Shown here piece by piece: positions 1 to 64,000 of a DNA stretch of 64,000 nt. The notes beneath the pieces were generated by a model that saw nothing but the letters and a program-made list of their open reading frames with translations, made no database searches and had not been told where the DNA came from. Position numbers and translations under genes: made by a program. Source of the DNA: a bacterium (Candidatus Blackallbacteria) CG13_big_fil_rev_8_21_14_2_50_49_14. Its GTDB lineage: Bacteria; Cyanobacteriota; Sericytochromatia; UBA7694. The stretch covers positions 1-64,000 of the forward strand of contig PFGG01000007.1 of the NCBI GenBank assembly GCA_002783405.1, given 5' to 3'. Position 1 is the first letter of the stretch, and each line of letters begins with the position of its first letter.

Positions 1-68
1 TTTTGCTTTTTCAAGCAAGCCCTCAATGTCCATCTAACACGCCAAAACGCAACTTATCCTGTTTCCGT

Positions 69-161
69 ATAACTCCACAAATCGGAGAATTATCTACCTG
101 GTGTTTTTGTGCCAGAAGAATTCATCGCTTTCTGGATAACTCCACATATTGGAGAATTATC
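69..161. repeat. Pair of 26-bp imperfect palindromes (candidate recombinase sites)
   Basis: Copies lie at 69-94 and 136-161 in the same orientation, 67 bp apart, identical at 24 of 26 positions. Read on the minus strand, each has an arm GATAATTCTCC, a 7-bp centre and an inverted arm GGAGTTAT. Two inverted arms around a 6-8 bp centre is the geometry of a simple tyrosine-recombinase core site. Both copies run on into TTATMCRGAAA, and the site at 432-440 continues similarly (TTATACAGAAAG on the minus strand). They lie upstream of a broken integrase, where integron cassettes would lie. A role as recombination sites is inferred; they could also be ordinary hairpins. Confidence 0.5.
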
Positions 162-191
162 AACTCAAACGCCCTGTTCCTGCCATCACAT

Positions 192-344
192 CTATTCAGA
201 AATCAGAGAATAAAAAATTACATCCTTAGGATACAATTCATTCGAAAAAGAATCAAGCCCAGTTAAGAGCCCCCTTAAATCGTCATATAAATACAAATTT
301 TTAACAAAAATCGATTTTTTGTTAAAATGTATTTTTATTGTCAT
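192..344 (-). CDS. Possible 50-aa protein, candidate integron cassette gene
   Basis: The ATG at 344 follows a purine-rich GGGGTGAAAAT on the minus strand, a plausible ribosome binding site, and the frame runs 50 codons to a TAG. The product begins MTIKIHFNKKSIFV and ends YSLISE; I recognise no family. It points away from the broken integrase gene, as cassette genes do in integrons, and lies between the attI-like site and the paired palindromes. The long hairpin at 289-334 falls inside its first codons, which would be unusual for an expressed gene. It may be chance coding. Confidence 0.25.
   Translation of the reverse strand: MTIKIHFNKKSIFVKNLYLYDDLRGLLTGLDSFSNELYPKDVIFYSLISE
289..334. repeat. 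Long AT-rich inverted repeat (hairpin)
   Basis: The arm at 289-311 (AAATACA, then AATTTTTAACAAAAAT) pairs with the arm at 314-334 (ATTTTTTGTTAAAA, then TGTATTT), with a 2-nt loop and a 2-nt bulge. That gives about 21 paired bases. No T-run follows outside the stem, so it does not look like a classic terminator. It could be a folded single-stranded recombination substrate, an IS-end remnant or a cruciform. Confidence 0.6.
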
Positions 345-392
345 ATTTTCACCCCCCGCCAGCCTGGTAAAATCGCGCATATCCTACAACTC

Positions 393-431
393 AAAGTGTT
401 GAATTCTTCCTCTTGCAGAATTCAACACTTT
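393..431. repeat. Perfect 15-bp inverted repeat upstream of the integrase remnant
   Basis: AAAGTGTTGAATTCT at 393-407 is exactly complementary to AGAATTCAACACTTT at 417-431, with a 9-nt spacer. The right arm is followed immediately by the attI-like arms at 432. On the minus strand the same junction (TTATACAGAAAG, TGAATTCT) partly repeats next to the palindrome at 136-161, so this sequence has been copied or recombined with the upstream repeats. Confidence 0.7.
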
Positions 432-463
432 CTGTATAACATGAGTATACAGAGATTATACAG
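432..463. other. attI-like site: inverted arms plus an extra direct arm
   Basis: CTGTATA (432-438), a 7-bp centre and TATACAG (446-452) form a simple inverted pair, and a third arm TATACAG follows at 457-463. Known attI sites combine a core of two inverted integrase-binding arms with extra direct arms, and lie directly upstream of intI. Here the third arm ends 14 bp before the ATG of an integron-integrase-like gene. The layout is seen; the function is inferred, and a transcriptional operator would look similar. Confidence 0.4.
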
Positions 464-477
464 AGGAGAGAAGACAG

Positions 478-963
478 ATGTTGGCAGAAAAACAAGAAAC
501 AATCAAAACGCTAATGCCTGCATACCGCAAACTTTTAAGCACAAAAAGCATACACCCCCGCAACCACTTTTTCTACCAGCGCTGGCTGCGCTTGTATCTG
601 GAGTATTGCCAGCAAGAGCAATGCTCACCACTTACTCAGAACAGATTGCGCCTTTTCTCGACCAAATTGCCCCACTCTTGAAATCTGATTTTCTCAGAAA
701 CCAGGCCAAAGAAGCAGTGCTCTTGGGCATTACTATGTTTCGCCCCACCCAGCCCCCAGCGTCTGGCCATGCTCAATAAACGGGCCTCGGCCCACAGTTT
801 CAGGCACAGTTTTGCCTCCCATTTGCTCCAGGCCAATGTGGATATCCGCACGATACAAGAATTGCTTGGCCACTCTGATTTGCGCACGACCCTGATCTAT
901 ACCCACACCGTTCCCAGCAGCACCTTGAAAGCGGCGATCAGCCCCCTCGATCTTGAGTCTTAG
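478..963 (+). pseudogene. Degraded integron-integrase-like tyrosine recombinase
   Basis: The 5' part (478-681) encodes a phage-integrase SAM-like N-terminal domain (HFFYQRWLRLYLEYCQQEQ, residues about 25-43). It hits a stop at 679, but the similarity continues in another frame ([13 protein letters not shown]), so a frameshift lies near 675. From about 769 the catalytic C-terminus resumes: [32 protein letters not shown] and a terminal SPLD. It keeps the Arg of HxxR, the His of LLGH and the Tyr nucleophile. About 150 residues of core, including the first catalytic Arg, are missing. The DIRT..LLGHSD, IYTH and SPLD features are typical of integron integrases. The start follows AGAGGAGAG at 464-472. 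The gene cannot make active enzyme. Confidence 0.8.
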
Positions 964-964
964 C

Positions 965-1066
965 CTGCATCGCGTTGCTTCCATTGGTGTGAATGCCCAT
1001 GCCTGCGATGACGAAGCGGCAGAGCGCCTCTGGGCCCTCAGTGAAGAGCTGCTCTCAGCGCGCTGA
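965..1066 (+). pseudogene. Orphan 3' end of a short-chain dehydrogenase gene
   Basis: Immediately after the recombinase stop, a frame ending in TGA at 1064-1066 reads like the last 30 residues of retinol-dehydrogenase-type short-chain dehydrogenases, which end in an acidic stretch followed by RLWELSEELV-like sequence (here DDEAAERLWALSEELL). No upstream Rossmann domain or start exists in the window; the recombinase occupies that place. This suggests that an insertion or deletion joined the integrase to the tail of an older gene. The match rests on recall of the family's C-terminus only. Confidence 0.4.
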
Positions 1067-1119
1067 GCCTGCCCGAACCCTTGACGTGGGCCCCCGCTTC
1101 AGGGGATGATAAGAAAGTT

Positions 1120-1596
1120 ATGAGCGCAGAACATCTTACACATTCCCATTCACACCCCGATGCCAGTCACAGGCTTGAGCAGGCTTTGGATCTGCTCAAA
1201 GAGGCACGTCTGAAACTGACCCGCCCACGCAAAGCCCTGATTGAGGTTTTGGTGCGGGAACATGGGCCTTTCACGATTGAAGAACTGGCCCAAAAGATCC
1301 ACGATACCCCCTGCGACCCCGCCACGATTTACCGCAATATGGACGCCTTTGAAGATTTAAACCTGGTGCGCCAATGTGATTTTGGCGATGGCATGGCCCG
1401 CTACGAAATGATTGGGGCCGACGAAGAACATCACCACCATATTATCTGCCGCAAATGCCGCAAGCTGGAACTGATCGATCTCTGTTTTGTTAAAGAATTG
1501 GAGAAACTTGTGCGCGATCGCGGCTATATTCAGGTCAACCACAGCCTGGAGTTTTATGGCATTTGTGCCGACTGTCAGGCAAAATCAGGGAAGTAG
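1120..1596 (+). CDS. Fur-family metal-dependent repressor (Fur/Zur/PerR type)
   Basis: The 158-residue product has a winged-helix DNA-binding half (LTRPRKALIEVL, then PATIYRNMDAFEDLNLV) and a dimerisation/metal half. The metal half has HHHHIICRKC, the usual His cluster plus first CxxC, and a second CxxC near the end (CADC), together a structural zinc site. The N-terminus is unusually His-rich (HLTHSHSHPDASH). Proteins of this family bind Fe, Zn or Mn and repress uptake or peroxide-defence genes. Which metal is sensed cannot be told from sequence alone. The ATG at 1120 was preferred over a TTG at 1081. No obvious target operon adjoins it; it converges with the next gene, overlapping it by 12 bp. 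Confidence 0.85.
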   Translation: MSAEHLTHSHSHPDASHRLEQALDLLKEARLKLTRPRKALIEVLVREHGPFTIEELAQKIHDTPCDPATIYRNMDAFEDLNLVRQCDFGDGMARYEMIGADEEHHHHIICRKCRKLELIDLCFVKELEKLVRDRGYIQVNHSLEFYGICADCQAKSGK

Positions 1597-2343
1597 CCAA
1601 GCCGCTTTCAGGGCCTGGTATTCTGCCTCGGGCATTTGCACCAGAATCGGGTTTTTGGATTGATCCAGCCAATGCAGCAGGATCTCAATATTTTGTTTAG
1701 AAAGTGCAGTGCAACCAGAAGTACCACTGCCATCCCCTTTCCAGAGATGCACAAAGATGCACGAGCCTGAAACCCGGTCGGGGGGCGTATTGTGTTCCAC
1801 GAAAAGGCCCCAGCGATAGGCTCCTTCATCGCGAAGGGCATCCAGCTTCATATTTTCATTGTCGCCGTCATGCTTCCAGTCGCGCTTGACCTGGTTCTGC
1901 TCCACAATCTGGTTATAATAAACCGATTCACGGGCCCCAATGCAGCGGGTCTCATCCTGCAGCAGCAGATAGGGCATTTTCAGCCAGGGTTTGACCGTTT
2001 CAGGCCGGGCCAACCCAAAGACCGTGCCCAGGCGAAAAACCCCAGCTGGGGCGCGTTTATCCCCTTCTTTGCGAAAAGCCTCTGGGGCCGCCAGGGCCTT
2101 GGAATGCAGCCCCTGGCCCCAACCCATGCCTTTTTTGCCCACAACCACGGGCATTGCTGAGCCCACGGCCTGCCAGGCTGTTTCGCTATTCGGGCGTTCA
2201 AAGCGTTGCAGTTTTGCCGGTACAGCGTTCCAATCGGCGCTAATCACGCGCAGCATTTGCTGCGATTGGGGGGGAATCGGGTTTTCAGGCAAGGGGCTGA
2301 GCAGGCCCAGACTCAGTGCCAAACCAGCAAGCAGGCCTGTCAT
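1585..2343 (-). CDS. Exported L,D-transpeptidase (YkuD-like) domain protein
   Basis: The 252-residue protein begins with a hydrophobic stretch (GLLAGLALSLGLL) that may export it. Its C-terminal half has the YkuD-type active-site block: CIFVHLWKGDG followed by GTSGCTALS, matching the family's H...SxGC pattern with the catalytic Cys near residue 209. A segment KRAPAGVFRLG resembles the family's substrate-loop region. Such enzymes cross-link peptidoglycan or attach proteins to it. It is last in the ruvX-aspS operon and its ATG overlaps the preceding stop by 4 bp (ATGA), so translation is probably coupled. The signal region lacks a clear basic start, so export is likely but not certain. Confidence 0.75.
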   Translation of the reverse strand: MTGLLAGLALSLGLLSPLPENPIPPQSQQMLRVISADWNAVPAKLQRFERPNSETAWQAVGSAMPVVVGKKGMGWGQGLHSKALAAPEAFRKEGDKRAPAGVFRLGTVFGLARPETVKPWLKMPYLLLQDETRCIGARESVYYNQIVEQNQVKRDWKHDGDNENMKLDALRDEGAYRWGLFVEHNTPPDRVSGSCIFVHLWKGDGSGTSGCTALSKQNIEILLHWLDQSKNPILVQMPEAEYQALKAAWLLP

Positions 2344-4298
2344 AGGCTTTCCACAGGCACTTCAAACTGCTCAAAAAACTGGCGGCGCATGGGCTCAAGA
2401 TATTTATCCCGCAATTTGGGCAGAAAATCTTGCAGGGTATTGCGCAACTCTTCAATCAGCTCGGGTTTTTCAAGCTTCAAACCACAGTAATTGAGCAGGC
2501 TGCTGTACCAGCCCTCCCAGGTTAAATCAAGCAGAATACCGGCCTCATGGCTGCGTTTGGGCTGAAGCTCCTGCACAAAAACCTCCACCAGCCCCGCCAG
2601 CATACCCCGCGCCAATTCCAAGAGCTGGGGCACTTCACTGCCCCCCTCCTGCAAGATAAAATGGGCGAGTTCATACACAAACCAGGTCAGGCGATCCGCA
2701 GGCAGATAGGCAAACGACTGCATCGCCTCGTGAATCGTGGTCTGGGCCACGGCCTCAAGCTGCAAGCGCTCTGAGCGACCCCGTTGAAAGACCTGTTGCA
2801 CAAAACGCTCAATCCGCTTCAGGGTAGGCGCATTCAGGGTTGGGCGTTGCTCCTTGCGCAGCACATCCTTGCGCCAGCGCTCCTGAACATGCTGCCCAAA
2901 CTGCGAAGTGCGCAGGGTATTTTCAGCGGGAATCTTGCTGTGACTGAGCAGCAGATCCGAAATCTGCTGGGTGGCCAGGGTAAACGAGACCCCTTTGCCG
3001 GTTTCATTTAAATGCCCAAAGCCTTTGCTGGTATCGGGCAAGACGATTTGGTTGGCAAAAACCGAGCTGCCGTGAAACACGCCATAGACATCGCGCATCA
3101 CACTGCGGGCCCAGCCTTTGTTGAGGATATAAAAGACAAATTCCCAGTCAAAAGGGCTTAAATTCTTAACCGTATACTGGTCAGAGCGGGTCAGCGAAGC
3201 GCGCAGAAAATTGCGGATCAGTTTATTGGCACTCCATTCCAACGAAATCCGGTCAAACAGAAAACTCTGCTGCTGGTTTTCAAGCCGTTTCAAAGCCTGT
3301 TCCTGAATCGCGAAAAAGGAATTCGAGCTGCAGAACATATAATAAATCACGGCGGTCAGAATTTTTTCAAGCGCGGGTTCTGGCTCCGTTACCATCAAAC
3401 GCAGTTCTTCGGTTAAATGGGGCAGGGGAACATCGGTCAGCAGTTTTAAGTGCAGCAAAATACTGAAATAGCGCAAAAACACTTCCTGAGAGTGGTGGGG
3501 CAGCACATAGGCGCTGTAGCGCAGCATGTCTTTGATCGACAGGCCCTGCATCAGTTCGGCCAGATAAAAGGGGCTGCTCTCATCCTGCCAATGTTCAAGC
3601 AGGGCGTAAAGCGGGGGCAACCACTGAATCAAGGTATCTGCCTGGCTGTGAAAATCTGGAATCCGCTCGGTTTCAATCATCACCTCACGCACCGAGCGGG
3701 GCTGGGGCAATTGAATCGAATCGGGCAGCGAGGAAAGGGTTTGGGTCAGCCGTTTCGGCGAGACCAGCTTATCGACGGGCTCAAAGGTCAATTGCGAAAT
3801 ATCTGGCAATTCTGAAGTGCGCGCCAGCTTGATCGCCAGGGGGCGGCGTCTGCGGCGGGGTACGGCCTGCTGCGGCCGGTTGCGCAGTTCCAGCAAGACC
3901 TCGTCCACCACCAGCCGAATCGAACGGTAGGCTTCGCGGGAGGGGTGGCTGCGCAATTGCTGGGCCGAAATATCCTGAATCTGGTAGAGCAGCGAGCGCA
4001 ACACCGAAACCCGGTGGTCTTCAGCGTTCAGCACTTCCCAAAGCTCATGCCTAAACTCGCCAAGATTGCCATCTTCTTTGGCATAACGCGCCAGCACCAT
4101 CTTGGCGAGGGTTTGCAGCAATTCTTCTTCGGCAACCGTCTCGGGGGTGCGCGCCACAATCTCCAGCAGCGAAGGAATCGAAAAACCACTGAGTGCAGAA
4201 GCCAGCTGGGTTGGGGCACGTTCGTCCCAATTCGAGGCGATCGCAGAGACGGTCTCTGTGAGGCGATCAATTTCCTGCCGGGTTTCTTCTTCGTGCAC
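2340..4298 (-). CDS. Unrecognised 652-aa helical protein
   Basis: I recognise no family. The protein is mostly predicted helix, with no signal peptide and no clear transmembrane segment. It is acidic at the N-terminus (MHEEETRQEIDRL), has a basic run PRRRRRP near residue 150, and has conserved-looking aromatic segments such as LSPFDWEFVFYILNKGW near residue 385. The start is GTG at 4298, 14 bp after aspS, with only a weak ribosome binding site, so coupling to aspS is likely. It sits between aspS and an L,D-transpeptidase and resembles in style the other long helical proteins of this window (24.9, 31.8, 48.8 kb). A scaffold role is possible but unproven. Confidence 0.8.
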   Translation of the reverse strand: MHEEETRQEIDRLTETVSAIASNWDERAPTQLASALSGFSIPSLLEIVARTPETVAEEELLQTLAKMVLARYAKEDGNLGEFRHELWEVLNAEDHRVSVLRSLLYQIQDISAQQLRSHPSREAYRSIRLVVDEVLLELRNRPQQAVPRRRRRPLAIKLARTSELPDISQLTFEPVDKLVSPKRLTQTLSSLPDSIQLPQPRSVREVMIETERIPDFHSQADTLIQWLPPLYALLEHWQDESSPFYLAELMQGLSIKDMLRYSAYVLPHHSQEVFLRYFSILLHLKLLTDVPLPHLTEELRLMVTEPEPALEKILTAVIYYMFCSSNSFFAIQEQALKRLENQQQSFLFDRISLEWSANKLIRNFLRASLTRSDQYTVKNLSPFDWEFVFYILNKGWARSVMRDVYGVFHGSSVFANQIVLPDTSKGFGHLNETGKGVSFTLATQQISDLLLSHSKIPAENTLRTSQFGQHVQERWRKDVLRKEQRPTLNAPTLKRIERFVQQVFQRGRSERLQLEAVAQTTIHEAMQSFAYLPADRLTWFVYELAHFILQEGGSEVPQLLELARGMLAGLVEVFVQELQPKRSHEAGILLDLTWEGWYSSLLNYCGLKLEKPELIEELRNTLQDFLPKLRDKYLEPMRRQFFEQFEVPVESL

Positions 4299-4312
4299 TC
4301 AGTCGCTCACTT

Positions 4313-6097
4313 TCAATTCTGGGGTTTGCTGGGCATCACCGTGCGCAGATGCAATTCTTCAAGCTGCTCGCGAGAGGCCGTGCCGGGGGCTTCCGTCATC
4401 AGGCAGCTGGCGGCCTGGGTTTTCGGGAAGGCAATCACTTCACGGATTGTTTCCTGACCCGTCATCAGCATCACGAGGCGATCCAGGCCATAGCCCATGC
4501 CACCGTGGGGAGGCGCGCCATATTCAAAGGCCCCCAGCATAAAGCCGAATTTGCTCTGGGCTTCTTCTTCGGGAATACGCATGGCCTGAAAGATTTTTTC
4601 CTGCAAATCGCGGTTGTGCACACGAACACTGCCGCTCGACATTTCCACGCCATTGATCACCAAATCATAGGCCTGGGCGCGCACAGCGCCGGGGTCGCTG
4701 AAGAGCAGATCCATATGTTCAGGTTTGGGCGAAGTAAAGGGGTGGTGTTGGGCTTGCCAATTGCCACTCTGTTCATCCCATTCAAACATCGGGAAGGCGT
4801 TGACCCAGAGAATATCCCAACGGCTGTGGTCAATCAGATTGAAGCGTTGGCCCAGATCAAGGCGCAGGCGGCCCAAAACATCGTGAACCACCTTGGCCTT
4901 ATCTGCCATCATGATCACGATATCTCCGGTCTGGGCTCCTGAAGTGCTTTGAATCGCGCTCAGCTCGGCTTCGCTAAAGAATTTAGACACAGGCGAAGTC
5001 AGGCCTTCGGGTTTGTAAATAAACCAAACCAGGCCTTTGCCACCATAGCGGATGCTGCGGCTGCGCAGTTGATCCAATTCATTGCGGGTCATTTGATCGG
5101 CAGCGCCTTCCAGGCGAATGCCCTTGATCAGCCCGCCGCCCTGGGCCACCGAGGCAAAGGCTTGGAAATCTACACTTTTCATGATCTCGGTAAAATCTAC
5201 AAATTCCAGGCCAAAGCGGGTATCCGGTTTGTCAGAGCCATAGCGGTTCATGGCATCGTCATAGCTCAAAACGGGCAAGGGCAAGGGAATCTCCACATTC
5301 AAAACTTCTTTGAAGAGATGGGCAATCAGGCCCTCGTTCATGCTGCGCACGTCCTGCTCGTCCACAAAGGACATTTCCAAATCCAATTGGGTAAATTCAG
5401 GCTGACGGTCGGCGCGCAGGTCTTCATCGCGGAAGCAGCGGGCAATCTGAAAATAACGCTCCATGCCCGAAACCATCAGAATCTGTTTGTAGATTTGCGG
5501 GGATTGGGGCAAGGCATAGAAATGGCCAGGATGCACGCGGCTGGGCACGAGGTAATCGCGGGCGCCCTCGGGGGTGGTTTTGATCAGCATCGGGGTTTCA
5601 ATTTCATAAAAGCCCTTGTCTGAAAGATAATTGCGAATCACTTGGGTCACGCGGTGACGCACTTTCAGGCGCTCCTGGACCTTGGGGCGACGCAAATCCA
5701 GATAGCGGTATTTCAGGCGCAGAGGCTCATCGATATTCAAATCGTCATCAATTTCAAAGGGCGGGGTTTTGGCAGTATTCAGAATTTCAAGCGCCTCAAC
5801 CTTAATTTCCAGGCGGCCGGTGGGGCGATCTTCGTTAATTTTATCTGCGTCTCTTTCTTGAATACGGCCTTGGGCGGCCACTACAAATTCATTGCGCAGG
5901 CGATCCGCAGCGCCATGGGCTTCTGGATTGACCTGGGGGTCCATGACCAGCTGAATCAGGCCTGAGCCATCGCGCAGGTCTACAAAGACCACGCCACCGT
6001 GGTCGCGGCGGCTTTGTACCCAGCCACAAACCGTGACGGTTTCTCCCAGGGGGGCCTGGAGCAAAGCTGTTGCCATATGGGTGCGTTTCAATTTCAT
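4313..6097 (-). CDS. aspS: Aspartyl-tRNA synthetase
   Basis: This class II synthetase charges tRNA with aspartate in the cytoplasm. At 594 residues it matches the bacterial form, which carries a GAD insertion. The N-terminal OB-fold anticodon-binding domain is visible (VTVCGWVQSRRDHGG, near residue 20). Class II motif 2 reads FRDEDLRADRQPEFTQLD (near residue 225) and motif 3 reads GYGLDRLVMLMTGQ (near residue 540), followed by the bacterial signature VIAFPKTQAASC. Its ATG overlaps the end of ruvX (ATGA) and follows AGGAA, so the two are co-translated. I cannot tell whether it is a discriminating enzyme or one that also charges tRNA-Asn; that depends on gatCAB elsewhere. Confidence 0.97.
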   Translation of the reverse strand: MKLKRTHMATALLQAPLGETVTVCGWVQSRRDHGGVVFVDLRDGSGLIQLVMDPQVNPEAHGAADRLRNEFVVAAQGRIQERDADKINEDRPTGRLEIKVEALEILNTAKTPPFEIDDDLNIDEPLRLKYRYLDLRRPKVQERLKVRHRVTQVIRNYLSDKGFYEIETPMLIKTTPEGARDYLVPSRVHPGHFYALPQSPQIYKQILMVSGMERYFQIARCFRDEDLRADRQPEFTQLDLEMSFVDEQDVRSMNEGLIAHLFKEVLNVEIPLPLPVLSYDDAMNRYGSDKPDTRFGLEFVDFTEIMKSVDFQAFASVAQGGGLIKGIRLEGAADQMTRNELDQLRSRSIRYGGKGLVWFIYKPEGLTSPVSKFFSEAELSAIQSTSGAQTGDIVIMMADKAKVVHDVLGRLRLDLGQRFNLIDHSRWDILWVNAFPMFEWDEQSGNWQAQHHPFTSPKPEHMDLLFSDPGAVRAQAYDLVINGVEMSSGSVRVHNRDLQEKIFQAMRIPEEEAQSKFGFMLGAFEYGAPPHGGMGYGLDRLVMLMTGQETIREVIAFPKTQAASCLMTEAPGTASREQLEELHLRTVMPSKPQN

Positions 6098-6588
6098 GCT
6101 TCTATTCCTGTTATCTCGTTTGTCGTGATTTGCTTTTGTCTTGCGGCATTGGCCTTTTCCCGCAGGGCTTCCTGATCGATAAAATCCTGAAGAATTTTAA
6201 CCGCCGCCACCTGATCGATCATCGCCTTGCGCTTGCGTTTTTTCATGCCGGTGGCAAGCATTTGCTCCTGCGCGAATTCGCTGCTGTGGCTCTCGTCGAT
6301 AAAGTGAAGTTCAAGATCTGGAAATTCCTGATGGATACGATTTGCAGCCCCCTTGCTGTAACGGGCCTGTTCAGTCATTTCACCATTGCCGCCCAAAGGC
6401 AGGCCCACCACGATTTGTTTGGCCTGAAATTCCTGCAGAATTTTTGCAAGTTCTGCCAGATCGTCTTTCCAGGATTTACGTTGAATCGTCGTGACCGGGC
6501 GCGCGAACCAACCCATGGGATCGCTGACTGCGATGCCGATGGTGCGGGTTCCTACATCCAGGCCGAGTACTCGGGGTTTGGGTTGCAT
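6094..6588 (-). CDS. ruvX: Pre-16S rRNA nuclease / Holliday junction resolvase-like YqgF
   Basis: The 164-residue RNase H-fold protein finishes the 5' end of 16S rRNA in bacteria. Family motifs are in order: VLGLDVGTRTIGIAVSDP (near residue 7, catalytic Asp), IVVGLPLGGNG (near residue 60), IDESHSS (near residue 97, where the usual DERxxT keeps its acidic residues but has Ser in place of Arg), and DQVAAVKIL (near residue 124, last catalytic Asp). It is the first gene of a minus-strand operon with aspS, overlapping it by 4 bp. A basic C-terminal tail (NAARQKQ) extends beyond the usual end. The promoter must lie in the 247-bp divergent gap upstream. Confidence 0.92.
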   Translation of the reverse strand: MQPKPRVLGLDVGTRTIGIAVSDPMGWFARPVTTIQRKSWKDDLAELAKILQEFQAKQIVVGLPLGGNGEMTEQARYSKGAANRIHQEFPDLELHFIDESHSSEFAQEQMLATGMKKRKRKAMIDQVAAVKILQDFIDQEALREKANAARQKQITTNEITGIEA

Positions 6589-6679
6589 TGGTTACTCCAG
6601 CGGGGGCTCGTTCAGGCATGAATTTATGCAAACTCCCTGAACACACTATTTTAACCCGGATTGCGTTGAGTCGGAAATG

Positions 6680-6691
6680 CGTTTGCAAACG
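6680..6691. promoter_or_regulatory. 12-bp perfect palindrome in a divergent promoter region
   Basis: CGTTTGCAAACG is fully palindromic and lies between the divergent ruvX and 6836 genes. Symmetric CG-TTGCAA-CG sites are typical of LacI/GalR-type operators. No regulator of that family is visible nearby, so this is only a candidate operator. Confidence 0.35.
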
Positions 6692-6745
6692 AAGCAGCTC
6701 AGACAGGGCTCACACAAGCCTTTACAAAACAGCTTTGCAATGTGA

Positions 6746-6782
6746 GCAAGTTATCAGTCAGCCTGTGAGCAGACTAACTTGC
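6746..6782 (+). promoter_or_regulatory. Hairpin in the leader of the 6836 gene
   Basis: GCAAGTTA...GTC at 6746-6759 pairs with GACTAACTTGC at 6772-6782, an 11-bp stem with a 3-nt bulge. TGTGAGCA is repeated within it (6741 and 6764). It ends 53 bp before the start codon and could affect mRNA stability or bind a regulator. No effect can be shown from sequence. Confidence 0.35.
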
Positions 6783-6835
6783 CTATTCGTCAAGATCGGT
6801 TTGAATAGAGGTATCACACGCAAGAGGTAAATGGG

Positions 6836-7297
6836 ATGCAAGTAGACAAAGCCGCCTGTTTTCAATTGGTACAGAGTCTCTGGGGGGGAATTCACGAGCG
6901 AATCCAGCGACTGAATACGGTTCACGACAAACGCAGGGTTTTAAAACAAGCCCACAGCCAGCTCATGCAAGAGCTTCCTCTCCCCAGTGGCAGCCCCAAC
7001 CAGCAGAAGGCCCTTGAAATATTAAGAGCCCAGGCCTGCATAGAATTGTTTTGCAAGCGTCGGATAGAAAAGCTCAAGGCCTCTGCTTTGCCCGATGCAC
7101 AGAAACAGAATCTGATTGCAGATTTGGCTCTGAATTTAAGCCAGTCTCAAGCTCGCCTCTCAGCCCAGTGGCCCGTTTTAACCCCCGAAGAAGAAGAAAT
7201 TCTGCCCCTGCTTTTGATGCGCCAAAGCCTTGAAGAAGAGTTTTCAATGCTCTGGATGCAGCTCAAAAAAGAGGCAGACCGTCAGGAAATTGCCTAG
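6836..7297 (+). CDS. Unrecognised 153-aa helical cytoplasmic protein
   Basis: The ATG at 6836 follows AGAGGT by 7 nt, a good ribosome binding site. The product is almost entirely helical, with heptad-like stretches (CFQLVQSLWGGIHERIQRL and RQSLEEEFSMLWMQLKKEA), no signal peptide and no membrane segment. I recognise no family. The first residues (LVQSLWGGIHERIQ) loosely recall flagellar chaperone-like helices, but that is weak. It stands alone, divergent from ruvX, and overlaps the 3' end of the next convergent gene by 4 bp. Confidence 0.75.
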   Translation: MQVDKAACFQLVQSLWGGIHERIQRLNTVHDKRRVLKQAHSQLMQELPLPSGSPNQQKALEILRAQACIELFCKRRIEKLKASALPDAQKQNLIADLALNLSQSQARLSAQWPVLTPEEEEILPLLLMRQSLEEEFSMLWMQLKKEADRQEIA

Positions 7298-7770
7298 AGG
7301 CTACCAAAATCCAGAACTTTGGGTGCTGAGCCATTTGCGGGCCAAAAGATATGCACGGGCGCAGGCCGACCGGCGACGCCCTCATTTTTATTCAGAAAAT
7401 ATTTATCCCGCCGACCGGTTTCTGCGGTTTGTTTGAATCCCACGGTCGAGGTATTGCCCTTGTGCACCTCATAGATATTGACCGGCAGCTGATAAAATTT
7501 TGCATTTTGCACCGCTTTTTTATATGAAAAACGCTCAACACTGGGATCCAATCCCTTCCCACCGGGCCCCAACATGCTTTTGTGTAGCAGTTTTTCAAGC
7601 GCCTGAATTCTTTCTTTTTCGTTGGGGTTGTTTAAGGCCGTCAGGGTTTGATTGAGCACATCCACGGCCTGGGGATCGGCAGGAATTTTTTCAATCGCAG
7701 CCTGGGCCGTACTGATCAGGGTCAGGCTCGCCAAGGTCAACAGTCCACTGAGAAAAGGTTTGGTTTTCAT
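7294..7770 (-). CDS. Secreted 158-aa protein of unknown function
   Basis: The ATG at 7770 lies 7 nt after GGAG; an adjacent ATG at 7773 is too close to it. The protein starts with a clear signal peptide (MKTKPFLSGLLTLASLTLIS, cleavage probably after AQA). The mature part has no cysteines in a pattern, no lipobox and no family I recognise. Its C-terminal half looks beta-rich (VNIYEVHKGNTSTVGFKQ, then VHIFWPANG), with charged stretches, as in small periplasmic proteins. It converges with the 6836 gene and is followed upstream by crcB on the same strand, about 95 bp apart. Confidence 0.75.
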   Translation of the reverse strand: MKTKPFLSGLLTLASLTLISTAQAAIEKIPADPQAVDVLNQTLTALNNPNEKERIQALEKLLHKSMLGPGGKGLDPSVERFSYKKAVQNAKFYQLPVNIYEVHKGNTSTVGFKQTAETGRRDKYFLNKNEGVAGRPAPVHIFWPANGSAPKVLDFGSL

Positions 7771-7864
7771 CATTTCGCTCCGCTTGTGATTAAAAGATGG
7801 AAAAATCATAACAAGGGTTTAGAAAGCTGCCAAGCTTTGAAATAACAGAAACCAGTACAAATTG

Positions 7865-8257
7865 TTAAACTTTGTAAAAGATCCGCGCCAGAACATAGCC
7901 CAGACTGACAGCTCCCATACTGCCCACCAAATTGAGGGCGAGATTGAACAGGGCCCGCAAGGGGGAGTGTTGCAGCCAGAGTTCAAGGGTTTCAATACTG
8001 AAGGCCGAAAAGGTGGTTAAACTGCCTAAAAAGCCCACCATCACCAGCAGTCGCAATTCAGGGGGTTCTTTCAGGCCGTGGCTGAAGGCTTCCAAAAGAT
8101 AGCCAGCCACAAAGCAGCCGAGTAAATTCACACAGAGGGTTCCCCAGGGAAACCCCGGCAAATAGTGTTTAAGCGTACCCACCATCAAATAGCGGGAAAT
8201 AGCGCCGGCAGCACCCCCAAAGGCGATCGCCAGCAGATGATTCAATGAAACAGACAC
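7865..8257 (-). CDS. crcB: Fluoride channel CrcB/Fluc
   Basis: The 130-residue protein has four hydrophobic segments and the family signatures GGAAGAISRYLMVG (near residue 13), PWGTLCVNLLGCFVAGYL (near residue 38, with the pore Asn) and GFLGSLTTFSAFSIE (near residue 75, the Phe-box and Na+ site region). Fluc channels are dual-topology dimers that let F- leave the cell and protect against fluoride. The start is taken as GTG at 8257, 7 nt after GGAGG. A longer in-frame ATG at 8293 lies inside the riboswitch and is not credible. A fluoride riboswitch directly upstream confirms the assignment. Confidence 0.95.
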   Translation of the reverse strand: MSVSLNHLLAIAFGGAAGAISRYLMVGTLKHYLPGFPWGTLCVNLLGCFVAGYLLEAFSHGLKEPPELRLLVMVGFLGSLTTFSAFSIETLELWLQHSPLRALFNLALNLVGSMGAVSLGYVLARIFYKV

Positions 8258-8282
8258 AGTGATTCCTCCCTCTAAAATTGGA

Positions 8283-8352
8283 GTAGGAATCATCAGCCCC
8301 TGCGGGTAGTGGGGCGGTTTGGGGAGTCCCTGGCCGAGTCCATGACCAAAAA
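8283..8352 (-). promoter_or_regulatory. Fluoride (crcB-type) riboswitch
   Basis: Read on the minus strand, the leader has GGTCATGGACTCGGCC (P1 with its pseudoknot loop), then AAACCGCCCC pairing with GGGG, then the near-invariant 3' element CTGATGATTCCTACT. This matches the fluoride aptamer, whose known examples read AAACUGCCCU...AGGGCUGAUGGCCUCUAC. GGA in the first loop can pair with TCC in the last element, as the pseudoknot requires. An extra mini-hairpin (GGGACTCCC) sits between P1 and the AAACCG element, a place where some members carry P2. It lies 25 nt before the crcB start and should switch crcB on when fluoride is bound. Confidence 0.88.
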
Positions 8353-8430
8353 TAGTTTAACATGTCTCCTGCCCGCTGCAAGAAGTTAAGTTTAATCTAA
8401 AAATTGTTAAAGAACCGTAAGAAATTTTGC

Positions 8431-9339
8431 ATGCGTTCCGATGAAAAAAACATGGGGAATTTTTCAATTTATAACGCACCATCAGGAAACAGCATCGGAC
8501 AGGTCTCTCGCCTGCTCGGGCGAACTCAAGCTGCGCCCCAAACCCAAGCTCCCGCCAGCAAACTCCCTCCCCTTCCCGCCCACTGGAAACCCGATACCTT
8601 CCAACAAAATGCTCCCCAAGGCCAAATTCCCGCTTCAGGCAGTTTTTTACTTTCCCCTGATCTGCTCAAGACTTGGAATTCTGTTCCCCAGCAAGCTCCC
8701 CAAGCCACTCAACCGGCCCGCCCCCTGCCGGTACTGCCCAGTTTTCCCGCCCCGGTTCAGGCCCCCAGCTTGCCCGATTCAGCCGAAGATAGCGATGGCG
8801 AAATGGAAGATCCTGAATTGCTCGATCTTCCCGATGCGACTGATACTCCTGCCAGTGCCCCCAAACTCCAGTGGCCAGAAACCATTCCCCTGCCACGCCC
8901 CAAACCCCGGCCAGAACGCAGCGAGACCTACCCCAAAGAGGTGCATGATACCGGTCTGAAAGACAAATACGGTCGGGGCATCAGCCTCACGGGCGAAGCC
9001 GAAGCCGGTCTGCGTAAAATTCAAGACATCGCCCGCAGCAAAGGCATCAAAGTCGAAGTCTTTTCTTCTTACCGCAGTGTCGAACACCAACGTCAGCTCT
9101 GGAACAAAGCCCTGAAAAAATATGGTTCTGCTGCCAAAGCACGCAAATGGGTGGCTCCCCCAGGTCACAGCCGACACAATGCGGGCAAAGCCATCGATCT
9201 CAATCTGCTGCGCAATGGGCGCAAAATTTCGCAGCGGGAATTTGATGCGATTATTGCCCAGGCCGGTATGTACCGCCCCATGTCCTGGGAAGGCTGGCAT
9301 ATTGAACCGCTCTCAACCCGTTCCAGCCGAGGCCATTAG
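8431..9339 (+). CDS. VanY-family D-alanyl-D-alanine carboxypeptidase with Pro-rich N-terminal half
   Basis: The C-terminal third is a zinc DD-carboxypeptidase domain: SSYRSVEHQRQLW, then PPGHSRHNAGKAIDLNL (the SxHxxGxAxD zinc site), then SWEGWHIEP (the final His ligand). These enzymes trim the terminal D-Ala of peptidoglycan stems. The first 170 residues are a low-complexity Pro/Ala/Gln linker. No signal peptide or membrane anchor is visible, which is odd for an enzyme whose substrate is outside the cytoplasm; perhaps the true start or export route is unusual. The start is uncertain: ATG at 8431 and at 8452 are both possible, and neither has a good ribosome binding site. Confidence 0.8.
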   Translation: MRSDEKNMGNFSIYNAPSGNSIGQVSRLLGRTQAAPQTQAPASKLPPLPAHWKPDTFQQNAPQGQIPASGSFLLSPDLLKTWNSVPQQAPQATQPARPLPVLPSFPAPVQAPSLPDSAEDSDGEMEDPELLDLPDATDTPASAPKLQWPETIPLPRPKPRPERSETYPKEVHDTGLKDKYGRGISLTGEAEAGLRKIQDIARSKGIKVEVFSSYRSVEHQRQLWNKALKKYGSAAKARKWVAPPGHSRHNAGKAIDLNLLRNGRKISQREFDAIIAQAGMYRPMSWEGWHIEPLSTRSSRGH

Positions 9340-9342
9340 GCC

Positions 9343-10272
9343 GTGACAGCCCCCCTCTGGCAGGCCGAATACGAAATTTCACACGCCCAGGCCCAGGCCC
9401 TGATCAGCCGTCAATTTCCAGAACTCTGCCCGCTCGAGCTTCATTATTTGGGCCAGGGCTGGGACAACCAGGTCTTCAGCGTCAATCAAGACTGGCTCTT
9501 TCGCTTTCCGCGCCGAAAAATCGCCCTGGATTTATTGGCCACCGAACTCAAACTGCTCAAGCCCCTGGCAGAGGTCCTGCCGCTTCAAATTCCTGTGCCC
9601 CAGTTTCTAGGCCAACCTGCCGACGATTACCCCTGGCCCTTTGCAGGTTATCACCTGATCTCTGGCCAGAGCGCCTGCCAATGCGCACTTTCACCCGCTG
9701 AACGCAGGGCCATGGCCCCACGCCTTGCGGATTTGCTCAAAAGCTTGCACACCCGCCCAACAGCTTGGCGGGAACACTATCAAATCCCCCCCGACCGCCT
9801 GCAAAAAGTCAACCTGGCCGAACGCCTGCCACAAACCCGTGAGCGCCTGCGCGAAGCCCGAGACAAGCGTTTGCTAGAAGAGATCGAACCCTTTGAACAC
9901 TTTCTGGCAGGCCTGCCCGCAGAAACTCCCAGTGATCGACCAAAGGCTCTGGTGCATGGCGATTTGTATCTGCGCCATTTAATCGTCAACGAAAATCACG
10001 ATTTGGTCGGAATCATTGACTGGGGCGATGCCCATTGGGGCGATCCTGCTACCGATTTATCGCTGGTTTTCGCCTTTCTGCCCCCCTCTGCCCGCCCAGC
10101 GTTTTGGCAAAGCTACGGTGAGGTTTCTGAACTCACTCAAAATTTGGCCCGCTTTCGCGCAATCTTTCACAGCCTGGCCCTGCTGCTCTATGCCGAAGAC
10201 ACCGCCGATACTTTGCTCTTCAATGAGGCCAGGCGTTCACTTGGCTGGATTTTAAGTGAGCAAATTGACTGA
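9343..10272 (+). CDS. APH-family phosphotransferase (kinase-like), substrate unknown
   Basis: The 309-residue protein has the aminoglycoside-phosphotransferase fold: YLGQGWDNQVFSVNQDWLFR (nucleotide-binding lobe, near residue 35), ALVHGDLYLRHLIV (catalytic loop with HGD, near residue 204, His instead of the usual Asn) and GIIDWGDAHWGDPATDL (metal-binding Asp, near residue 222). Relatives phosphorylate macrolides, aminoglycosides, choline or other small molecules, so resistance should not be assumed. The start is GTG at 9343, only 3 bp after the VanY stop, so the two are probably co-transcribed. A peptidase and a small-molecule kinase suggest cell-wall or antibiotic-related work, but that is an inference. 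Confidence 0.85.
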   Translation: MTAPLWQAEYEISHAQAQALISRQFPELCPLELHYLGQGWDNQVFSVNQDWLFRFPRRKIALDLLATELKLLKPLAEVLPLQIPVPQFLGQPADDYPWPFAGYHLISGQSACQCALSPAERRAMAPRLADLLKSLHTRPTAWREHYQIPPDRLQKVNLAERLPQTRERLREARDKRLLEEIEPFEHFLAGLPAETPSDRPKALVHGDLYLRHLIVNENHDLVGIIDWGDAHWGDPATDLSLVFAFLPPSARPAFWQSYGEVSELTQNLARFRAIFHSLALLLYAEDTADTLLFNEARRSLGWILSEQID

Positions 10273-10360
10273 AGTGCAACCCAACTTTGACTGTTCTTTG
10301 ACACAGTCGCCCCTCCGCTTCACCTAAACTGAATTCAGAGTTTTGCAAAAGGTGGCCAAA

Positions 10361-11311
10361 ATGTTCAGTTTTCTTCCCTCGCCCCTGCTGGGGGTGCTTT
10401 CCGCCTCGATGATAGTTTTAAATACCCTTTTTTGGTGTGCCACCCTGGTTCCCCTGATTCTGCTCAAGTTTATTCCGATCCAGCCCCTTCGCCATTTCAG
10501 CACCCTGGGGCTGATGTGGCTGGCCAACCATTGGGTCGCAGGCAATAGCCTGATCATGAAACTGACCCAAGACACCGATTGGGATGTGTCTGGGATTGAG
10601 CAACTGGATCTGCGCAAATCCTATCTGGTGATCAGCAACCACCGCTCCTGGACAGATATCTTCGTGCTTCAGCACGTCTTTCAGGGCAAAATTCCCTTTC
10701 TCAAATTCTTTCTCAAACAGCAGCTGATCTGGGTTCCGCTTTTGGGCGTGGCCTGGTGGGCGCTGGATTTCCCCTTTATGAAGCGCTATTCACGCGAGTA
10801 TTTAGAAAAACATCCTGAAATGCGCGGCAAAGACATGGAAACCACCCGCAAACACTGTGAAAAATACAAGCAATACCCTGTTTCAGTGATCAATTTTTTA
10901 GAGGGCACCCGCCTGACCGAGGCCAAGCTCAAGCGCCAGAACTCACCTTACCAGCAGCTTTTAAAGCCCAAAGCGGGCGGTGTGGCCCTGGTCTTATCTG
11001 CCATGGGAGATACCCTCAGTGAAGTCTTGGATGTCACGATTCTCTATCCAGGCCACCAAAAGCACAAACCCTTCTGGGCGCTCTTGAGTGGGCATTTGCC
11101 TGAAATCACGGTCAAGGTGCGCACCCTGCCCTTGCCTGAAAATGTAATCGGTCGGGATTATCTCAATGACCCCGACTACCAGCAACAAATTCAGACCTGG
11201 GTGAACCAACTCTGGCAAGACAAGGATCAGTTAATTCAAGCCACCCAAGCCGCCTGGCAGAGCCAGCACCCAGACACACGCCAGCCTGCCCCCCAACTTG
11301 AAAAAGTCTGA
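10361..11311 (+). CDS. PlsC-like 1-acylglycerol-3-phosphate acyltransferase (YihG-type)
   Basis: The 316-residue membrane protein has two hydrophobic N-terminal segments (LLGVLSASMIVLNTLFWC and VPLILLKFIPI). The acyltransferase block I, VISNHRSWTDIFVL (NHxxxxD catalytic dyad, near residue 88), is followed by the acyl-acceptor motif NFLEGTRLTEAK (near residue 178). Such enzymes add a fatty acyl chain to lysophosphatidic acid at the inner membrane. The spacing of blocks and the GTRLT motif resemble E. coli YihG. The ATG at 10361 follows AAGGTGG and was preferred over a TTG at 10343. It ends 11 bp from a convergent methyltransferase gene. Confidence 0.88.
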   Translation: MFSFLPSPLLGVLSASMIVLNTLFWCATLVPLILLKFIPIQPLRHFSTLGLMWLANHWVAGNSLIMKLTQDTDWDVSGIEQLDLRKSYLVISNHRSWTDIFVLQHVFQGKIPFLKFFLKQQLIWVPLLGVAWWALDFPFMKRYSREYLEKHPEMRGKDMETTRKHCEKYKQYPVSVINFLEGTRLTEAKLKRQNSPYQQLLKPKAGGVALVLSAMGDTLSEVLDVTILYPGHQKHKPFWALLSGHLPEITVKVRTLPLPENVIGRDYLNDPDYQQQIQTWVNQLWQDKDQLIQATQAAWQSQHPDTRQPAPQLEKV

Positions 11312-11322
11312 GCGACTTGGGC

Positions 11323-12066
11323 TCAGCCCTGTTTTTGCAGCAGCATCAGCCCATTCCAGAAGCTGGGATGGCCGTTATTGCAGGTTTTTTGTTCAAACAG
11401 CAACTGGTATTTGCCGCCTTGGTCTTTGAGAAACTGGTGGGTGGCGGCATAGGGTGCGGTTTCATTGATATCGTCAACGAGCACCCAGGCACCAGGGGCC
11501 AGATACGGATCAGCCATCAGCAGGCCCTCGTATTGCGCCTGGTAAGCATGATCGGCATCATAGAAATACAGACCGATCGGCTGGTTGATATGAAAATTTT
11601 TAAAATAGTCTCGAAACTCCATTGAATAAAAGGCGTGCAGCGGGCTGCGCAGGCGCTCAAACCAAGCCCTGAAATGGGGTTCAGGATTGCTGGGCGGCAA
11701 ATACAGATTTTGATTGGAAATGATCAAATTCGAAAAATTATCCACGCCAATGCAGATTTTATCGGGGTTGCCCAAGAGTCCGGCCAGAAAAGTATAACCA
11801 TACCAGGTGCCAATATTCAGAAAGCACTGTTCAGGCGGCATTTGCCTGACCATTTCATGAATCAAAGCGGCAATCGCAAAACTACTCAGTTTCGGAATTT
11901 GTTTGAGGGGAGCCAAGAGCTGTTTGGTTTCAGTGTCTTCTTCAGGCAAAAGGGTCTGCTCCCACTCCCAGGCTTCGGCATCTCCCTGGCTGGGATAGGT
12001 CATGGGGCTATAGCCCTCAAAACGAATCCCATTTAAATAGCTTAAAATATCCAAAACTCTGCGCAC
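11323..12066 (-). CDS. Class I SAM-dependent methyltransferase-like protein (Methyltransf_24 type)
   Basis: The glycine-rich cofactor strand reads FLNIGTWYGYTFLAGLL (near residue 85) and is followed by an acidic residue in IGVDNFS. A later strand reads LYFYDADHAYQAQYEGL, and another reads GAWVLVDDIN; both are typical of the Methyltransf_24 group. That group methylates small molecules or sugars in many exopolysaccharide and natural-product loci. The substrate is unknown. The Gly motif is relaxed (NIGTWYG rather than ExGxGxG), so activity is not assured. The GTG start at 12066 lies right against AGAGGA; a TTG at 12054 is an alternative. Confidence 0.7.
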   Translation of the reverse strand: MRRVLDILSYLNGIRFEGYSPMTYPSQGDAEAWEWEQTLLPEEDTETKQLLAPLKQIPKLSSFAIAALIHEMVRQMPPEQCFLNIGTWYGYTFLAGLLGNPDKICIGVDNFSNLIISNQNLYLPPSNPEPHFRAWFERLRSPLHAFYSMEFRDYFKNFHINQPIGLYFYDADHAYQAQYEGLLMADPYLAPGAWVLVDDINETAPYAATHQFLKDQGGKYQLLFEQKTCNNGHPSFWNGLMLLQKQG

Positions 12067-12147
12067 TCCTCTGCTCTGTTCGCTAGTCGCTGCTGGCTTG
12101 TGGGGTTACAATACCCTTTATGTATTCTAACCTGAAACAATTCAGCC

Positions 12148-12864
12148 ATGCTTGAGGCCCGCGAACTGGTCAAAACCTACCGCATGGCCCAGCAAGAGGT
12201 ACAGGCCCTACGCGGCGTCAGTTTTACCGTTGAAGCCGGTGAAATGGTCGCGATTATGGGGCCCTCTGGTTCAGGAAAGTCTACGCTGATGACGCTTTTG
12301 GGCTGTTTAGACACCCCCACTTCAGGCAGCCTCAGTCTGGATGACGTCGATGTCAGCCAGGCCTCAGAGGTTGAACTCTCGCATATCCGCAACCAGAAAA
12401 TTGGCTTTGTCTTTCAATCCTTTAATCTGCTCACGGATATGACTGCGCTTGAAAACGTCGCTCTGCCCCTGTTTTATGCCCGCCTGCCCAAACACGAACG
12501 CATGGCAAGGGCCCAGGCCGCGCTGGAACATGTCGGCCTGGGAGAACGTATCCACCACACCCCTTTGGAGCTTTCTGGCGGTCAACAGCAGCGGGTCAGC
12601 GTGGCACGGGCCTTGGTCGGCAAACCAGCCCTGCTTCTTGCCGACGAACCCACAGGTGCGCTGGATACCCGCACCAGCTATGAAATCATGCACCTGCTGC
12701 AAAATTTGAACCAGGAGGGAAGCACCCTGGTGATTATCACCCACGAAATGGACATCGCCCGCTGCTGCCGCCGGATTGTGATTCTGCGCGATGGAAAAAT
12801 TGAATCCGATACCCCCAATACCCCCTGGCGACCTGAATTGCCTGAGGAGGAAGCCCATGCCTAA
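12148..12864 (+). CDS. ABC transporter ATPase, MacB/LolD type
   Basis: The 238-residue ATPase has every expected motif: Walker A GPSGSGKST (near residue 38), Q-loop VFQSFNLL, signature LSGGQQQRVSVARAL (near residue 142), Walker B LLLADEPTGALD and switch His in IITHE. The MALENVALPL region is typical of the LolD/MacB subgroup that drives mechanotransmission rather than classical transport. It opens a six-component efflux operon (ATPase, TolC, three adaptors, permease). The stop overlaps the start of the TolC-like gene by 8 bp. The partner permease is five genes downstream at 18561, an unusual separation. Confidence 0.95.
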   Translation: MLEARELVKTYRMAQQEVQALRGVSFTVEAGEMVAIMGPSGSGKSTLMTLLGCLDTPTSGSLSLDDVDVSQASEVELSHIRNQKIGFVFQSFNLLTDMTALENVALPLFYARLPKHERMARAQAALEHVGLGERIHHTPLELSGGQQQRVSVARALVGKPALLLADEPTGALDTRTSYEIMHLLQNLNQEGSTLVIITHEMDIARCCRRIVILRDGKIESDTPNTPWRPELPEEEAHA

Positions 12865-14341
12865 ACGTCTTTTGGCAGCCAGTGTGCTGAGCCTGGTGCT
12901 GGCCGTTCTGCCGGTTTCTGCGGCTGAATTGCCCCTGAATTTGCAAACCTGTATTGAAATGGCACTCAAAGCCAATCTGGGCTTGCAGGTCAGTCGGCTC
13001 GATCCTGCTATCAGCCAGATGGAGTTGGCCCAACAACGCGCCCAATTTGGTTTAAAAGCCGGGGCCCAGGCCGGTTTAAACCAAAACGTCTCCCCCACCA
13101 ATACCTCGTTTATTTCAGGGGCTTCGGTTCTGAATCAAACGCGACAGAATTACAGCCTTTTTCTTGAGCAATCCCTGGCCACAGGGGGCAATCTGCGCCT
13201 GGAACTGGATCAAAACGTGCAGGAGACCAATTCCACCCGCGCCGATCTCAACCCGGCCTATACCCCCCAATTGGCGCTGAACCTGAGCCACCCGCTTTTG
13301 CGCAATAGCCTGAATGGCCTGCGCCAGATCTCGGTCAAAGAAAACAGCCTCAAATCTGCCGCCTGGAATTACAAAGCCCAGGCCATCGATACGGTGGCAG
13401 CCGTTCAGGATGCCTATTGGAATCTGGTTTTCTACCGCGAACGCATGCGCGTTCAGGAGCGCTCACTCAAAATCCTTGAAGATCTTTTGCAAATGAACCA
13501 GGAGAAAATGAAAGCGGGCTTCATGTCAAGGATTGACCTGCTTCAGACCGAAGCCAATATTGCTTCGCGCCGGGCCAATCTGCTCGATGCCCGCCGCAAT
13601 CTTGAAAACACCCAGGATCAACTCAAACAGCTGCTCAACCCAGGTGCCAAAGAGAGTCTGGTTCAATGGGATAGCGAGCTGCTTCCAGCCGATCAGCCCC
13701 AGTTCAAACCCTATGCAGTCGGCCTTGAAGCAAGCTATAAGACGGCCCTGAGTTCCCGCCCCGACTACCTGATTCAGGAACTCAGCCTGAACAACAGCCA
13801 ACTCCAGGAAGAAATCGCAGGCCAGAACCGGCTGCCGCAATTGAATCTTCAAGGCAGTTCAGGCCTGCAAAGTCTGGATGGTAGTTTTTCAAATTCGCTC
13901 TCAAAGATGTTTGGCCTGCAAACCTATTTCTGGTCCTTGGGCCTGAATTTTGAAATGCCCGTGATCGGCAATAGCTTTGAAACCCAATACCAACAGGCGG
14001 TCTTGGTGCGCCAGCAGCAGGAAACCCGACTGCGCGATCTGCGCCAGCAAATTCTGCGTGAAATTCGCCAGGCCACCCGCAATGTGGAGATGACAGCCCA
14101 GCAGGTAGCCGCCACCGGCCTGGCCAAACAATTGGCAGAAGAACAACTCAAAGCCCAAACCGAAAAGCTGAACCTGGGCCTGACCACCAATTTTCAGGTT
14201 TTGCAGTTTCAAAGTGATTTTGAGCAGGCCTCTTTGGCAGAGGTCAATGCCGTGATCGAACATATTCGCGCGATCAACCGCCTGCAAAAGGCGGAAGGAA
14301 CCTTGCTGGAGGCGGTAGGCATTTCATGGGCGCAAAGTTAA
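12857..14341 (+). CDS. TolC-like outer-membrane efflux protein
   Basis: The 494-residue protein has a signal peptide (LLAASVLSLVLAVLPVSA, cleavage after AAE or nearby) and the repeated helical/beta pattern of the outer-membrane efflux family: an opening LNLQTCIEMALKANLGLQV and long coiled-coil helices such as DLRQQILREIRQATRNVEM. It should form the trimeric channel through which the complex expels its substrate. The ATG at 12857 lies in the end of the ATPase gene, after GAGGAGGAAG. The start at 12791 of the longer frame would lack a signal peptide, so it is rejected. The 3' end overlaps the next gene by 16 bp. Confidence 0.92.
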   Translation: MPKRLLAASVLSLVLAVLPVSAAELPLNLQTCIEMALKANLGLQVSRLDPAISQMELAQQRAQFGLKAGAQAGLNQNVSPTNTSFISGASVLNQTRQNYSLFLEQSLATGGNLRLELDQNVQETNSTRADLNPAYTPQLALNLSHPLLRNSLNGLRQISVKENSLKSAAWNYKAQAIDTVAAVQDAYWNLVFYRERMRVQERSLKILEDLLQMNQEKMKAGFMSRIDLLQTEANIASRRANLLDARRNLENTQDQLKQLLNPGAKESLVQWDSELLPADQPQFKPYAVGLEASYKTALSSRPDYLIQELSLNNSQLQEEIAGQNRLPQLNLQGSSGLQSLDGSFSNSLSKMFGLQTYFWSLGLNFEMPVIGNSFETQYQQAVLVRQQQETRLRDLRQQILREIRQATRNVEMTAQQVAATGLAKQLAEEQLKAQTEKLNLGLTTNFQVLQFQSDFEQASLAEVNAVIEHIRAINRLQKAEGTLLEAVGISWAQS

Positions 14342-15717
14342 GCCTTTTGGCCTTGAGCTGCCTGCTCTGGGCTTGTCAGAACGTTGCCAGTGAAAACCAA
14401 CAGGCCAGCGTGCACCCGATCCGACAGGATTTTGTGCATTGGGTTCAATCGGAGGGGGAACTGCAACCCGTGGTTCAGGAAACCCTCAATGTTCCTGAGC
14501 GCATGTGGGGCACCCTTGAAATGCTTTTGCCTGAAGGGCAGCAGGTCAAAAAAGGCCAGGTCATTGCCAAGGTCAATTCACGCCATTTCATTGAGCGCAT
14601 GAACCGCTATATGGAGCGTTCCACTGAAGAACGGGCCAATTTAATGAAACAGCGGGCCGAATTGCCACTCGAACGGCTCAAGATTCAATCCTCAGTCCAG
14701 GAAAAACAAAGACAGACCCAAATTCAAAAACTGGAAGAAGAGCTGGTCAAAGAGGGCCCTCGCAGCGATGAACGGGTCAAGGCCAGGATTGAAGCTGAAC
14801 TGGCGGCTCTGCGGATCGCCCATTTTCCGATCGCTGAAAAAGAAAACCTCTACAACAAGGGCTATTTGCCCGAACAGGATCTGAAAACTGCCCAGCAGGA
14901 TCTGCTGGCACTTGAAACCACGCGCGAGACCTCTGAACTGACGCTGCAGCAACAGACCCAAGCCTACCGCGCGCCTGATATCCAGGGCGCGGGCCTGAAA
15001 ACCCGCAGCGCCTCGCTCGAAACCCGAATTGCGGAACTGGAAGGCAAATCCCGCCAATCGCTGCTGCGCACGCAAACCCGCAACCAAAGCAGTCGGGTCA
15101 AAGGCTTTGACCGCCGCTTTTCAAGTATGCAGGAACGCATGAATGGGGCTGAAATCAAAGCGCCCTTTGATGGCACGATTCTCTATCCCCGACTCTGGGG
15201 CAACCAGATTCCCACCGTGGGCATGGAAGTCTGGAACGGGTTGCCGATCGTGCAGGTCGTGCGCACTGACCAATTGCGGGTTTTGACACGGGTCGATGAA
15301 TTCAGAATTCCCTTTGTCAAACTGGGTCAGCGTGTGCGCTGTACCAGCCCCGGTCTGCCCGGTCAGGTCTTTATGGGCAAAGTCGCCAAAATTCAAAAAC
15401 TCGCAAAATACAAAGATGAATCCAAGCCCACAGGTTTAAAATACTTTGAAATCGAAGTCACCCTCGACCAGCTGCCCAAAGAACTCAAGGCCCATATGCG
15501 CGTGCAGACTGAAATAGAAGTGCAAAGTCTGAAAAATGTCTGGACTCTGCCGCTTGAAGCCCTCGAAGAAAAGGATCAGAAAGCGCATTTGAAACAACTC
15601 ACGGCTGGCAAAGTCGAAAACCGCGAAGTTAAAATTCTGGCCCGGAATGAAGATCAGGCCGTGCTGGCGGGTGAATTCAGCGGCCAAGAAGAAATCCTCT
15701 TGGGGAAAACGCCATGA
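14326..15717 (+). CDS. HlyD/MacA-like adaptor lipoprotein 1
   Basis: A lipobox (LLWAC, Cys at residue 17) marks it as a lipoprotein. The family layout follows: a lipoyl-like half motif (LLPEGQQVKKGQVIAKV, near residue 65), two long coiled-coil helices (residues about 90-250), the second lipoyl half (GAEIKAPFDGTILYP, near residue 280), then a beta-barrel and a membrane-proximal domain ending in LGKTP. Such proteins link an inner-membrane pump to TolC. It is the first of three non-identical adaptors in tandem. It overlaps the TolC gene by 16 bp and the next adaptor by 4 bp. Confidence 0.92.
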   Translation: MGAKLSLLALSCLLWACQNVASENQQASVHPIRQDFVHWVQSEGELQPVVQETLNVPERMWGTLEMLLPEGQQVKKGQVIAKVNSRHFIERMNRYMERSTEERANLMKQRAELPLERLKIQSSVQEKQRQTQIQKLEEELVKEGPRSDERVKARIEAELAALRIAHFPIAEKENLYNKGYLPEQDLKTAQQDLLALETTRETSELTLQQQTQAYRAPDIQGAGLKTRSASLETRIAELEGKSRQSLLRTQTRNQSSRVKGFDRRFSSMQERMNGAEIKAPFDGTILYPRLWGNQIPTVGMEVWNGLPIVQVVRTDQLRVLTRVDEFRIPFVKLGQRVRCTSPGLPGQVFMGKVAKIQKLAKYKDESKPTGLKYFEIEVTLDQLPKELKAHMRVQTEIEVQSLKNVWTLPLEALEEKDQKAHLKQLTAGKVENREVKILARNEDQAVLAGEFSGQEEILLGKTP

Positions 15718-17129
15718 AACGGGGAGCAGCGTTGATCCTCTGCCTGCTCTGTGCCTGTCAGGCCCAAACGACACGAGAATGGCAGACCCTAACCGTGCAA
15801 AGCGGCGCATTGGATCTCAGTCTTCACGAAAGCGGAGAGGTGGTTTCACAATCGGAAACCTCGCTGCGGATTCCCTTTGATGGCAAAATGACTCAATTAT
15901 TGCCCGAGGGCACCGTTGTGAAAAAAAACCAAGTCATTGCGCGCATGGACACCTCCAGCCAACAGACCGAACTGGACAATGCCCGCTTTTCTTGGGATGA
16001 AGCCCGTTTTGATCAGGATCTGGCCGCACTCAATCGCCAAATACGCATTGAACAGACCCAAAACACCCAGGAACAGGCAAGATTCAAGGCGCGCTTAGAA
16101 GAGCTGAAGCTTCTGAAACTCAAGACCGAACGCGACCCCGTGGCGCTGACTCGGGTCCGTGAAGGCTTAAAAGCCCTGGCGCAAAGACAAGAGATTTTGA
16201 GTTTGGAAGCACGCGAGCGCAAGCGTCTGTTTGAATTGGGCTATCTTTCCCGTGAAGAGCGGGATCAGGCCCAACTTCAACTCGAAGAATCTCAAAAAGA
16301 GCAAAAACGCCTTGAGGCCGAACTTTTGGTTTTGCAGCAGGGCCCCCGCCCCCAGGAAATTCAGAAACAGAAAGTCCAGCTTGAAAAAGCGCGCGCGGCC
16401 ATCAAACTGGCAGACCGCGAAGGCAAGGTGCAGGTGCGGGTCGCTGAGGTCATGAAACGCTCTGCCGAAAGTCGGATTAAAACCTATCACAACCGCATGA
16501 ATTATTACCAGGATCTGATTCGCAGAGGACAGCTCACCGCTCCCCTGCCGGGCACTTTGGTCTATGGCAAAATGCGGGTCGGTCAGGACATGATTCCCGT
16601 CAAAGCAGGAGATTCTGTCAAAGAGGGCATTGAAGCCGTGCGTTTGGTCGATCTGCAACAGCCCTTGATTCGCCTGACCCTGAATGAAATTGACGCGCCC
16701 CAGGTGCAACTCGGGCAGAAGGTCAAGGTCAGCCTGGATGCTTGGCCTGAATTGGTTTTAAAGGGCGAGGTTACCCGCTTACTTCCCATTGCACGCCAAA
16801 CCCTCAGCAATGATGCCCTGGAGATTCAGGGCATTACCTGTGAAATTCGCCTTGAAAAACCCGATCCCCATCTGCGCCCCGGCATGACCGCCCAGGTCGA
16901 TATCCAGATTCAGGCCATGAAGGGGGTTTTAACGGTTCCCACCCAAGCCCTTCAGCAAAGCAAGAGCGAAAGTTTTGTCTGGGTTTTAGAGGCTGGCAAA
17001 GCCCAAAAGCGCAAAATTAAAACAGGCAAAAGCGATGCCTTGAACACGTTGGTACGCGAAGGACTCAAAGCCGGGGATACCGTGATCTTAAATCCACCCC
17101 CAAGCGGCAGGGGAGATTCAGATGCCTAA
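15714..17129 (+). CDS. HlyD/MacA-like adaptor lipoprotein 2
   Basis: The lipobox is LLCAC (Cys at residue 15). Lipoyl halves sit near residue 63 (LLPEGTVVKKNQVIARMD) and 272 (GQLTAPLPGTLVYG), separated by a long charged coiled coil. The C-terminal barrel has RPGMTAQVDIQIQ and VLTVPTQALQQ, typical of RND/ABC adaptors. It is related to its two neighbours in layout but the residues differ widely, so this is not a recent duplication. Four-base overlap with adaptor 1 (ATGA) and eight-base overlap with adaptor 3 imply coupled translation and possibly a fixed ratio. Confidence 0.92.
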   Translation: MKRGAALILCLLCACQAQTTREWQTLTVQSGALDLSLHESGEVVSQSETSLRIPFDGKMTQLLPEGTVVKKNQVIARMDTSSQQTELDNARFSWDEARFDQDLAALNRQIRIEQTQNTQEQARFKARLEELKLLKLKTERDPVALTRVREGLKALAQRQEILSLEARERKRLFELGYLSREERDQAQLQLEESQKEQKRLEAELLVLQQGPRPQEIQKQKVQLEKARAAIKLADREGKVQVRVAEVMKRSAESRIKTYHNRMNYYQDLIRRGQLTAPLPGTLVYGKMRVGQDMIPVKAGDSVKEGIEAVRLVDLQQPLIRLTLNEIDAPQVQLGQKVKVSLDAWPELVLKGEVTRLLPIARQTLSNDALEIQGITCEIRLEKPDPHLRPGMTAQVDIQIQAMKGVLTVPTQALQQSKSESFVWVLEAGKAQKRKIKTGKSDALNTLVREGLKAGDTVILNPPPSGRGDSDA

Positions 17130-18564
17130 AGCCTTACTCTTGCTGCTGATCTTCGCTTTCAGTGCCTGTCAGAAGCCCGTCGAAAGCCCCAGTGAGTCTG
17201 TGGGTATTCACCCCCAAAAGGGGGTCTACCTGCGCCAGGTCGAAATGGTAGGCGAAGTCGAAGCACGTTCCCAGGTCTATTTGGCCCCCGCTTTCAGCGC
17301 CAAACTCGAAAAAATCGCAGAGGATGGCGCCCAGGTAAAAAAAGGGCAGGAGGTGGCCCGCCTCGATGTCAAAGACGAAGAAGAGGATCTCGAAGATCAA
17401 AGCATGGAAATGGATGCCGCTCGCAATGCCCTGATGGAGCATGAGCGCAGCACGGCGGGTGAAAAGGTCAAACTGGATGCCGAAATTCAAAGGGCCCAGG
17501 CCGATCTGGCCCAAGCAGAGCTGGCTTTGCGTGAACTCTTGGCTGGCACCCGCAAAGAAGAGCTTGAAAAAAAGGCCCTGCAACTGCATTTAACCCAAAA
17601 AGCACTGGAGCTCTCCCGCTCCAACCTGGGGCTGAAAGAAAAACTGGCGCAAAAAGGCATGAGCACCCAGCTGGAAGTTTTGCAGGCCCGTTTGGATCTG
17701 AGCAACCGCGAACGCGATTTTCGCATTGCCGAAGCAGAATCCCAACAGGCCCGCGAAGGTGCCACCCGCCTGAGCCGTGAAGAAGCGCGTGTCCAGGTTC
17801 AGCTTTCAAAATCTGCCCTGGCCTGGGCGCACAAGAACAAAACCCTCAGCCTGAAAAACCTCGAACTTGAGCGCAAAAAGAAACAGGCCAAATTAGACAG
17901 CGCCAGCTTAAAGGTCAAACGCCTCAAAGACCGCATCAAGCAATCGACCCTGCGGGCCCCGATTGCCGGAACCGTTGTGATCAACCGTACCTGGACCCAA
18001 GAGGGTTTGAAGCGGGTCGGTGTCGGCGATGAGGTTTCAGAAGGCAACCCCTTTATGTCGGTCGCAAATCTGGCCGATGTCAGAATACGCAGTGAACTGG
18101 ATGAAACCCTGATCCGTGAAGTCAAACCCGGTATGGAGTGCACGATTGAACTGCCCAGCATGAAGGGCAAATTCTTCAAGGCCAAAATACTCAAAATCGG
18201 CGTTTTGGCGCATGAGCGCAGCCAACGCCAAAACACCCAGGGCCTGAACAAGGTCTTTGATCTTGAAATTCTACCCACCGCCCAAGAGGGCCTGTTTAAA
18301 CCGGGCACCAGTGTGGATATTCGCCTGCCGCTCCAGCGCAAAGAAAACGTGTTGATGGTGCCGCGTGAAACCGTCTACCGCGATGCCAAGGGGCACTATG
18401 TGCGCTTAAGCAGCGGAGAAAAGCGCAGCGTCAAGGTTGGCGAGGCCAATCCCAAACAGGTGGTGATCCTTTCAGGTTTAAGCCTTGAAGATACGCTGCA
18501 ACTGCCAGAAAGCTCAGAAGCAGACACCCCCGCAGAACCCACCCAGGGAGGAAAATCGCCATGA
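17122..18564 (+). CDS. HlyD/MacA-like adaptor lipoprotein 3
   Basis: The lipobox is FSAC (Cys at residue 16). The lipoyl half motifs are IAEDGAQVKKGQEVARLDVK (near residue 66) and QSTLRAPIAGTVVI (near residue 274), flanking a long coiled coil (residues about 90-260). The C-terminal barrel has KPGMECTIELPSMKG and VLMVPRETVYRDAKG. The last 20 residues are acidic and Pro-rich (SSEADTPAEP), unlike the first two. It overlaps adaptor 2 and the permease gene, so all the genes are read as one message. Whether it binds the same pump or a second partner cannot be told. Confidence 0.92.
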   Translation: MPKALLLLLIFAFSACQKPVESPSESVGIHPQKGVYLRQVEMVGEVEARSQVYLAPAFSAKLEKIAEDGAQVKKGQEVARLDVKDEEEDLEDQSMEMDAARNALMEHERSTAGEKVKLDAEIQRAQADLAQAELALRELLAGTRKEELEKKALQLHLTQKALELSRSNLGLKEKLAQKGMSTQLEVLQARLDLSNRERDFRIAEAESQQAREGATRLSREEARVQVQLSKSALAWAHKNKTLSLKNLELERKKKQAKLDSASLKVKRLKDRIKQSTLRAPIAGTVVINRTWTQEGLKRVGVGDEVSEGNPFMSVANLADVRIRSELDETLIREVKPGMECTIELPSMKGKFFKAKILKIGVLAHERSQRQNTQGLNKVFDLEILPTAQEGLFKPGTSVDIRLPLQRKENVLMVPRETVYRDAKGHYVRLSSGEKRSVKVGEANPKQVVILSGLSLEDTLQLPESSEADTPAEPTQGGKSP

Positions 18565-19823
18565 ATTTTTGGCTGGAGAGCTTGTGGTATGCCTTAAAAA
18601 GCCTTTACCAACACCGTTTGCGCACCTTTCTAACCATGTTGGGGGTAATCTTTGGCGTCGGCGCAGTAATCGCCATGCTCTCGATTGGCAAAGGCGCTGA
18701 GCAGGAAATGATCGAACAGATTGCCGCTTTCGGCATCAACAATATCCGGGTCTATGCCCGTGAACTGAATGAATCGCAAAAAAAACAGGCCGAAAGAACC
18801 CCTTCGCTGGGGCTTTCCTATGAAGACGCGCTCTATCTGGCGCGTACTCTGCCCCATATTGAAGCCGTCGCACCACAAAATCTGCTCGACAAACCCATCA
18901 CCTACCGGGATTTAAACCCTGAAACCCAAGTGGTGGGAACCACCCCTGAATATCTCGGCATTAACGGGCTGCATCTTTCTGAAGGCCGGTTTATTAGCTC
19001 AGACGACCTGCTCTATTACCGCAAGGTCTGTATTCTCAGTTCAGAACTCTCACGGCAGCTTTTTCTGACCGAAAACCCGATTGGGCGCTGGATCAGCATT
19101 GGCGGACAGCGCTTTGAGGTTGTGGGGGTGCTCAATGCCCGCCAGGCCACCAAGCAGAGGGTTCAGATCCGCTCACGCCCGCTTGAAAAAGATGTCTATA
19201 TTCCAATTACCACCTCGTTAAAAAAATTTACGTTGACGCCTGCGGAAAATACCCCGCACAATCAAATTGAATACAATGTGGTCGATGAAATGTCTTTGCA
19301 GGTTTCGGGCCCAGAATATCTGAGCAGTACCCGCCAGGCTTTGAAGCAAATTTTTAAACGCCGCCATTTTGGCATCCCCGATCTTGAAATTGTGGTGCCC
19401 ACCGAATTGCTTGAACAGAGCCAAGCCACGCAACGCCTGTTCAATCTGGTTATGGCCTGTATTGCCGGACTTTCGCTTTTGGTAGGCGGGATTGGCATTA
19501 TGAATATTATGCTCGCCAGCGTCACCGAGCGCACCCGCCAAATCGGCATTCGCCGGGCCGTGGGCGCGACACCGGGGGATATTCTGATTTTCTTTCTTTT
19601 AGAATCTCTTTTGATTTCCTTGATTGGCGGTTTAATGGGCATCGGTGTGGGCGTGGGAATCAGCCAGATCGTCACCGTGGCAGCCGGATGGAAAACCATC
19701 GTTTCGGTGGAGTCGATCCTGCTCTCCTTTGGTGTCTCTTCACTGGTTGGGATCTTTTTTGGGCTCTACCCCGCCTGGCGGGCCTCAAAAATGGATCCCA
19801 TTCAAGCACTTCGCCATGATTAA
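18561..19823 (+). CDS. MacB-like ABC permease (mechanotransmission type)
   Basis: The 420-residue permease has the MacB layout: an N-terminal segment (TFLTMLGVIFGVGAVIAMLS, near residue 23), a large periplasmic domain (residues about 50-280), and three C-terminal segments starting with LVMACIAGLSLLVGGIGIMN (near residue 294). The family FtsX signature ERTRQIGIRRAVGA precedes the last two. MacB-type pumps use ATP to push a periplasmic substrate into TolC. It should pair with the ATPase at 12148. It follows the third adaptor with a 4-bp overlap and is 13 bp before a sensor kinase. Confidence 0.94.
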   Translation: MNFWLESLWYALKSLYQHRLRTFLTMLGVIFGVGAVIAMLSIGKGAEQEMIEQIAAFGINNIRVYARELNESQKKQAERTPSLGLSYEDALYLARTLPHIEAVAPQNLLDKPITYRDLNPETQVVGTTPEYLGINGLHLSEGRFISSDDLLYYRKVCILSSELSRQLFLTENPIGRWISIGGQRFEVVGVLNARQATKQRVQIRSRPLEKDVYIPITTSLKKFTLTPAENTPHNQIEYNVVDEMSLQVSGPEYLSSTRQALKQIFKRRHFGIPDLEIVVPTELLEQSQATQRLFNLVMACIAGLSLLVGGIGIMNIMLASVTERTRQIGIRRAVGATPGDILIFFLLESLLISLIGGLMGIGVGVGISQIVTVAAGWKTIVSVESILLSFGVSSLVGIFFGLYPAWRASKMDPIQALRHD

Positions 19824-19836
19824 AGGAGGCCCCGCT

Positions 19837-21261
19837 TTGAATTTTGCTCCCCTGCCAGAATTCGATCCCCAGGAGATTTATCAGGCAGTTTTTGAAAACT
19901 CCCGCGATGCAATTGGGCTTTCGCAGGCAGGGAAACATGTCTTTGTAAACCCGGCCTATTGCAAGATGTTTGGCTACCAAAGCAACCAGGAACTGGTGGG
20001 CCGCTCGATCCTCGATTTGATCGCTCCCTGCCAACGCTCACAAATCCAGAAATATGTCAAAATGCGCGAAACAGGCGAAGATCCTCCCAATTTTTATGAG
20101 ACCAAAGGGCTACGCAAGGATGGCAGCACCTTTGATATGGAGGTAACGGTTTCAAGCTATCTCAAAAATGGGGGTGTTTATACCCTGGTGATTCTGCGCG
20201 ATATTTCCGAACACAACCGCGCGCTGGAATTGCTCACAGAAAGCGAATCGCGCTTTCGTATTCTGGCTGAGTCAGCCCCTATCGGCATCTTTTTTCTCGA
20301 CAATGATGAAAACTGCCTGTTTGTAAACAGCAGATGGCAAGAAATCACTGGCTTAAAGCTGCATGAATACCTGGCCACAGGTTGGCTCAACCTGATCCAT
20401 CCCGAGGACAGAGAATTCGTCATTCAAGAGTGGACCGCTCAGCTCCCGAGAACGGGTCAATTTCAGCTTGAGTTTCGCTTTCTGCGCAGAACGGGGGAAA
20501 CACGATGGATCTCGATGCGCGTCAGCAGCATTGCCAATATTTACGAAGATGTTTTGGGCTTTGTTGGCACGCTCGAAGATATTTCTGAACGCCGACAATC
20601 TGAAAACCAACTTAAATCTGCGCTTGAAGAACGTGAAGTGCTGCTGCGCGAAATTCACCACCGGGTCAAAAACAATTTTCAGGCGATTATGAGTCTTTTA
20701 AACCTGCAAATGCGTAAACTCAAAAACCCTGAATTGAAAAAAATTCTCCAGATTTCCCGCGATCGGATCCGCAGCATGGCGCTGGTGCACGAGCAACTCT
20801 ATGAGTCTCAGAATATGGCCCGGATTGATCTGCAAAAATACCTGCGTCAGTTGACCCGCGAACTCACCGTTCTCTACCAGGAAACCCCCAATCTCCGCAT
20901 CCAACTCTCACTCGAAGCCCTGCACGTACCCTTGGAACAGGCCATGTATTGCGGCCAGCTCTTTACTGAAATCTTGGCAAATGCGCTTAAAAATGCCTTT
21001 CCTGAGCCCCCTGAATCTCCTGAAATTCAGATTGTGCTGCGCTCAGCAGGATCCAGGATTGAATTGGAAATGCAGGACAATGGCATCGGCTTTCGACCTG
21101 ATTTCAGAATAGAACACAGTACCACCCTGGGATTGCGCCTGATCCTCTCTCTGGTTTCACAATTACAGGGCGATTATCAGGTAAGCTCAGAAAATGGATT
21201 GCATTGGAAAGTCACTTTTCCCCTTGCTTCTCCGGCTTCTGAGGCTCAACCCACCCGCTAG
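19837..21261 (+). CDS. Double-PAS sensor histidine kinase, HisKA_2 family
   Basis: The 474-residue soluble kinase has two PAS domains: the first near residue 15-130 (FENSRDAIGLSQAGKHVFVN), the second near 140-260 (SAPIGIFFLDNDENCLFVN, then ISERRQSE). The HisKA_2 phosphoacceptor block follows (REIHHRVKNNFQAIMSLLNL, near residue 277), then an ATPase domain with N-box EILANALKNAF and G1 box MQDNGIGF. There is no membrane segment, so signal entry is cytoplasmic. The start is taken as TTG at 19837, 7 nt after GGAGG; an ATG at 19816 is an alternative. It directly follows the efflux operon, with no response regulator nearby. Confidence 0.88.
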   Translation: MNFAPLPEFDPQEIYQAVFENSRDAIGLSQAGKHVFVNPAYCKMFGYQSNQELVGRSILDLIAPCQRSQIQKYVKMRETGEDPPNFYETKGLRKDGSTFDMEVTVSSYLKNGGVYTLVILRDISEHNRALELLTESESRFRILAESAPIGIFFLDNDENCLFVNSRWQEITGLKLHEYLATGWLNLIHPEDREFVIQEWTAQLPRTGQFQLEFRFLRRTGETRWISMRVSSIANIYEDVLGFVGTLEDISERRQSENQLKSALEEREVLLREIHHRVKNNFQAIMSLLNLQMRKLKNPELKKILQISRDRIRSMALVHEQLYESQNMARIDLQKYLRQLTRELTVLYQETPNLRIQLSLEALHVPLEQAMYCGQLFTEILANALKNAFPEPPESPEIQIVLRSAGSRIELEMQDNGIGFRPDFRIEHSTTLGLRLILSLVSQLQGDYQVSSENGLHWKVTFPLASPASEAQPTR

Positions 21262-21332
21262 GGTGTGTTATCCTGACAGGGGTTCCCTGTGAAATCCAGA
21301 GTGTTAGCCCGTGAACTGAAAGGAAGTTTTTT

Positions 21333-22427
21333 GTGCCTTCGCAAGCCCGTATTTTAAATTTTTCGGCAGGACCTGCCGTTTTACCTGAACCCGTACTGGA
21401 GCAAATCCAAGCAGAAGCCCTGTCTTTACCCGGCATCGGCATGTCTGTTCTGGAAATTAGCCACCGCTCAGCTCCTTTTGAAGCCATTCTCGAACAAACC
21501 CTCAGCGATTTGAAAACCCTCTTACAAGTGCCCGATGGCTACCGCCTGATCTTTTTACAGGGGGGGGCCTCGCTTCAGTTTTCCATGATTCCGCTCAACT
21601 TTCTTTTGCCCGGTGCACGGGCAGGCTATATTGACAGTGGTTCCTGGGCCCGCAAAGCGATGGGAGAAGCCCGTCGCGAAGGCGAAGTGATTACCCTGTG
21701 GAGCGGCAAAGCAGGCGGCTACCGCCGCATGCCCCGTCAGGAAGAACTCGAAACCCCTTCTGATTTGGCCTATCTTCACCTCACCTCCAATGAAACCATC
21801 GAAGGCATCGAACTCTTTGAGGATTTTAATACCGCTGAAACGCCCTTGATTTGTGATGCGTCTTCAGATATTCTCAGCCGTCCGATCGATGTTTCTCGCT
21901 ATGCCATGATCTATGCCGGGGCTCAAAAAAATATGGGCCCCGCCGGTGTTACCTTTGCCCTGATGCGCGAAGACCTGCTGGCCCGCAGCCGTCGGGGCCT
22001 GCATACCATGCTGGATTATTCAACCTATGTGGAAAACAATTCACTTTACAATACCCCCCCCGTTTTTGCGATTTATGTGGTGGGTCTGGTGGCCCGCTGG
22101 CTCTTGGCACAGGGAGGGCTGGAAGCCGTCTCAGAACTGAATCAGAAAAAAGCCAGCTTCATTTACAAAGCGATCGACAGCAGTGAAGGTTTTTATCGCG
22201 GCCATGCCGAAGAGAGCAGCCGTTCGCGTATGAATATTACCTTCCGGCTGCCCAGTGAAGAACTTGAAACCGCCTTTGTCAATCAGGCGGCAGCCCTGGG
22301 CATGGATGGCTTAAAAGGGCACCGTTCTGTGGGCGGAATTCGTGCCTCTGTTTACAATGCCTTTCCCCTTTCAGGCGCAGAGACCCTCAGCGCCTTTATG
22401 CGCGAATTTGCACGTAAGCAGGGTTAA
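21333..22427 (+). CDS. serC: Phosphoserine aminotransferase
   Basis: This PLP enzyme converts 3-phosphohydroxypyruvate to phosphoserine in serine synthesis, and also acts in vitamin B6 synthesis in many bacteria. Family marks are the opening NFSAGPAVLPEPVLEQIQAE, the segment SVLEISHRSAPFEAILEQ (near residue 32), and the PLP lysine region IYAGAQKNMGPAGVTF (near residue 192). At 364 residues it has the usual length. The start is GTG at 21333 after AAAGGAAG. It lies 3 bp before aroA, so the two are read together, as in several bacteria where serC and aroA share an operon. Confidence 0.96.
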   Translation: MPSQARILNFSAGPAVLPEPVLEQIQAEALSLPGIGMSVLEISHRSAPFEAILEQTLSDLKTLLQVPDGYRLIFLQGGASLQFSMIPLNFLLPGARAGYIDSGSWARKAMGEARREGEVITLWSGKAGGYRRMPRQEELETPSDLAYLHLTSNETIEGIELFEDFNTAETPLICDASSDILSRPIDVSRYAMIYAGAQKNMGPAGVTFALMREDLLARSRRGLHTMLDYSTYVENNSLYNTPPVFAIYVVGLVARWLLAQGGLEAVSELNQKKASFIYKAIDSSEGFYRGHAEESSRSRMNITFRLPSEELETAFVNQAAALGMDGLKGHRSVGGIRASVYNAFPLSGAETLSAFMREFARKQG

Positions 22428-22430
22428 ACC

Positions 22431-23735
22431 ATGAGCATTGAGCGCGTTTCAGCACTGCATCATTTTGATGCCCGACTGACCGTTCCGGGCGATAAATCGA
22501 TATCCCACCGCGCTTTGATTTTTGGAGCCCTGTCTGAAGGCGAAACCCGGATTGAGGGCCTGCTCAACAGTGCAGACGTAACCTCAACCTGGCAATGCCT
22601 GAGCCAAATGGGCGTTCAGATTCAAAGACAGGGCACAGAAGTCTGTGTGCAGGGCGTGGGCCTTGCCGGGCTCCAAGCCCCGTCTTCGCCCTTGGATTGC
22701 GGCAATTCTGGCACCACCCTGCGACTGCTGATGGGCATGCTTGCAGGCCAGAAATTTTCCTCAGTATTGAGTGGCGATGCCTCTTTGTCGCAAAGACCCA
22801 TGAAACGTGTGGCCCAACCGCTTTCAGAAATGGGAGCGGTGATTGAGCTGCGCGCTCAGAATTATCCCCCTGTCAAAATTTCACCGGCCCAATTGCAGGG
22901 CATTGACTACGCCCTGCCGATTGCCAGCGCCCAGTTAAAAACCTCACTCTTGCTGGCGGGTCTGTGGGCTGAAGGGCCCGTGCGCCTGCAGGGTGAAATT
23001 GGCAGCCGGGATCATACCGAACGCCTGCTCCCGCATTTTGGCGTCAATCTCAAAACCAAAGAGGGCACGATCCTGCTTGAGCCCAAACAGAGCCTCAAAG
23101 CGGCCCATCTACGCGTGCCGGGAGATCCTTCTACCGCCGCTTTTTGGCTGGCCGCTGCCGCCATGATACCTGGCGGCAGGGTTGAAATTTCAGGCGTATC
23201 CCTGAATCCCACCCGCTTGGGGTTTGTGCAGGTTTTGCAGCGAATGGGCGCGGTGATCGCTGAAGAAATCACAGCAGAAACGCCTGAACCGCTGGGCATC
23301 TTGCGCCTGCAACAGGTGCCCTTACAGGCCACACGGGTCTATGCCCATGAAATTCCAGATTTGGTAGATGAAGTGCCCCTGATTGCCATTTTAGCCACCC
23401 AGGCCCAGGGCCGAACAGAGGTGCGCGGTGCAGGTGAATTGCGTGTCAAAGAGTCAGACCGTTTGAGCGCCTTGGCTCAAAATTTAACCGCCATGGGCGT
23501 CAAGCTTGAACTCTTTGAAGACGGCTTTGCGATTGAGGGCCCCCAAGCCCTGTTTGGCGCAAAAATCGACCCCCACCACGATCACCGCATTGCCATGGCC
23601 TTTGCGATTGCCGGTCTGGTCGCTGAAGGGGAAACCGAAATTCAGAATCCAGAATGCGTCGGCATCTCTTACCCTGAATTTTTCGATATCTTGCGTCAAC
23701 TTCAAGAAGGAGAAATGAAACCATGCGCTTTTTAA
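22431..23735 (+). CDS. aroA: 5-enolpyruvylshikimate-3-phosphate synthase
   Basis: The enzyme joins phosphoenolpyruvate to shikimate-3-phosphate, the sixth step of the shikimate pathway. Signatures seen are VPGDKSISHRALIFG (near residue 19), LDCGNSGTTLRLLMGML (near residue 87), VPGDPSTAAFWLAAAAM (near residue 230), RVKESDRLSALAQNL (near residue 340) and HHDHRIAMAFAIAGL (near residue 383). The GDKSISHR form of the first motif is the one common in the class II group, so glyphosate sensitivity may differ from E. coli AroA. At 434 residues the length is typical. It overlaps aroC by 13 bp. Confidence 0.96.
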   Translation: MSIERVSALHHFDARLTVPGDKSISHRALIFGALSEGETRIEGLLNSADVTSTWQCLSQMGVQIQRQGTEVCVQGVGLAGLQAPSSPLDCGNSGTTLRLLMGMLAGQKFSSVLSGDASLSQRPMKRVAQPLSEMGAVIELRAQNYPPVKISPAQLQGIDYALPIASAQLKTSLLLAGLWAEGPVRLQGEIGSRDHTERLLPHFGVNLKTKEGTILLEPKQSLKAAHLRVPGDPSTAAFWLAAAAMIPGGRVEISGVSLNPTRLGFVQVLQRMGAVIAEEITAETPEPLGILRLQQVPLQATRVYAHEIPDLVDEVPLIAILATQAQGRTEVRGAGELRVKESDRLSALAQNLTAMGVKLELFEDGFAIEGPQALFGAKIDPHHDHRIAMAFAIAGLVAEGETEIQNPECVGISYPEFFDILRQLQEGEMKPCAF

Positions 23736-24880
23736 CAGCAGGAGAATCTCATGGGCCCGCTTTAATGGGCATTTTAGAGGGCCTGCCTGCAGGGCTTGAA
23801 ATTTCACCCGACTATCTGCAGGCCCATATGAAGCGCAGACAGCAGGGTTATGGGCGTGGTCGGCGTCAGCAGATCGAAACCGATCATGTACAGATTCAAT
23901 CAGGGGTTCGGCACGGCAAAACCCTCGGCAGCCCAATTGGGCTTTACCTTCCCAATCAAGACTGGCGCAACTGGGAAGACACCATGTCAGTCACGCCGAT
24001 TGAAGGCCCGATTAAACGTGAGGTTTTTGTTCCCCGACCCGGCCATGCCGATTTGGTGGGCGGCATCAAATACGATCACCCGGATCTGCGCAATGTGCTT
24101 GAACGGGCCTCTGCACGCGAAACCGCCATGCGTGTCGCCTTGGGAACCCTGGCGCGCAGATTTTTAGAAGCCCTGAATATCCAGATTGCCAGTCGCGTGG
24201 TTTCAATTGGTTCAGTCCAGGATTCCCACCCCCTGGATCTGGCTGTGTCTGAACTGAATGCCCGTGTCGATGCCTCGCCTGTCCGTTGTCTGGGGGCTGA
24301 GGCAGAACAGGCCATGATCGCTGAAATTGATGCAGCAAAAGCAGCCGGAGATACCCTGGGTGGGGTCGTCGAAATCTATGCCGAGGGCTTGCCGATCGGC
24401 TTGGGTTCTTACAGCCAATGGGATCGCAAACTTGAAGCCGCGATTGGCGCAGCGTTCCTCAGCATGAATGCCTTTAAAGGGGTCGAATTGGGCTTGGGCT
24501 TTGAATCGGCACGGGTGCCCGGTTCTCAGGCCCACGATGAAATCCTGCCTGGCGCACAACCCCGCCAGGTCCACTATGCAAGCAACCGCGGGGGCGGAAT
24601 CGTCGCCGGCATGAGTACAGGTCAACCCGTGATCATCCGGGCAGCGATGAAACCAATTGCCACCCTGATGCAACCCCTGCGATCGGTTCACAGCGAAACG
24701 GGCGAAGCCATGGCGGCGCATATTGAACGCTCTGATACCTGTGCGGTTCCGGCTGCTGCCGTAATTGGCGAAGCACTGCTGGCTCTGGTATTGGCTGAAT
24801 TCGTGCTTGAAAAGTTTGGCGGAGATTCAATGGCCGAAATTTATCCCCGGATCGCCTTTTGGCGTGAACAGCACCCCTAG
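23723..24880 (+). CDS. aroC: Chorismate synthase
   Basis: This FMN-dependent enzyme makes chorismate, the last step of the shikimate pathway. The family signatures are GESHGPALMGILEGLPAG (near residue 6), RRQQGYGRGRRQQIETDHV (near residue 33), RPGHADLVGGIKYDH (near residue 100), NRGGGIVAGMSTGQPV (near residue 290) and DTCAVPAAAVIGEALLALV (near residue 340). At 385 residues it has the usual length. The start overlaps the end of aroA by 13 bp, so translation is coupled. Its last 4 bp overlap the next gene on the opposite strand, leaving no room for a conventional terminator. Confidence 0.97.
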   Translation: MRFLTAGESHGPALMGILEGLPAGLEISPDYLQAHMKRRQQGYGRGRRQQIETDHVQIQSGVRHGKTLGSPIGLYLPNQDWRNWEDTMSVTPIEGPIKREVFVPRPGHADLVGGIKYDHPDLRNVLERASARETAMRVALGTLARRFLEALNIQIASRVVSIGSVQDSHPLDLAVSELNARVDASPVRCLGAEAEQAMIAEIDAAKAAGDTLGGVVEIYAEGLPIGLGSYSQWDRKLEAAIGAAFLSMNAFKGVELGLGFESARVPGSQAHDEILPGAQPRQVHYASNRGGGIVAGMSTGQPVIIRAAMKPIATLMQPLRSVHSETGEAMAAHIERSDTCAVPAAAVIGEALLALVLAEFVLEKFGGDSMAEIYPRIAFWREQHP

Positions 24881-25965
24881 CTGCTGAGCGAATAGAGGTC
24901 CAAAACCTCTTGCAGGCCCTTTAAACCTGGGTCTTGGTTTTCTTTGACCGCACGCACCAAAAAATCAAGGGCCAGTTCATTCTGATTCAAGAGAAACAGA
25001 ATACAGGCCAGGGCCCAGAGCGATTCAAAACTGTAAGCATTTACAGAGAGGGCTTTATAAAAAGCTTCTGCAGATAAGATCAGGTTGTGCGGATTTTGAA
25101 ATGCCTCATGGGCCGATTGCTCAAGCCAATAAAAACCCGTTTTCAGATACTCCTGGTAACTGCGGTTGATTTGCGGCAAAGGCAGACCCAAACTGTTCTG
25201 CAAAACCGTTTCTTCAGCGTTTTGCAAAAACGTGATCCCCCAAGCGTATTCTGGTGGTTCAGGCATGGCTTCAGGGAGTTCTGATTTTTGAAAAAAACGA
25301 ACCAGCTCTCTCAGCTCCAAACTTCTCACCCCATGCCCTGTTTTCAGGCGATGCAACGCCTGTGCTACAAATTTACGCAAAACAAAATAGGCTTCACAGG
25401 CCGCCACAAAAGCTTTGAGATAGGCCGCCAGCGCAATTTTTTCTGAAAAACTGAGTGCCTCTGAGGCTTGCATTTCTGCCTCAAAGCCCTGCAAATGTTT
25501 CTGGGATAACAAAAAAGCACTCTCATTATTGAGCTTTAAACTGTCCCAGAACAGGGCACTGATTTGTTGAAATTTTTTATACAGGGCCAGAGAATCCAGC
25601 CTATCGGGGTGCGGAAAAGCTGATAAAAAACTTTCCAATTCGGGTTTCAGAAGCAATAGGCGGCTTTGGATCTGGTTGAGTTGGGCTTGGGCCGCTTCCA
25701 GTTCTGTCGCTACATTCCAACTGGTTTCAGTTTTTCCAAGCTGCTGCAATTCAGCTTCCAGCGAATGCCAAAGGGGCAAAAGGGCTTTTAAATTGCTTTC
25801 CCGACGCAATGACTGTTGAATCAAAGCAAGCTCACCCAAGCCCTCTGGCAGGGCCATATGGGACTGAGAGCGCATCGCTTGCCATGCCAGATTCCAATCG
25901 GTTTGCGCTGCAACCAAGTCTGGCAAATGGGCCTCAAAAGTGTGAAGTGTGAAATCGCTATTCAT
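24877..25965 (-). CDS. Unrecognised 362-aa helical protein, TPR-like C-terminus
   Basis: No family is recognised. The protein is helical throughout, without signal peptide or membrane segment. The last 80 residues look like tetratricopeptide-type helix pairs (AEAFYKALSVNAYSFESLWAL, then LNQNELALDFLVRAVKENQ). The start is ATG at 25965 with a poor ribosome binding site (GAAAAGAAAAC). It diverges from the DUF5939-type gene across only 86 bp, so the two share a promoter region and perhaps a function. It is one of several long helical proteins in this window. Confidence 0.78.
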   Translation of the reverse strand: MNSDFTLHTFEAHLPDLVAAQTDWNLAWQAMRSQSHMALPEGLGELALIQQSLRRESNLKALLPLWHSLEAELQQLGKTETSWNVATELEAAQAQLNQIQSRLLLLKPELESFLSAFPHPDRLDSLALYKKFQQISALFWDSLKLNNESAFLLSQKHLQGFEAEMQASEALSFSEKIALAAYLKAFVAACEAYFVLRKFVAQALHRLKTGHGVRSLELRELVRFFQKSELPEAMPEPPEYAWGITFLQNAEETVLQNSLGLPLPQINRSYQEYLKTGFYWLEQSAHEAFQNPHNLILSAEAFYKALSVNAYSFESLWALACILFLLNQNELALDFLVRAVKENQDPGLKGLQEVLDLYSLSS

Positions 25966-26051
25966 GTTTTCTTTTCAAATATAGCGTATTTTGCGATCGC
26001 TGGGTTTGATTCAAGTACAATGGGTAGAGTTTGAAATAGAAAGATCGTGGT

Positions 26052-27779
26052 ATGTTTCCCGAACTTCAAAGCCTCTCCCAAGCGCGCAAAAAAGCCAAAT
26101 CGAAACAATTTGAACTGCGCCTGGCCTTCTCCCCAGAACGGGTATGGGAGCAGATTTTTGATCTGAATGCCCTGCATTTAAGCATGGGCGTTCCCGCTGA
26201 AACCAGAAAATTTTTTCAGCACAAGCTAGGCCTTTCACAGGTTTCTTCTGCCCTCTGGGGCCCTCTCCAAGCGTTTTGGGAGTTTCCCCTGAGCTGGGAT
26301 TATCTCAGATTTTACAGATTGGAACGCCTTGCTCCCCGGCAAAGCTTGAGCTATCTGGCCTGGCAGTTTGATTTGAAGCCAGAGGCAGAAGGAACGCTCT
26401 TGCAGGTCAAACTTTCGTATCTGCTTCAGCCGCCAACCCCCGCCTTTGAAAAAAAATTCGAACTCTATCTTTCTGCTTTAAACAAACAGATTCTGCAGAC
26501 ACTGAATCTGCAGGAAGCTTCTGAAACAAAGTATCCTGCTTTGCCAGCGGTTCCCAGTCTCACCCAAAAGGCTGCACGCCTCACCCAGCACCTGGCCAAT
26601 CATCAGGGGGCAGTACATCCCCTCATGCTCGAAACAGCTACAGGCATCGCACGGGAGCAAATTCTATGCGCCTTGATCGAGTACAGCTACTTGGGGCTTT
26701 GCTCTCCTTTCTGGCGAGTGCTGGAACCCGATGGCACCCTGCTAACAGAACTCAAAGCACCCGCCAAACTGCCGACTGAATACCCAAGTCAGAAATATGG
26801 CCAAAATTATAAAATTCAACCCGATATTCATCTTTCGCTTTGGTTCAGAAAACCAGAGACGGAAGGTACTCCCCCCTCCCCTTTTCCACGCTCGCAAAAG
26901 CAACGTCTGGCTCAGTTTTGGCTTGGGCCTGGAGAGACCCATACTTTAACGCCCCAAAGCTTGGGAGCACTTCGCATCGCCTCTCCCAGTTTATCTGGGC
27001 ATTTGCATCTGCGCATCGCACCCCGAGGAGCAGAGGAAGTCACCATCCAGGTCAAAGATCGACTCGAAGACAGTGAATGGCCCATTCTGGCCTTGGATGG
27101 CCGTTTAAAACTGCAATGCCAGGTTCCAGAAGGCGCAGTCTTTTATGCCTATTTGCCCTATGCGCCTCAAGAAGGCCTGAGTGCGGCTCAAGCCATGAGC
27201 AGCGAAAATTTAAAGTATTTATTACCTGAATTGGAAACGCTTTCAGGAGACACCTGGCGAATCACCCAGGAGGTCTTTTTAGCCCTTGGCTTCACCTCAA
27301 AAGATGGCCTTTCAGGCCCTGATCAAGCCACCCTGCTTCAGGAAATCTGTTTAAAATACTGTGGTCGCAGGCTCAAAACCACCCCAGAAAACGCCCTGAT
27401 GATTTTTCCCTGGGCTGAATCAGGCTTACAGGCTGCCCTGCAGATTCTGAAGCAGGTAAAGGCTTGGAATCAGCTCTTGAAGCCCGAAAAAAAACTTCAA
27501 GTCGCTTTGGCTCTGCATCGCGGTGGAGCTGATTTTTCATCCCAAGGCAGTGCTTTACAGGCCTCTGGCCCTGGGCTCAGAACCACTTTGCAATTGCTTG
27601 AGCAGGCAAAACCCAATCACTTGGTGTTTTCACGCACCCTGATGATGGATCCAGAGTTTCAAACTGCTTTGCAAAAATCTGAAGAAATCACCCTGTATGA
27701 GCTTCACCGCTTTATTCGGGCGCGCTCGCAGGAACCCGACCGAATCTATGCACTGCTGCTCAAACCTGGGGCGGATTGA
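26052..27779 (+). CDS. DUF5939-type protein with a degenerate class III cyclase domain
   Basis: The first 130 residues resemble the SRPBCC-like start of DUF5939 proteins, which precede adenylate cyclase domains (FSPERVWEQIFDLNALHLSMG near residue 26). Residues about 185-265 resemble the winged region that follows, though the usual zinc CxxC pairs are absent. Residues about 403-540 align with a class III cyclase, but the catalytic positions are gone: the FxDIxGFT metal site reads FLALGFT (residues 409-415), the GDxxMA Asp site reads TPENALM (444-450), and the NxxxR pair reads RTTLQ (510-514). It cannot be an active cyclase by known chemistry. A regulatory or nucleotide-binding role is possible. 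The cyclase part was matched by eye. Confidence 0.7.
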   Translation: MFPELQSLSQARKKAKSKQFELRLAFSPERVWEQIFDLNALHLSMGVPAETRKFFQHKLGLSQVSSALWGPLQAFWEFPLSWDYLRFYRLERLAPRQSLSYLAWQFDLKPEAEGTLLQVKLSYLLQPPTPAFEKKFELYLSALNKQILQTLNLQEASETKYPALPAVPSLTQKAARLTQHLANHQGAVHPLMLETATGIAREQILCALIEYSYLGLCSPFWRVLEPDGTLLTELKAPAKLPTEYPSQKYGQNYKIQPDIHLSLWFRKPETEGTPPSPFPRSQKQRLAQFWLGPGETHTLTPQSLGALRIASPSLSGHLHLRIAPRGAEEVTIQVKDRLEDSEWPILALDGRLKLQCQVPEGAVFYAYLPYAPQEGLSAAQAMSSENLKYLLPELETLSGDTWRITQEVFLALGFTSKDGLSGPDQATLLQEICLKYCGRRLKTTPENALMIFPWAESGLQAALQILKQVKAWNQLLKPEKKLQVALALHRGGADFSSQGSALQASGPGLRTTLQLLEQAKPNHLVFSRTLMMDPEFQTALQKSEEITLYELHRFIRARSQEPDRIYALLLKPGAD

Positions 27780-28053
27780 GTTCTGCCTGCCGAAAAAACG
27801 CAGCCCAGACTTGGTCCAAGGCCTGTCCATTGGCAGGGGCCTTGATCTGATCCAGCCAATAGTCATTCACGCTCTGCTCTCTTTGCGCAGAACCCGCTTT
27901 CAAGGCAAGCTCCACCAAAGGCCTCAACCCCTCAGGCTCCTCGGCACGTACGCGTCCATCTTCCAACATGCGCTCCAAGGCCCCCTTTAAGATACGGGGA
28001 TGCTTGGCTTCTAAATTCTCGAGACGGTTTTCAGCTTGAAAATGATCTGCCAT
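27760..28053 (-). CDS. Small 97-aa helical protein
   Basis: The ATG at 28053 follows GGAG by 7 nt; a longer frame to 28092 starts inside the neighbour and is rejected. The product (MADHFQAENRLENLEAKHPR) is charged and helical, with no motif I recognise. It starts 1 bp after the stop of the 28055 gene and overlaps the convergent 26052 gene by 20 bp at its 3' end. It is probably the last gene of a four-gene minus-strand operon that begins at 30656. Confidence 0.6.
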   Translation of the reverse strand: MADHFQAENRLENLEAKHPRILKGALERMLEDGRVRAEEPEGLRPLVELALKAGSAQREQSVNDYWLDQIKAPANGQALDQVWAAFFRQAELNPPQV

Positions 28054-28054
28054 T

Positions 28055-28639
28055 TTAGTCTCCCTGCTGGGCCCGAAAAGTTTGTAGCACAAGGGCCTGT
28101 AAGGGATGATAAGCGCCTTGCAGGGCCTGCCAGCGCTCGCTCAGGCCCGCTGGTGTAGTCGAAATCAAACTGCTTTCTAACTGCGCTTTGAGATCAGCCC
28201 AGGCAGGCAATCCCTCTTTCGAACTGACTGCTCTAGCTTCAGGCACGGGCAAAACCGGCAGCAAATCAAAATTGATGCTGACAGCCTGTATTTCTACAGG
28301 TGATAAGCTCACAGGTTTGTTCACAAGCTTCATCAAAAGGCTTTTGGCAGAGTCGAGATCCGCATGGGGCGTACAAACTTTTTCGGCGTGCAAAAGAACC
28401 TGCCAGGCGCGGGAATACTCCCTTAAAAGTGCAAAAATCCAAGCCAAGCAAAGATAGCCCTCAAGCCGTTTGAAATCCAACTCCATCAAGCGGTAAGCCA
28501 GTGCTACAATGCCCTGCAAATAGCGCAGATCCTTAAATTCGTTCTGACGGGCAGCCTGCGTCAAAACCCCCAGCGCCCGTAAGCACTGGGCAATTTTATC
28601 GTCTCGCGTGGGCAGAGCAGCGGGCGGGCGTGGGTTCAC
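28055..28639 (-). CDS. Unrecognised 194-aa helical protein
   Basis: The likely start is GTG at 28639, which overlaps the previous stop as GTGA, so translation is coupled to the glycosyltransferase-like gene. The longer frame to 28753 would lie over that gene. The product is helical, with Leu/Ala-rich pairs (AYRLMELDFKRLEGYLCLAW, then LREYSRAWQVLLHAEKV) that recall short TPR-like repeats. No family is recognised. The position suggests a helper for the transferase upstream, but nothing else supports this. Confidence 0.65.
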   Translation of the reverse strand: MNPRPPAALPTRDDKIAQCLRALGVLTQAARQNEFKDLRYLQGIVALAYRLMELDFKRLEGYLCLAWIFALLREYSRAWQVLLHAEKVCTPHADLDSAKSLLMKLVNKPVSLSPVEIQAVSINFDLLPVLPVPEARAVSSKEGLPAWADLKAQLESSLISTTPAGLSERWQALQGAYHPLQALVLQTFRAQQGD

Positions 28640-29679
28640 AGATAGCGATCCAAGGAATTCAAGATCTCGGCGCACTTTTGCGCACTGCTGCCATAGGTTG
28701 AAGCAAAGAAGCGCTCTTTGAGCATATTCTTTTTGCGGAAAAACCGTTCCCAAGGGGCCTCGTCTTCCAGCAGGGCATGAAACTCATCCAGTCTCGATTC
28801 AGGTTTTAAAGTCGGCAAATAGGAGCGCAGGGTAATATCTGAAGAGCCAAAGCCCACATACTCGTGTTCGGGGGCAAAGGGCACACTCAAGAGAATCAAA
28901 CGCTTATCACAGTAAAGCGGAGGAAAGGGGGTATTGCCGTAATCTGCAAAAACCGTATCGGCCAGCAAGAGCAAGGGCAAAGTATCCATCGGACGTTTCA
29001 AGACCGAGGTAAAGGGCAATTGATCCAGCAATTGAATCCGCTCGTATTCTTCAAGCAAGGTATAATCATGGGGTTTGACCAAAACATTGTAGCGATCGGT
29101 CAGGGCAGCCATGCGTTCTGCATAGATATCAATCGAGGAAAGTCCTTCAAAATAGGGCAGCCAAAGAATCGTGGGTTTGTGGGGGTCACAGCCAAAGTGT
29201 TCGTTTAAAGCCTCATAATCCGGGTTCCATTCCTGAAAGAAGGGGTCATACTGGGGCCAGCCCACTTGAAAAATCCAGGAGCGCTCACAAAATTTTAATT
29301 TTTTCTCCTGGTAGCGTCCAAAACAGAGAATCATATCGTAGAGTTTATTCCAATTGTTCAAATGCAAGCGATCGCAGCCCAGTTCAGACGAAAATTTGAT
29401 CTGACGGCTGCCCAATTGATTCATCAGTTGGTAGTCATGCAGAAAAATATGATCTGAGATCAAGTAGCGGTAGAGGGTTTTCGATTGCAACAATTCAGAA
29501 ATATACGAAAAACGGTATTCTTCAGCCGCCATAATATCCAGCAGAGATTCTGAGGCTTCGTCAGGCAAGACAATATCAAAACTGTCACGATCCAATAAAT
29601 TCAAGACATTGCGGTAGTTAAAATACATTTCGGGGATATGAAATAAAAACCCCATTTTCGGCACCTGTAAATAACTCAT
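28636..29679 (-). CDS. CDP-glycerol glycerophosphotransferase-like (TagB/F-type GT-B) protein
   Basis: The 347-residue protein has the GT-B fold features of the CDP-glycerol glycerophosphotransferase family: ILWLPYFEGLSSID (start of the second domain, near residue 170), NVLVKPHDYTLLEEYER (near residue 198), and LADTVFADYGNTPFPPLYCDK (near residue 239), where the family binds the nucleotide. Members build teichoic-acid-like polymers in Gram-positives and act on surface glycans elsewhere. In a diderm the acceptor is probably a surface polysaccharide. No membrane segment is seen. It overlaps the serine/threonine dehydratase by 4 bp. Confidence 0.65.
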   Translation of the reverse strand: MSYLQVPKMGFLFHIPEMYFNYRNVLNLLDRDSFDIVLPDEASESLLDIMAAEEYRFSYISELLQSKTLYRYLISDHIFLHDYQLMNQLGSRQIKFSSELGCDRLHLNNWNKLYDMILCFGRYQEKKLKFCERSWIFQVGWPQYDPFFQEWNPDYEALNEHFGCDPHKPTILWLPYFEGLSSIDIYAERMAALTDRYNVLVKPHDYTLLEEYERIQLLDQLPFTSVLKRPMDTLPLLLLADTVFADYGNTPFPPLYCDKRLILLSVPFAPEHEYVGFGSSDITLRSYLPTLKPESRLDEFHALLEDEAPWERFFRKKNMLKERFFASTYGSSAQKCAEILNSLDRYL

Positions 29680-30656
29680 GCCTGGCCTTCAGCCCCTGAA
29701 GCCCAGGGCAAAAGCCCCAGATCGAGGTTGCCTCCTGAGAGAATCACAGCGGCACTTTTTCCCTTCAGACTAAGTTGCCCAGAGAGTAAAACCGCAAGGG
29801 GGACTGCCGCAGAGGGTTCAATCACCAATTTCAAACGCTCCCAAATCAAGCGCATGGCGGCAATAATTTCAGATTCTCCCACGCAATAAATCGCCTGAAC
29901 ATATTCCAAAATCAAGGGAAAAGTCAAACTGCCCAAAGAGGTCAAAAGCCCATCACAGATCGTTTTGGGAGCTACAGAAGGCAGGAGTTGTTTGGCCTGA
30001 AAAGAGCGAAAGGCATCATCTGCGCCCTGGGGTTCACAGCCTATCACCTGGGTTTGGGGGGAAAGAAAGTGAGCGGCAAGGGCACTGCCACTGAGCAGAC
30101 CACCGCCCCCCACAGGAGCGAGTAAATAATCCAGCTTCGGGGCCTGTTCCAGCAATTCCAGAGTGGCTGTGGCCTGACCGGCAATCACGCGGATATCGTT
30201 ATAGGGATGCACAAAATGGGCGCCGGTTTCGGATTGCACCTTGGCCAAGCTGCGCTCACGGGCTTCAAGTGTCGCTTCGCATTCCACAATCTCTGCGCCA
30301 TAGCCTTTGACCGCGTTCTTTTTGACCTGGGGAGCATTTTCGGGCATCACAATCCAGGCCGGAATTCCCCGTTCACGGGCAGCACGGGCCAAGGCCTGGG
30401 CATGGTTTCCAGAGGAATGGGTAGTGACCCCCTTTTTCAGAGTTTCAGGTGAACAGAGCGCCAAGGCTGCACTGGCACCACGAAACTTAAATGCGCCTAC
30501 TTTTTGAAGATTTTCACACTTAAAAAAAACAGGGCCCCCACAGAGCGCACTGATTTGCTCAGAATGTACGACGGGTGTCTGATGCACCTGTTCTGAGATC
30601 AGCGCATGTACCTGTCTGAGCATGAAAAGATCGGGTTTCTGATAATTGTCTGCCAT
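29676..30656 (-). CDS. Threonine dehydratase / serine racemase-type PLP enzyme
   Basis: This fold-type II PLP enzyme (326 residues) has the lysine motif ENLQKVGAFKFRGA (near residue 49), SSGNHAQALARAA (near residue 75), and the phosphate-binding VGGGGLLSGSALAAH (near residue 175). The short length, without a C-terminal regulatory domain, is typical of catabolic threonine dehydratase or serine racemase, which share sequence. These convert L-threonine or serine to keto acids, or interconvert L- and D-serine. The start is placed at ATG 30656; an upstream ATG at 30734 reaches into the divergent gene. The operon partner is the TagB/F-like gene. Confidence 0.85.
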   Translation of the reverse strand: MADNYQKPDLFMLRQVHALISEQVHQTPVVHSEQISALCGGPVFFKCENLQKVGAFKFRGASAALALCSPETLKKGVTTHSSGNHAQALARAARERGIPAWIVMPENAPQVKKNAVKGYGAEIVECEATLEARERSLAKVQSETGAHFVHPYNDIRVIAGQATATLELLEQAPKLDYLLAPVGGGGLLSGSALAAHFLSPQTQVIGCEPQGADDAFRSFQAKQLLPSVAPKTICDGLLTSLGSLTFPLILEYVQAIYCVGESEIIAAMRLIWERLKLVIEPSAAVPLAVLLSGQLSLKGKSAAVILSGGNLDLGLLPWASGAEGQA

Positions 30657-30732
30657 TGATATCCACAAGGGTTTAATCGTACACTGAACTGGAGCGCATT
30701 GTACCACTATTCCAGGACTTGCTGGGGCCGCC

Positions 30733-30954
30733 ATGAAAGACTACCTGAAACATCTTTTCGATTTCCGAAACCTGTTTCAACCGCAGAAATTTAAATATAT
30801 CAATATGCTGCTGTTTACTTCGATCGCCTTCAACGGCTATCTTCAGTATTTTTTTCGGCACGTAGAAGCAGAAAGAAGCCTGTATCCCGGCATTGGGTTC
30901 ACGCTGATTCTGATTTTGTATCTGTTTATGGTCTGGCATCGGGAAAAACCATGA
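30733..30954 (+). CDS. Small two-helix membrane protein
   Basis: The 73-residue protein has two hydrophobic segments (INMLLFTSIAFNGYLQYFF, near residue 23, and GIGFTLILILYLFMVW, near residue 53) and a basic N-terminus and C-terminus. No family is recognised. Its stop overlaps the dioxygenase start as ATGA, so it is a real co-translated gene rather than chance. The ATG follows GCTGGGG. The role may be to anchor or regulate the dioxygenase at the membrane. Confidence 0.72.
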   Translation: MKDYLKHLFDFRNLFQPQKFKYINMLLFTSIAFNGYLQYFFRHVEAERSLYPGIGFTLILILYLFMVWHREKP

Positions 30955-31760
30955 ACTATCCCCAGTTGACATTTACAGCCCAGGATCTTTCCCTGCCAGA
31001 TCTCCTCCAGGCCTTGGAGCAAGCCGGTTGTGTCCGCATCAATGGCCTTTTTCCCCAAGCAGTCATGACAAATCTCGCCCAATGGAGTGAAAGTGCCTTT
31101 GCCCAATTCGATTATCAACGTTTAACAGATACCCTGGACCCCCTCTTAAAAGACTATTTCGCATTGGTGCCCCATATGATCAACCATTTACCAGGGGCCT
31201 GTCTGCATTTGTTTAAGGGGGATTCTGATTTTTTGTACAAACTGTTTTTGGCATCCCCCCTGCCTGATATTTTGCATGCCCTGTATCGCGGCCCCTTTCT
31301 CTATTCAAGTATTCACGCCGTGATTCGCCGTCAAACCCTCAAGGAACCCCAATGGTATACAGGCTTTCACCAGGATGGGCACTTTCTCAATCCCGATTGG
31401 AAGTTTTTGCATTGTTGGTCACCCTTGGTAAGCTGTGGCGTTGACCGACCGGGTTTGGAGCTGATCCCCGCCGGGCTGAAAGCAATTCGCCCCCTCAGTC
31501 AAAAGCCCTTTCGGGGTGAGCATTTTTATGACAATCGCGATTTAGATCTTGAAAGCGAAATCTTGCCCTATTTTCCTGCAGAAAGCTTCTGGATGGAACC
31601 CATGCAACCTGGTGACGCCTTATTCTATGACAGTTTCTGCCTGCATCGCACCTATCTTACCTCCGAAATGACCCAGCCCCGCTACAATCTCGAGATGCGC
31701 TTTTTGCCAGCAGTTGATTTACCCGCTGAAATTGCACAACTGGGTTTTATTCGCGTTTAA
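30951..31760 (+). CDS. PhyH-type Fe(II)/2-oxoglutarate dioxygenase
   Basis: The 269-residue protein has the double-stranded beta-helix pattern of the phytanoyl-CoA dioxygenase family: YTGFHQDGHFLNPDWKFLH, giving the HxD iron ligands near residue 140, and a distal FCLHRTYLTSE with the third His ligand near residue 227, followed by an RYNLEMRFL segment whose Arg would hold 2-oxoglutarate. Members hydroxylate fatty acyl groups, halogenate or modify natural products. Translation is coupled to the preceding small membrane protein by a 4-bp overlap. The 3' end overlaps the convergent 31757 gene by 4 bp. Confidence 0.82.
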   Translation: MNYPQLTFTAQDLSLPDLLQALEQAGCVRINGLFPQAVMTNLAQWSESAFAQFDYQRLTDTLDPLLKDYFALVPHMINHLPGACLHLFKGDSDFLYKLFLASPLPDILHALYRGPFLYSSIHAVIRRQTLKEPQWYTGFHQDGHFLNPDWKFLHCWSPLVSCGVDRPGLELIPAGLKAIRPLSQKPFRGEHFYDNRDLDLESEILPYFPAESFWMEPMQPGDALFYDSFCLHRTYLTSEMTQPRYNLEMRFLPAVDLPAEIAQLGFIRV

Positions 31761-33517
31761 GAGCGCTGGTAAAGAAGTTCCAAGGCCTGACGGTAGATAT
31801 CATCGGCCTCAGACTCAAGCTCTTGCGCATGTTCGGGATCAAATTCTGCCAGCCGACGCAAGGCCGTTTGCCAGGCAAAAAGCAGTTCCGTATCATCTTC
31901 TGCAATTGAACAGGCCTGGGCATAGGCCTGACAGGATTCTAACAAAAGTTGACGGCTTTCTTCACCCGACCGATGTTCAGCCAGGGTTTGCAAATAAGAG
32001 GCCAAATTGGCAAGATTAAAATCGCAGGTATGCCGATTCAGCAACATCGCATAGAGATTGTGCAGCATTTCCAATAAACGCTCAAATTGTCGAGAACGTG
32101 AGCGAATCAAAAGCTCAAGCAGGGTTTCACGGTTGTCAATAATGATATGTTCATCCGGAGAACAGGCTATCAAGGCCATCCAGGCATTTTCCATGTGTTG
32201 AATCAAGGCCTGCGAAACAGGGTCATGCTGCCTGTTCTGCATCAAACGTTGACTGAGAATATCCAGCCAAACTTGCTGGTAGCCATCCTCATCCAACCAG
32301 CCCTGTAAGAGCATTTCAGCCAGAATCAGGTAAAAACCATGGGCCAGCTCCAAAAGGCTCTGGGTTTCAAGTGCAGAGATCATCGGCAAAAGTGCCCCCA
32401 ACCAATTCGCACAGCCCTTAGCCGCCTCGGGAAAGCCCTGTTCCAGCCAGTTTTGCAAGAGCTGAGCAAGATTCTGCAAACCCGTCTGAAATTCAATCTC
32501 AGCCACAGTGGTTTGAAGCATTTGCGTCAATTGCAGGCAAGCCCGTAGCCAACTGAACTCTGTTTTGCCAACAGACACCATCTCGAGCCAGGCTTCAAGA
32601 TAATGCGCGCTCTGGCTGTGGTTGAAGCTCTGGGTTTCAAGCTGCATCAAGAGGCTGCGATGGAGGCGCTGGAGCGCTGACAAATAGTGTTTTTTCTGCT
32701 GCTCGGTGAGCCAAAAGGCCCGTTCTTCAACAGAAAGGGTTTGATCATAAAGCCAATTTTTGGTAAGCAATTTGAAAAGGGTTAAATTTTCTGAAAAGCT
32801 GAGATTTTGAATCAGGGCATACCAAAGAATTTCAGAAAATTCTAGCCGGGGAGGATAGGGCTGGGGATTGCGCAAAAGCGCACAGAGCGATTGCCAGGCC
32901 TGTTTATAAAGCATTTTTTGGCCTTCGCTGGCATAACAGGCCTGGTAGAGCAAAGAGGTGGCCAGAGCGCTCTCACTTTCCGAGTTTTGTGGTTTCCAGT
33001 GCTTGGCCTGAAGAAAACTGTGGGTCGCGGCCTGAAGAAAGGGCTGGCTGGGGGGAGAGGAACTGAGCGCAATCTGAAAAAGCAATTCTGCGCGCAGAAA
33101 AAGCAATTCCCCATTCCATTCAGAATGCATTTTACCAAAATATTGAAAAAAGCCTTCTGCAAATTGAAAAATCCGTTGATAGAGTTCAGGCTCCAAATCA
33201 GAAAAATTTTTAAATTTGCTGAGAAACCCGAGCAGAAGAAAGAGTTCATCGGGGGCCGGATATACCTGCTCTGAATACTCAAGACAAATTCGCTCCATCA
33301 CTTCCAGGAGCCAGGTTTGAGTGGGTTGGGCTTGAAACAGATCCAAAAGCGCATCCAAACCCTCCAACCAGGTTTGAAACTGGGGATCAGCCGTCAGGCT
33401 GTCACGGAAATGCTCAATGCCCTTGGCGTATAAAAAACTGAAATCAGGATCGGCTTTTTTCAGGGCCAATCTGAAATAACGCTGGCTTTTCACAAAAGAA
33501 TTTCTGGCCTGTATCAT
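31757..33517 (-). CDS. Unrecognised 586-aa helical protein
   Basis: The protein is helix after helix, with Leu, Gln and aromatic residues and no membrane segment or signal peptide. Several blocks look like degenerate repeats of 35-45 residues, e.g. LTQMLQTTVAEIEFQTGLQN and HGFYLILAEMLLQGWLDEDG. No family is recognised. ATG at 33517 lies 9 nt after AGGGTG and was preferred over GTG at 33529. It is monocistronic, followed by the dioxygenase on the other strand. It looks like a scaffold or solenoid protein. Confidence 0.75.
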   Translation of the reverse strand: MIQARNSFVKSQRYFRLALKKADPDFSFLYAKGIEHFRDSLTADPQFQTWLEGLDALLDLFQAQPTQTWLLEVMERICLEYSEQVYPAPDELFLLLGFLSKFKNFSDLEPELYQRIFQFAEGFFQYFGKMHSEWNGELLFLRAELLFQIALSSSPPSQPFLQAATHSFLQAKHWKPQNSESESALATSLLYQACYASEGQKMLYKQAWQSLCALLRNPQPYPPRLEFSEILWYALIQNLSFSENLTLFKLLTKNWLYDQTLSVEERAFWLTEQQKKHYLSALQRLHRSLLMQLETQSFNHSQSAHYLEAWLEMVSVGKTEFSWLRACLQLTQMLQTTVAEIEFQTGLQNLAQLLQNWLEQGFPEAAKGCANWLGALLPMISALETQSLLELAHGFYLILAEMLLQGWLDEDGYQQVWLDILSQRLMQNRQHDPVSQALIQHMENAWMALIACSPDEHIIIDNRETLLELLIRSRSRQFERLLEMLHNLYAMLLNRHTCDFNLANLASYLQTLAEHRSGEESRQLLLESCQAYAQACSIAEDDTELLFAWQTALRRLAEFDPEHAQELESEADDIYRQALELLYQRS

Positions 33518-33587
33518 GGTTTCAATCACCCTGTTTGTTCACGTAAGTTCTATCATAACAGGGTTTACAAGGGAGAAGACAAGCGAA

Positions 33588-34424
33588 TTAAAAATGTCGG
33601 TGCATAAAATGGCGCAGGCGTTCAGGTCGGTTGGTAATAATCCCAGCCACACCCAGGCGGATTAATTTTTTCTGCGTTTTGGGGCTGTCGATCGTAAAAG
33701 GGTGCATGCGCACCCCAATCTCTTTGCTGCGGCGCATGGCAGCCGGGCTGACCAAAGGGTAACGCAGATTCAAGGCATCGGCCTTGACCTCCAGCAACCA
33801 GCGAAAAGCCTGTAAACCATAGATCGGAATCTTTCCACGCAGGTTCGAACGCACCGTATTGCCATAGAGCAAAGCCGTAGAAAGTGTGGGTGCAAGTTCT
33901 TTGATTCGTTTCAAGGCCAAAAGGTCAAAGGATGAAACCATGACATGTTCCACCATCGAGTACTGTTGCAGCAAGTGTACAATTTTACGCTCAATCAGGG
34001 GTTCTGAGCGAAAAACGGCATCTGATTTAATTTCAATATTGAGCATGATTTTGCCTGCCGTTAATTCCAATACCTCTGCCAGACTGGGAATTTCTTCTGA
34101 ATTGAAACGGGGGTCAAACCAACTGCCTGCATCCAATTGTTTCAATTCATCCAAACTGTATTGCTGAAGCAAGGCATCGGTTCCAGCTGTGCGTTTCAAG
34201 CTGCGATCGTGAAAGACTACCACTTCCTGATCCCGACTCAAGCGCACATCCAATTCCAACATATCCGCTTTTTGATGCATGGCCAAAGCAAAGGCTGAGA
34301 GCGTGTTCTCTGGCGCTTCACGCGAAGCCCCTCGGTGGGCAATCACCCAGCAGGGAGTATCCTGAGTACGCAAGGGCTGGGGAAAAACGCGGGAATAGGT
34401 TTTAAACTCTTTCCAAAAATTCAT
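33588..34424 (-). CDS. Glycerophosphodiester phosphodiesterase
   Basis: GDPD enzymes cleave glycerophosphodiesters to glycerol-3-phosphate and an alcohol. The 278-residue protein has the family motifs: IAHRGASREAPENTLSAF (catalytic His, near residue 28), LELDVRLSRDQEVVVFHD (metal-binding Glu/Asp and second His, near residue 55), and the C-terminal GVAGIITNRPERL. There is no clear signal peptide, so the enzyme seems cytoplasmic, like UgpQ. It overlaps the TPR protein upstream by 4 bp (ATGA), so the two share an operon. Confidence 0.92.
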   Translation of the reverse strand: MNFWKEFKTYSRVFPQPLRTQDTPCWVIAHRGASREAPENTLSAFALAMHQKADMLELDVRLSRDQEVVVFHDRSLKRTAGTDALLQQYSLDELKQLDAGSWFDPRFNSEEIPSLAEVLELTAGKIMLNIEIKSDAVFRSEPLIERKIVHLLQQYSMVEHVMVSSFDLLALKRIKELAPTLSTALLYGNTVRSNLRGKIPIYGLQAFRWLLEVKADALNLRYPLVSPAAMRRSKEIGVRMHPFTIDSPKTQKKLIRLGVAGIITNRPERLRHFMHRHF

Positions 34425-35776
34425 TGCTTGGCAGGAAGGTCTCTGAACTCAGGCAGAAGTTGTTTCCAAATATCCGTCATGCTCTCCGTATTCTGGTAAG
34501 CAATCAGACTTTTGAGCCAAACTTGTAAATTGGGTTCAAAATTTTCAGGCACAGCTGCCAAGCTCTGCTTTGCTTTTTCGGGTTCTTGGTTGAACGCTTG
34601 GGCAAAAGCCAGGTAGAGTCGGGCCTCGTAGAGCACAGGTTGTTCCACCAAGATCTTTTCAAAGGTTTTAATTGCCTCTTTATAATCTTTGGCAGTCAGA
34701 TAAATTACGCCCACCCGCAAGCGGGAATGAAAATCTGCAGGAACTTTGTCGATGGCCCGCAGATAATTGTCATAGGCAAATTGCAGATAACCCATTTGCA
34801 AGTGCAGATCGGCAATATTTCTAAACAATTGCGCCTGTTCCAGGGGATCCAAATCTGCCCCTTTGCTGATCAGCTCTTCGCGGTAAAGGGCCAATAAATT
34901 TTCGGGCTGTTTGAGGCGTTGGTAATGGCTGATCAGCTGTTGACGGGTAATCGTGTCATTGGGGTAGAGGGAATGCAGTTTTTCCATCTGCTGCAGCAGA
35001 TAGGTCTGGTCAAGATCTGGGTTTTGAGATTTTCCAAGCCAGCGCAAAAGATCAGCATAAACAGCAGTGGCCAAAGTCGTATTCTGATCTTTGGCAGCTT
35101 CACTCAGGCTCTCAAAACTGATATCGATAATTTTTCTGAACTGGTTCTGCTCAGCCAACCAGCGGAATTTCTCCTGCTGCACTTCTTTTTTGAGCTCGGG
35201 TCCGAGGATATAGTCTGAAAGCTCCAGCAAAGCTTTCTCAGGTTCTGAGTTGAGTTTGGCCTGAAACAAAAGCAGACGGGCCCGGTCTTCCGTTTTTTCT
35301 TTGCTCAGTTCCAGCCCCTTTGTTAAGGCTTCTGCAAGTTCTGTTTGCTCACCCAAGGCTTGTGCCGTCTGGGCCAGATGCAAATAAACGGCTTGATTGG
35401 CTTTGTTTAAATAGATCAGGCTGCGAAATTCACTTCTGGCTTTCAGATATTCTTTTTGCTGCAAGCGCAGCTGGCCAAAGAGAAAATGGGTGCGTTCATG
35501 ATTGCGCTCCAAAGGCAATGCACTTTCAAGCGTGGCTTCAGCCAATTGAATTTCATTGCGTTTTAAATAGGATTCAGCCAGCAATTGCAAAGCTTTTAAA
35601 TCTTTGGGATTGAGACGGAGAAAGGATTCCAGCGAGCCAATCGCGTCCTGGTATGCGCCTCTAGAAAAAGCGTTCTGCGCTTTGTCCAAAAGACTGCTTT
35701 CAGTTTGCGACCAAGCAGGCAGGGCAGCGCAAAGAAGGGTGGTAAGCAAGAGGCTTCGCAGCAAGTTCTGTTTCAT
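34421..35776 (-). CDS. Exported TPR-repeat protein
   Basis: The 451-residue protein has a signal peptide (LLRSLLLTTLLCAALPAWS, cleavage after AWS or nearby) and at least five tetratricopeptide repeats, e.g. AFSRGAYQDAIGSLESFLRL, LLAESYLKRNEIQLAEATLE and LTAKDYKEAIKTFEKILVEQ. TPR arrays hold protein complexes together; this one should be periplasmic. It is the first gene of an operon with the GDPD. No enzyme domain is present. The ATG at 35776 follows GGAAT. Confidence 0.88.
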   Translation of the reverse strand: MKQNLLRSLLLTTLLCAALPAWSQTESSLLDKAQNAFSRGAYQDAIGSLESFLRLNPKDLKALQLLAESYLKRNEIQLAEATLESALPLERNHERTHFLFGQLRLQQKEYLKARSEFRSLIYLNKANQAVYLHLAQTAQALGEQTELAEALTKGLELSKEKTEDRARLLLFQAKLNSEPEKALLELSDYILGPELKKEVQQEKFRWLAEQNQFRKIIDISFESLSEAAKDQNTTLATAVYADLLRWLGKSQNPDLDQTYLLQQMEKLHSLYPNDTITRQQLISHYQRLKQPENLLALYREELISKGADLDPLEQAQLFRNIADLHLQMGYLQFAYDNYLRAIDKVPADFHSRLRVGVIYLTAKDYKEAIKTFEKILVEQPVLYEARLYLAFAQAFNQEPEKAKQSLAAVPENFEPNLQVWLKSLIAYQNTESMTDIWKQLLPEFRDLPAKQ

Positions 35777-35839
35777 AAATCATTCCAGAGTGAGGATTTT
35801 GCGATTTCATTGTAACCCAGGGTAGGGTTCAAATGAAAA

Positions 35840-35861
35840 GGACCCTGATTTCTCAGGGTCC
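35840..35861 (-). terminator. Rho-independent terminator of the 56-aa gene
   Basis: GGACCCTGA at 35840-35848 and TCAGGGTCC at 35853-35861 form a perfect 9-bp GC-rich stem with a 4-nt loop. On the minus strand it is followed by TTTTCATTT. It lies 43 bp after the stop of the small gene at 35905 and before the TPR gene. Confidence 0.8.
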
Positions 35862-35904
35862 CTGTCATGACCAGATTAAATTGGTTCATCTATTAGCCCA
35901 TCTC

Positions 35905-36075
35905 TCAAGCATTGTTATTCATACGAGCTTTACGATTCCGGCGACGATCCATCATCAAATCCACTTCACGTGCCAAATCCATCAACTCTTGCTGCCGCTT
36001 GTCCCGCCATTCGATATAATTCTTCTCTTTGTCTTCAATCCGGTTCTTCATCTCTTTTAAAATATCGTCATACAT
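35905..36075 (-). CDS. 56-aa charged helical protein
   Basis: A strong AAGGAGGT lies just before the ATG at 36075 on the minus strand, one of the best ribosome binding sites in the window. The product begins MYDDILKEMKNRIEDKEK and ends RRRNRKARMNNNA. It is highly charged and helical, with acidic N- and basic C-terminal parts. No family is recognised. A -10-like TATAAT at 36176-36181 and the perfect terminator at 35840 make it a self-contained transcription unit. An AGAGGG/CCCTCT hairpin (36106-36127) lies in the leader. It could bind nucleic acid or protein. Confidence 0.75.
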   Translation of the reverse strand: MYDDILKEMKNRIEDKEKNYIEWRDKRQQELMDLAREVDLMMDRRRNRKARMNNNA

Positions 36076-36383
36076 TCTGGTCTACCTCCTTTCTTCAAGT
36101 CTATTAGAGGGAATCATTCAACCCTCTCCTATTTTATAGGACGATCGTGCTGAAATATTGTTCCTCATATAAGATATTATACATGAAAAAAAATGTAGAG
36201 GATACTTTTATTTTGACAAAGACCCCATAAACACTTACTTTCAAGCCATTTCTGCATTGCGTAAACTTTTGTCAAGATTTGAGTCCCGCCCAAATTTCAG
36301 CAAAGATTCTTTCGACATTCCCCCAAAAATAAGTTTCAATAGGGATATTCTTAAATGATGATCAGGAGCAAATCCGCCTCAGC
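36076..36383. other. Intergenic region between divergent genes (308 bp)
   Basis: This AT-rich stretch separates the 56-aa gene (minus) from the mannosidase gene (plus). It holds the AGAGGG/CCCTCT hairpin at 36106-36127 and a TATAAT-like box at 36176-36181 (minus strand). I see no gene, repeat or RNA structure of a known class in the rest, and no clear promoter for the mannosidase. Confidence 0.5.
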
Positions 36384-38990
36384 ATGAACAAACAGGTTTA
36401 TCTCTATTTGCATACCCATTGGGATCGCGAGTGGTATCGCAGCTTTGAATCCTACCGATTTCGCCTTTGCCAGGTGGTGAGAGCCTTGCTCGATACGCTA
36501 GAGCAGGATCCCCAGCGTGTCTTTATGCTGGATGGACAAACCGCAGTCGTTGAAGACTTTCTCGAAGTCTACCCCCAGGAAGAAGCGCGCCTGATGCGAA
36601 TGATTGCCTCTGGCCAACTTGAAGTGGGCCCCTGGTATGTTTTACCTGATGAATTTTTGGTGAGTGGTGAAGCCTTGATCCGAAATTTGCTCTTGGGGCG
36701 TGAGCAATCGCAGGCTTGGGGGCAAAAAACAGCCTTTGGCTATCTGCCTGATATGTTTGGGCATTTGGCGCAAATGCCCCAACTGCTAAAAAAATCAGGG
36801 CTTGAACCCGCTATCCTCTGGCGGGGGGTGCGTCCTTCACGCAATATTTTCTTTTGGTCGGCCTTAGATGGAAGTTCTTTAACCACACTGCATTTGACCA
36901 AGGGCTATTATATGGATGCCTTTCATACCACCCCCTTTCCTGAAGAAAGTTTCAAAAATTTTCTCAAAGGGATTGAAGACGCCACGCCTGTTCCTGCTCC
37001 TTTGCTCATGCCGGTAGGCGGAGACCATCTCGGCCTGCCCCTCAATTTTGAGGCCGATCTTGAGGCTTTCAACAGTGCGCAGAGCTGGTATACGCTCAAG
37101 CCCGCATCGATTGGTACCTACCTCAAAGAACTTGAAAAATTCAATTTTTCGATCGAAACGGTGCATGGAGAATTGCGAAACTGCGAATCCGCCTATATTC
37201 TCCCCGGCGTGCTCTCTACCCGGCGCTACCTGAAACAGTTCAATGATCGAATTCAAAACCTTTTAACCACTGAAGTGGAACCGCTTTTGCTTTGGAACTG
37301 GCTGAAAAATTCCCCATCGGATCCTGCTGCTGTCTTAAAGCAAGCCTGGAAACATCTGCTCAAAAACCACCCGCACGACAGCATCTGTGGCTGCAGCATT
37401 GATGAAGTGCACCAGGATATGCTGCCGCGCTTTCGGGCCGCAGAAAGCTTGGGCCAGGAACTGAAAAACAGCGCCCTGAATGAATTGGTGCAAACCTCTC
37501 TGTGCGGGGAAAAAGGCGAATATCTTCACCTGATCAATGCCGGCCCAGTGGATTATCAGGGCTGTTTAGCCGTCAGTCTGGAATTTCCAGCCGAGATGGA
37601 AATGCAAAGTTTTTCCCTGCTCGACCCCACGGGAAATCCGCTGGTCTATGAAATTCTGGAACGGGTCAAAGCCGAAAAATTTGTTGCAGAGCCCGATATT
37701 CTGCCCCACTGGGAAGAAATCGTGCGCTATGAATGTCTGCTCACAGCAGACATTCCTGCCTTCTCCAGCCGGGTGATCAAGATCAATCCCCATCAGACAG
37801 CCTTGCCCCTGCCGGGCATGAGAAAATCAGCCGAACCCTGCGCGATTGAAAATGCCTGGTGCCGTGTGCGATTGGATTCTGAAAAAGGGCAGTTGCAGTT
37901 CTACCGCCAGGAGAATCATACCTGGATACGGGTTTTAGAAGGCCACCTCTTTGTCGATGAAGGCGATGCCGGGGATTCCTATACTTTCTCTCCCCCCCAG
38001 GACAATCCACGCCAAACCCTGCATATTCAAGAGTTTCAAGTTGAAAAACAAGGGCTTTCACAAACCCTGCATATTACCTACTTTGGCTTCTTACCCGCCC
38101 AATTGCGCGAGGATCGTCAATCGCGTTCGGGGGTCAATGTTCCCTGTAAAATTCAAACCCGAATTCGGCTCTATGCCAATGATCCGGGGCTCTACTTTAC
38201 TTCCTGGGTACAGAACCAGGCCCGGGATCATCGGCTGCGGCTACTTTTCAAATCGCAGTTGGGGCCGATTCGCTGCTGGAGTTCTACGGCCTTTGGCGCC
38301 TTGGAACGCCAAATGTCTCCTCCGCGCGCGCTGGATGTTTTGCCGGGCAAAGAGCGTCCTGCAGATACCTTCCCTTTTGATGACTGGATTCATATCCATG
38401 GGCCTGAAGATTTGGGCTATGTGGTACACACCGAAGGTCTGCACGAGGCAGAATTGATGTCGTGGGAAGGCAAACCGACGCTGGCTCTGACTTTTCTGCG
38501 TGCTGTGGGCTGGCTCTCGCGCGATGATCTGCGCACCCGTGGGGGAGGCGCAGGGCCGCGCATGAAAACGCCTGAAGCCCAGTGTCTGGGCGAGCACCGC
38601 TATGATTATCGCCTGGCGCTCAGCGGCAATTCACGCAAAGCAGCCTTGAAACAGGTCTTTCAATGGCAACATCCCCCGCTGGTCACCCAGGGCCAGCGCG
38701 AAAGCGAACTGCCGGGTTTATTCCGCATCAAAACCGAAGGCATCGCACTTAGCTGCTTAAAAAAAGCAGAGCATGAGCAGGCCATCATCTTCAGGCTGGT
38801 CAATCTGCTTGAGCACCCCGTCAAACTTGCCTTTGAGATTTTGTTTAAATTTGATTCAGTCGTGCTGACAGACCCCCTTGAAACCCAAGAGTTGACAGAA
38901 GGTCTGAGCATCTCTGACCAAGCCGTGGAAATCCTGACCCAACCCTTTGAAATCCTGACGTTTAAGATTCTGCCGCAAAGTGTCGAATGA
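36384..38990 (+). CDS. GH38-family alpha-mannosidase
   Basis: The 868-residue enzyme has the family opening with the zinc HxD ligands (LHTHWDREWYRSFE, near residue 8), the nucleophile Asp block GYLPDMFGHLAQMPQLL (near residue 114), and the third zinc-site segment NHPHDSICGCSIDEVHQDM (near residue 330). The all-beta C-terminal domains follow (residues about 480-868). It has no signal peptide, so it is probably cytoplasmic and degrades imported mannosides, like E. coli MngB and its relatives. Substrate linkage cannot be predicted. No sugar transporter lies beside it; it is monocistronic. Confidence 0.9.
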   Translation: MNKQVYLYLHTHWDREWYRSFESYRFRLCQVVRALLDTLEQDPQRVFMLDGQTAVVEDFLEVYPQEEARLMRMIASGQLEVGPWYVLPDEFLVSGEALIRNLLLGREQSQAWGQKTAFGYLPDMFGHLAQMPQLLKKSGLEPAILWRGVRPSRNIFFWSALDGSSLTTLHLTKGYYMDAFHTTPFPEESFKNFLKGIEDATPVPAPLLMPVGGDHLGLPLNFEADLEAFNSAQSWYTLKPASIGTYLKELEKFNFSIETVHGELRNCESAYILPGVLSTRRYLKQFNDRIQNLLTTEVEPLLLWNWLKNSPSDPAAVLKQAWKHLLKNHPHDSICGCSIDEVHQDMLPRFRAAESLGQELKNSALNELVQTSLCGEKGEYLHLINAGPVDYQGCLAVSLEFPAEMEMQSFSLLDPTGNPLVYEILERVKAEKFVAEPDILPHWEEIVRYECLLTADIPAFSSRVIKINPHQTALPLPGMRKSAEPCAIENAWCRVRLDSEKGQLQFYRQENHTWIRVLEGHLFVDEGDAGDSYTFSPPQDNPRQTLHIQEFQVEKQGLSQTLHITYFGFLPAQLREDRQSRSGVNVPCKIQTRIRLYANDPGLYFTSWVQNQARDHRLRLLFKSQLGPIRCWSSTAFGALERQMSPPRALDVLPGKERPADTFPFDDWIHIHGPEDLGYVVHTEGLHEAELMSWEGKPTLALTFLRAVGWLSRDDLRTRGGGAGPRMKTPEAQCLGEHRYDYRLALSGNSRKAALKQVFQWQHPPLVTQGQRESELPGLFRIKTEGIALSCLKKAEHEQAIIFRLVNLLEHPVKLAFEILFKFDSVVLTDPLETQELTEGLSISDQAVEILTQPFEILTFKILPQSVE

Positions 38991-39023
38991 TACAATAGAA
39001 ATACTTCAAAGTCGGGAAAGATC

Positions 39024-39485
39024 ATGACGGAAACAGAAACCCATCAGGCTACGCATTCTGCAACGCCTATGGAACAATACAAATTGGCGCAGATTGAAAC
39101 GGCAACCCCTGAGCGTTTGCTGGTCATGCTCTATGAAGGGGCGATTAAATTCTTAAATCTGGCAGCACAAGCGCTAGATGAAGAACAACTTGAAACTTCA
39201 CACCGCAATATTCTGCGGGCAGAAGCGATTCTACTCGAACTCATGTCGGTTTTGGATATGGAGGTCGGCGGAGAATTGGCTAACAATCTATTTAATTTAT
39301 ATGATTATATGTACCGCTTGCTGGTCAAAGCCAATATCGACCACGCGCCCGAACCCGTCAGGGAAGTGATTTCACTTTTGGATAATTTGCGCAGCGCCTG
39401 GGATGAAGTGGCAGGCGTTGTGGGTCAAATGCGCTCAGAAGGCAAACTGGATACAGAACCCCGTGAACGACATTTTGCAGGCTAA
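39024..39485 (+). CDS. fliS: Flagellar secretion chaperone FliS
   Basis: FliS binds flagellin and prevents its premature assembly before export. The 153-residue protein has the family core: YKLAQIETATPERLLVMLYE (near residue 19), GAIKFLNLAAQALDEEQ (near residue 39), and a helical end with LFNLYDYMYRLLVKANI (near residue 91). It is slightly longer than typical because of a short N-terminal extension. RBS GGGAAAG precedes the ATG. No fliD or flagellin is adjacent, though another probable flagellar gene follows. Confidence 0.88.
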   Translation: MTETETHQATHSATPMEQYKLAQIETATPERLLVMLYEGAIKFLNLAAQALDEEQLETSHRNILRAEAILLELMSVLDMEVGGELANNLFNLYDYMYRLLVKANIDHAPEPVREVISLLDNLRSAWDEVAGVVGQMRSEGKLDTEPRERHFAG

Positions 39486-39867
39486 TTCGCCAAGCCCAGA
39501 ACCCCAGGAAATCTTAAAGGCTTTCTCTGAACTCTCAGAGCGACTCACAGCCCTCTTAGCAGCAGAGCCCAGTGCAGATCTTGATCTCATTCAGGTTTGG
39601 GATCTGCTCGACCGGCGAGAAGCGCTGATTTCGATCCTCTATCAATTTTTCGCCAGCAACGAGACAGCCCCCAGCCCTGAATTTTTAAAGGCCTTGGGGG
39701 AACGTCAAGCAGCAGATCAAATCCTCATGGAGAAAATCAAAAAGCTTCAATCCGATTTGAAACAGGAATCCCAAAAAATGGGAAAACAGTTTTCTGCGAC
39801 CACTTCCTACCTTGAACAGGGGATACAGGCCGAAGAAACCTCCCGCTTTTTTGAGAATCAGGGCTAA
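39463..39867 (+). CDS. Small helical protein after fliS, possible FliT-like chaperone
   Basis: The frame follows fliS with a 23-bp overlap if it starts at GTG 39463; a TTG at 39475 is also possible, and neither has a strong ribosome binding site. The product is a helical bundle (EILKAFSELSERLTALLAAE, then IQVWDLLDRREALISILY and QILMEKIKKLQSDLKQES). FliT commonly follows FliS and has similar helices, but I see no diagnostic motif, so the label is by position and shape only. It overlaps the convergent MFS gene by 4 bp. Confidence 0.5.
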   Translation: MNDILQANSPSPEPQEILKAFSELSERLTALLAAEPSADLDLIQVWDLLDRREALISILYQFFASNETAPSPEFLKALGERQAADQILMEKIKKLQSDLKQESQKMGKQFSATTSYLEQGIQAEETSRFFENQG

Positions 39868-41114
39868 GCACCTGTTTCAGGTCGAGCCATTGTTTCCTGG
39901 GGCTGTTTAAGCACAGGTTCCTGCGCCTGTTTAAGCAGTTGGGGGGCAATGCCCATACAGGCCAGGGTCGTAATCACGGCAATCCAACCAATCACACCAT
40001 AGTGCTCTAAATGCCCCTGTGCATCTTTAAAGACAATCATGCCCGCCATCAGTGAAGCCACCCCGGCTGAAAGCTGTTGCACTGAAGACTGAATGCTCAT
40101 AAAACTGCCCCGGCGCTGGGGGCTAACCGTACCTGTAATCAAAGCCATCGCAGGAATAATTCTTCCCCCTGAAACAATAAAAAAGCTGGTGCTGAGCAAA
40201 AGCGCCAAATAAAGCGGTGTCACCCCCAAATGGGTGATCAGAAATTGCGGAAAGATCGAAAGCCCAAAAAACAAGACAAGAACTTTTAATTTTCCATAGC
40301 GGTCAGCCAGTTTTCCGATCAAAGGCCCGGTAATCAAGGTGGTGGCGCCGCCCAAAAGATAGATCAAGGTCAATTGCGCTTCAGAAAAGCCCACATTGGC
40401 AACCATGGAGGGGCTTAAAAAGGGGATAATCGCAAATTGTCCAATCATCATAAAAACAGTCAGAATCAGGGCCCAAATCTGGGGGGGATTTTTGAAGACA
40501 TCCCCCAAAATCTGAAAGGGATGTTGTTGGGGCGCGGAAGGCGTGAGATGCGCTTTGAGCGAGGGAATACCTTTTAAAATCAGAAAAAAGACCCCCATCG
40601 AAACGCCACTGAGAAACAGAAAGGGGGAATGCCAATCAAAGAGACTGGCCAGCCACAACCCCAAGGGAACCCCCAAGACCGATGCTGCTGAAAAAGCGGA
40701 GGTCACAATGCCCATCGCGGAGCCCCTTCTTTCCATGGGAATGGCATCGCCAATCACGGCCATCACTGCGGCAGCCAGAATGCCCCCAAACGAACCCGTG
40801 AGCACTCTTGCCACCAGCAAAACCGGATAGGAGGGGGCCAGGGCACAGGCCAAAGTTCCCAAAATAAAACCACTGTAAAGCACCAGCAGAATATGTTTGC
40901 GATCAAAACGGTCCACCAGAAAAGCAGATAAAAATCCGCAGATTCCGGCAGAAAAAGTATAGGCTGAAACCAAGAGCCCAAATTCTTTGGGGCTGATAGA
41001 AAATAGCCGCATCAATTGGGGGCCCAAAGGCATCAGGATCATAAAATCGACAATATGCGTAAATTGAATCAGGGCCAAAGTCAGCAACAGTAAACGTTCA
41101 CTCGATTTTGTCAT
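39864..41114 (-). CDS. MFS-type drug exporter
   Basis: The 416-residue protein has 12 hydrophobic segments and Major Facilitator motifs: LVSAYTFSAGICGFLSAF with FLVDRFDRKHILL, which is motif A between TM2 and TM3 (near residue 65), and TGSFGGILAAAVMAVIGDA (motif in TM4-5, near residue 105). The GLWLASLFDWHSPFLF region is like the DHA1 drug-exporter group. The substrate is unknown. ATG at 41114 was preferred over ATG at 41138, whose GGAG adjoins it directly. The gene is alone on this strand, convergent with the small flagellar gene. Confidence 0.82.
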   Translation of the reverse strand: MTKSSERLLLLTLALIQFTHIVDFMILMPLGPQLMRLFSISPKEFGLLVSAYTFSAGICGFLSAFLVDRFDRKHILLVLYSGFILGTLACALAPSYPVLLVARVLTGSFGGILAAAVMAVIGDAIPMERRGSAMGIVTSAFSAASVLGVPLGLWLASLFDWHSPFLFLSGVSMGVFFLILKGIPSLKAHLTPSAPQQHPFQILGDVFKNPPQIWALILTVFMMIGQFAIIPFLSPSMVANVGFSEAQLTLIYLLGGATTLITGPLIGKLADRYGKLKVLVLFFGLSIFPQFLITHLGVTPLYLALLLSTSFFIVSGGRIIPAMALITGTVSPQRRGSFMSIQSSVQQLSAGVASLMAGMIVFKDAQGHLEHYGVIGWIAVITTLACMGIAPQLLKQAQEPVLKQPQETMARPETGA

Positions 41115-41208
41115 GGCAGGTTCTTTCTGGAACGGCATCTCCGTTCACGGGTGAGGGAAGTTTACCCGCAGAACAGGGAGAGGGGCTAGCAGATTCAGTT
41201 TGTTTTTA

Positions 41209-42987
41209 TCAGCAAAGAAAGCTGACAAGCGTCCAGCCAATACCCGCAAGCACTGCGGCCTGAATTGCTTGAGGCAATTGGGTATTGACATGGTCCATCA
41301 AATCTCCCCCCGTACACATGGCGCTCAAGACCGTGGTATCAGAAATAGGCGAACATTGATCGCCAAAGACACTGCCATTCATGACAGCGGCAAAACAAAT
41401 CATCATAAACAATTCTGGGTTTGAAAGCCCCTGACTCTGGGCGATGGCCCAAGCCAAGGGCATGGCCAGAGGAAAGGCCACCGCATAGGTTCCCCAACTG
41501 GTGCCTGTCGAAAAAGCGATTACAATCGTCAAAATTTCGAGAATCACCGGCAAACTCCAGTAGGGCAGCGTGGTGCCCAGCAATTCCACAAGATAATTGC
41601 CACCGCCTGTGGCCTTGGAAATGCCCCCAATCGTAATCGCAAGCAATAAAATCACAGAGCCCAAAACAACGCCTTTCAGCCCCTCGCCAAAGCCCTCTAC
41701 CAAATCTGAAAGCGACATGCCCCGCACAGTCGCAATGATCGCGGCGGCAACCAGTGCAGCCCCAAAGGCCCAGCGAATTTTGGGGGAGCCACTGCTGAGA
41801 AAGGTTCCAATCGCAATCCCAATCAAAATCACCAAGGGCAGAAAGAAATCAATCACATGGGGATGGTAATTCTGAGGCACCCGACTGGTATGCAGTTCAG
41901 GCGTACTTAGAGGACGGGAATCCGGCGCATCCAGCGCTCCACTGCTGCGTGCTCTTTGTATCGCGGCACGCAACTGGCGGTTCACGAAGGGAAGCTTGTC
42001 GATACTGAGTAAAAAAGTGCTTAAAACAGCCAGAATTGCATAAAAACTGAGTGGAATACTTTTAAAGAAAAAAGCGAGACGATCCGCTTCTGTCACCAAA
42101 AACGGCACCCCTGAAACAAATATAAAGGTTTGCACATAGCCAGGCCAGGCATTAAAGGGCAAAAGACAGGCAATCGGAGAGGCCGTCGAATCGACAATAA
42201 AAGAGAGCTCTTCATGGCTGATTTTTTCCTTGTCGGCCAAGGGTTTGATCGTGGTTCCTACCAAAACGGTGCTGACCGTTCCGCCCTGAAAAAAGATCAC
42301 CCCCAGCAACCAGGCCACCAAACGTGCTGAGCGCGGCCCCCTCACCACATATTTACTCATCATCTCAGCAAAGGCCTGAGGTGCCCCCATGCGCGACCAC
42401 AGGCCCATCAGCCCCCCCAAAAGCCAGAGGTAAAGAATCAGAATCTGTGCTGCTGAGTCTGTGGCCAAACTGGGCACGAAGACCTCTTCGGTTAAATCAT
42501 ATTGCCCCAGCAGAAAAGCCCCGGCAATAATCCCGCCGAGCAAAGCAGTCATGGGTTCACGGGTTAACCAGCAGAGCCCAATCGCAACCAGTGCTGGCAA
42601 AAGCGACCAAAAACCCCAATGTCGTTTGCCGCGCAGCCAGTAGTAATTCATTTTTTCTTTGCCCTCTAGGCGTACCCTTTCCGTGACAAAATCTTCAGAA
42701 ATTTCTGGAGATTTATGTGCGGTTTTCAATTCATTCAGATTATCGGGATGCAAAGGCGAAGAAATATAGGGCGTTAAGACATCGGGCAGATATTTTTGTT
42801 TTCCCTGATAGGTATAGGCCAAACGGGGCCCTGCCGTATGAACATCCAGCAGAATTTTTTCGGCCGTCCAGACCGGTTGAATATACTGGCCCGCCCACCA
42901 GCCGAGTAAAAGCGTAAGAACAAAAAACCACAGTGCACGTGAACGCAGGAAATGGGGGCTAAACAATCGAACAGGGGCTTGATTCAC
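41209..42987 (-). CDS. NhaC-family Na+/H+ antiporter
   Basis: The 592-residue membrane protein has about 12 hydrophobic segments and the conserved C-terminal motif GDQCSPISDTTVLSAMCTGG (near residue 545) of the NhaC family, plus the TSWGTYAVAFPLAMPLAWA block (near residue 495). It also has a roughly 120-residue N-terminal extension with one hydrophobic segment and an extracytoplasmic-looking loop, which is longer than classic NhaC. Antiporters of this type exchange Na+ for H+ or carry related substrates (e.g. malate/lactate), so substrate is not certain. It is monocistronic. Confidence 0.85.
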   Translation of the reverse strand: MNQAPVRLFSPHFLRSRALWFFVLTLLLGWWAGQYIQPVWTAEKILLDVHTAGPRLAYTYQGKQKYLPDVLTPYISSPLHPDNLNELKTAHKSPEISEDFVTERVRLEGKEKMNYYWLRGKRHWGFWSLLPALVAIGLCWLTREPMTALLGGIIAGAFLLGQYDLTEEVFVPSLATDSAAQILILYLWLLGGLMGLWSRMGAPQAFAEMMSKYVVRGPRSARLVAWLLGVIFFQGGTVSTVLVGTTIKPLADKEKISHEELSFIVDSTASPIACLLPFNAWPGYVQTFIFVSGVPFLVTEADRLAFFFKSIPLSFYAILAVLSTFLLSIDKLPFVNRQLRAAIQRARSSGALDAPDSRPLSTPELHTSRVPQNYHPHVIDFFLPLVILIGIAIGTFLSSGSPKIRWAFGAALVAAAIIATVRGMSLSDLVEGFGEGLKGVVLGSVILLLAITIGGISKATGGGNYLVELLGTTLPYWSLPVILEILTIVIAFSTGTSWGTYAVAFPLAMPLAWAIAQSQGLSNPELFMMICFAAVMNGSVFGDQCSPISDTTVLSAMCTGGDLMDHVNTQLPQAIQAAVLAGIGWTLVSFLC

Positions 42988-43122
42988 TCGGCATTCTCCT
43001 TCAAAGGAACTCGATCTATCTTACCCAGTGCTGCCACAGATTGCAAAGATCCCGATCTGCAAGCGAGCGGAGATCGATTTGGGTCTCCTCAGATTTAGGT
43101 GTATGATCAGGGGGTAAACTTG

Positions 43123-43485
43123 ATGGTTTCAGGTAAAGAAACGGGCATGTTGAAGTGGTTCTATCTGATTTTTCTGCTTCCTGGGTGGATGCTCTTTGCG
43201 TTTTTGCTCAATCAAGCCCAAACCAGCGCGAATTTAATTGGTCTGGCGCTGGCAGGAATCTATGCTTTGGGTGGCTATCGACTCTGGCTCCACCCGCTGC
43301 TGCTTGAAAAACGCTATCAACGCAGCTTACAGGAATCGCAAAAAATCCAAGCTGAACTTCAGGCTTTGGAACTTGAACGTGAAAACCAGTTTCTTCAAGC
43401 CTTGAAATCTGAAAGGCCTTCGCTTGATTCCCAGCTCCCCATGCAAAAATCTGAGGCCCCCCAAAAGAAGGAGAAAATGCCATGA
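43123..43485 (+). CDS. Small membrane protein with a charged coiled-coil tail
   Basis: ATG 43123 follows AGGGGGT by 7 nt, better than the alternatives at 43099 and 43147. The 120-residue protein has two hydrophobic segments (YLIFLLPGWMLFAFLL and NLIGLALAGIYALGG) followed by a long coiled coil (RSLQESQKIQAELQALELER) and a Pro/Lys-rich tail. No family is recognised. It overlaps the SPFH gene by 4 bp, and pairing of a coiled-coil membrane protein with an SPFH protein recalls NfeD-stomatin pairs, though the sequence is unlike NfeD. Confidence 0.65.
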   Translation: MVSGKETGMLKWFYLIFLLPGWMLFAFLLNQAQTSANLIGLALAGIYALGGYRLWLHPLLLEKRYQRSLQESQKIQAELQALELERENQFLQALKSERPSLDSQLPMQKSEAPQKKEKMP

Positions 43486-44333
43486 GGCGTGTTTTGCTTT
43501 TTGCAAGTCTGCTTGTATTGAGTTCCTGTTATTCAGTACCTACCGGCTATGTCGGCGTCAAAGTCAATCTTTACGGAGATACCAAGGGCGGTATTGAAGT
43601 GATCAGCCCCGGACGTTATTTGCAAACCCCCAATGTCGATTACCATGTCTTTCCGACCTTTATTCAAAATGTGACCTGGACCAAAAATCCATCGGAAGGC
43701 TCTCCAAACGACGATTCAATTACCTTCCAAACCTCTGAAGGCCTGTCTGTAAATGCGGATATTGGTTTATCCTATTCGATCAATGAGCACAAGGTTTCAG
43801 ATATATTCAGGCAACATCGCAAAGGCATCGAAGAAATCACAGCCACCTATCTGCGCAATATCGTTAGAGACTCCTTTAATATGGTGGCCTCCACCATGGA
43901 TGTCGAGGCCATTTATGGCCCGCGCAAATCTGATTTTCTCAACAAAGTCAACAAACAGGTCAAGGACAAAGTCGGGCCAGAGGGTTTTGATCTCAAACAA
44001 ATCAGCATCATTGGCACCATGCGCTTGCCCGACGCGGTTGTCAATGCACTCAATGCTAAAATTGCTGCCACCCAACGCGCCCAGCAACGTGAAAATGAAT
44101 TGCGCGAAGCCGAAGCCCAGGCCAAACGGCGTTTGATTGAAGTCAAAGCCGAATCTGAGGCCAATCGTTTGAAAGCTGCCCAACTCAGCCCCGCCTTGTT
44201 GGATTATGAGCGTTTACAGGTGCAACGCACCGCCATCGAAAAATGGAATGGGCAATTGCCCGTCGTTCAGGGCCCCGGTTCGACTTCAGTGCTCGACCTG
44301 GGTGCCTTGATGAACAACCGCAAACAAAATTAA
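43482..44333 (+). CDS. SPFH/prohibitin-family lipoprotein
   Basis: The 283-residue protein has a lipobox (LSSC, Cys at residue 16) and then the SPFH domain: GYVGVKVNLYGDTKGGIEV, ISPGRYLQTPNVDYHVFP, and the helical region with RNIVRDSFNMVAS and KRRLIEVKAESEANRLKAAQ. SPFH proteins form large membrane-bound cages (HflK/C, prohibitin, stomatin). A lipobox-anchored form is unusual compared with the usual hydrophobic hairpin, although lipoprotein SPFH relatives are known. It overlaps the upstream membrane gene and precedes the acyl-CoA dehydrogenase by 20 bp. RBS AAGGAG lies upstream. Confidence 0.88.
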   Translation: MRRVLLFASLLVLSSCYSVPTGYVGVKVNLYGDTKGGIEVISPGRYLQTPNVDYHVFPTFIQNVTWTKNPSEGSPNDDSITFQTSEGLSVNADIGLSYSINEHKVSDIFRQHRKGIEEITATYLRNIVRDSFNMVASTMDVEAIYGPRKSDFLNKVNKQVKDKVGPEGFDLKQISIIGTMRLPDAVVNALNAKIAATQRAQQRENELREAEAQAKRRLIEVKAESEANRLKAAQLSPALLDYERLQVQRTAIEKWNGQLPVVQGPGSTSVLDLGALMNNRKQN

Positions 44334-44353
44334 GCAAAAGAGGATTTCAGCTA

Positions 44354-45547
44354 ATGGGTTTTGATTTTTCCTTCACAGATGAACAGCGCATGGTACAGGA
44401 TGCGATTCTCAGCATGCTCAAACGCCATGAAAGTAAACATACGGCCTGGCGTCAGCAAATTTACAAACACCATCAATTTCCCGATGAACTCTGGCAAGCC
44501 TTTGCCGAGACCGGGATCATGGGAAGCTTTTTGCCTGAAGCCTATGGCGGTTCAGACATGGGGCTGATGCCCCTGGTGATTGGATTGGAAACCTTGAGTG
44601 CCCATGGATTTGCCTGTGTTCACGCCGTGGTCACAGCCATGGATGCACTTTGCATTTTGGCCCATGGTTCAGAAGCACTCAAAGCAGAAATTCTGCCACA
44701 AATCGCAACAGGTCAAATGCGCTTAAGCTATGCCCATACAGAACCTGATGCTGGCAGCAATGTTTTCAATACCGCTACCATGGCCGTGCGCGAGGGCGAT
44801 TTTTACAAAGTGAAGGGGCAAAAAGTATTTATCAGTGGCGTCGACAGCACCCAGAAAATGCTCTTGGTCACCCGCACAGCGACCCTTGAAGAAGCCATGA
44901 AAAAGGGCAGCAAAACCTATGGGCTGAGCCTGATGCTGGTAGATACTGACAGCCCTGGGCTCGAAAAACAATTTCTTCCGCTTCAAGGCTTAGAGGGCAT
45001 TAAACAATGGGCTCTGTTTCTGGAAGATGTCAAAGTACCCGTCTCAAATCTTGTCGGTGAAGAAAACCAGGGAGCCCGGATCATCTTCGATTCACTCAAT
45101 TCTGAACGTATTCTGGCTGCAGCCATTGCCACTGGCATGGTCGATTTTCTTCTGGAGCGCTCAACCCGCTATGCCCGCGAACGCAAAGTTTTTGGGGGCA
45201 GGGCCATTGGCTCCTACCAATCGATCGCCCACCCCCTGGCTGAAACCAAAATCGAGCAGGAAGCAGCGCGTTTATTGACCTACCGGGCAGCTTGGGCCTT
45301 TGATCAGGGCCAAGCCCCTGCGGAGGTAGGCCATTATGCCAATCTCGCTAAATTCAAAGCTGCCGATGTGGGGGTCAAGGCAGCAGACCATGCCATCGAA
45401 ACCCATGGCGGATACGGTTTTTCAGAGGAATATGAAGTCATTTATTACTGGAATGCCGCCAGGGTGCTGAAAACAGCTCCGATTACCCGCGAAATGATTC
45501 TCAATTTTGTGGCAGAACATTCCTTAAAACTGCCAAGATCCTATTAA
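44354..45547 (+). CDS. Acyl-CoA dehydrogenase
   Basis: This flavoenzyme performs the first step of beta-oxidation or a related dehydrogenation. The 397-residue protein shows family blocks: MRLSYAHTEPDAGSNVFN (near residue 124, FAD binding), DFYKVKGQKVFISGVD (near residue 148), and ERKVFGGRAIGSYQSIAHPL (near residue 275). The C-terminal block is IETHGGYGFSEEYEVIYYW, whose EEY Glu is a candidate catalytic base. Chain-length preference is not readable. The start at ATG 44354 follows AGAGGA; an in-frame start at 44243 inside the SPFH gene is rejected. A terminator follows at 45633. Confidence 0.93.
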   Translation: MGFDFSFTDEQRMVQDAILSMLKRHESKHTAWRQQIYKHHQFPDELWQAFAETGIMGSFLPEAYGGSDMGLMPLVIGLETLSAHGFACVHAVVTAMDALCILAHGSEALKAEILPQIATGQMRLSYAHTEPDAGSNVFNTATMAVREGDFYKVKGQKVFISGVDSTQKMLLVTRTATLEEAMKKGSKTYGLSLMLVDTDSPGLEKQFLPLQGLEGIKQWALFLEDVKVPVSNLVGEENQGARIIFDSLNSERILAAAIATGMVDFLLERSTRYARERKVFGGRAIGSYQSIAHPLAETKIEQEAARLLTYRAAWAFDQGQAPAEVGHYANLAKFKAADVGVKAADHAIETHGGYGFSEEYEVIYYWNAARVLKTAPITREMILNFVAEHSLKLPRSY

Positions 45548-45632
45548 AAAAACTGGAGCTCCTTCATCCAGAAGGGGCTGAAAACGAAATCTTTTGCGCA
45601 GCGCATAAAAGACGCTTCACAATTCAATTTCA

Positions 45633-45656
45633 GGCCGCTTTGAGGCGGCCATTTTT
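45633..45656 (+). terminator. Rho-independent terminator after the acyl-CoA dehydrogenase
   Basis: GGCCGC...GCGGCC at 45633-45650 is a 6-bp GC stem with a 6-nt loop, followed by ATTTTTC. It ends the SPFH-acyl-CoA dehydrogenase operon. Confidence 0.8.
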
Positions 45657-45666
45657 CATGCAAAGA

Positions 45667-45696
45667 TTGACATATTGCAAATGAATCGCATATACT
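45667..45696 (+). promoter_or_regulatory. Sigma-70-type promoter of the NlpC/P60 gene
   Basis: TTGACA at 45667-45672, an 18-bp spacer and TATACT at 45691-45696 match the consensus closely. Transcription should start near 45703, giving a leader of about 120 nt that carries two palindromes. Confidence 0.75.
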
Positions 45697-45718
45697 ACCA
45701 AAGTCCTAAACGGATTCA

Positions 45719-45773
45719 AGATTAAATATGATTAAATATCTAATCTAGGTTTTTTGCTGAATTCAGCAAAAAA
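45719..45773 (+). promoter_or_regulatory. Two palindromes in the leader of the NlpC/P60 gene
   Basis: The first has arms at 45719-45729 (AGATTAAATAT) and 45736-45746 (ATATCTAATCT) with one mismatch. The second, at 45750-45773, is a perfect 24-bp palindrome with no loop; its half is TTTTTTGCTGAA. The second could bind a dimeric regulator or, as RNA, form a stem with poly-U on its 5' side. Their placement after the promoter suggests regulation of the peptidase. Confidence 0.5.
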
Positions 45774-45824
45774 TGTCTAAATATGCGATTATCAGAATCA
45801 ACGCTGAAAAGAGGAAAAAAACGC

Positions 45825-46298
45825 ATGTTCAAGCGTTTCCTGGCCACCAGCGCCATCTTGGCCGTTTGCTTAAGTCTTCCACACATGCCTGCACAGGCCA
45901 CATCCAGTGTCTCTCAATTTGGACGTGAAGTGGTATTCAGTGCCCAACAACATATCGGCCTTCCCTATATTTGGGGAGGAGAAGATCCCAACCGTGGATT
46001 TGATTGTTCGGGGCTCGTCAAGTTTACCTTTGAAGAATTTAATATCACGCTGCCCCACCGGGCGGATCTTCAGTTCAATTATGGGGTCACAGTGAAGCGT
46101 GAAGAGCTTCAACCCGGAGACATCGTCTTCTTTTCCACTGGCGGTTATCCCATTGGCCATGTGGGCATTTACGCCGGCAATGACCAATTTATCCATGCCC
46201 CACGCCGTGGCAAGCCGATTCAAATCAACTCCCTGTCTGATGGCTGGTACAGCCAGCGTTATGTGGGAGCAAAACGCATGACTCCTGATTACTTTTAG
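45825..46298 (+). CDS. Secreted NlpC/P60 peptidoglycan peptidase
   Basis: The 157-residue protein has a signal peptide (FLATSAILAVCLSLPHMPAQA) and a compact NlpC/P60 domain: GFDCSGLVKF (catalytic Cys, near residue 60), IGHVGIYAGNDQFIHAPR (catalytic His and third residue, near residue 115). Such endopeptidases cut peptide stems of peptidoglycan, often at cell separation or during turnover. It has no binding domain such as SH3 or LysM, so it is a minimal form. ATG at 45825 follows AGAGGA. Confidence 0.9.
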   Translation: MFKRFLATSAILAVCLSLPHMPAQATSSVSQFGREVVFSAQQHIGLPYIWGGEDPNRGFDCSGLVKFTFEEFNITLPHRADLQFNYGVTVKREELQPGDIVFFSTGGYPIGHVGIYAGNDQFIHAPRRGKPIQINSLSDGWYSQRYVGAKRMTPDYF

Positions 46299-46364
46299 CT
46301 CATTTCGGTTCATGGTATAGTGCCTGAGATTGTTTTTTAAGTATTGACGGAGATAGATGATTAC

Positions 46365-46928
46365 ATGAGTATTACCAGTAACGATTTACGCCCCGGCATT
46401 GCCATCGTTTTTGATAATGATCCCTGGCAGGTGGTTGAGTTTCAACACGTCAAGCCCGGCAAAGGGGCGGCATTTGTCCGCAGCAAGCTCAAAAATATGC
46501 GCACAGGAAACGTTCGCGAAAACACCTTCCGTGCCGGTGAAAAGCTTGAAAAAGCAGATATTGAAAAAAAAGCCATGCAGTATCTCTACCAAGATGGAGA
46601 TCAGTACAATTTTATGGACAACGAAACCTTCGAACAGTTGCCCGTGCATAAGGATCTGATCAATGATCGGGTGCTCAAGTATATGAAAGAAAGCCTTGAG
46701 TACGATATGCTGTTTTTTAATGGCAGTTTGATTACGATTGATCCCCCGAATTTTATCGTGGCTGAAATTACCGAAACCGATCCAGGTTTAAAAGGCGATA
46801 CTGCCACCGGCGGAACCAAACCCGCAACGATTGAAACGGGTGCCGTGATTCAAGTTCCCCTCTTTGTCAACCAAGGGGATAAAATTCGTGTTGATACCCG
46901 TACCGATTCTTATCTGGAGCGGGCCTGA
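46365..46928 (+). CDS. efp: Elongation factor P
   Basis: EF-P helps the ribosome through polyproline runs. The 187-residue protein has three beta-barrel domains: N-terminal KOW-like with the modified-residue loop HVKPGKGAAFVRSK (Lys near residue 34), the middle OB domain (LPVHKDLINDRVLKYMKES), and the C-terminal domain with GLKGDTATGGTKPATIETG and VNQGDKIRVDTRTDSYLERA. The loop Lys may be modified by a pathway such as EpmA or 5-aminopentanolation, but the genes for that are not in the window. ATG at 46365 was preferred to a TTG at 46344. Confidence 0.96.
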   Translation: MSITSNDLRPGIAIVFDNDPWQVVEFQHVKPGKGAAFVRSKLKNMRTGNVRENTFRAGEKLEKADIEKKAMQYLYQDGDQYNFMDNETFEQLPVHKDLINDRVLKYMKESLEYDMLFFNGSLITIDPPNFIVAEITETDPGLKGDTATGGTKPATIETGAVIQVPLFVNQGDKIRVDTRTDSYLERA

Positions 46929-48846
46929 TTCTCTGAGTCAGATACAGATTTTTTCTGGCGACCGGGGCACGGGCAAAACCCGTGCTCTGGTTTCTGTTTT
47001 AAACCAAATTCTAACTTCAAAAGCCAATGCGGCTAAAATTCAGGTGATCGCAGGTCACCGCCATTTTCAACGCAGACAGTTTCTCGATCAAATGGTGACG
47101 CAAGGCATCGCTCCCTGGGGCGGTATGCACCTCAATACCTTGCCCCAATGGACACGCAGCCTCCTCTCCCTGCCTGGATTGCTTCCCAAAGGTTTTCAAG
47201 CCGTTTCTGCCAATGAAATTACTTTGCTGATGCAGATTTTTTGGGCACACAATCCTGACTTGCAATTTCACTTTCCCGGCAGCGAAACCCAAGCGTGGAA
47301 TCTGCTTTTAACCCGCCACCAGGAAAAATGTCTGCAGGGCTATAGCTGGCAGGAGTTTCATGCCCGCTCTCAAGCCCTTGAAACAGATCCCCTCGCCCCG
47401 CAGATGAATGCCTTTCTTGAAGCTTTTCAAAACTGGCTGCTCGATTCTGCCCTGCTCGATTATCCCCTGCAATTGTCGCAACTGCTCAAGAACTGGCAAA
47501 GCCCCCTCTGCCAAAACGCGATCCAGCAGACCAAGTACTGGTTGATTGATGATTTTGAACAATGGAGTCCGCTTGAAAAAAAGCTGCTCATGCAACTGCT
47601 TTCCTTTCAGTCCCAGTTCACGCTTGCCTGGAACCCTTGGGATACCGCATCGGAATTGCCTGAAGTACTGATCAAGGCCGGTGCAGAAATACGTGAACTT
47701 GAGGATCCTCATCCTTTACAAGCTCTCGCAAAACGCTTGGATACGCTCTTTCAAGCCAAAACCTTAACCCCTGAAGTTGCCAATACAAAGGTTTTCATCT
47801 CGCGCTCTCAGAACACAGCCACGATGTTGTCTGAGATGGAAACGCAATTGCAAACCCTGATTTCAGAAGGCATTGAGCCCGGAGAGATCGTTTGGGTGAC
47901 CTGGTCACTCAATGATAGCCTCTGTTTGGAAATTGAGACCCGGCTTTCGGCCTTGGGAATTTCGCTTGAAATCTATCGGGGTTCTCGTATGATTCAACGG
48001 GATCCCCTGGTCAATCTTTTGCTCTCACTGCTGCGCCTGGTGGCATGGCAAACCTTTGCCGATTCAGTTGCCGTACCCAAACTGAATGGCTTTGATATGT
48101 CCCAGATTTTTGCCTTCTGTCTGGGTTTAGATGGCTTTGAGCTGGCGCATTTGCGTGAGAAATTTGGCAACAGAGTCTCTGCCTGGGGGCAGTTTTTACA
48201 AACCCTCACGGGCGCCAAGGCTGAAAACCTGAAAGCCCAGGTCGCCGATTTACGCCGGGCCTATCAATCTGGGCAAAAAAACCTTTCAGAAATCGCCCAA
48301 GAACTTTGGCAAAGCCTGATCCTGCCGATCATAAAACCTGAGCTGTCTGTTGTTGCCCTGCGTGAAACCCTTCACCGTCTTGCGCAATGGCAAGCCATCC
48401 GGCCGGATCTTCCCGATTCAGAATTGTTGTTTTTTGAGGCCCTCTTTCGGGGTGAACTGCGCGAAACGGGCGATCCTGTTTTGGAGCCTCAGCCCCAGGC
48501 CCTCAAACTAATGACCCTGCACCGTCTTTGCGAGCTGAAAATCAGCAGCAGATATCAATTCTGGTTTGACCTGAGCGCTCCCGCCTGGATGGCACATGCC
48601 AGTCATCCCCTGAACAGCCGCCAGCTCTTTTCATCAGACCATGCTCCCAGTGTTGGCTGGAGCCTGGAACGAGAAGAGGCCCTGTCTGAACAGGCCATGG
48701 GCAGATTGCTGCGCAAAGGGCTGCGCTTTTGTCAGCACACCCCCTTTTTCTTTGCCTGTGATTATGATGCGCTGGCGCAAAAACAGAACCAGGAGACGCT
48801 TGTGCGTTTTCTCAGCCTGGATTACAGCCCTGTCGAAACGATTTAG
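46888..48846 (+). CDS. Decayed UvrD/AddB-like helicase
   Basis: The Walker A motif reads IFSGDRGTGKTRAL (near residue 23), and a Walker-B-like segment reads YWLIDDFEQWSP. The later UvrD-type motifs are eroded: the LMTLHRLCELKI segment sits where family members have TIHxSKGLEF, and no clear R-finger motif VI remains. The C-terminus has no PD-(D/E)XK nuclease. Superfamily I relatives such as AddB and RecB act in recombination repair; here activity is doubtful. The start is uncertain. GTG at 46888 has a GGGG upstream but lies inside efp (41-bp overlap). CTG at 46933 is the only other plausible choice. It may be a structural relative in a repair complex, or a decaying gene. Confidence 0.6.
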   Translation: MLIPVPILIWSGPDSLSQIQIFSGDRGTGKTRALVSVLNQILTSKANAAKIQVIAGHRHFQRRQFLDQMVTQGIAPWGGMHLNTLPQWTRSLLSLPGLLPKGFQAVSANEITLLMQIFWAHNPDLQFHFPGSETQAWNLLLTRHQEKCLQGYSWQEFHARSQALETDPLAPQMNAFLEAFQNWLLDSALLDYPLQLSQLLKNWQSPLCQNAIQQTKYWLIDDFEQWSPLEKKLLMQLLSFQSQFTLAWNPWDTASELPEVLIKAGAEIRELEDPHPLQALAKRLDTLFQAKTLTPEVANTKVFISRSQNTATMLSEMETQLQTLISEGIEPGEIVWVTWSLNDSLCLEIETRLSALGISLEIYRGSRMIQRDPLVNLLLSLLRLVAWQTFADSVAVPKLNGFDMSQIFAFCLGLDGFELAHLREKFGNRVSAWGQFLQTLTGAKAENLKAQVADLRRAYQSGQKNLSEIAQELWQSLILPIIKPELSVVALRETLHRLAQWQAIRPDLPDSELLFFEALFRGELRETGDPVLEPQPQALKLMTLHRLCELKISSRYQFWFDLSAPAWMAHASHPLNSRQLFSSDHAPSVGWSLEREEALSEQAMGRLLRKGLRFCQHTPFFFACDYDALAQKQNQETLVRFLSLDYSPVETI

Positions 48847-50429
48847 CTCACTGCCACTTGAGCAAAGGCCTGAGAGAGAACCCAATCTGTCTGTGTTTCC
48901 TGCCCAGTGGCTTTTTCAAAGCCTGGCACCAGCATCGCGCGTTTCAATTCCTGTTCTGCTGAAGCTTTGTATTGGGTTTTGCCCTCATCTCGCTCAAAGC
49001 GATACCACAGCACAGACCAGGCGATTGTCTTGGCGATCTGAACAAACCAAAAACGCTCATTCAGGGTTTCACCCGTACAGAGCTGGTTGATCTCGCGAAT
49101 GCCTTTCTGAGGCAGAGAACAGGTCCAGCAAGAACTGATCATATAAAAGGCCCGAATATGCAGAGCACGTTGCTCAGTTAAGCCCAAAACAAACAAATTG
49201 GGCAATTCAAGCACTTCCTGGTAGCTTTGGGCCGCTGTTTCCAAGATTTTCTGAACCTGATCAAGCTTAATTTCACGGGTCTCTATACGCCACAGCAAGA
49301 GGGCAGCAATATCATAACAGAGATTGGCAAGTTCCTTCTTATAGTAAAAACTTTCCTGCTCAGATTCGATTTTTTCCAAATAGCGCTTCAGTGTCGCTTG
49401 CGCTTTTTCAAAGCGATTCAAGGCAGAGCTCAATTTCGTCTGATCTTTTTGTTGCAGCCCCTGACGCGCCAAAATCCCCATAAAGACGGCCACTGCGCAT
49501 TTCAATTCTGCTTCAGAGGCCGAGTTTTTCGAAGCCAGGGTCTTTTCGAGTAAAATTTCACTGCTTTGCTCGGTCTGGTTATGCAATAAAAACCGAATCC
49601 CCCCCGTAATCGACATCACGCGAATCAGTGCTTTTTTGAGCTGGGGAACCGTTTTGCAGAGCAAATTATTATTGAGCAGACGATCTGAAATCTCCCAGAT
49701 ATACGAGACCATTTCCTCCACCCGGCTCAATTGCAGCGTGAGATAGCCTTCATCGACCAGATTGCGCTCAATCATGGCATGCAGCACCCGGCTGCCTTCA
49801 TTGAGCAGATTGATAATTTCAGCAAGGGCATGCAGAGACTGTACCCTGCTAAGGGGAATTTCGTAGCCTCCCGCACTTTCAAAGGATTTTTGGACTTGCT
49901 TGTCGTGTCCTGCCAGCTTACGCAAAAGACTGAGGTTGTCCTTCTCGACCCGAATCACGGGAAAACCTTTATCATACTCCAAAATAGCGGGTTCAATTTC
50001 TTCCCACAAGACTTCAAGTGCTTTCAAATGCACTTCAAGATCCACCTGATTTTCATGCAGAGTTTGTTTCAGGGTTTCATCCATCTGCTCAGAAAGCCGG
50101 TTGCGAATCTCTTCAGACGAAATCGCCTTTTCCTGAAAACCCAAGAGACCTGAAAGTTCAACCCACAATTCCTGCCGGTGGGGCTGAGATTTCTGGGGTA
50201 AAAAAATTTCAAGCAAGGGCATCACTGCTTCTTGCTTGGGGCGAATCGTATTCCCCTCTTTCAAGCTAAGCCAGGTGGAAAGCGTTGAGTTTTTCACCAT
50301 CAAGCCCCGCTCTGCGAGTGCTTCGAGAATTTGAGCAGGCTTCAGCTTGCTTTGCTGCCAAAAATGACGCAACATTGCCTTGGCCTGGCGAATATCTCGC
50401 TGTTCCTGTTCACTGAATTCGGTTTTCAT
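48843..50429 (-). CDS. HTH-domain helical protein (528 aa)
   Basis: The first 75 residues look like a helix-turn-helix DNA-binding domain (FWQQSKLKPAQILEALAERG, then NSTLSTWLS). The remaining 450 residues are helix repeats (e.g. YYKKELANLCYDIAALLLWR, then ALHIRAFYMISSCW) that resemble TPR-like sensors of signal-dependent regulators. No family is recognised. The pattern suggests a regulator that binds DNA through its N-terminus and a ligand or peptide through the C-terminus. It converges with the helicase-like gene by 4 bp and sits 6 bp downstream of the proline-rich lipoprotein gene, which is transcribed in the same direction. Confidence 0.65.
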   Translation of the reverse strand: MKTEFSEQEQRDIRQAKAMLRHFWQQSKLKPAQILEALAERGLMVKNSTLSTWLSLKEGNTIRPKQEAVMPLLEIFLPQKSQPHRQELWVELSGLLGFQEKAISSEEIRNRLSEQMDETLKQTLHENQVDLEVHLKALEVLWEEIEPAILEYDKGFPVIRVEKDNLSLLRKLAGHDKQVQKSFESAGGYEIPLSRVQSLHALAEIINLLNEGSRVLHAMIERNLVDEGYLTLQLSRVEEMVSYIWEISDRLLNNNLLCKTVPQLKKALIRVMSITGGIRFLLHNQTEQSSEILLEKTLASKNSASEAELKCAVAVFMGILARQGLQQKDQTKLSSALNRFEKAQATLKRYLEKIESEQESFYYKKELANLCYDIAALLLWRIETREIKLDQVQKILETAAQSYQEVLELPNLFVLGLTEQRALHIRAFYMISSCWTCSLPQKGIREINQLCTGETLNERFWFVQIAKTIAWSVLWYRFERDEGKTQYKASAEQELKRAMLVPGFEKATGQETQTDWVLSQAFAQVAVS

Positions 50430-50435
50430 GGTTGT

Positions 50436-51518
50436 TTACCCACGCGGAGGAGGTGAATTTTGAGCTTGGGGACCTGGCGCATCCGCCGGTGGGGGAGGGC
50501 CCAAGGCTGGAATCAGATCGGCATTCTGTTCTTGAATTTTCAACGTACGCGCATAATGTTCCTGAGGGGGCAAACCCGCCAAAGCATCAATTTCTGCAGC
50601 AACAATTGGACGCTCAAGACGCAGACGCTCCATCACTTCTGGGGGAATCAAGGGAGGAGGCCCCCCTGGAGGCACAGCCCCCCCGACAGGAGGTTTCCCA
50701 GTTTGAGAAGGTGGGGGAGGAGGAAACTGCCCGCGAATCCCTGGAGGAGGAGGGGGGGGCGGGGCGGGCGCAAAATTGCGGATTCGTTTCCGGTAATCCT
50801 CTGCCTTTTGTCTTTGCAAATTCACAGCCTGACTGAAAATTTCAGGTGCTGGGGGAGGGGGGCTGGCTGCAGGGTTCGGGCTCGCTTCAGGGGATGGGCT
50901 GGCAAGCGGCAGGGGTTCCGGGCTGGGCAAAGCAGTGGGTTTGGCAGAAGCGAGGGGTTCTGCGCTTTCACTTTGACCTTCCATTTGCCCCGTCACGACC
51001 CGGGTCTGAAAATTATTGTCGAGGGTAATTAAATAGCTCGTATTCTCAGCGGGAAGGGTTTCTGCACCTGCAAAATAGAAGCGTTGGTTGGCAAATTGCC
51101 CCTTAAAAATATCATAGGATTGGTCTGGGTAAATCACCAAGGCCCGCGCAAACGAAGCTGAAGTATTGCTGAGTTCATTTAAATTATCCGGGCTGGTAAA
51201 ATAACTGCCCTCACTGTGCGCCAAAAGTTTAACTGAAAATTCGGGCAAACGATAATAGTCATCAAGTTTCCCAGATTTCAAATCAGATTCAAAGCCCTTC
51301 ACATTTTCTTGAAGAAGTTGTGTATGCTGATCATCGAGGGCCTGAACCTTGAAAACCGCTGATACTTTCATCAAATAGCCACTGATCGCACCTGATTTGG
51401 CGGCAACCGCAGTGCTTGAGGTTTGCGTGCTGGGATTCGTTATCTGAATCACCAAAGGTGTACATCCGCAAAGCAAACTGCCCGATACGATCAGGCTTAA
51501 AATTTTCTGTTTGGTCAT
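50436..51518 (-). CDS. Proline-rich lipoprotein
   Basis: The 360-residue protein has a lipobox (LLCGC, Cys at residue 19). An N-terminal globular part (residues about 40-180) has no family I know. From about residue 195 to the end the chain is Pro/Ala-rich with runs like PPPPAPEIF, APPPPPPPGIRG and PPPPPADAPGP. Such stretches in lipoproteins often span the periplasm or stick out from the surface. EF-P activity would be needed for its polyproline runs; efp lies 3.5 kb away, which may be chance. The gene is 6 bp upstream of the HTH gene. Confidence 0.75.
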   Translation of the reverse strand: MTKQKILSLIVSGSLLCGCTPLVIQITNPSTQTSSTAVAAKSGAISGYLMKVSAVFKVQALDDQHTQLLQENVKGFESDLKSGKLDDYYRLPEFSVKLLAHSEGSYFTSPDNLNELSNTSASFARALVIYPDQSYDIFKGQFANQRFYFAGAETLPAENTSYLITLDNNFQTRVVTGQMEGQSESAEPLASAKPTALPSPEPLPLASPSPEASPNPAASPPPPAPEIFSQAVNLQRQKAEDYRKRIRNFAPAPPPPPPPGIRGQFPPPPPSQTGKPPVGGAVPPGGPPPLIPPEVMERLRLERPIVAAEIDALAGLPPQEHYARTLKIQEQNADLIPALGPPPPADAPGPQAQNSPPPRG

Positions 51519-51710
51519 AAACTGCTCCCCAGCTGAAATGCTATGGTTCTATTAGACCATAGACCTGCCTTGATAAAATCTTAAAAATTGAATGGGCAGA
51601 ATATTTTTTTCTTAGCGCATTTGTGAGCGGATTCTTTACTTCTCACCCGAAAAATCGTTATCATGAAGGAAGTCAGTAAAATAGTTTGATTCTTTGACTG
51701 GGGTAAATAC

Positions 51711-53078
51711 ATGCAGCGAATCTTCCAGCCACAAAAATGGGCAAAAACGCTTCCGCTGGTCGCGTTTCTCAGTCTCTCTGTTTCTGCATGCAGCACTCCC
51801 CTTTCAACAGACCCCATCAATACACGCTTGAACCTGAGCGCCCTGCCTCCGATTGAAGGGCCTCAAAATGTACAGACCGCAGCAGCCCAGATTTTTAGTT
51901 TCAGAATAATCACTCCGGTTAAAAATGTAGATATTTTTTCAATCCTGCAAACGATTAAACCTGCTGGAATTACCTTGAGGCAGGCTGCTTTGCCCGTTTC
52001 TCAATTGAAAGAAGTTCAAGCCGCCAAGCAGATTATTGAAAATTCTGCATTTGTCGATCCTGGCACAGCCAATAGGCTGGCCTTTGATACTGCCCGGTTC
52101 TATAACTGGGATATTGAAGTGGCCCGTCAGGTCATGGTCGAAGTGGTCAAAATCTATACCACACACCGTGATCTCGAAGTGGCAAAATGGCGCAAAGCCA
52201 CAGAAGCTTCAGCTCAAAAAGTAATCGCCCGCGCCAAAGCCAAACAGGATGAAATTACCAAACAGGATCAGGATTTGTACAAACGGATTTACAATCCCAA
52301 ACCAGGCATTAACGATCGCAATACCGATAACCCAGGTGTTAAACGCTATATTATAGATTCTGCTGACCGGCTTGAAAAAAACCACCGGGCCCAAGCCGAA
52401 TACCAGCGTCAGGCCAAGGCCGCCCAGGAAAAATACCTTGAAGAACTGAAAGTCAAATTGGCAGAGGATCGCAAAAAGGCAGAACTGGAAGCCAAATTAC
52501 GCGATCAACGCGTGTCTGGTTTGATTAAAACCCAATCCATAGATTCTGAAGCCCCCTTTCATTTTTATACGCTTCACAACGGCGATTTTATGATTGAAAC
52601 AGGTTCGGCCCAGGCCCTCCCGCCTGTAATCCAACTCAAGGTGGATGGTTTTGAGCTGCCGATCAGTATTCCCATATTGGCGCAAACCCACAATGGACGT
52701 TTGCTGGTTTCAATTGATGCCGATGCCCAGGGTCGCCCGGTGGTCAGAGGCGGAATGGATGATAGCAGTGGCGGCCGCTTTGATCTACAGGCCCCTGTTT
52801 TCACTTTAAAATATGGGGAGAATCTTCAGCAGGAGCTGAGTTTTCTCTATCCCGATGGCAAGGTCGAAACCTTGGATATTGGACAATTGTCTCAACTCAG
52901 CCGTTGGGATCAACAGCCTCAGCTCCTTCCTCCCCGTGTCACCCAATTGGATCCTGAAAATCTGCGCACCAAGTTGGATGCCTTTGCTCAAATCAGCTAC
53001 CAATTTATTCCTGTGATCAGTGATTTGCCTCCTGATCAGGCCCTGGATTTACTGCAAACGGTTCAAAGCCAATTTTAA
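51711..53078 (+). CDS. Lipoprotein with central coiled coil, unknown function
   Basis: The 455-residue protein has a lipobox (SVSAC, Cys at residue 27), a helical middle (residues about 110-270, with EVAKWRKATEASAQKVIARA and KAAQEKYLEELKVKLAEDRK) and a beta-rich C-terminal part (FHFYTLHNGDFMIETG, then RLLVSIDADAQGRPVVRGG). No family is recognised. It diverges from the proline-rich lipoprotein across 192 bp. RBS GGGGT precedes the ATG. Confidence 0.7.
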   Translation: MQRIFQPQKWAKTLPLVAFLSLSVSACSTPLSTDPINTRLNLSALPPIEGPQNVQTAAAQIFSFRIITPVKNVDIFSILQTIKPAGITLRQAALPVSQLKEVQAAKQIIENSAFVDPGTANRLAFDTARFYNWDIEVARQVMVEVVKIYTTHRDLEVAKWRKATEASAQKVIARAKAKQDEITKQDQDLYKRIYNPKPGINDRNTDNPGVKRYIIDSADRLEKNHRAQAEYQRQAKAAQEKYLEELKVKLAEDRKKAELEAKLRDQRVSGLIKTQSIDSEAPFHFYTLHNGDFMIETGSAQALPPVIQLKVDGFELPISIPILAQTHNGRLLVSIDADAQGRPVVRGGMDDSSGGRFDLQAPVFTLKYGENLQQELSFLYPDGKVETLDIGQLSQLSRWDQQPQLLPPRVTQLDPENLRTKLDAFAQISYQFIPVISDLPPDQALDLLQTVQSQF

Positions 53079-53161
53079 AAGCTTTGCGAGATCTTCTCCC
53101 CTTCTAACCCATCCCTCTGATATGGTAGAACTGTGATCGACAGTGAACAGAAGGTGACCGC

Positions 53162-53590
53162 ATGTTTTTTATTCGCATTTCGCTAAGCCTCGTTATTATT
53201 TTATTTCTCGCCGCTTGCCCTTCGGAGCAAACCCAAAAGTCTGAGCCCACCTCATTGCAGACCGCTTCTCAAGCACCTCTGCCCACTCCCCCTGATCTCA
53301 CGACAGGGAGTAAAGTCTTTATTTCCAAAGGTTGTATTGCCTGCCATGCCATTTCAAGCATTTCTGAAGCCAAAGGTGTCTTGGGCCCCAAATTAGATGG
53401 AATTGCTGTACAAGCGGGCCAACGGGTCAAAGGCCTGAATGCCGAAGCCTATTTGCGGCAAGCGATTGAAAAGCCCGATGCCTATCTGGTCGCAGGTTAT
53501 CAAAATCTGATGACCCCCAATCTGCGCGCCACCATGACCGATTCTGAATATGAAGATTTAATTGCCTTCCTGCTCTCGCTCAAACCCTAA
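53162..53590 (+). CDS. c-type cytochrome lipoprotein
   Basis: The lipobox is LAAC (Cys at residue 19). The single haem motif reads KGCIACHAI (near residue 57) and a distal NLMTPNL gives the Met ligand (near residue 116), as in class I cytochrome c. At 142 residues it is a small electron carrier, probably anchored to the outer face of the inner membrane or to the outer membrane. The chain resembles the soluble c domains of cytochrome oxidases. No oxidase or reductase gene is adjacent, so its partner is unknown. RBS AGAAGGTGACCGC precedes the ATG. Confidence 0.88.
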   Translation: MFFIRISLSLVIILFLAACPSEQTQKSEPTSLQTASQAPLPTPPDLTTGSKVFISKGCIACHAISSISEAKGVLGPKLDGIAVQAGQRVKGLNAEAYLRQAIEKPDAYLVAGYQNLMTPNLRATMTDSEYEDLIAFLLSLKP

Positions 53591-53653
53591 AGTGCTCTGT
53601 TTTTCCGCCTAAGCGGCTATAATGAAGCACAGATCAAATTTGAGGGTTTCAAG

Positions 53654-55297
53654 ATGGGTATTTTAGGGCCTCTTTCTCAGTTTTTACGCAGAAAGCATGT
53701 CAAACGCTTTGAAGCGGCTTGCAGAGAGCCCGAACCCGCACAGTGGCAAAAACTCGCTCAAATTTTAAAAGCCAACGCAGCCACAGCCTACGGCAAAGCT
53801 CATGGTTTTGATTCAATTCAATCGGTTCAGGAATACCAGGCAAAAGTTCCGATTGTTACCCATGCAGACCTCAAACCCTGGCTGGATCGCATGATTCAAG
53901 GTGAAAAACAAGTACTCACCCACCAGGATCCTCTGTTTTATGGCATGACCACAGGTTCAACCGGCCCCCCCAAACTCACACCCATTACCCCCGATTATCG
54001 CGATGAGTATCAATCCGTAGTTCAGGTTTTTCTGGCTGGAATTTATACAGATCACCCCCGAGCCTTTGATGGCAAGGTTTTATATTTCAATGGCAGTGCC
54101 GATAAAATGCGCACCCCCACAGGTATTCCCTGTGGCACCATGAGTGGATTTAACTTTGTCAATTTGCCCCCGCTTTTAAAAAAGTTTTACGCTGTGCCCT
54201 ATGAAATCATGGTGATGGAAGACAATTGGAGCCGCCTCTATCTGACCGCTCTTCTGAGTCTGCCCCAGCGGGTTTCGATGTTGCTGGGCATTACCGCAGC
54301 CCCCATGATTGCCCTTTTGCAATTTATGCAGGAGCACTTGCCCCTTCTATTGAATGACCTGGAATTGGGAACACTTCACCCCGATTTAATCATGACACCC
54401 GCTGAGCGAAGTCTGGTGGAGTCCCTACACAAGGCCCATCCCAAACGGGCCCAAGCCTTAAGAGCCACCCTAAAGGCTGCTCAAACCGATCCCAAATCAC
54501 TCTGGCCAGGCCTTGAACTGATGGTCTGCTGGAAAAGCAGCCATGCGGGCAGCTTGATTCCAGCCTTGGAGAAACTGACCCTGAAAAAAATTCCGATTCG
54601 CGATGCGATCTATTCGGCCACAGAAGGCTGGTGCAATGTGCCCCTCAGTGATCAGATTTTGGGCGGCCCCTTGGCGCTTCAGGCTCATTTTTATGAATTT
54701 GTGCCCGAAAACAGTGAAAATCACAGCCCCATACTCCTGGCCCATCAACTTCAGATTGGTCAGCGCTACCGCATTCTCTATACGACCTCTTCAGGCATTT
54801 ACCGCTACGATATTGGCGATATTCTTGAAGTCAGTGGTTTTTATCAGCAGAATCCGATCGTTCACTTTATTCGCAAAGCCGGACAAACCTGCAACCTGGT
54901 GGGTGAGTTGATGACCGATTACCATATCACCCAGGCCATTCAGGCTGCAAGCCAGAATTTAGAAATTGAACTTCCCTTTTATATCGCAAGTCCTGATACA
55001 GAAAGTTTTCCCCCCCGTTACCAAATTTGGGCAGAACCCTCAGCAGATCTTCAACCCGAACAGGTTTCCCGACTGGCTGAAAGTCTGGATCAGGAGCTGA
55101 AAAACTTAAACTGTGATTATAAATCCTCACGTGGAGACGAGCAATTGGCCCCGCTTGAACTTAAAATTCTGCCGCCAGGCGCCCAAGAAGAATTTCGTCA
55201 ACGCCGCATCGCCGCTGGGGCTGATGAAGCGCAATTAAAACCCATGGTACTGATCGCCGAGCCCGAACGCTTGAAAAGCATGCTGAAACTCGCATGA
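53654..55297 (+). CDS. GH3-family acyl-acid amido synthetase
   Basis: The 547-residue enzyme is of the GH3 adenylate-forming family, known from plants where it conjugates auxin or jasmonate to amino acids. The ATP-binding motif reads FYGMTTGSTGPPKLTPITPD (near residue 95) and a later core reads YRILYTTSSGIYRYDIGDI (near residue 373). Bacterial members exist, mostly with unknown substrates. The start at 53654 follows GAGGG. Its stop overlaps the AlkZ-like gene's start (ATGA). No auxin-related gene lies nearby, so I make no guess at the acyl substrate. Confidence 0.9.
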   Translation: MGILGPLSQFLRRKHVKRFEAACREPEPAQWQKLAQILKANAATAYGKAHGFDSIQSVQEYQAKVPIVTHADLKPWLDRMIQGEKQVLTHQDPLFYGMTTGSTGPPKLTPITPDYRDEYQSVVQVFLAGIYTDHPRAFDGKVLYFNGSADKMRTPTGIPCGTMSGFNFVNLPPLLKKFYAVPYEIMVMEDNWSRLYLTALLSLPQRVSMLLGITAAPMIALLQFMQEHLPLLLNDLELGTLHPDLIMTPAERSLVESLHKAHPKRAQALRATLKAAQTDPKSLWPGLELMVCWKSSHAGSLIPALEKLTLKKIPIRDAIYSATEGWCNVPLSDQILGGPLALQAHFYEFVPENSENHSPILLAHQLQIGQRYRILYTTSSGIYRYDIGDILEVSGFYQQNPIVHFIRKAGQTCNLVGELMTDYHITQAIQAASQNLEIELPFYIASPDTESFPPRYQIWAEPSADLQPEQVSRLAESLDQELKNLNCDYKSSRGDEQLAPLELKILPPGAQEEFRQRRIAAGADEAQLKPMVLIAEPERLKSMLKLA

Positions 55298-56406
55298 GCC
55301 CGCCAGAAATCTCAAGTGAAAGTATCCATGCCTGGCGATTTCAAGCATCGGGGCTCGTTCAGCCTTTTCAGAATCTTCAAAGCTGTGCCCGTCAACTCTG
55401 TGGCTTGCAGGCTCAGATTCATGTGGCGGCAGGCCTTGCCGCTTCTGCCCGTGTCAAAGACCTGACGCTTTCCGGGTTTGATGCAAGCTTGTGGCAAGCT
55501 CGTTCTCTTGTCAAAATCTGGGGACAAAGAGGCACCTTACACGTTTATCAGCAAGCAGATTGGCCTCTGATTCAGCGTGTTTGGAACGGGAGCTCGTGGT
55601 GGAAACGCCGTTACCTTGAAGCTGGATTGGGCAAGGCTCAAGACTATGAGGCCTTGATTCAACAGGTTGAAAAGCTGGCCCTGAGCAGCGAAGTTGTGGG
55701 GCGTTCAGACTTGCGCAACGCAGGTTTCCCCGACAGTCTGCTGTCTTCTTGGGGGGGGATTTTTTCAGATCTGGTCTATCGCGGCTTGCTCTGTCATGCC
55801 CCTCGGGCGGGCAGTGAAGGTAAATTTGCGCACCGTGCCAATTGGTTACCCAGCTTGCCCTGGGTCTCGCCCGCTGATGCACACGCCCGCAAGGAAGTCA
55901 TTCGTCGCTATCTCGCCGCCTATGGGCCCGCAACAGCACAGGATTTGGCGCATTGGGCAGGTTGGCCTGTGGCCCAGGCGCGCACGCTTTTATCGGCAAA
56001 ATCTGCAGACTGGGAAGCCGTTCAAGTGGCTGGGCAAGTGCAGTGGCTTTTGCGCCAAGATCTTGATAGCTTGCGTCAAGCCGAACAGGCTGACCTGCCC
56101 TTGATGCTGCTCTCCCGTTTTGACCCCCTGATTCTGGCGCATAAGGACAAATCCTGGTTGATTGAACCTGCGGATTATAAAAAGGTCTGGCAAAAAGCAG
56201 GGCATGTCGAGGCTTGTTTTTTGGAGCAGGGAAAAATCTTGGGAACCTGGCGCTACCAACGCAAGAGCACGCGGCTTCAACTCAATTTTTATCCCTTTGC
56301 CCCGCTCAAAACCAACATGAAAAAAAAGCTTGAAAACAGAGCCCAGGAAATTGCCAAGTTTTTTGAGCTTCAGCAGCTGGAATGCCAGTTTCAGGACGGT
56401 GTATAG
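55294..56406 (+). CDS. AlkZ-like winged-helix DNA-binding protein (HTH_42)
   Basis: The 370-residue protein belongs to the HTH_42 group that includes the DNA glycosylase AlkZ/YcaQ. Recognisable parts are LCGLQAQIHVAAGLAASARV near residue 35, the WGQRGTLHVYQQADWPLI segment near residue 73, YGPATAQDLAHWAGWPV near residue 204 and LLSRFDPLILAHKDKSWLI near residue 270. AlkZ-type proteins remove bulky or cross-linked bases; members of the wider family are often uncharacterised. It overlaps the GH3-like gene by 4 bp. The catalytic QxD/QxQ motif cannot be assigned by eye with confidence. Confidence 0.78.
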   Translation: MSPPEISSESIHAWRFQASGLVQPFQNLQSCARQLCGLQAQIHVAAGLAASARVKDLTLSGFDASLWQARSLVKIWGQRGTLHVYQQADWPLIQRVWNGSSWWKRRYLEAGLGKAQDYEALIQQVEKLALSSEVVGRSDLRNAGFPDSLLSSWGGIFSDLVYRGLLCHAPRAGSEGKFAHRANWLPSLPWVSPADAHARKEVIRRYLAAYGPATAQDLAHWAGWPVAQARTLLSAKSADWEAVQVAGQVQWLLRQDLDSLRQAEQADLPLMLLSRFDPLILAHKDKSWLIEPADYKKVWQKAGHVEACFLEQGKILGTWRYQRKSTRLQLNFYPFAPLKTNMKKKLENRAQEIAKFFELQQLECQFQDGV

Positions 56407-56522
56407 TCTAAGTTTCGGCCCTCTCCGAAGCGAAAGCTTCGCGAGCAATAAAATCGAAAAGGGTATTCAGACAGGGGGAAGACACCTGTCTCAGAGAAAC
56501 CAGTGCCAAACGGCTTTGAAGA
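56407..56522 (+). other. Gap with two small hairpins after the AlkZ-like gene
   Basis: CGAAGC/GCTTCG (56426-56441) with a GAAA tetraloop and AGACAGG/CCTGTCT (56469-56491) lie in this 116-bp convergent gap. Neither is followed by a T-run on the plus strand. They might help terminate transcription from either side, but I can show no function. Confidence 0.35.
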
Positions 56523-56981
56523 TTAAAAGCTGGCCTTGAATTCTACGCCCACTCTACCGCCATCTTTGACAGAACCCTTCAATTTTAGCGAGGAATCAGA
56601 AAAGCCCCCCAAATGAAGGTTTTTCTTGTAGGTGATATTGCCACCTGAGGCAATATGCGCAACCCCCCCCACCGCCTCAAGGGTTTTTACCCCCCCCGAA
56701 CCGATCCATTCTTCTGCCGCATCACGGGTATTGCGAATAAACTCGCCTTTGCTCATGGGCTGGGGGTCTTTCACAGGCAAAGGAGGGACATCAACAAAAT
56801 CAAAATGGGTCATGGCCTCTGTTGCACGGTGAGGCCCCATTTTCACTTGATCATGGGGCAGTGAAACATATTCATTTCGCGCTTCTGTGGGCCCCATGTC
56901 TTTCGGAAGGCTCAAATCCAAACGAGGACTGAGCGCCTGTAAACCTGTTGGAATTTGGGAAGATCCTTGAATTGAAGGCAT
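56523..56981 (-). CDS. Unrecognised 152-aa protein
   Basis: ATG at 56981 follows AGGAAATAAGCT. The product opens MPSIQGSSQIPTGLQALSPR, has a disordered-looking first half rich in Pro and Asp, and a beta-like end (GGNITYKKNLHLGGFSDSS, then DGGRVGVEFKASF). No signal peptide or membrane segment is seen. No family is recognised. The repeated FDF/DLSL style is not diagnostic. It stands alone and converges with the AlkZ-like gene across the hairpin gap. Confidence 0.6.
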   Translation of the reverse strand: MPSIQGSSQIPTGLQALSPRLDLSLPKDMGPTEARNEYVSLPHDQVKMGPHRATEAMTHFDFVDVPPLPVKDPQPMSKGEFIRNTRDAAEEWIGSGGVKTLEAVGGVAHIASGGNITYKKNLHLGGFSDSSLKLKGSVKDGGRVGVEFKASF

Positions 56982-57104
56982 AGCTTATTTCCTGATGTAC
57001 TCGCCTTCAAAGATAACAAAAATGAGTGCACAAAATCAAGGGGGAGAGATCCCCCACACAGTATAATGCCCTATTTCCCTGGCAAAACGCTTGTATCAAA
57101 ACAC

Positions 57105-57857
57105 TCAGGAGATGCATTCAGCATAGCAGACAGTCAGCACCGCTTCATTGACCTGAAATCGAATATGGGTGCTGCCATACTCAAAGGCATAAACCCGTTC
57201 AGGATCCTTTTGATAGCGTGGACGGGGATCCTGGGCCAAGATCGCTCTGAGGGCTGCACGGTCTTTTTCGGCAATACACACCAGCCAAATATCAGGAATC
57301 ACCACCTCCAAGCTTGGACAGGGTTGCACAGCGGCATAGCTGCTCACAGCATCCGGATGTGCATCGGTATAGGCAAGGTAGGGCTTGATATCAAAGATGG
57401 GGGTCTGGTCTAAGAGATCAGCTCCTGAAACATAGAGCACAGGGCCAAACTTTGAATCCAGCTCAATCCGTTTGAGTTTGACCGATGAAAGCCCGATCGC
57501 ATTGGGGCGAAAGGGAGAACGCGTTGCAAAAACTCCCATTCTCTTTTCGCCTCCCAAACGGGGAGGACGTACCGTTGGTGACCAGTCTTTTCTTTCTGTT
57601 TCTGAAAATTTCCAAATCAACCAAAGGTGTGAAAATCCTTCTAAACCGCGCAGCGCATCGGGGTTGCGAAAAGCGGGTTCAAAAATAATCTGTCCCTCGG
57701 TTTCTTCTACAATTCCACTTTGGCGGGGAATTCCAAATTTAGAATGAAAATCAGTACGAATATGGGCAATAATTTTCATTTGATGCTGGTAGAGCTGAGG
57801 TTCCAGCATTGTAGTTGAATCTTCAGCTGAATCGCCCTGCTTTTGTTGGGTGTCCAT
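57105..57857 (-). CDS. trmO: tRNA (N6-threonylcarbamoyladenosine37-N6)-methyltransferase TrmO
   Basis: TrmO (formerly TsaA/YaeB) methylates t6A37 in tRNA that reads ACY codons. The family motifs are present: SKFGIPRQSG (near residue 40), LEGFSHLWLIWKFSE (near residue 73), GVFATRSPFRPNAIGLSS (near residue 109) and DLLDQTPIFDIKPYLAYTD (near residue 150). The start is placed at ATG 57857, 7 nt after AGAGGT; the longer frame to 57887 lacks support. At 250 residues it is slightly longer than the classic E. coli enzyme. No operon partner is clear. Confidence 0.93.
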   Translation of the reverse strand: MDTQQKQGDSAEDSTTMLEPQLYQHQMKIIAHIRTDFHSKFGIPRQSGIVEETEGQIIFEPAFRNPDALRGLEGFSHLWLIWKFSETERKDWSPTVRPPRLGGEKRMGVFATRSPFRPNAIGLSSVKLKRIELDSKFGPVLYVSGADLLDQTPIFDIKPYLAYTDAHPDAVSSYAAVQPCPSLEVVIPDIWLVCIAEKDRAALRAILAQDPRPRYQKDPERVYAFEYGSTHIRFQVNEAVLTVCYAECIS

Positions 57858-58004
57858 TTTTTGGACCTCTTTGCGTAGTGTTTTCATTGTACCGATTCAC
57901 TTCAAAACTTGGGGCAAAGAATCAAGATCCAGATTTCTCCCAATACTTGTAAAATAGTAGGCGTATAAACAGGCTAAAAACAGAATATTTATAGGATAGC
58001 GAAA

Positions 58005-58343
58005 ATGCCAAGCTCAAACAAAGTCAAAATCGAAGATATCACGATAGGAGAAGGCCCTGGGGCAGAGGCAGGAGATTTCATCCGGGTACACTATATTGGC
58101 AAACTTGAAAATGGGAAGGTATTCGATAACTCCTACGAACGAAGCCACCCACTTGAATTTCAGCTGGGGTCTGGTGAAGTCATTCAAGGCTGGGATCTGG
58201 GCATGGAAGGTCTTCAAGCCAAGGGTAAGCGCAAATTGACCATTCCCCCGGCTCTGGGGTATGGAAAACGGGATATGGGAGAAATACCCCCCCATTCAAC
58301 CTTGATCTTTGAGGTCGAACTGGTCGAAATTCTGAGTTTTTAA
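58005..58343 (+). CDS. FKBP-type peptidyl-prolyl isomerase
   Basis: The 112-residue protein is a single FKBP domain: GDFIRVHYIGKLENGKVFDN (near residue 23), SYERSHPLEFQLGSGEVIQ, GWDLGMEGLQAKGKRKLTIP and ALGYGKRDMGEIPPHSTLIF. The aromatic pocket residues (Tyr26, Phe36, Trp59-type, Tyr82-type) look intact. It has no signal peptide, so it acts in the cytoplasm, where it helps protein folding. RBS AGGAT precedes the ATG. Confidence 0.95.
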   Translation: MPSSNKVKIEDITIGEGPGAEAGDFIRVHYIGKLENGKVFDNSYERSHPLEFQLGSGEVIQGWDLGMEGLQAKGKRKLTIPPALGYGKRDMGEIPPHSTLIFEVELVEILSF

Positions 58344-58406
58344 GCATCAAGTTGAACAATAGCTTTTTCAAAGCTGACACAATGAGCAGGAAAATGCTCA
58401 GAGCCG

Positions 58407-58805
58407 TTATTCGACTCCCATGGGTCTTTCCTGCTTTTTATTCAACTTAGATTCTAACCAGAGGATTAAAACGGCACCTAAAGTATAGCTCAGAATATCC
58501 AGCCAATCGAAGGTTGTGCCAATCAGAACTCGCACCCAAAAAAATTTCTCAAGGCGCAAAAGCCCAACCAAATTCAGGGCCTGTAAAAACTCTACCCCAC
58601 AGGCAAACCCCCACACGCCCCAGAGAATGTTTTGGTATTTCACGCTTAGAAAACTTTGAAAAAAGCAATACATCAGAAAAACAACCAACATATCTCCTAA
58701 AAAGGGACGCACAAAATCATCGTGAACAAAAACAGCGATCAAGAATTCGATCCATAAGATTGCCCCAAAACTCAAAAAGTAAAAGGACTTAAATTTGAAT
58801 TTCAT
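58407..58805 (-). CDS. DUF2809-family membrane protein (VanZ-like)
   Basis: The 132-residue protein has four hydrophobic segments with the DUF2809 pattern: DDFVRPFLGDMLVVFLMYC (near residue 28), CGVEFLQALNLVGLLRL and IGTTFDWLDILSYTLGAV (near residue 95). Its function is unknown; a distant relation to VanZ-type proteins is accepted for the family. The start at ATG 58805 was preferred to a TTG at 58832. It lies between the FKBP and the short Rho gene. Confidence 0.78.
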   Translation of the reverse strand: MKFKFKSFYFLSFGAILWIEFLIAVFVHDDFVRPFLGDMLVVFLMYCFFQSFLSVKYQNILWGVWGFACGVEFLQALNLVGLLRLEKFFWVRVLIGTTFDWLDILSYTLGAVLILWLESKLNKKQERPMGVE

Positions 58806-58872
58806 GCTGTAAATCTTTATTCCTTCTTTCAACTATACGCTCAGAACACAATCCCGGCGACACGCATAGAGT

Positions 58873-59790
58873 TTAAGCAAAGTGCGCCAAAAGTTCTCGA
58901 TTTGTGGGAAAGCGATCGATTAATTTTTGCAGGTTTTTCATCGCGGCGACGGGCTCTGAACGGTTTCCGCTTAAATAAGCGCGCAAAGCCTGACGGGAGA
59001 CATTTTCACTGTCTGAAAAAAAGAGTTCCTCCCGCCGTGTACTGCTCTTAAACAGATCAAGCGCAGGATAAATTCTCTGCTGGGCCAATTCTTTGGATAG
59101 CACCAGTTCCATATTGCCAGTCCCCTTAAATTCCTCAAAAATAATGGAGTCCATTAAACTGCCTGTATCCACAAGAATCGTGGCAAGGATCGTAATCGAT
59201 CCCTGCCCCTCCACATTCCGGGCTGCCCCAAAGATTTTACGTGGTAGCGTCAGGGCCGAAGCACTTAGGCCCCCCGACAGGGTTCGGCCTTTGTCTAGAT
59301 TCTGTGTTTGAAAAGCACGGGTTAAGCGGGTCAAGGAATCTAATAGGATCAAGACATGCTGCCCTGCTGCCGCAGCAGCGAAAGCTCTGGGCATCATTTC
59401 TGCAACCACGGCCTGGTGCTGCTCAGCTGGCTGATCCAAAGAAGAAGCATAAACGGCACCACTGGCGTTGCGGCGAAAATCCGTGACTTCTTCGGGGCGC
59501 TCATCTATCAAAAGACAATATATCTGCATCTCAGGATATCCTTTGGCAACCGCACGGCAAACTTCCTGTAAAAGGGTAGTCTTTCCCAAACCTGGAGAGG
59601 CCACCAGCAACCCTCTTTGCCCACGTCCGATCGGGCAGATCAAATCCAGAGCCCGCGCGGCAAAAGAAGAACTCCCACGTTCCAAACAAATCTGAGGGGC
59701 AGGATATAGCGCAGATCCAGCCAGGAAAGACGCTTCAGCTCCCCCACCGGGAGGATTGTTAAAAGGCTGATTCATTGCGATTTTTTCCAT
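58873..59790 (-). CDS. Rho ATPase-domain protein without the N-terminal RNA-binding domain
   Basis: The 305-residue protein matches the RecA-like motor of transcription terminator Rho: Walker A region [17 protein letters not shown] (near residue 60), the R-loop/Walker B region [19 protein letters not shown] (near residue 146), and [29 protein letters not shown] (near residues 216 and 250). Rho is normally about 420 residues because of an N-terminal helix bundle and OB-fold that grips RNA; both are absent here. The Walker A lacks the PPKAGK Lys seen in standard Rho (reads SPGLGK). The arginine-finger region is kept. Start is ATG 59790 or 59775. It may be a motor with another partner. Confidence 0.88.
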
Positions 59791-59952
59791 TCTGCACTTA
59801 ACTTAAGATGCAGCATTATAACTCCTCCCCAGAATACAATCGGGCTCTCCCCTGACTTTCTGAGCGGATCAAACTCACTTCACACGCTATTTTCTTTGGT
59901 TCAAAAGAGAGTTAAACTGTTTTACAAACATATAAGAAGATGGGTACCTGCT

Positions 59953-60663
59953 ATGAAAAAGATCGTCATCGGCGTCTATGCTTTATGCAGTCTGGGAATG
60001 GGTTTGAATCTCAGCTTGTCAACCACGGCTGCCTGGGCCCAGGAAACCCCTCAAACCTCTCTTGATTGGATTGAAAAGGGCATCATCCTCTATGACCATC
60101 AAGATTACAAAGGGGCCTTGGAAGCACACAACCAAGCCATACTGCTCAATCCAAATCTGGCGCGGGCCTTTATTGAAAGAGGATTGACCTACCATGCCTT
60201 GGGCCAATACAAAGAAGCCCTTGCCGATTATGATCAGAGCCTGAAATTAGATCCTCAAAATGCCATGGCTTATAATAACCGGGGCTATACCTATCAGGTT
60301 CTCAAGCAATATCAAAAATCAATTGAAGATTTAAACCACGCTATTCAGTTTGATCCCAAACTTACGATTGCCTATATTAACCGTGGATTGACTTATTATT
60401 ATTTAAAAGATTTAACGAAATCCTCCGCAGACTATTCAAAGGCCATTCAAATCAGTCCTCAAAATGCCAAAGCCTATAACAACCGGGGCTGGAATTTTTA
60501 TCAACTCAAACAATACAAACAAGCTCTCGCGGATTTTGATCAAGCGATTCAAATCAACCCCAATTATAAAATTGCCCTTTATAACCGAGGAGATTGCTTC
60601 AAGGCCATGGGAAAACTCACCCAAGCCGAAGCAGATTATACGCGGGCCGAAAAGCTGAAATAA
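59953..60663 (+). CDS. Exported TPR-repeat protein
   Basis: The 236-residue protein has a signal peptide (MKKIVIGVYALCSLGMG, cleavage after AWAQ or nearby), then about five to six TPR repeats, such as AYNNRGYTYQVLKQYQKSIE, AYINRGLTYYYLKDLTKSSA and AYNNRGWNFYQLKQYKQALA. The repeats are close to the consensus and may have arisen by duplication. Role: protein-protein scaffold in the periplasm. It lies divergent to the Rho-like gene across 162 bp. ATG at 59953 was preferred to an upstream TTG. Confidence 0.85.
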   Translation: MKKIVIGVYALCSLGMGLNLSLSTTAAWAQETPQTSLDWIEKGIILYDHQDYKGALEAHNQAILLNPNLARAFIERGLTYHALGQYKEALADYDQSLKLDPQNAMAYNNRGYTYQVLKQYQKSIEDLNHAIQFDPKLTIAYINRGLTYYYLKDLTKSSADYSKAIQISPQNAKAYNNRGWNFYQLKQYKQALADFDQAIQINPNYKIALYNRGDCFKAMGKLTQAEADYTRAEKLK

Positions 60664-60741
60664 GCGAGAAGAAAATCTCTCCCAGTTCTGGTTTCAGGAG
60701 CAAATACCATAGATACTCAGCATGATCTCCCCAAGCCACGC

Positions 60742-61863
60742 TTGAAATCTTTCTATTCGCTGCAAAAAAAATTAGAGAACTTCTCTGATCAAGAAATGAT
60801 TGCGCTGATAGATTTCTCTAATCTTCAAGCAGGATGGGGCTGGAACCAAACCCTGGAAATAGAGGGCCAGAAAGTCTTTGTCAAAGGCATTCCCCTGACA
60901 GCACGTGAAATGGAGAATCCCACTTCAACAGCCAACTTGTTTCAGTTGCCAGAATATTATCACTATGGGGTGGGTTCTGCCGGGTTTGGGGCGAGGCGGG
61001 AACTCTTGGCCCATCTGAAAACCTCAACAATGGCTGAAACAGGGGTCTGCGAAAATTTCCCCCTGCTTTACCATTACCGGCAGGTGCCCCGGCATCCAGA
61101 AGCAGGGAAGCAAACACAAAGCAAACCTGATGCCTATTTCAGCTACTGGGCTCAGAATCAAGCCATTCAAGAATATGTAAAGGCGCGAGAGCAGGCCCCT
61201 GCTGAATTGCTCTTGTTTATTGAATATTTTCCCCATTGTCTGCATCAATGGTTATCTGCGCATCAAGAAAAAACTCCAATGTTTTTGACCCAGATGGAAA
61301 CCGCCTGTCACCACCTCAAAACCCAGGGCCTCTTGCATATGGATGCGCATTTTAAAAACATCATGACCGATGGAGAGCGCTTTGTGCTCACGGATTTTGG
61401 CATGCTTCTGGATCAAGCATATGAACTTGATTCCGTAGAACAGCAATTTATGCAGCGACACCGCGACTATGATTCCCATCAAATTCTGCTGAGTTTGGGC
61501 CTTGAAGCCTACCAAACCTTTCTCAGACTGGAGCAAAACCAGAAAATTCGGCTTCAACAAAAATTGAACCCTTTTTCCGAAACAGAGAAGACTGAAGCCG
61601 CCTGGTTTCTAGAAAATATTTCAGATCCTGAACTTCAGGCTATCTGTGGCATTGTGCCATTTTTAGCAGAGGTGCTTGGCACCCATCAAGCAAAGCTCCT
61701 GGCTTTTTTAAGTTTTTTTTCAGATCTGAGGGCAGACCCAAACAAGCAGGCACGGTATGATAACTACTTAAAAGCAGCCCCAGGCAGTCCATTGACCAAG
61801 AGCATTTCAGGGAGAAAAATCGATGTCGGAACTCAAAAACACTTATTTAGAACTGATTCATAA
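60742..61863 (+). CDS. Kinase-fold protein, function unknown
   Basis: The 373-residue protein has features of the protein-kinase fold: a candidate nucleotide Lys in KVFVKGIPL (near residue 48), a catalytic-loop-like LLHMDAHFKNIM (near residue 198, HxDxxxxN) and a DFG-like TDFGMLLD (near residue 217). There is no clear Gly-rich loop. Similar small-molecule and lipid kinases have such short motifs, so the substrate is unknown. Start choice is open: TTG 60742 has no ribosome binding site, whereas AGGAG at 60696 lies 8 nt before an ATA at 60709 in the same frame. The 3' end overlaps the next gene by 41 bp. Confidence 0.62.
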   Translation: MKSFYSLQKKLENFSDQEMIALIDFSNLQAGWGWNQTLEIEGQKVFVKGIPLTAREMENPTSTANLFQLPEYYHYGVGSAGFGARRELLAHLKTSTMAETGVCENFPLLYHYRQVPRHPEAGKQTQSKPDAYFSYWAQNQAIQEYVKAREQAPAELLLFIEYFPHCLHQWLSAHQEKTPMFLTQMETACHHLKTQGLLHMDAHFKNIMTDGERFVLTDFGMLLDQAYELDSVEQQFMQRHRDYDSHQILLSLGLEAYQTFLRLEQNQKIRLQQKLNPFSETEKTEAAWFLENISDPELQAICGIVPFLAEVLGTHQAKLLAFLSFFSDLRADPNKQARYDNYLKAAPGSPLTKSISGRKIDVGTQKHLFRTDS

Positions 61864-62194
61864 ACTTTTTAAAACTTTTAAAACGCAAAACTACCATGAA
61901 GCAGCTTCCCTCCTGTCTCCTGAGTTTAAATTTACAAGCCCCTACAATGATGCCATCGACAAAACCAGTTATTTTGAGAGCTGTTGGCCGAATGCGCATT
62001 TATTGCAAGATCTCACCTTGGAACGGATCATGATCGACGGCCCCGCAGCCTTTGTCAGCTATGAAGCCAGCACCTCTGAGGGTATCAAATTTCGCAATAC
62101 CGAATTTTTCAGCTTTGAAGGTGATCAAATCAGCAGCATTGAAGTGTATTTTGGAGCTGCTTACCAGAATGGAATTTTCAGCCGCATGCGCTGA
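61823..62194 (+). CDS. NTF2/SnoaL-like small protein
   Basis: ATG 61823 follows GGGAG by 8 nt. The 123-residue product looks like a single cone-shaped NTF2 fold: opening helices (LKNTYLELIHKLFKTF), a strand-rich middle (LLSPEFKFTSPYNDAID, then AAFVSYEAST), and a final FRNTEFFSFEGDQISSIEVY. Such proteins bind small ligands or catalyse isomerisation or hydrolysis, mostly with unknown substrates. It overlaps the kinase-fold gene by 41 bp, so the two are probably co-translated. Confidence 0.78.
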   Translation: MSELKNTYLELIHKLFKTFKTQNYHEAASLLSPEFKFTSPYNDAIDKTSYFESCWPNAHLLQDLTLERIMIDGPAAFVSYEASTSEGIKFRNTEFFSFEGDQISSIEVYFGAAYQNGIFSRMR

Positions 62195-62464
62195 ACGCCG
62201 ATTATCTGGCTAAAATATTTTGCCATAAACGCTTCGCGTTTCAGTTATAGGAACTCTTTTCTGATGGCGGGGTTCAGCAAAGTATTGCCTGAACAATCTA
62301 AACCCGGCATGTTCGGTAAATCACAGGTTAATTTTCGATTCTCGGTGAAAGGTTTCTGTTTCAGTTCAGAATTTTGAGACGTTCTGTGAATAAAAGAGTG
62401 GAGATCAGAAATTTTGCCCCCTGATTGGATTCAAACCCACGTGCTGGAATGGTATCGTGAATAA
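62195..62464 (+). other. Gap before the last gene (270 bp)
   Basis: No gene is seen. A short AAACGC/GCGTTT hairpin with a 3-nt loop lies at 62227-62241 without a T-run. The stretch GGATTCAAACCCAC near 62424 resembles a tRNA T-arm but has no partner arms, so it is not a tRNA. I see no clear promoter for the next gene. Confidence 0.5.
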
Positions 62465-64000
62465 ATGAGCGACGCAGATATTCACCCTTCACTTGAAGCA
62501 AATCAGCACAACGCAACAGAAGAGGCTGAACTGCTTGAGTTTCTGCTACGCGAACTCAATATTGATCAGGCAATTGTCGATCTCTTGCTTCAGGATCAAC
62601 GCACACGCTTCGACAAAGCCCTCGAAAAGCTTCAGGGAATCGCCTATCTCTTCGAAGTGGAAAGCCGAACACTTTGTATACAGGACTATCTCAGCGGTGA
62701 AATTATCAACCAGATTCCTCTGATCGCTGAAAACAGCAGTGTTTTTTCGATGAGTGGCCCCCCCAGCTTAGACACAGAACACTGGGAAGCCTGGGCTTCT
62801 GCCTATTGTTATCTTGATCGCAGGAATGGAGATATTGAACATATCCACAAAGTCTCTCCCCATGCGCAATCACATCGTTATGGCCTGGTAAAAACAGAAA
62901 GCGCTTGTTTTCAATACACTTCACATCCCTATCAAACAGAAAGGCTGGCCCAAACCCGGCAGAGCCTTTTCCATCAAGTACATAAATCAGGCCCTTCTCA
63001 GACTGCCTACGATCTTTATTTATCAGAAGACGGTTTGTTCTTATGCCTCAGTGATCGCGAAGCCGGAATTTTGCATATTATTTCAACCGAGAGTAATCAA
63101 TGGCTGGGTCAGGTCGCGATTCGCAATCCAGGCAGTACCAAGGCGCTTAATCTGGCCTTTGATTATTACGAACCCAAGGTCTATATTACGGATAACCAGT
63201 CGCCTGTTCTGTATTGCCTCAATCTTCAAAGCCTGGAAATCGAAGAAGTGATGCGCGGTTTTACCGGGCAAATATTTGGCAATATCGTGCGCTCACCCGA
63301 TATTCGTTTTTTGTTTATGCTTCAGTATCATCCCGGTGTCACGCTCCAATATGTCAATATTGAAACAGGAGAATATGAAGAGGAGATTGCTTTAAAGGGC
63401 AACTTATTCAGTACCCAGCAAATCGATCCCTGTGATTTAATCACCCTGAGCCCGGATCTCAATTTGCTCTTTGTCGTCACCAGTCACAATGATCCCACCC
63501 CCTTTACGCCCCTGATCACCGTGATTGACCCCCACCAGTTCCAAGTCATGCACGCCCAAAGCATTCCCAATGCGCTCAAAGAACAGACCAAACCTTTGGG
63601 CTTGGTTTTTTCAATCCACAACCAGATCGTTCAAGAGCAAAAATCCGCACTCGAACTGCTGCAGAGAAGTGGCTGGATTCCCGCTGAGACCCTGCCAGAA
63701 TTAAAAGACAAACACCAACTGCAGTCAGCACAAGATTTGGCAGAGACAGAACGTATTGCCTCTGAAAAAGGAGATTTGGGACAAGGCAATGTTCCTGCTC
63801 TGGCACCCGTTGAGGCCGAGTATATGGCGCTCAACGCCAAATTGGCAATTCCTGCGATTCTTTACGCTTTGAGTCAAAAGCTCTATCAACAGACAGAAAT
63901 CGAACTCTCGTTTCACGATGAAGAAAATACCCGCTTTAAACAACTCAGTGAAGCATACCGTCAGACTTTAGAAACCCATGATCTGGTCGAAGTCCTGATT
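62465..64000 (+). CDS. Large protein with propeller-like repeats (partial, runs off the window)
   Basis: A 512-codon frame opens at ATG 62465 and is still open at 64000, so only the N-terminal part is here. No ribosome binding site is obvious, although AATAAATGAGC is A-rich. The first 70 residues are helical (AELLEFLLRELNIDQAIVDL). From about residue 190 to 390 there are beta-strand blocks that recall YVTN/WD-type propeller repeats (YDLYLSEDGLFLCLSDRE, then HIISTESNQWLGQVAIRN, KVYITDNQSPVLYCLNLQ). A helical part follows. No signal peptide is seen. No family is recognised. Base usage is similar to the neighbours. Confidence 0.7.
   Translation, partial: MSDADIHPSLEANQHNATEEAELLEFLLRELNIDQAIVDLLLQDQRTRFDKALEKLQGIAYLFEVESRTLCIQDYLSGEIINQIPLIAENSSVFSMSGPPSLDTEHWEAWASAYCYLDRRNGDIEHIHKVSPHAQSHRYGLVKTESACFQYTSHPYQTERLAQTRQSLFHQVHKSGPSQTAYDLYLSEDGLFLCLSDREAGILHIISTESNQWLGQVAIRNPGSTKALNLAFDYYEPKVYITDNQSPVLYCLNLQSLEIEEVMRGFTGQIFGNIVRSPDIRFLFMLQYHPGVTLQYVNIETGEYEEEIALKGNLFSTQQIDPCDLITLSPDLNLLFVVTSHNDPTPFTPLITVIDPHQFQVMHAQSIPNALKEQTKPLGLVFSIHNQIVQEQKSALELLQRSGWIPAETLPELKDKHQLQSAQDLAETERIASEKGDLGQGNVPALAPVEAEYMALNAKLAIPAILYALSQKLYQQTEIELSFHDEENTRFKQLSEAYRQTLETHDLVEVLI

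Follow-up and report, generated by a model that had tools for sequence, protein, structure and literature searches.

The window, i.e., the complete stretch of 64,000 nt that was analyzed (contig PFGG01000007.1 of assembly GCA_002783405.1, positions 1-64,000; host Candidatus Sericytochromatia), carries a gene for a protein in which an SRPBCC, a DUF5939-like and a class III cyclase-like region follow each other (Table 1). The open reading frame starts with ATG and comprises 575 codons without internal stops. Neither the protein nor its orthologue (L004) is recognized by Pfam or NCBIfam, and an annotation would read 'hypothetical'. A Pfam scan of the window protein yields no significant family, the sole line being an insignificant NIR_SIR_ferr hit (E = 0.018): DUF5939 (PF19363) is not matched at E ≤ 1 and the Guanylate_cyc threshold is not reached either. 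No significant family emerges from the NCBIfam scan, a direct protein scan of genome contigs gave no match, and a sequence search of solved structures with the window protein as query returned chance matches only. A simple scan therefore fails to confirm the DUF5939 label, which had been proposed in an earlier reading of the DNA sequence alone (hereafter the sequence-only reading).

Table 1. Coordinates of the pseudo-cyclase gene, its domains and altered sites, and the neighboring genes in the window.
Feature	Position	Strand	Basis or remark
TPR-like helical protein, 362 aa, candidate partner	24877..25965	-	Weak TPR matches; divergent orthologue
Intergenic region, 86 bp, common to both divergent genes	25966..26051		ORF coordinates
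Pseudo-cyclase gene, 575 aa	26052..27779	+	ORF; profile match with intact DUF5939 cyclases over the full length
SRPBCC (helix-grip) domain, residues 1-160	26052..26531	+	hhalign 97.3%, same region of intact relatives
DUF5939-equivalent region, residues 173-370	26568..27161	+	hhalign 96.1%; below Pfam threshold
Zinc Cys positions, residues 225-249	26724..26798	+	E225, G228, S246, Y249; first-knuckle deletion
Catalytically dead class III cyclase domain, residues 402-570	27255..27761	+	AlphaFold2, Foldseek against PDB, hhalign 97.3%
First metal Asp, now G413	27288..27290	+	Alignment
Second metal Asp, now E446	27387..27389	+	Alignment; Asp in orthologue L004
N-x-x-x-R pair, now R510 and Q514	27579..27593	+	Alignment; identical in L004
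Remaining conserved block	27760..33529		Same block and relative orientations in G001 (L053), identities 42-73%
Block gene: small/helical	27760
Block gene: small/helical	28055
Block gene: glycerophosphotransferase-like	28636
Block gene: PALP enzyme	29676
Block gene: PhyH-like	30951
Block gene: 590-aa helical protein	31757

Profile comparison does place the protein among the DUF5939 cyclases. It is collinear with them along its full length (535 columns, hhalign 99.2%), and each of the three regions separately matches the corresponding region of intact members with the values given in Table 1, using query profiles built from the window protein and L004 only. Column-shuffled controls of the cyclase domain (n = 20) did not exceed 0.7%. 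The Pfam DUF5939 match itself is present in a paralogue from the same genome (C69) and in relatives from other Sericytochromatia, and the window protein can be aligned along its whole length with these relatives as well as with the intact DUF5939 cyclases. Membership of the family, as proposed in the sequence-only reading, is thus upheld by profile homology and collinear domain order despite a score below the Pfam cut-off. The DUF5939-equivalent region comprises a helical part, the former zinc-ribbon hairpins and a beta domain. For residues 1-160, which the sequence-only reading had not described as a domain, the AlphaFold2 model displays a helix-grip secondary structure; this region has no direct Pfam match in the window protein, while its counterpart in relatives matches Polyketide_cyc2 or Polyketide_cyc.

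The cyclase fold had been claimed to be traceable to its end (residues 403-540), and it is predicted here for residues 402-570. Based on an alignment of 27 rows (the window protein and 26 relatives), AlphaFold2 reached a mean pLDDT of 79.4, with mostly 70-92 per ten-residue block across residues 402-555. Strands and helices occur in the order expected for a cyclase; only the first helix behind the metal loop is absent. Class III cyclase domains (Rv1900c, Ma1120, CyaC and soluble guanylate cyclase) dominate the Foldseek matches in the PDB, with a TMt of about 0.7 for the compact ones; among those listed, Rv1900c, Ma1120, CyaC and S. pomeroyi domains span 0.58-0.76. Ma1120 is also the solved sequence nearest to an intact relative. 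Rv1900c, Ma1120 and CyaC differ from the window protein in being enzymes whose metal and Asn-Arg residues are intact. Because intact cyclases are part of its input alignment, the model cannot count as independent of homology; modeling residues 397-575 without any alignment yielded no usable structure (pLDDT 48.5). Profile search and structure prediction of this region, which the sequence-only reading had put forward as checks, thus agree in returning cyclase homology and a cyclase fold.

Residue positions were read on an alignment of 50 family proteins. All four core catalytic residues (D, D, N and R) are replaced in the window protein (G413, E446, R510 and Q514), as the sequence-only reading had stated; the second metal position is nevertheless still acidic. 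The loop that carries the first Asp and binds phosphate, in the region of the first helix, is shortened by about 11 residues, and R510 and Q514 are embedded in a conserved motif, SGPGLR...QLLEQA. The adenine-selecting Asp has become Q503; the adenine-selecting Lys is kept as K442, but it is a Gln in L004. In the latter, the catalytic positions read G, D, R and Q, i.e., three out of four are changed. A displacement of the catalytic residues, which the sequence-only reading had named as contrary to its claim, was not seen: the alignment offers no conserved Asp or Asn-Arg pair that could take their place, and D418, located just past the position of the first Asp, is not shared by L004. The claimed loss of the zinc-binding CxxC pairs was also borne out. 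The four Cys residues (CxxC...CxxC) are kept in 48 of the 50 family members and are missing only in the window protein and L004.

L004 originates from another species of the host's genus (GenBank MAG_89), likewise counts 575 amino acids and is 42% identical to the window protein over 569 aligned codons. Fourfold codons that are conserved between both genes agree in the third base in only 34% of the cases, which is near saturation, and the two proteins form a long branch in the tree. Their identity is unevenly spread: it amounts to 48% in the cyclase domain and is lowest in the SRPBCC domain (31%), and it drops to 7% in the former metal/phosphate loop (residues 411-425) as opposed to 68% in the helix of residues 454-475 and 75% in the former Asn-Arg helix (residues 505-520). 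Conserved motifs specific to this pair are FPWAESGL, HRGGA and SGPGLR. Constraint thus appears to have shifted from the metal site to the helices, a pattern that would fit a contact role. To judge from the sequences, the protein has been conserved while its catalytic residues were lost, as is expected of a pseudoenzyme. The term pseudo-cyclase, which had been used before for this gene, is warranted by the fold, the full-length homology, the loss of the four core residues and the conservation in a second species.

Gene decay is argued against by the same orthologue, as the second species keeps the protein, the TPR-like neighbor and the gene block. The lost enzyme hallmarks and the long branch are what a decaying gene without function could leave behind; nonetheless, both copies are open and of equal length, and at this level of protein identity their silent sites are near saturation while the domain structure is kept. 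Decay is thereby largely refuted and hardly credible. The divergent helical neighbor that had been noticed in the sequence is indeed present and conserved beside L004. It is weakly TPR-like: its orthologue, at 39% identity, matches TPR_8 (E = 0.0015) and is divergently oriented to L004 too. Together, the pseudo-cyclase and the TPR-like gene are situated at one end of the conserved block. In two other genomes (G002 and G003), the glycerophosphotransferase-like gene is present and the pseudo-cyclase and helical protein are not found beside it, so that, among the genomes examined, the pair is confined to the genus of the window (two species). No kinase is fused to the window protein and no kinase gene lies beside it. 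A PADLOC check gave no indication of an anti-phage role.

Broken catalytic sites are more widespread in the family. The comparison covered 29 DUF5939 loci from GTDB genomes, to which those in 81 genomes from the family group of a Gemmataceae locus (L069) and in 18 genomes of the window's class were added. D, D, N and R are intact in 32 of the 50 proteins compared and broken in 18, which divide into the window clade (n = 2), zinc-keeping paralogues from the same Sericytochromatia family (n = 4) and proteins fused to a kinase (n = 12; L067, L069 and L111-L120). The four paralogues (L002, L005, L023 and L049) have all four catalytic residues changed and, in some cases, a shorter loop; unlike the window protein they keep the zinc Cys residues, and three of them (L002, L005 and L049) match Pfam DUF5939. 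Among the 18 broken proteins, zinc loss is confined to the window clade. With support of 65/60, the tree is compatible with a single origin as well as with separate origins of catalytic loss for the window clade and the zinc-keeping paralogues. Eleven of the kinase fusions stem from the Gemmataceae group and one from a Myxococcales genome. They contain the same SRPBCC-DUF5939-pseudo-cyclase module with two to four of the four catalytic residues changed, but differ from the window protein by the attached kinase-fold domain, which is N-terminal in all twelve and has a detectable HRD motif in 11, by their retained zinc residues and by their placement in a separate clade.

Outside Sericytochromatia, the split among the members sampled is clean: the catalytic residues are intact in 0/12 fused versus 23/23 unfused proteins (Fisher p = 1e-9, a value that overstates independence, given that all fused proteins belong to a single clade and the unfused set includes several near-copies). 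The correlation with kinase fusion is the more general result of this analysis. In the tree, the fused clade stands apart from the Sericytochromatia pseudo-cyclases, and two or more switches between the intact and the broken state are required. The loss of catalysis in Sericytochromatia and, separately, in the bacteria with kinase fusions suggests that the cyclase shape is reused as a regulatory part. The twelve fused cases, being one clade, may nevertheless represent a single event.

What the window protein does instead of catalysis can be approached through this recurrence. A combination of DUF5939 with a dead cyclase that comes back as a module on another output makes it somewhat probable, in our judgement, that the window protein is a non-catalytic sensor-scaffold and descends from an adenylate cyclase of the SRPBCC-DUF5939-class III type; we favor this reading because dead cyclases recur in SRPBCC-DUF5939 modules, elsewhere with a kinase attached. 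Such a protein would produce no cyclic nucleotide, a step that is well supported by the residues lost. Given its domain class, the N-terminal SRPBCC domain would offer a pocket for a hydrophobic or lipid-like ligand, the DUF5939 region would relay the ligand-induced change, and the dead cyclase domain, in which the fold and the former Asn-Arg helix are kept, would act as a protein-contact module, as its conservation pattern suggests. As its output, it would touch another protein; the simplest candidate is the TPR-like protein encoded divergently, for which the conserved gene pairing is the one pointer. The TPR-like gene is part of a larger conserved block, hence this pairing could also be passive synteny. 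The sequence-only reading had suggested a cyclic-nucleotide or lipid sensor. The former finds no support in the window protein, which has lost most nucleotide-binding residues and contains no cNMP-binding domain; the latter is plausible solely by virtue of the SRPBCC domain, which had not been named in support of it.

Other roles for a cyclase-shaped protein have to be weighed against the sensor-scaffold. Class III cyclases are dimers with their active sites at the interface, the metal Asp residues being supplied by one protomer and the Asn-Arg pair by the other. A regulatory subunit that silences or tunes an active cyclase would find candidate partners in the host genome (G000, 5.65 Mb), where 11 Guanylate_cyc matches (an intact DUF5939 cyclase, C74, and ten others) occur alongside 33 matches to the cNMP-binding domain; within the cyclase domain of the window protein, conservation is highest in the former Asn-Arg helix. 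Yet, both half-sites are damaged, so the window protein could not complete the active site of a partner but only block it; moreover, the C74 cyclase lacks an SRPBCC domain and belongs to a distant subfamily, and the pseudo-cyclase gene is not linked to the gene of any cyclase, which makes this role unlikely. Binding of a nucleotide without turnover, with an allosteric effect as in degenerate GGDEF domains, could draw on K442 in the window protein and on the acidic second metal position, where a Glu (Asp in L004) might still bind a metal weakly; the loss of the first Asp, the Asn, the Arg and the base-selecting Asp, the shortened loop and the substitution of K442 by Gln in L004 render it quite unlikely.

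Since SRPBCC domains often bind lipids or hydrophobic ligands, and a PhyH-like and a glycerophosphotransferase-like gene occur in the conserved block, the SRPBCC domain might be the functional part (in lipid binding or transport) and the cyclase domain a passive remnant. The higher identity of the cyclase domain compared to the SRPBCC domain is, however, the opposite of what a passive remnant would show, and we regard this option as improbable. A new catalytic activity by shifted residues, to which the clade-specific motifs could be taken to point, is very improbable as no conserved new acidic pair lies near the metal site and the nearby D418 varies between the two species.

Placed among known systems, the window protein resembles the DUF5939 (PF19363) cyclases with an N-terminal SRPBCC domain in domain order and collinearity, and departs from them by its scores below the DUF5939 and Guanylate_cyc thresholds and by its lost zinc and catalytic residues. 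Class III cyclases are a large family of signaling enzymes, and the window protein is a pseudoenzyme of this family, a kind of protein that is known in general. Degenerate GGDEF domains and the alpha subunit of soluble guanylate cyclase are examples in which an enzyme fold is kept for regulation. This use of enzyme folds by pseudoenzymes has been reviewed (PMC10211241), in a text that does not mention cyclases. Our literature search found no paper on DUF5939 and nothing relevant on bacterial pseudo-cyclases. We tentatively propose that SRPBCC-DUF5939-cyclase is a ligand-sensing chassis that may have lost catalysis at least twice, the output being redirected to a fused kinase in Gemmataceae and Myxococcales and to stand-alone contacts in Sericytochromatia; the window clade would be the extreme case, having lost the zinc ribbon and acting with a TPR-like partner. 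Receptor guanylyl cyclases consist of a pseudokinase and an active cyclase, and if the chassis reading is true, the combination of an active kinase with a pseudo-cyclase would be their bacterial mirror image. The split between fused and unfused members would, if confirmed, raise the question of what a cyclase fold does without a messenger, and it would provide ligand-sensing kinases that can be tested.

Some further observations concern individual family members. Within the added Gemmataceae group, 11 of the 81 genomes encode a single DUF5939 protein, which in every case is fused to a kinase and has a broken cyclase domain; L112 combines a degenerate kinase motif with C-terminal TPR as well. 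The window's genus also harbors a separate subfamily of intact DUF5939 cyclases without an N-terminal SRPBCC domain (L014, i.e., G000:C74, L050 and L051). Two loci on contigs titled as Klebsiella pneumoniae MAGs (L074 and L084) group with Myxococcota, and these titles are probably wrong. In the zinc-keeping L049:502-2395 (G001:C51), the N-terminal SRPBCC domain is encoded in a different, overlapping frame, which reflects a frameshift, an assembly error or two genes. The zinc-keeping L002:13-1317 (G000:C69) is located directly 3' of a phosphorothioation-associated putative methyltransferase (TIGR04096, E = 4e-156).
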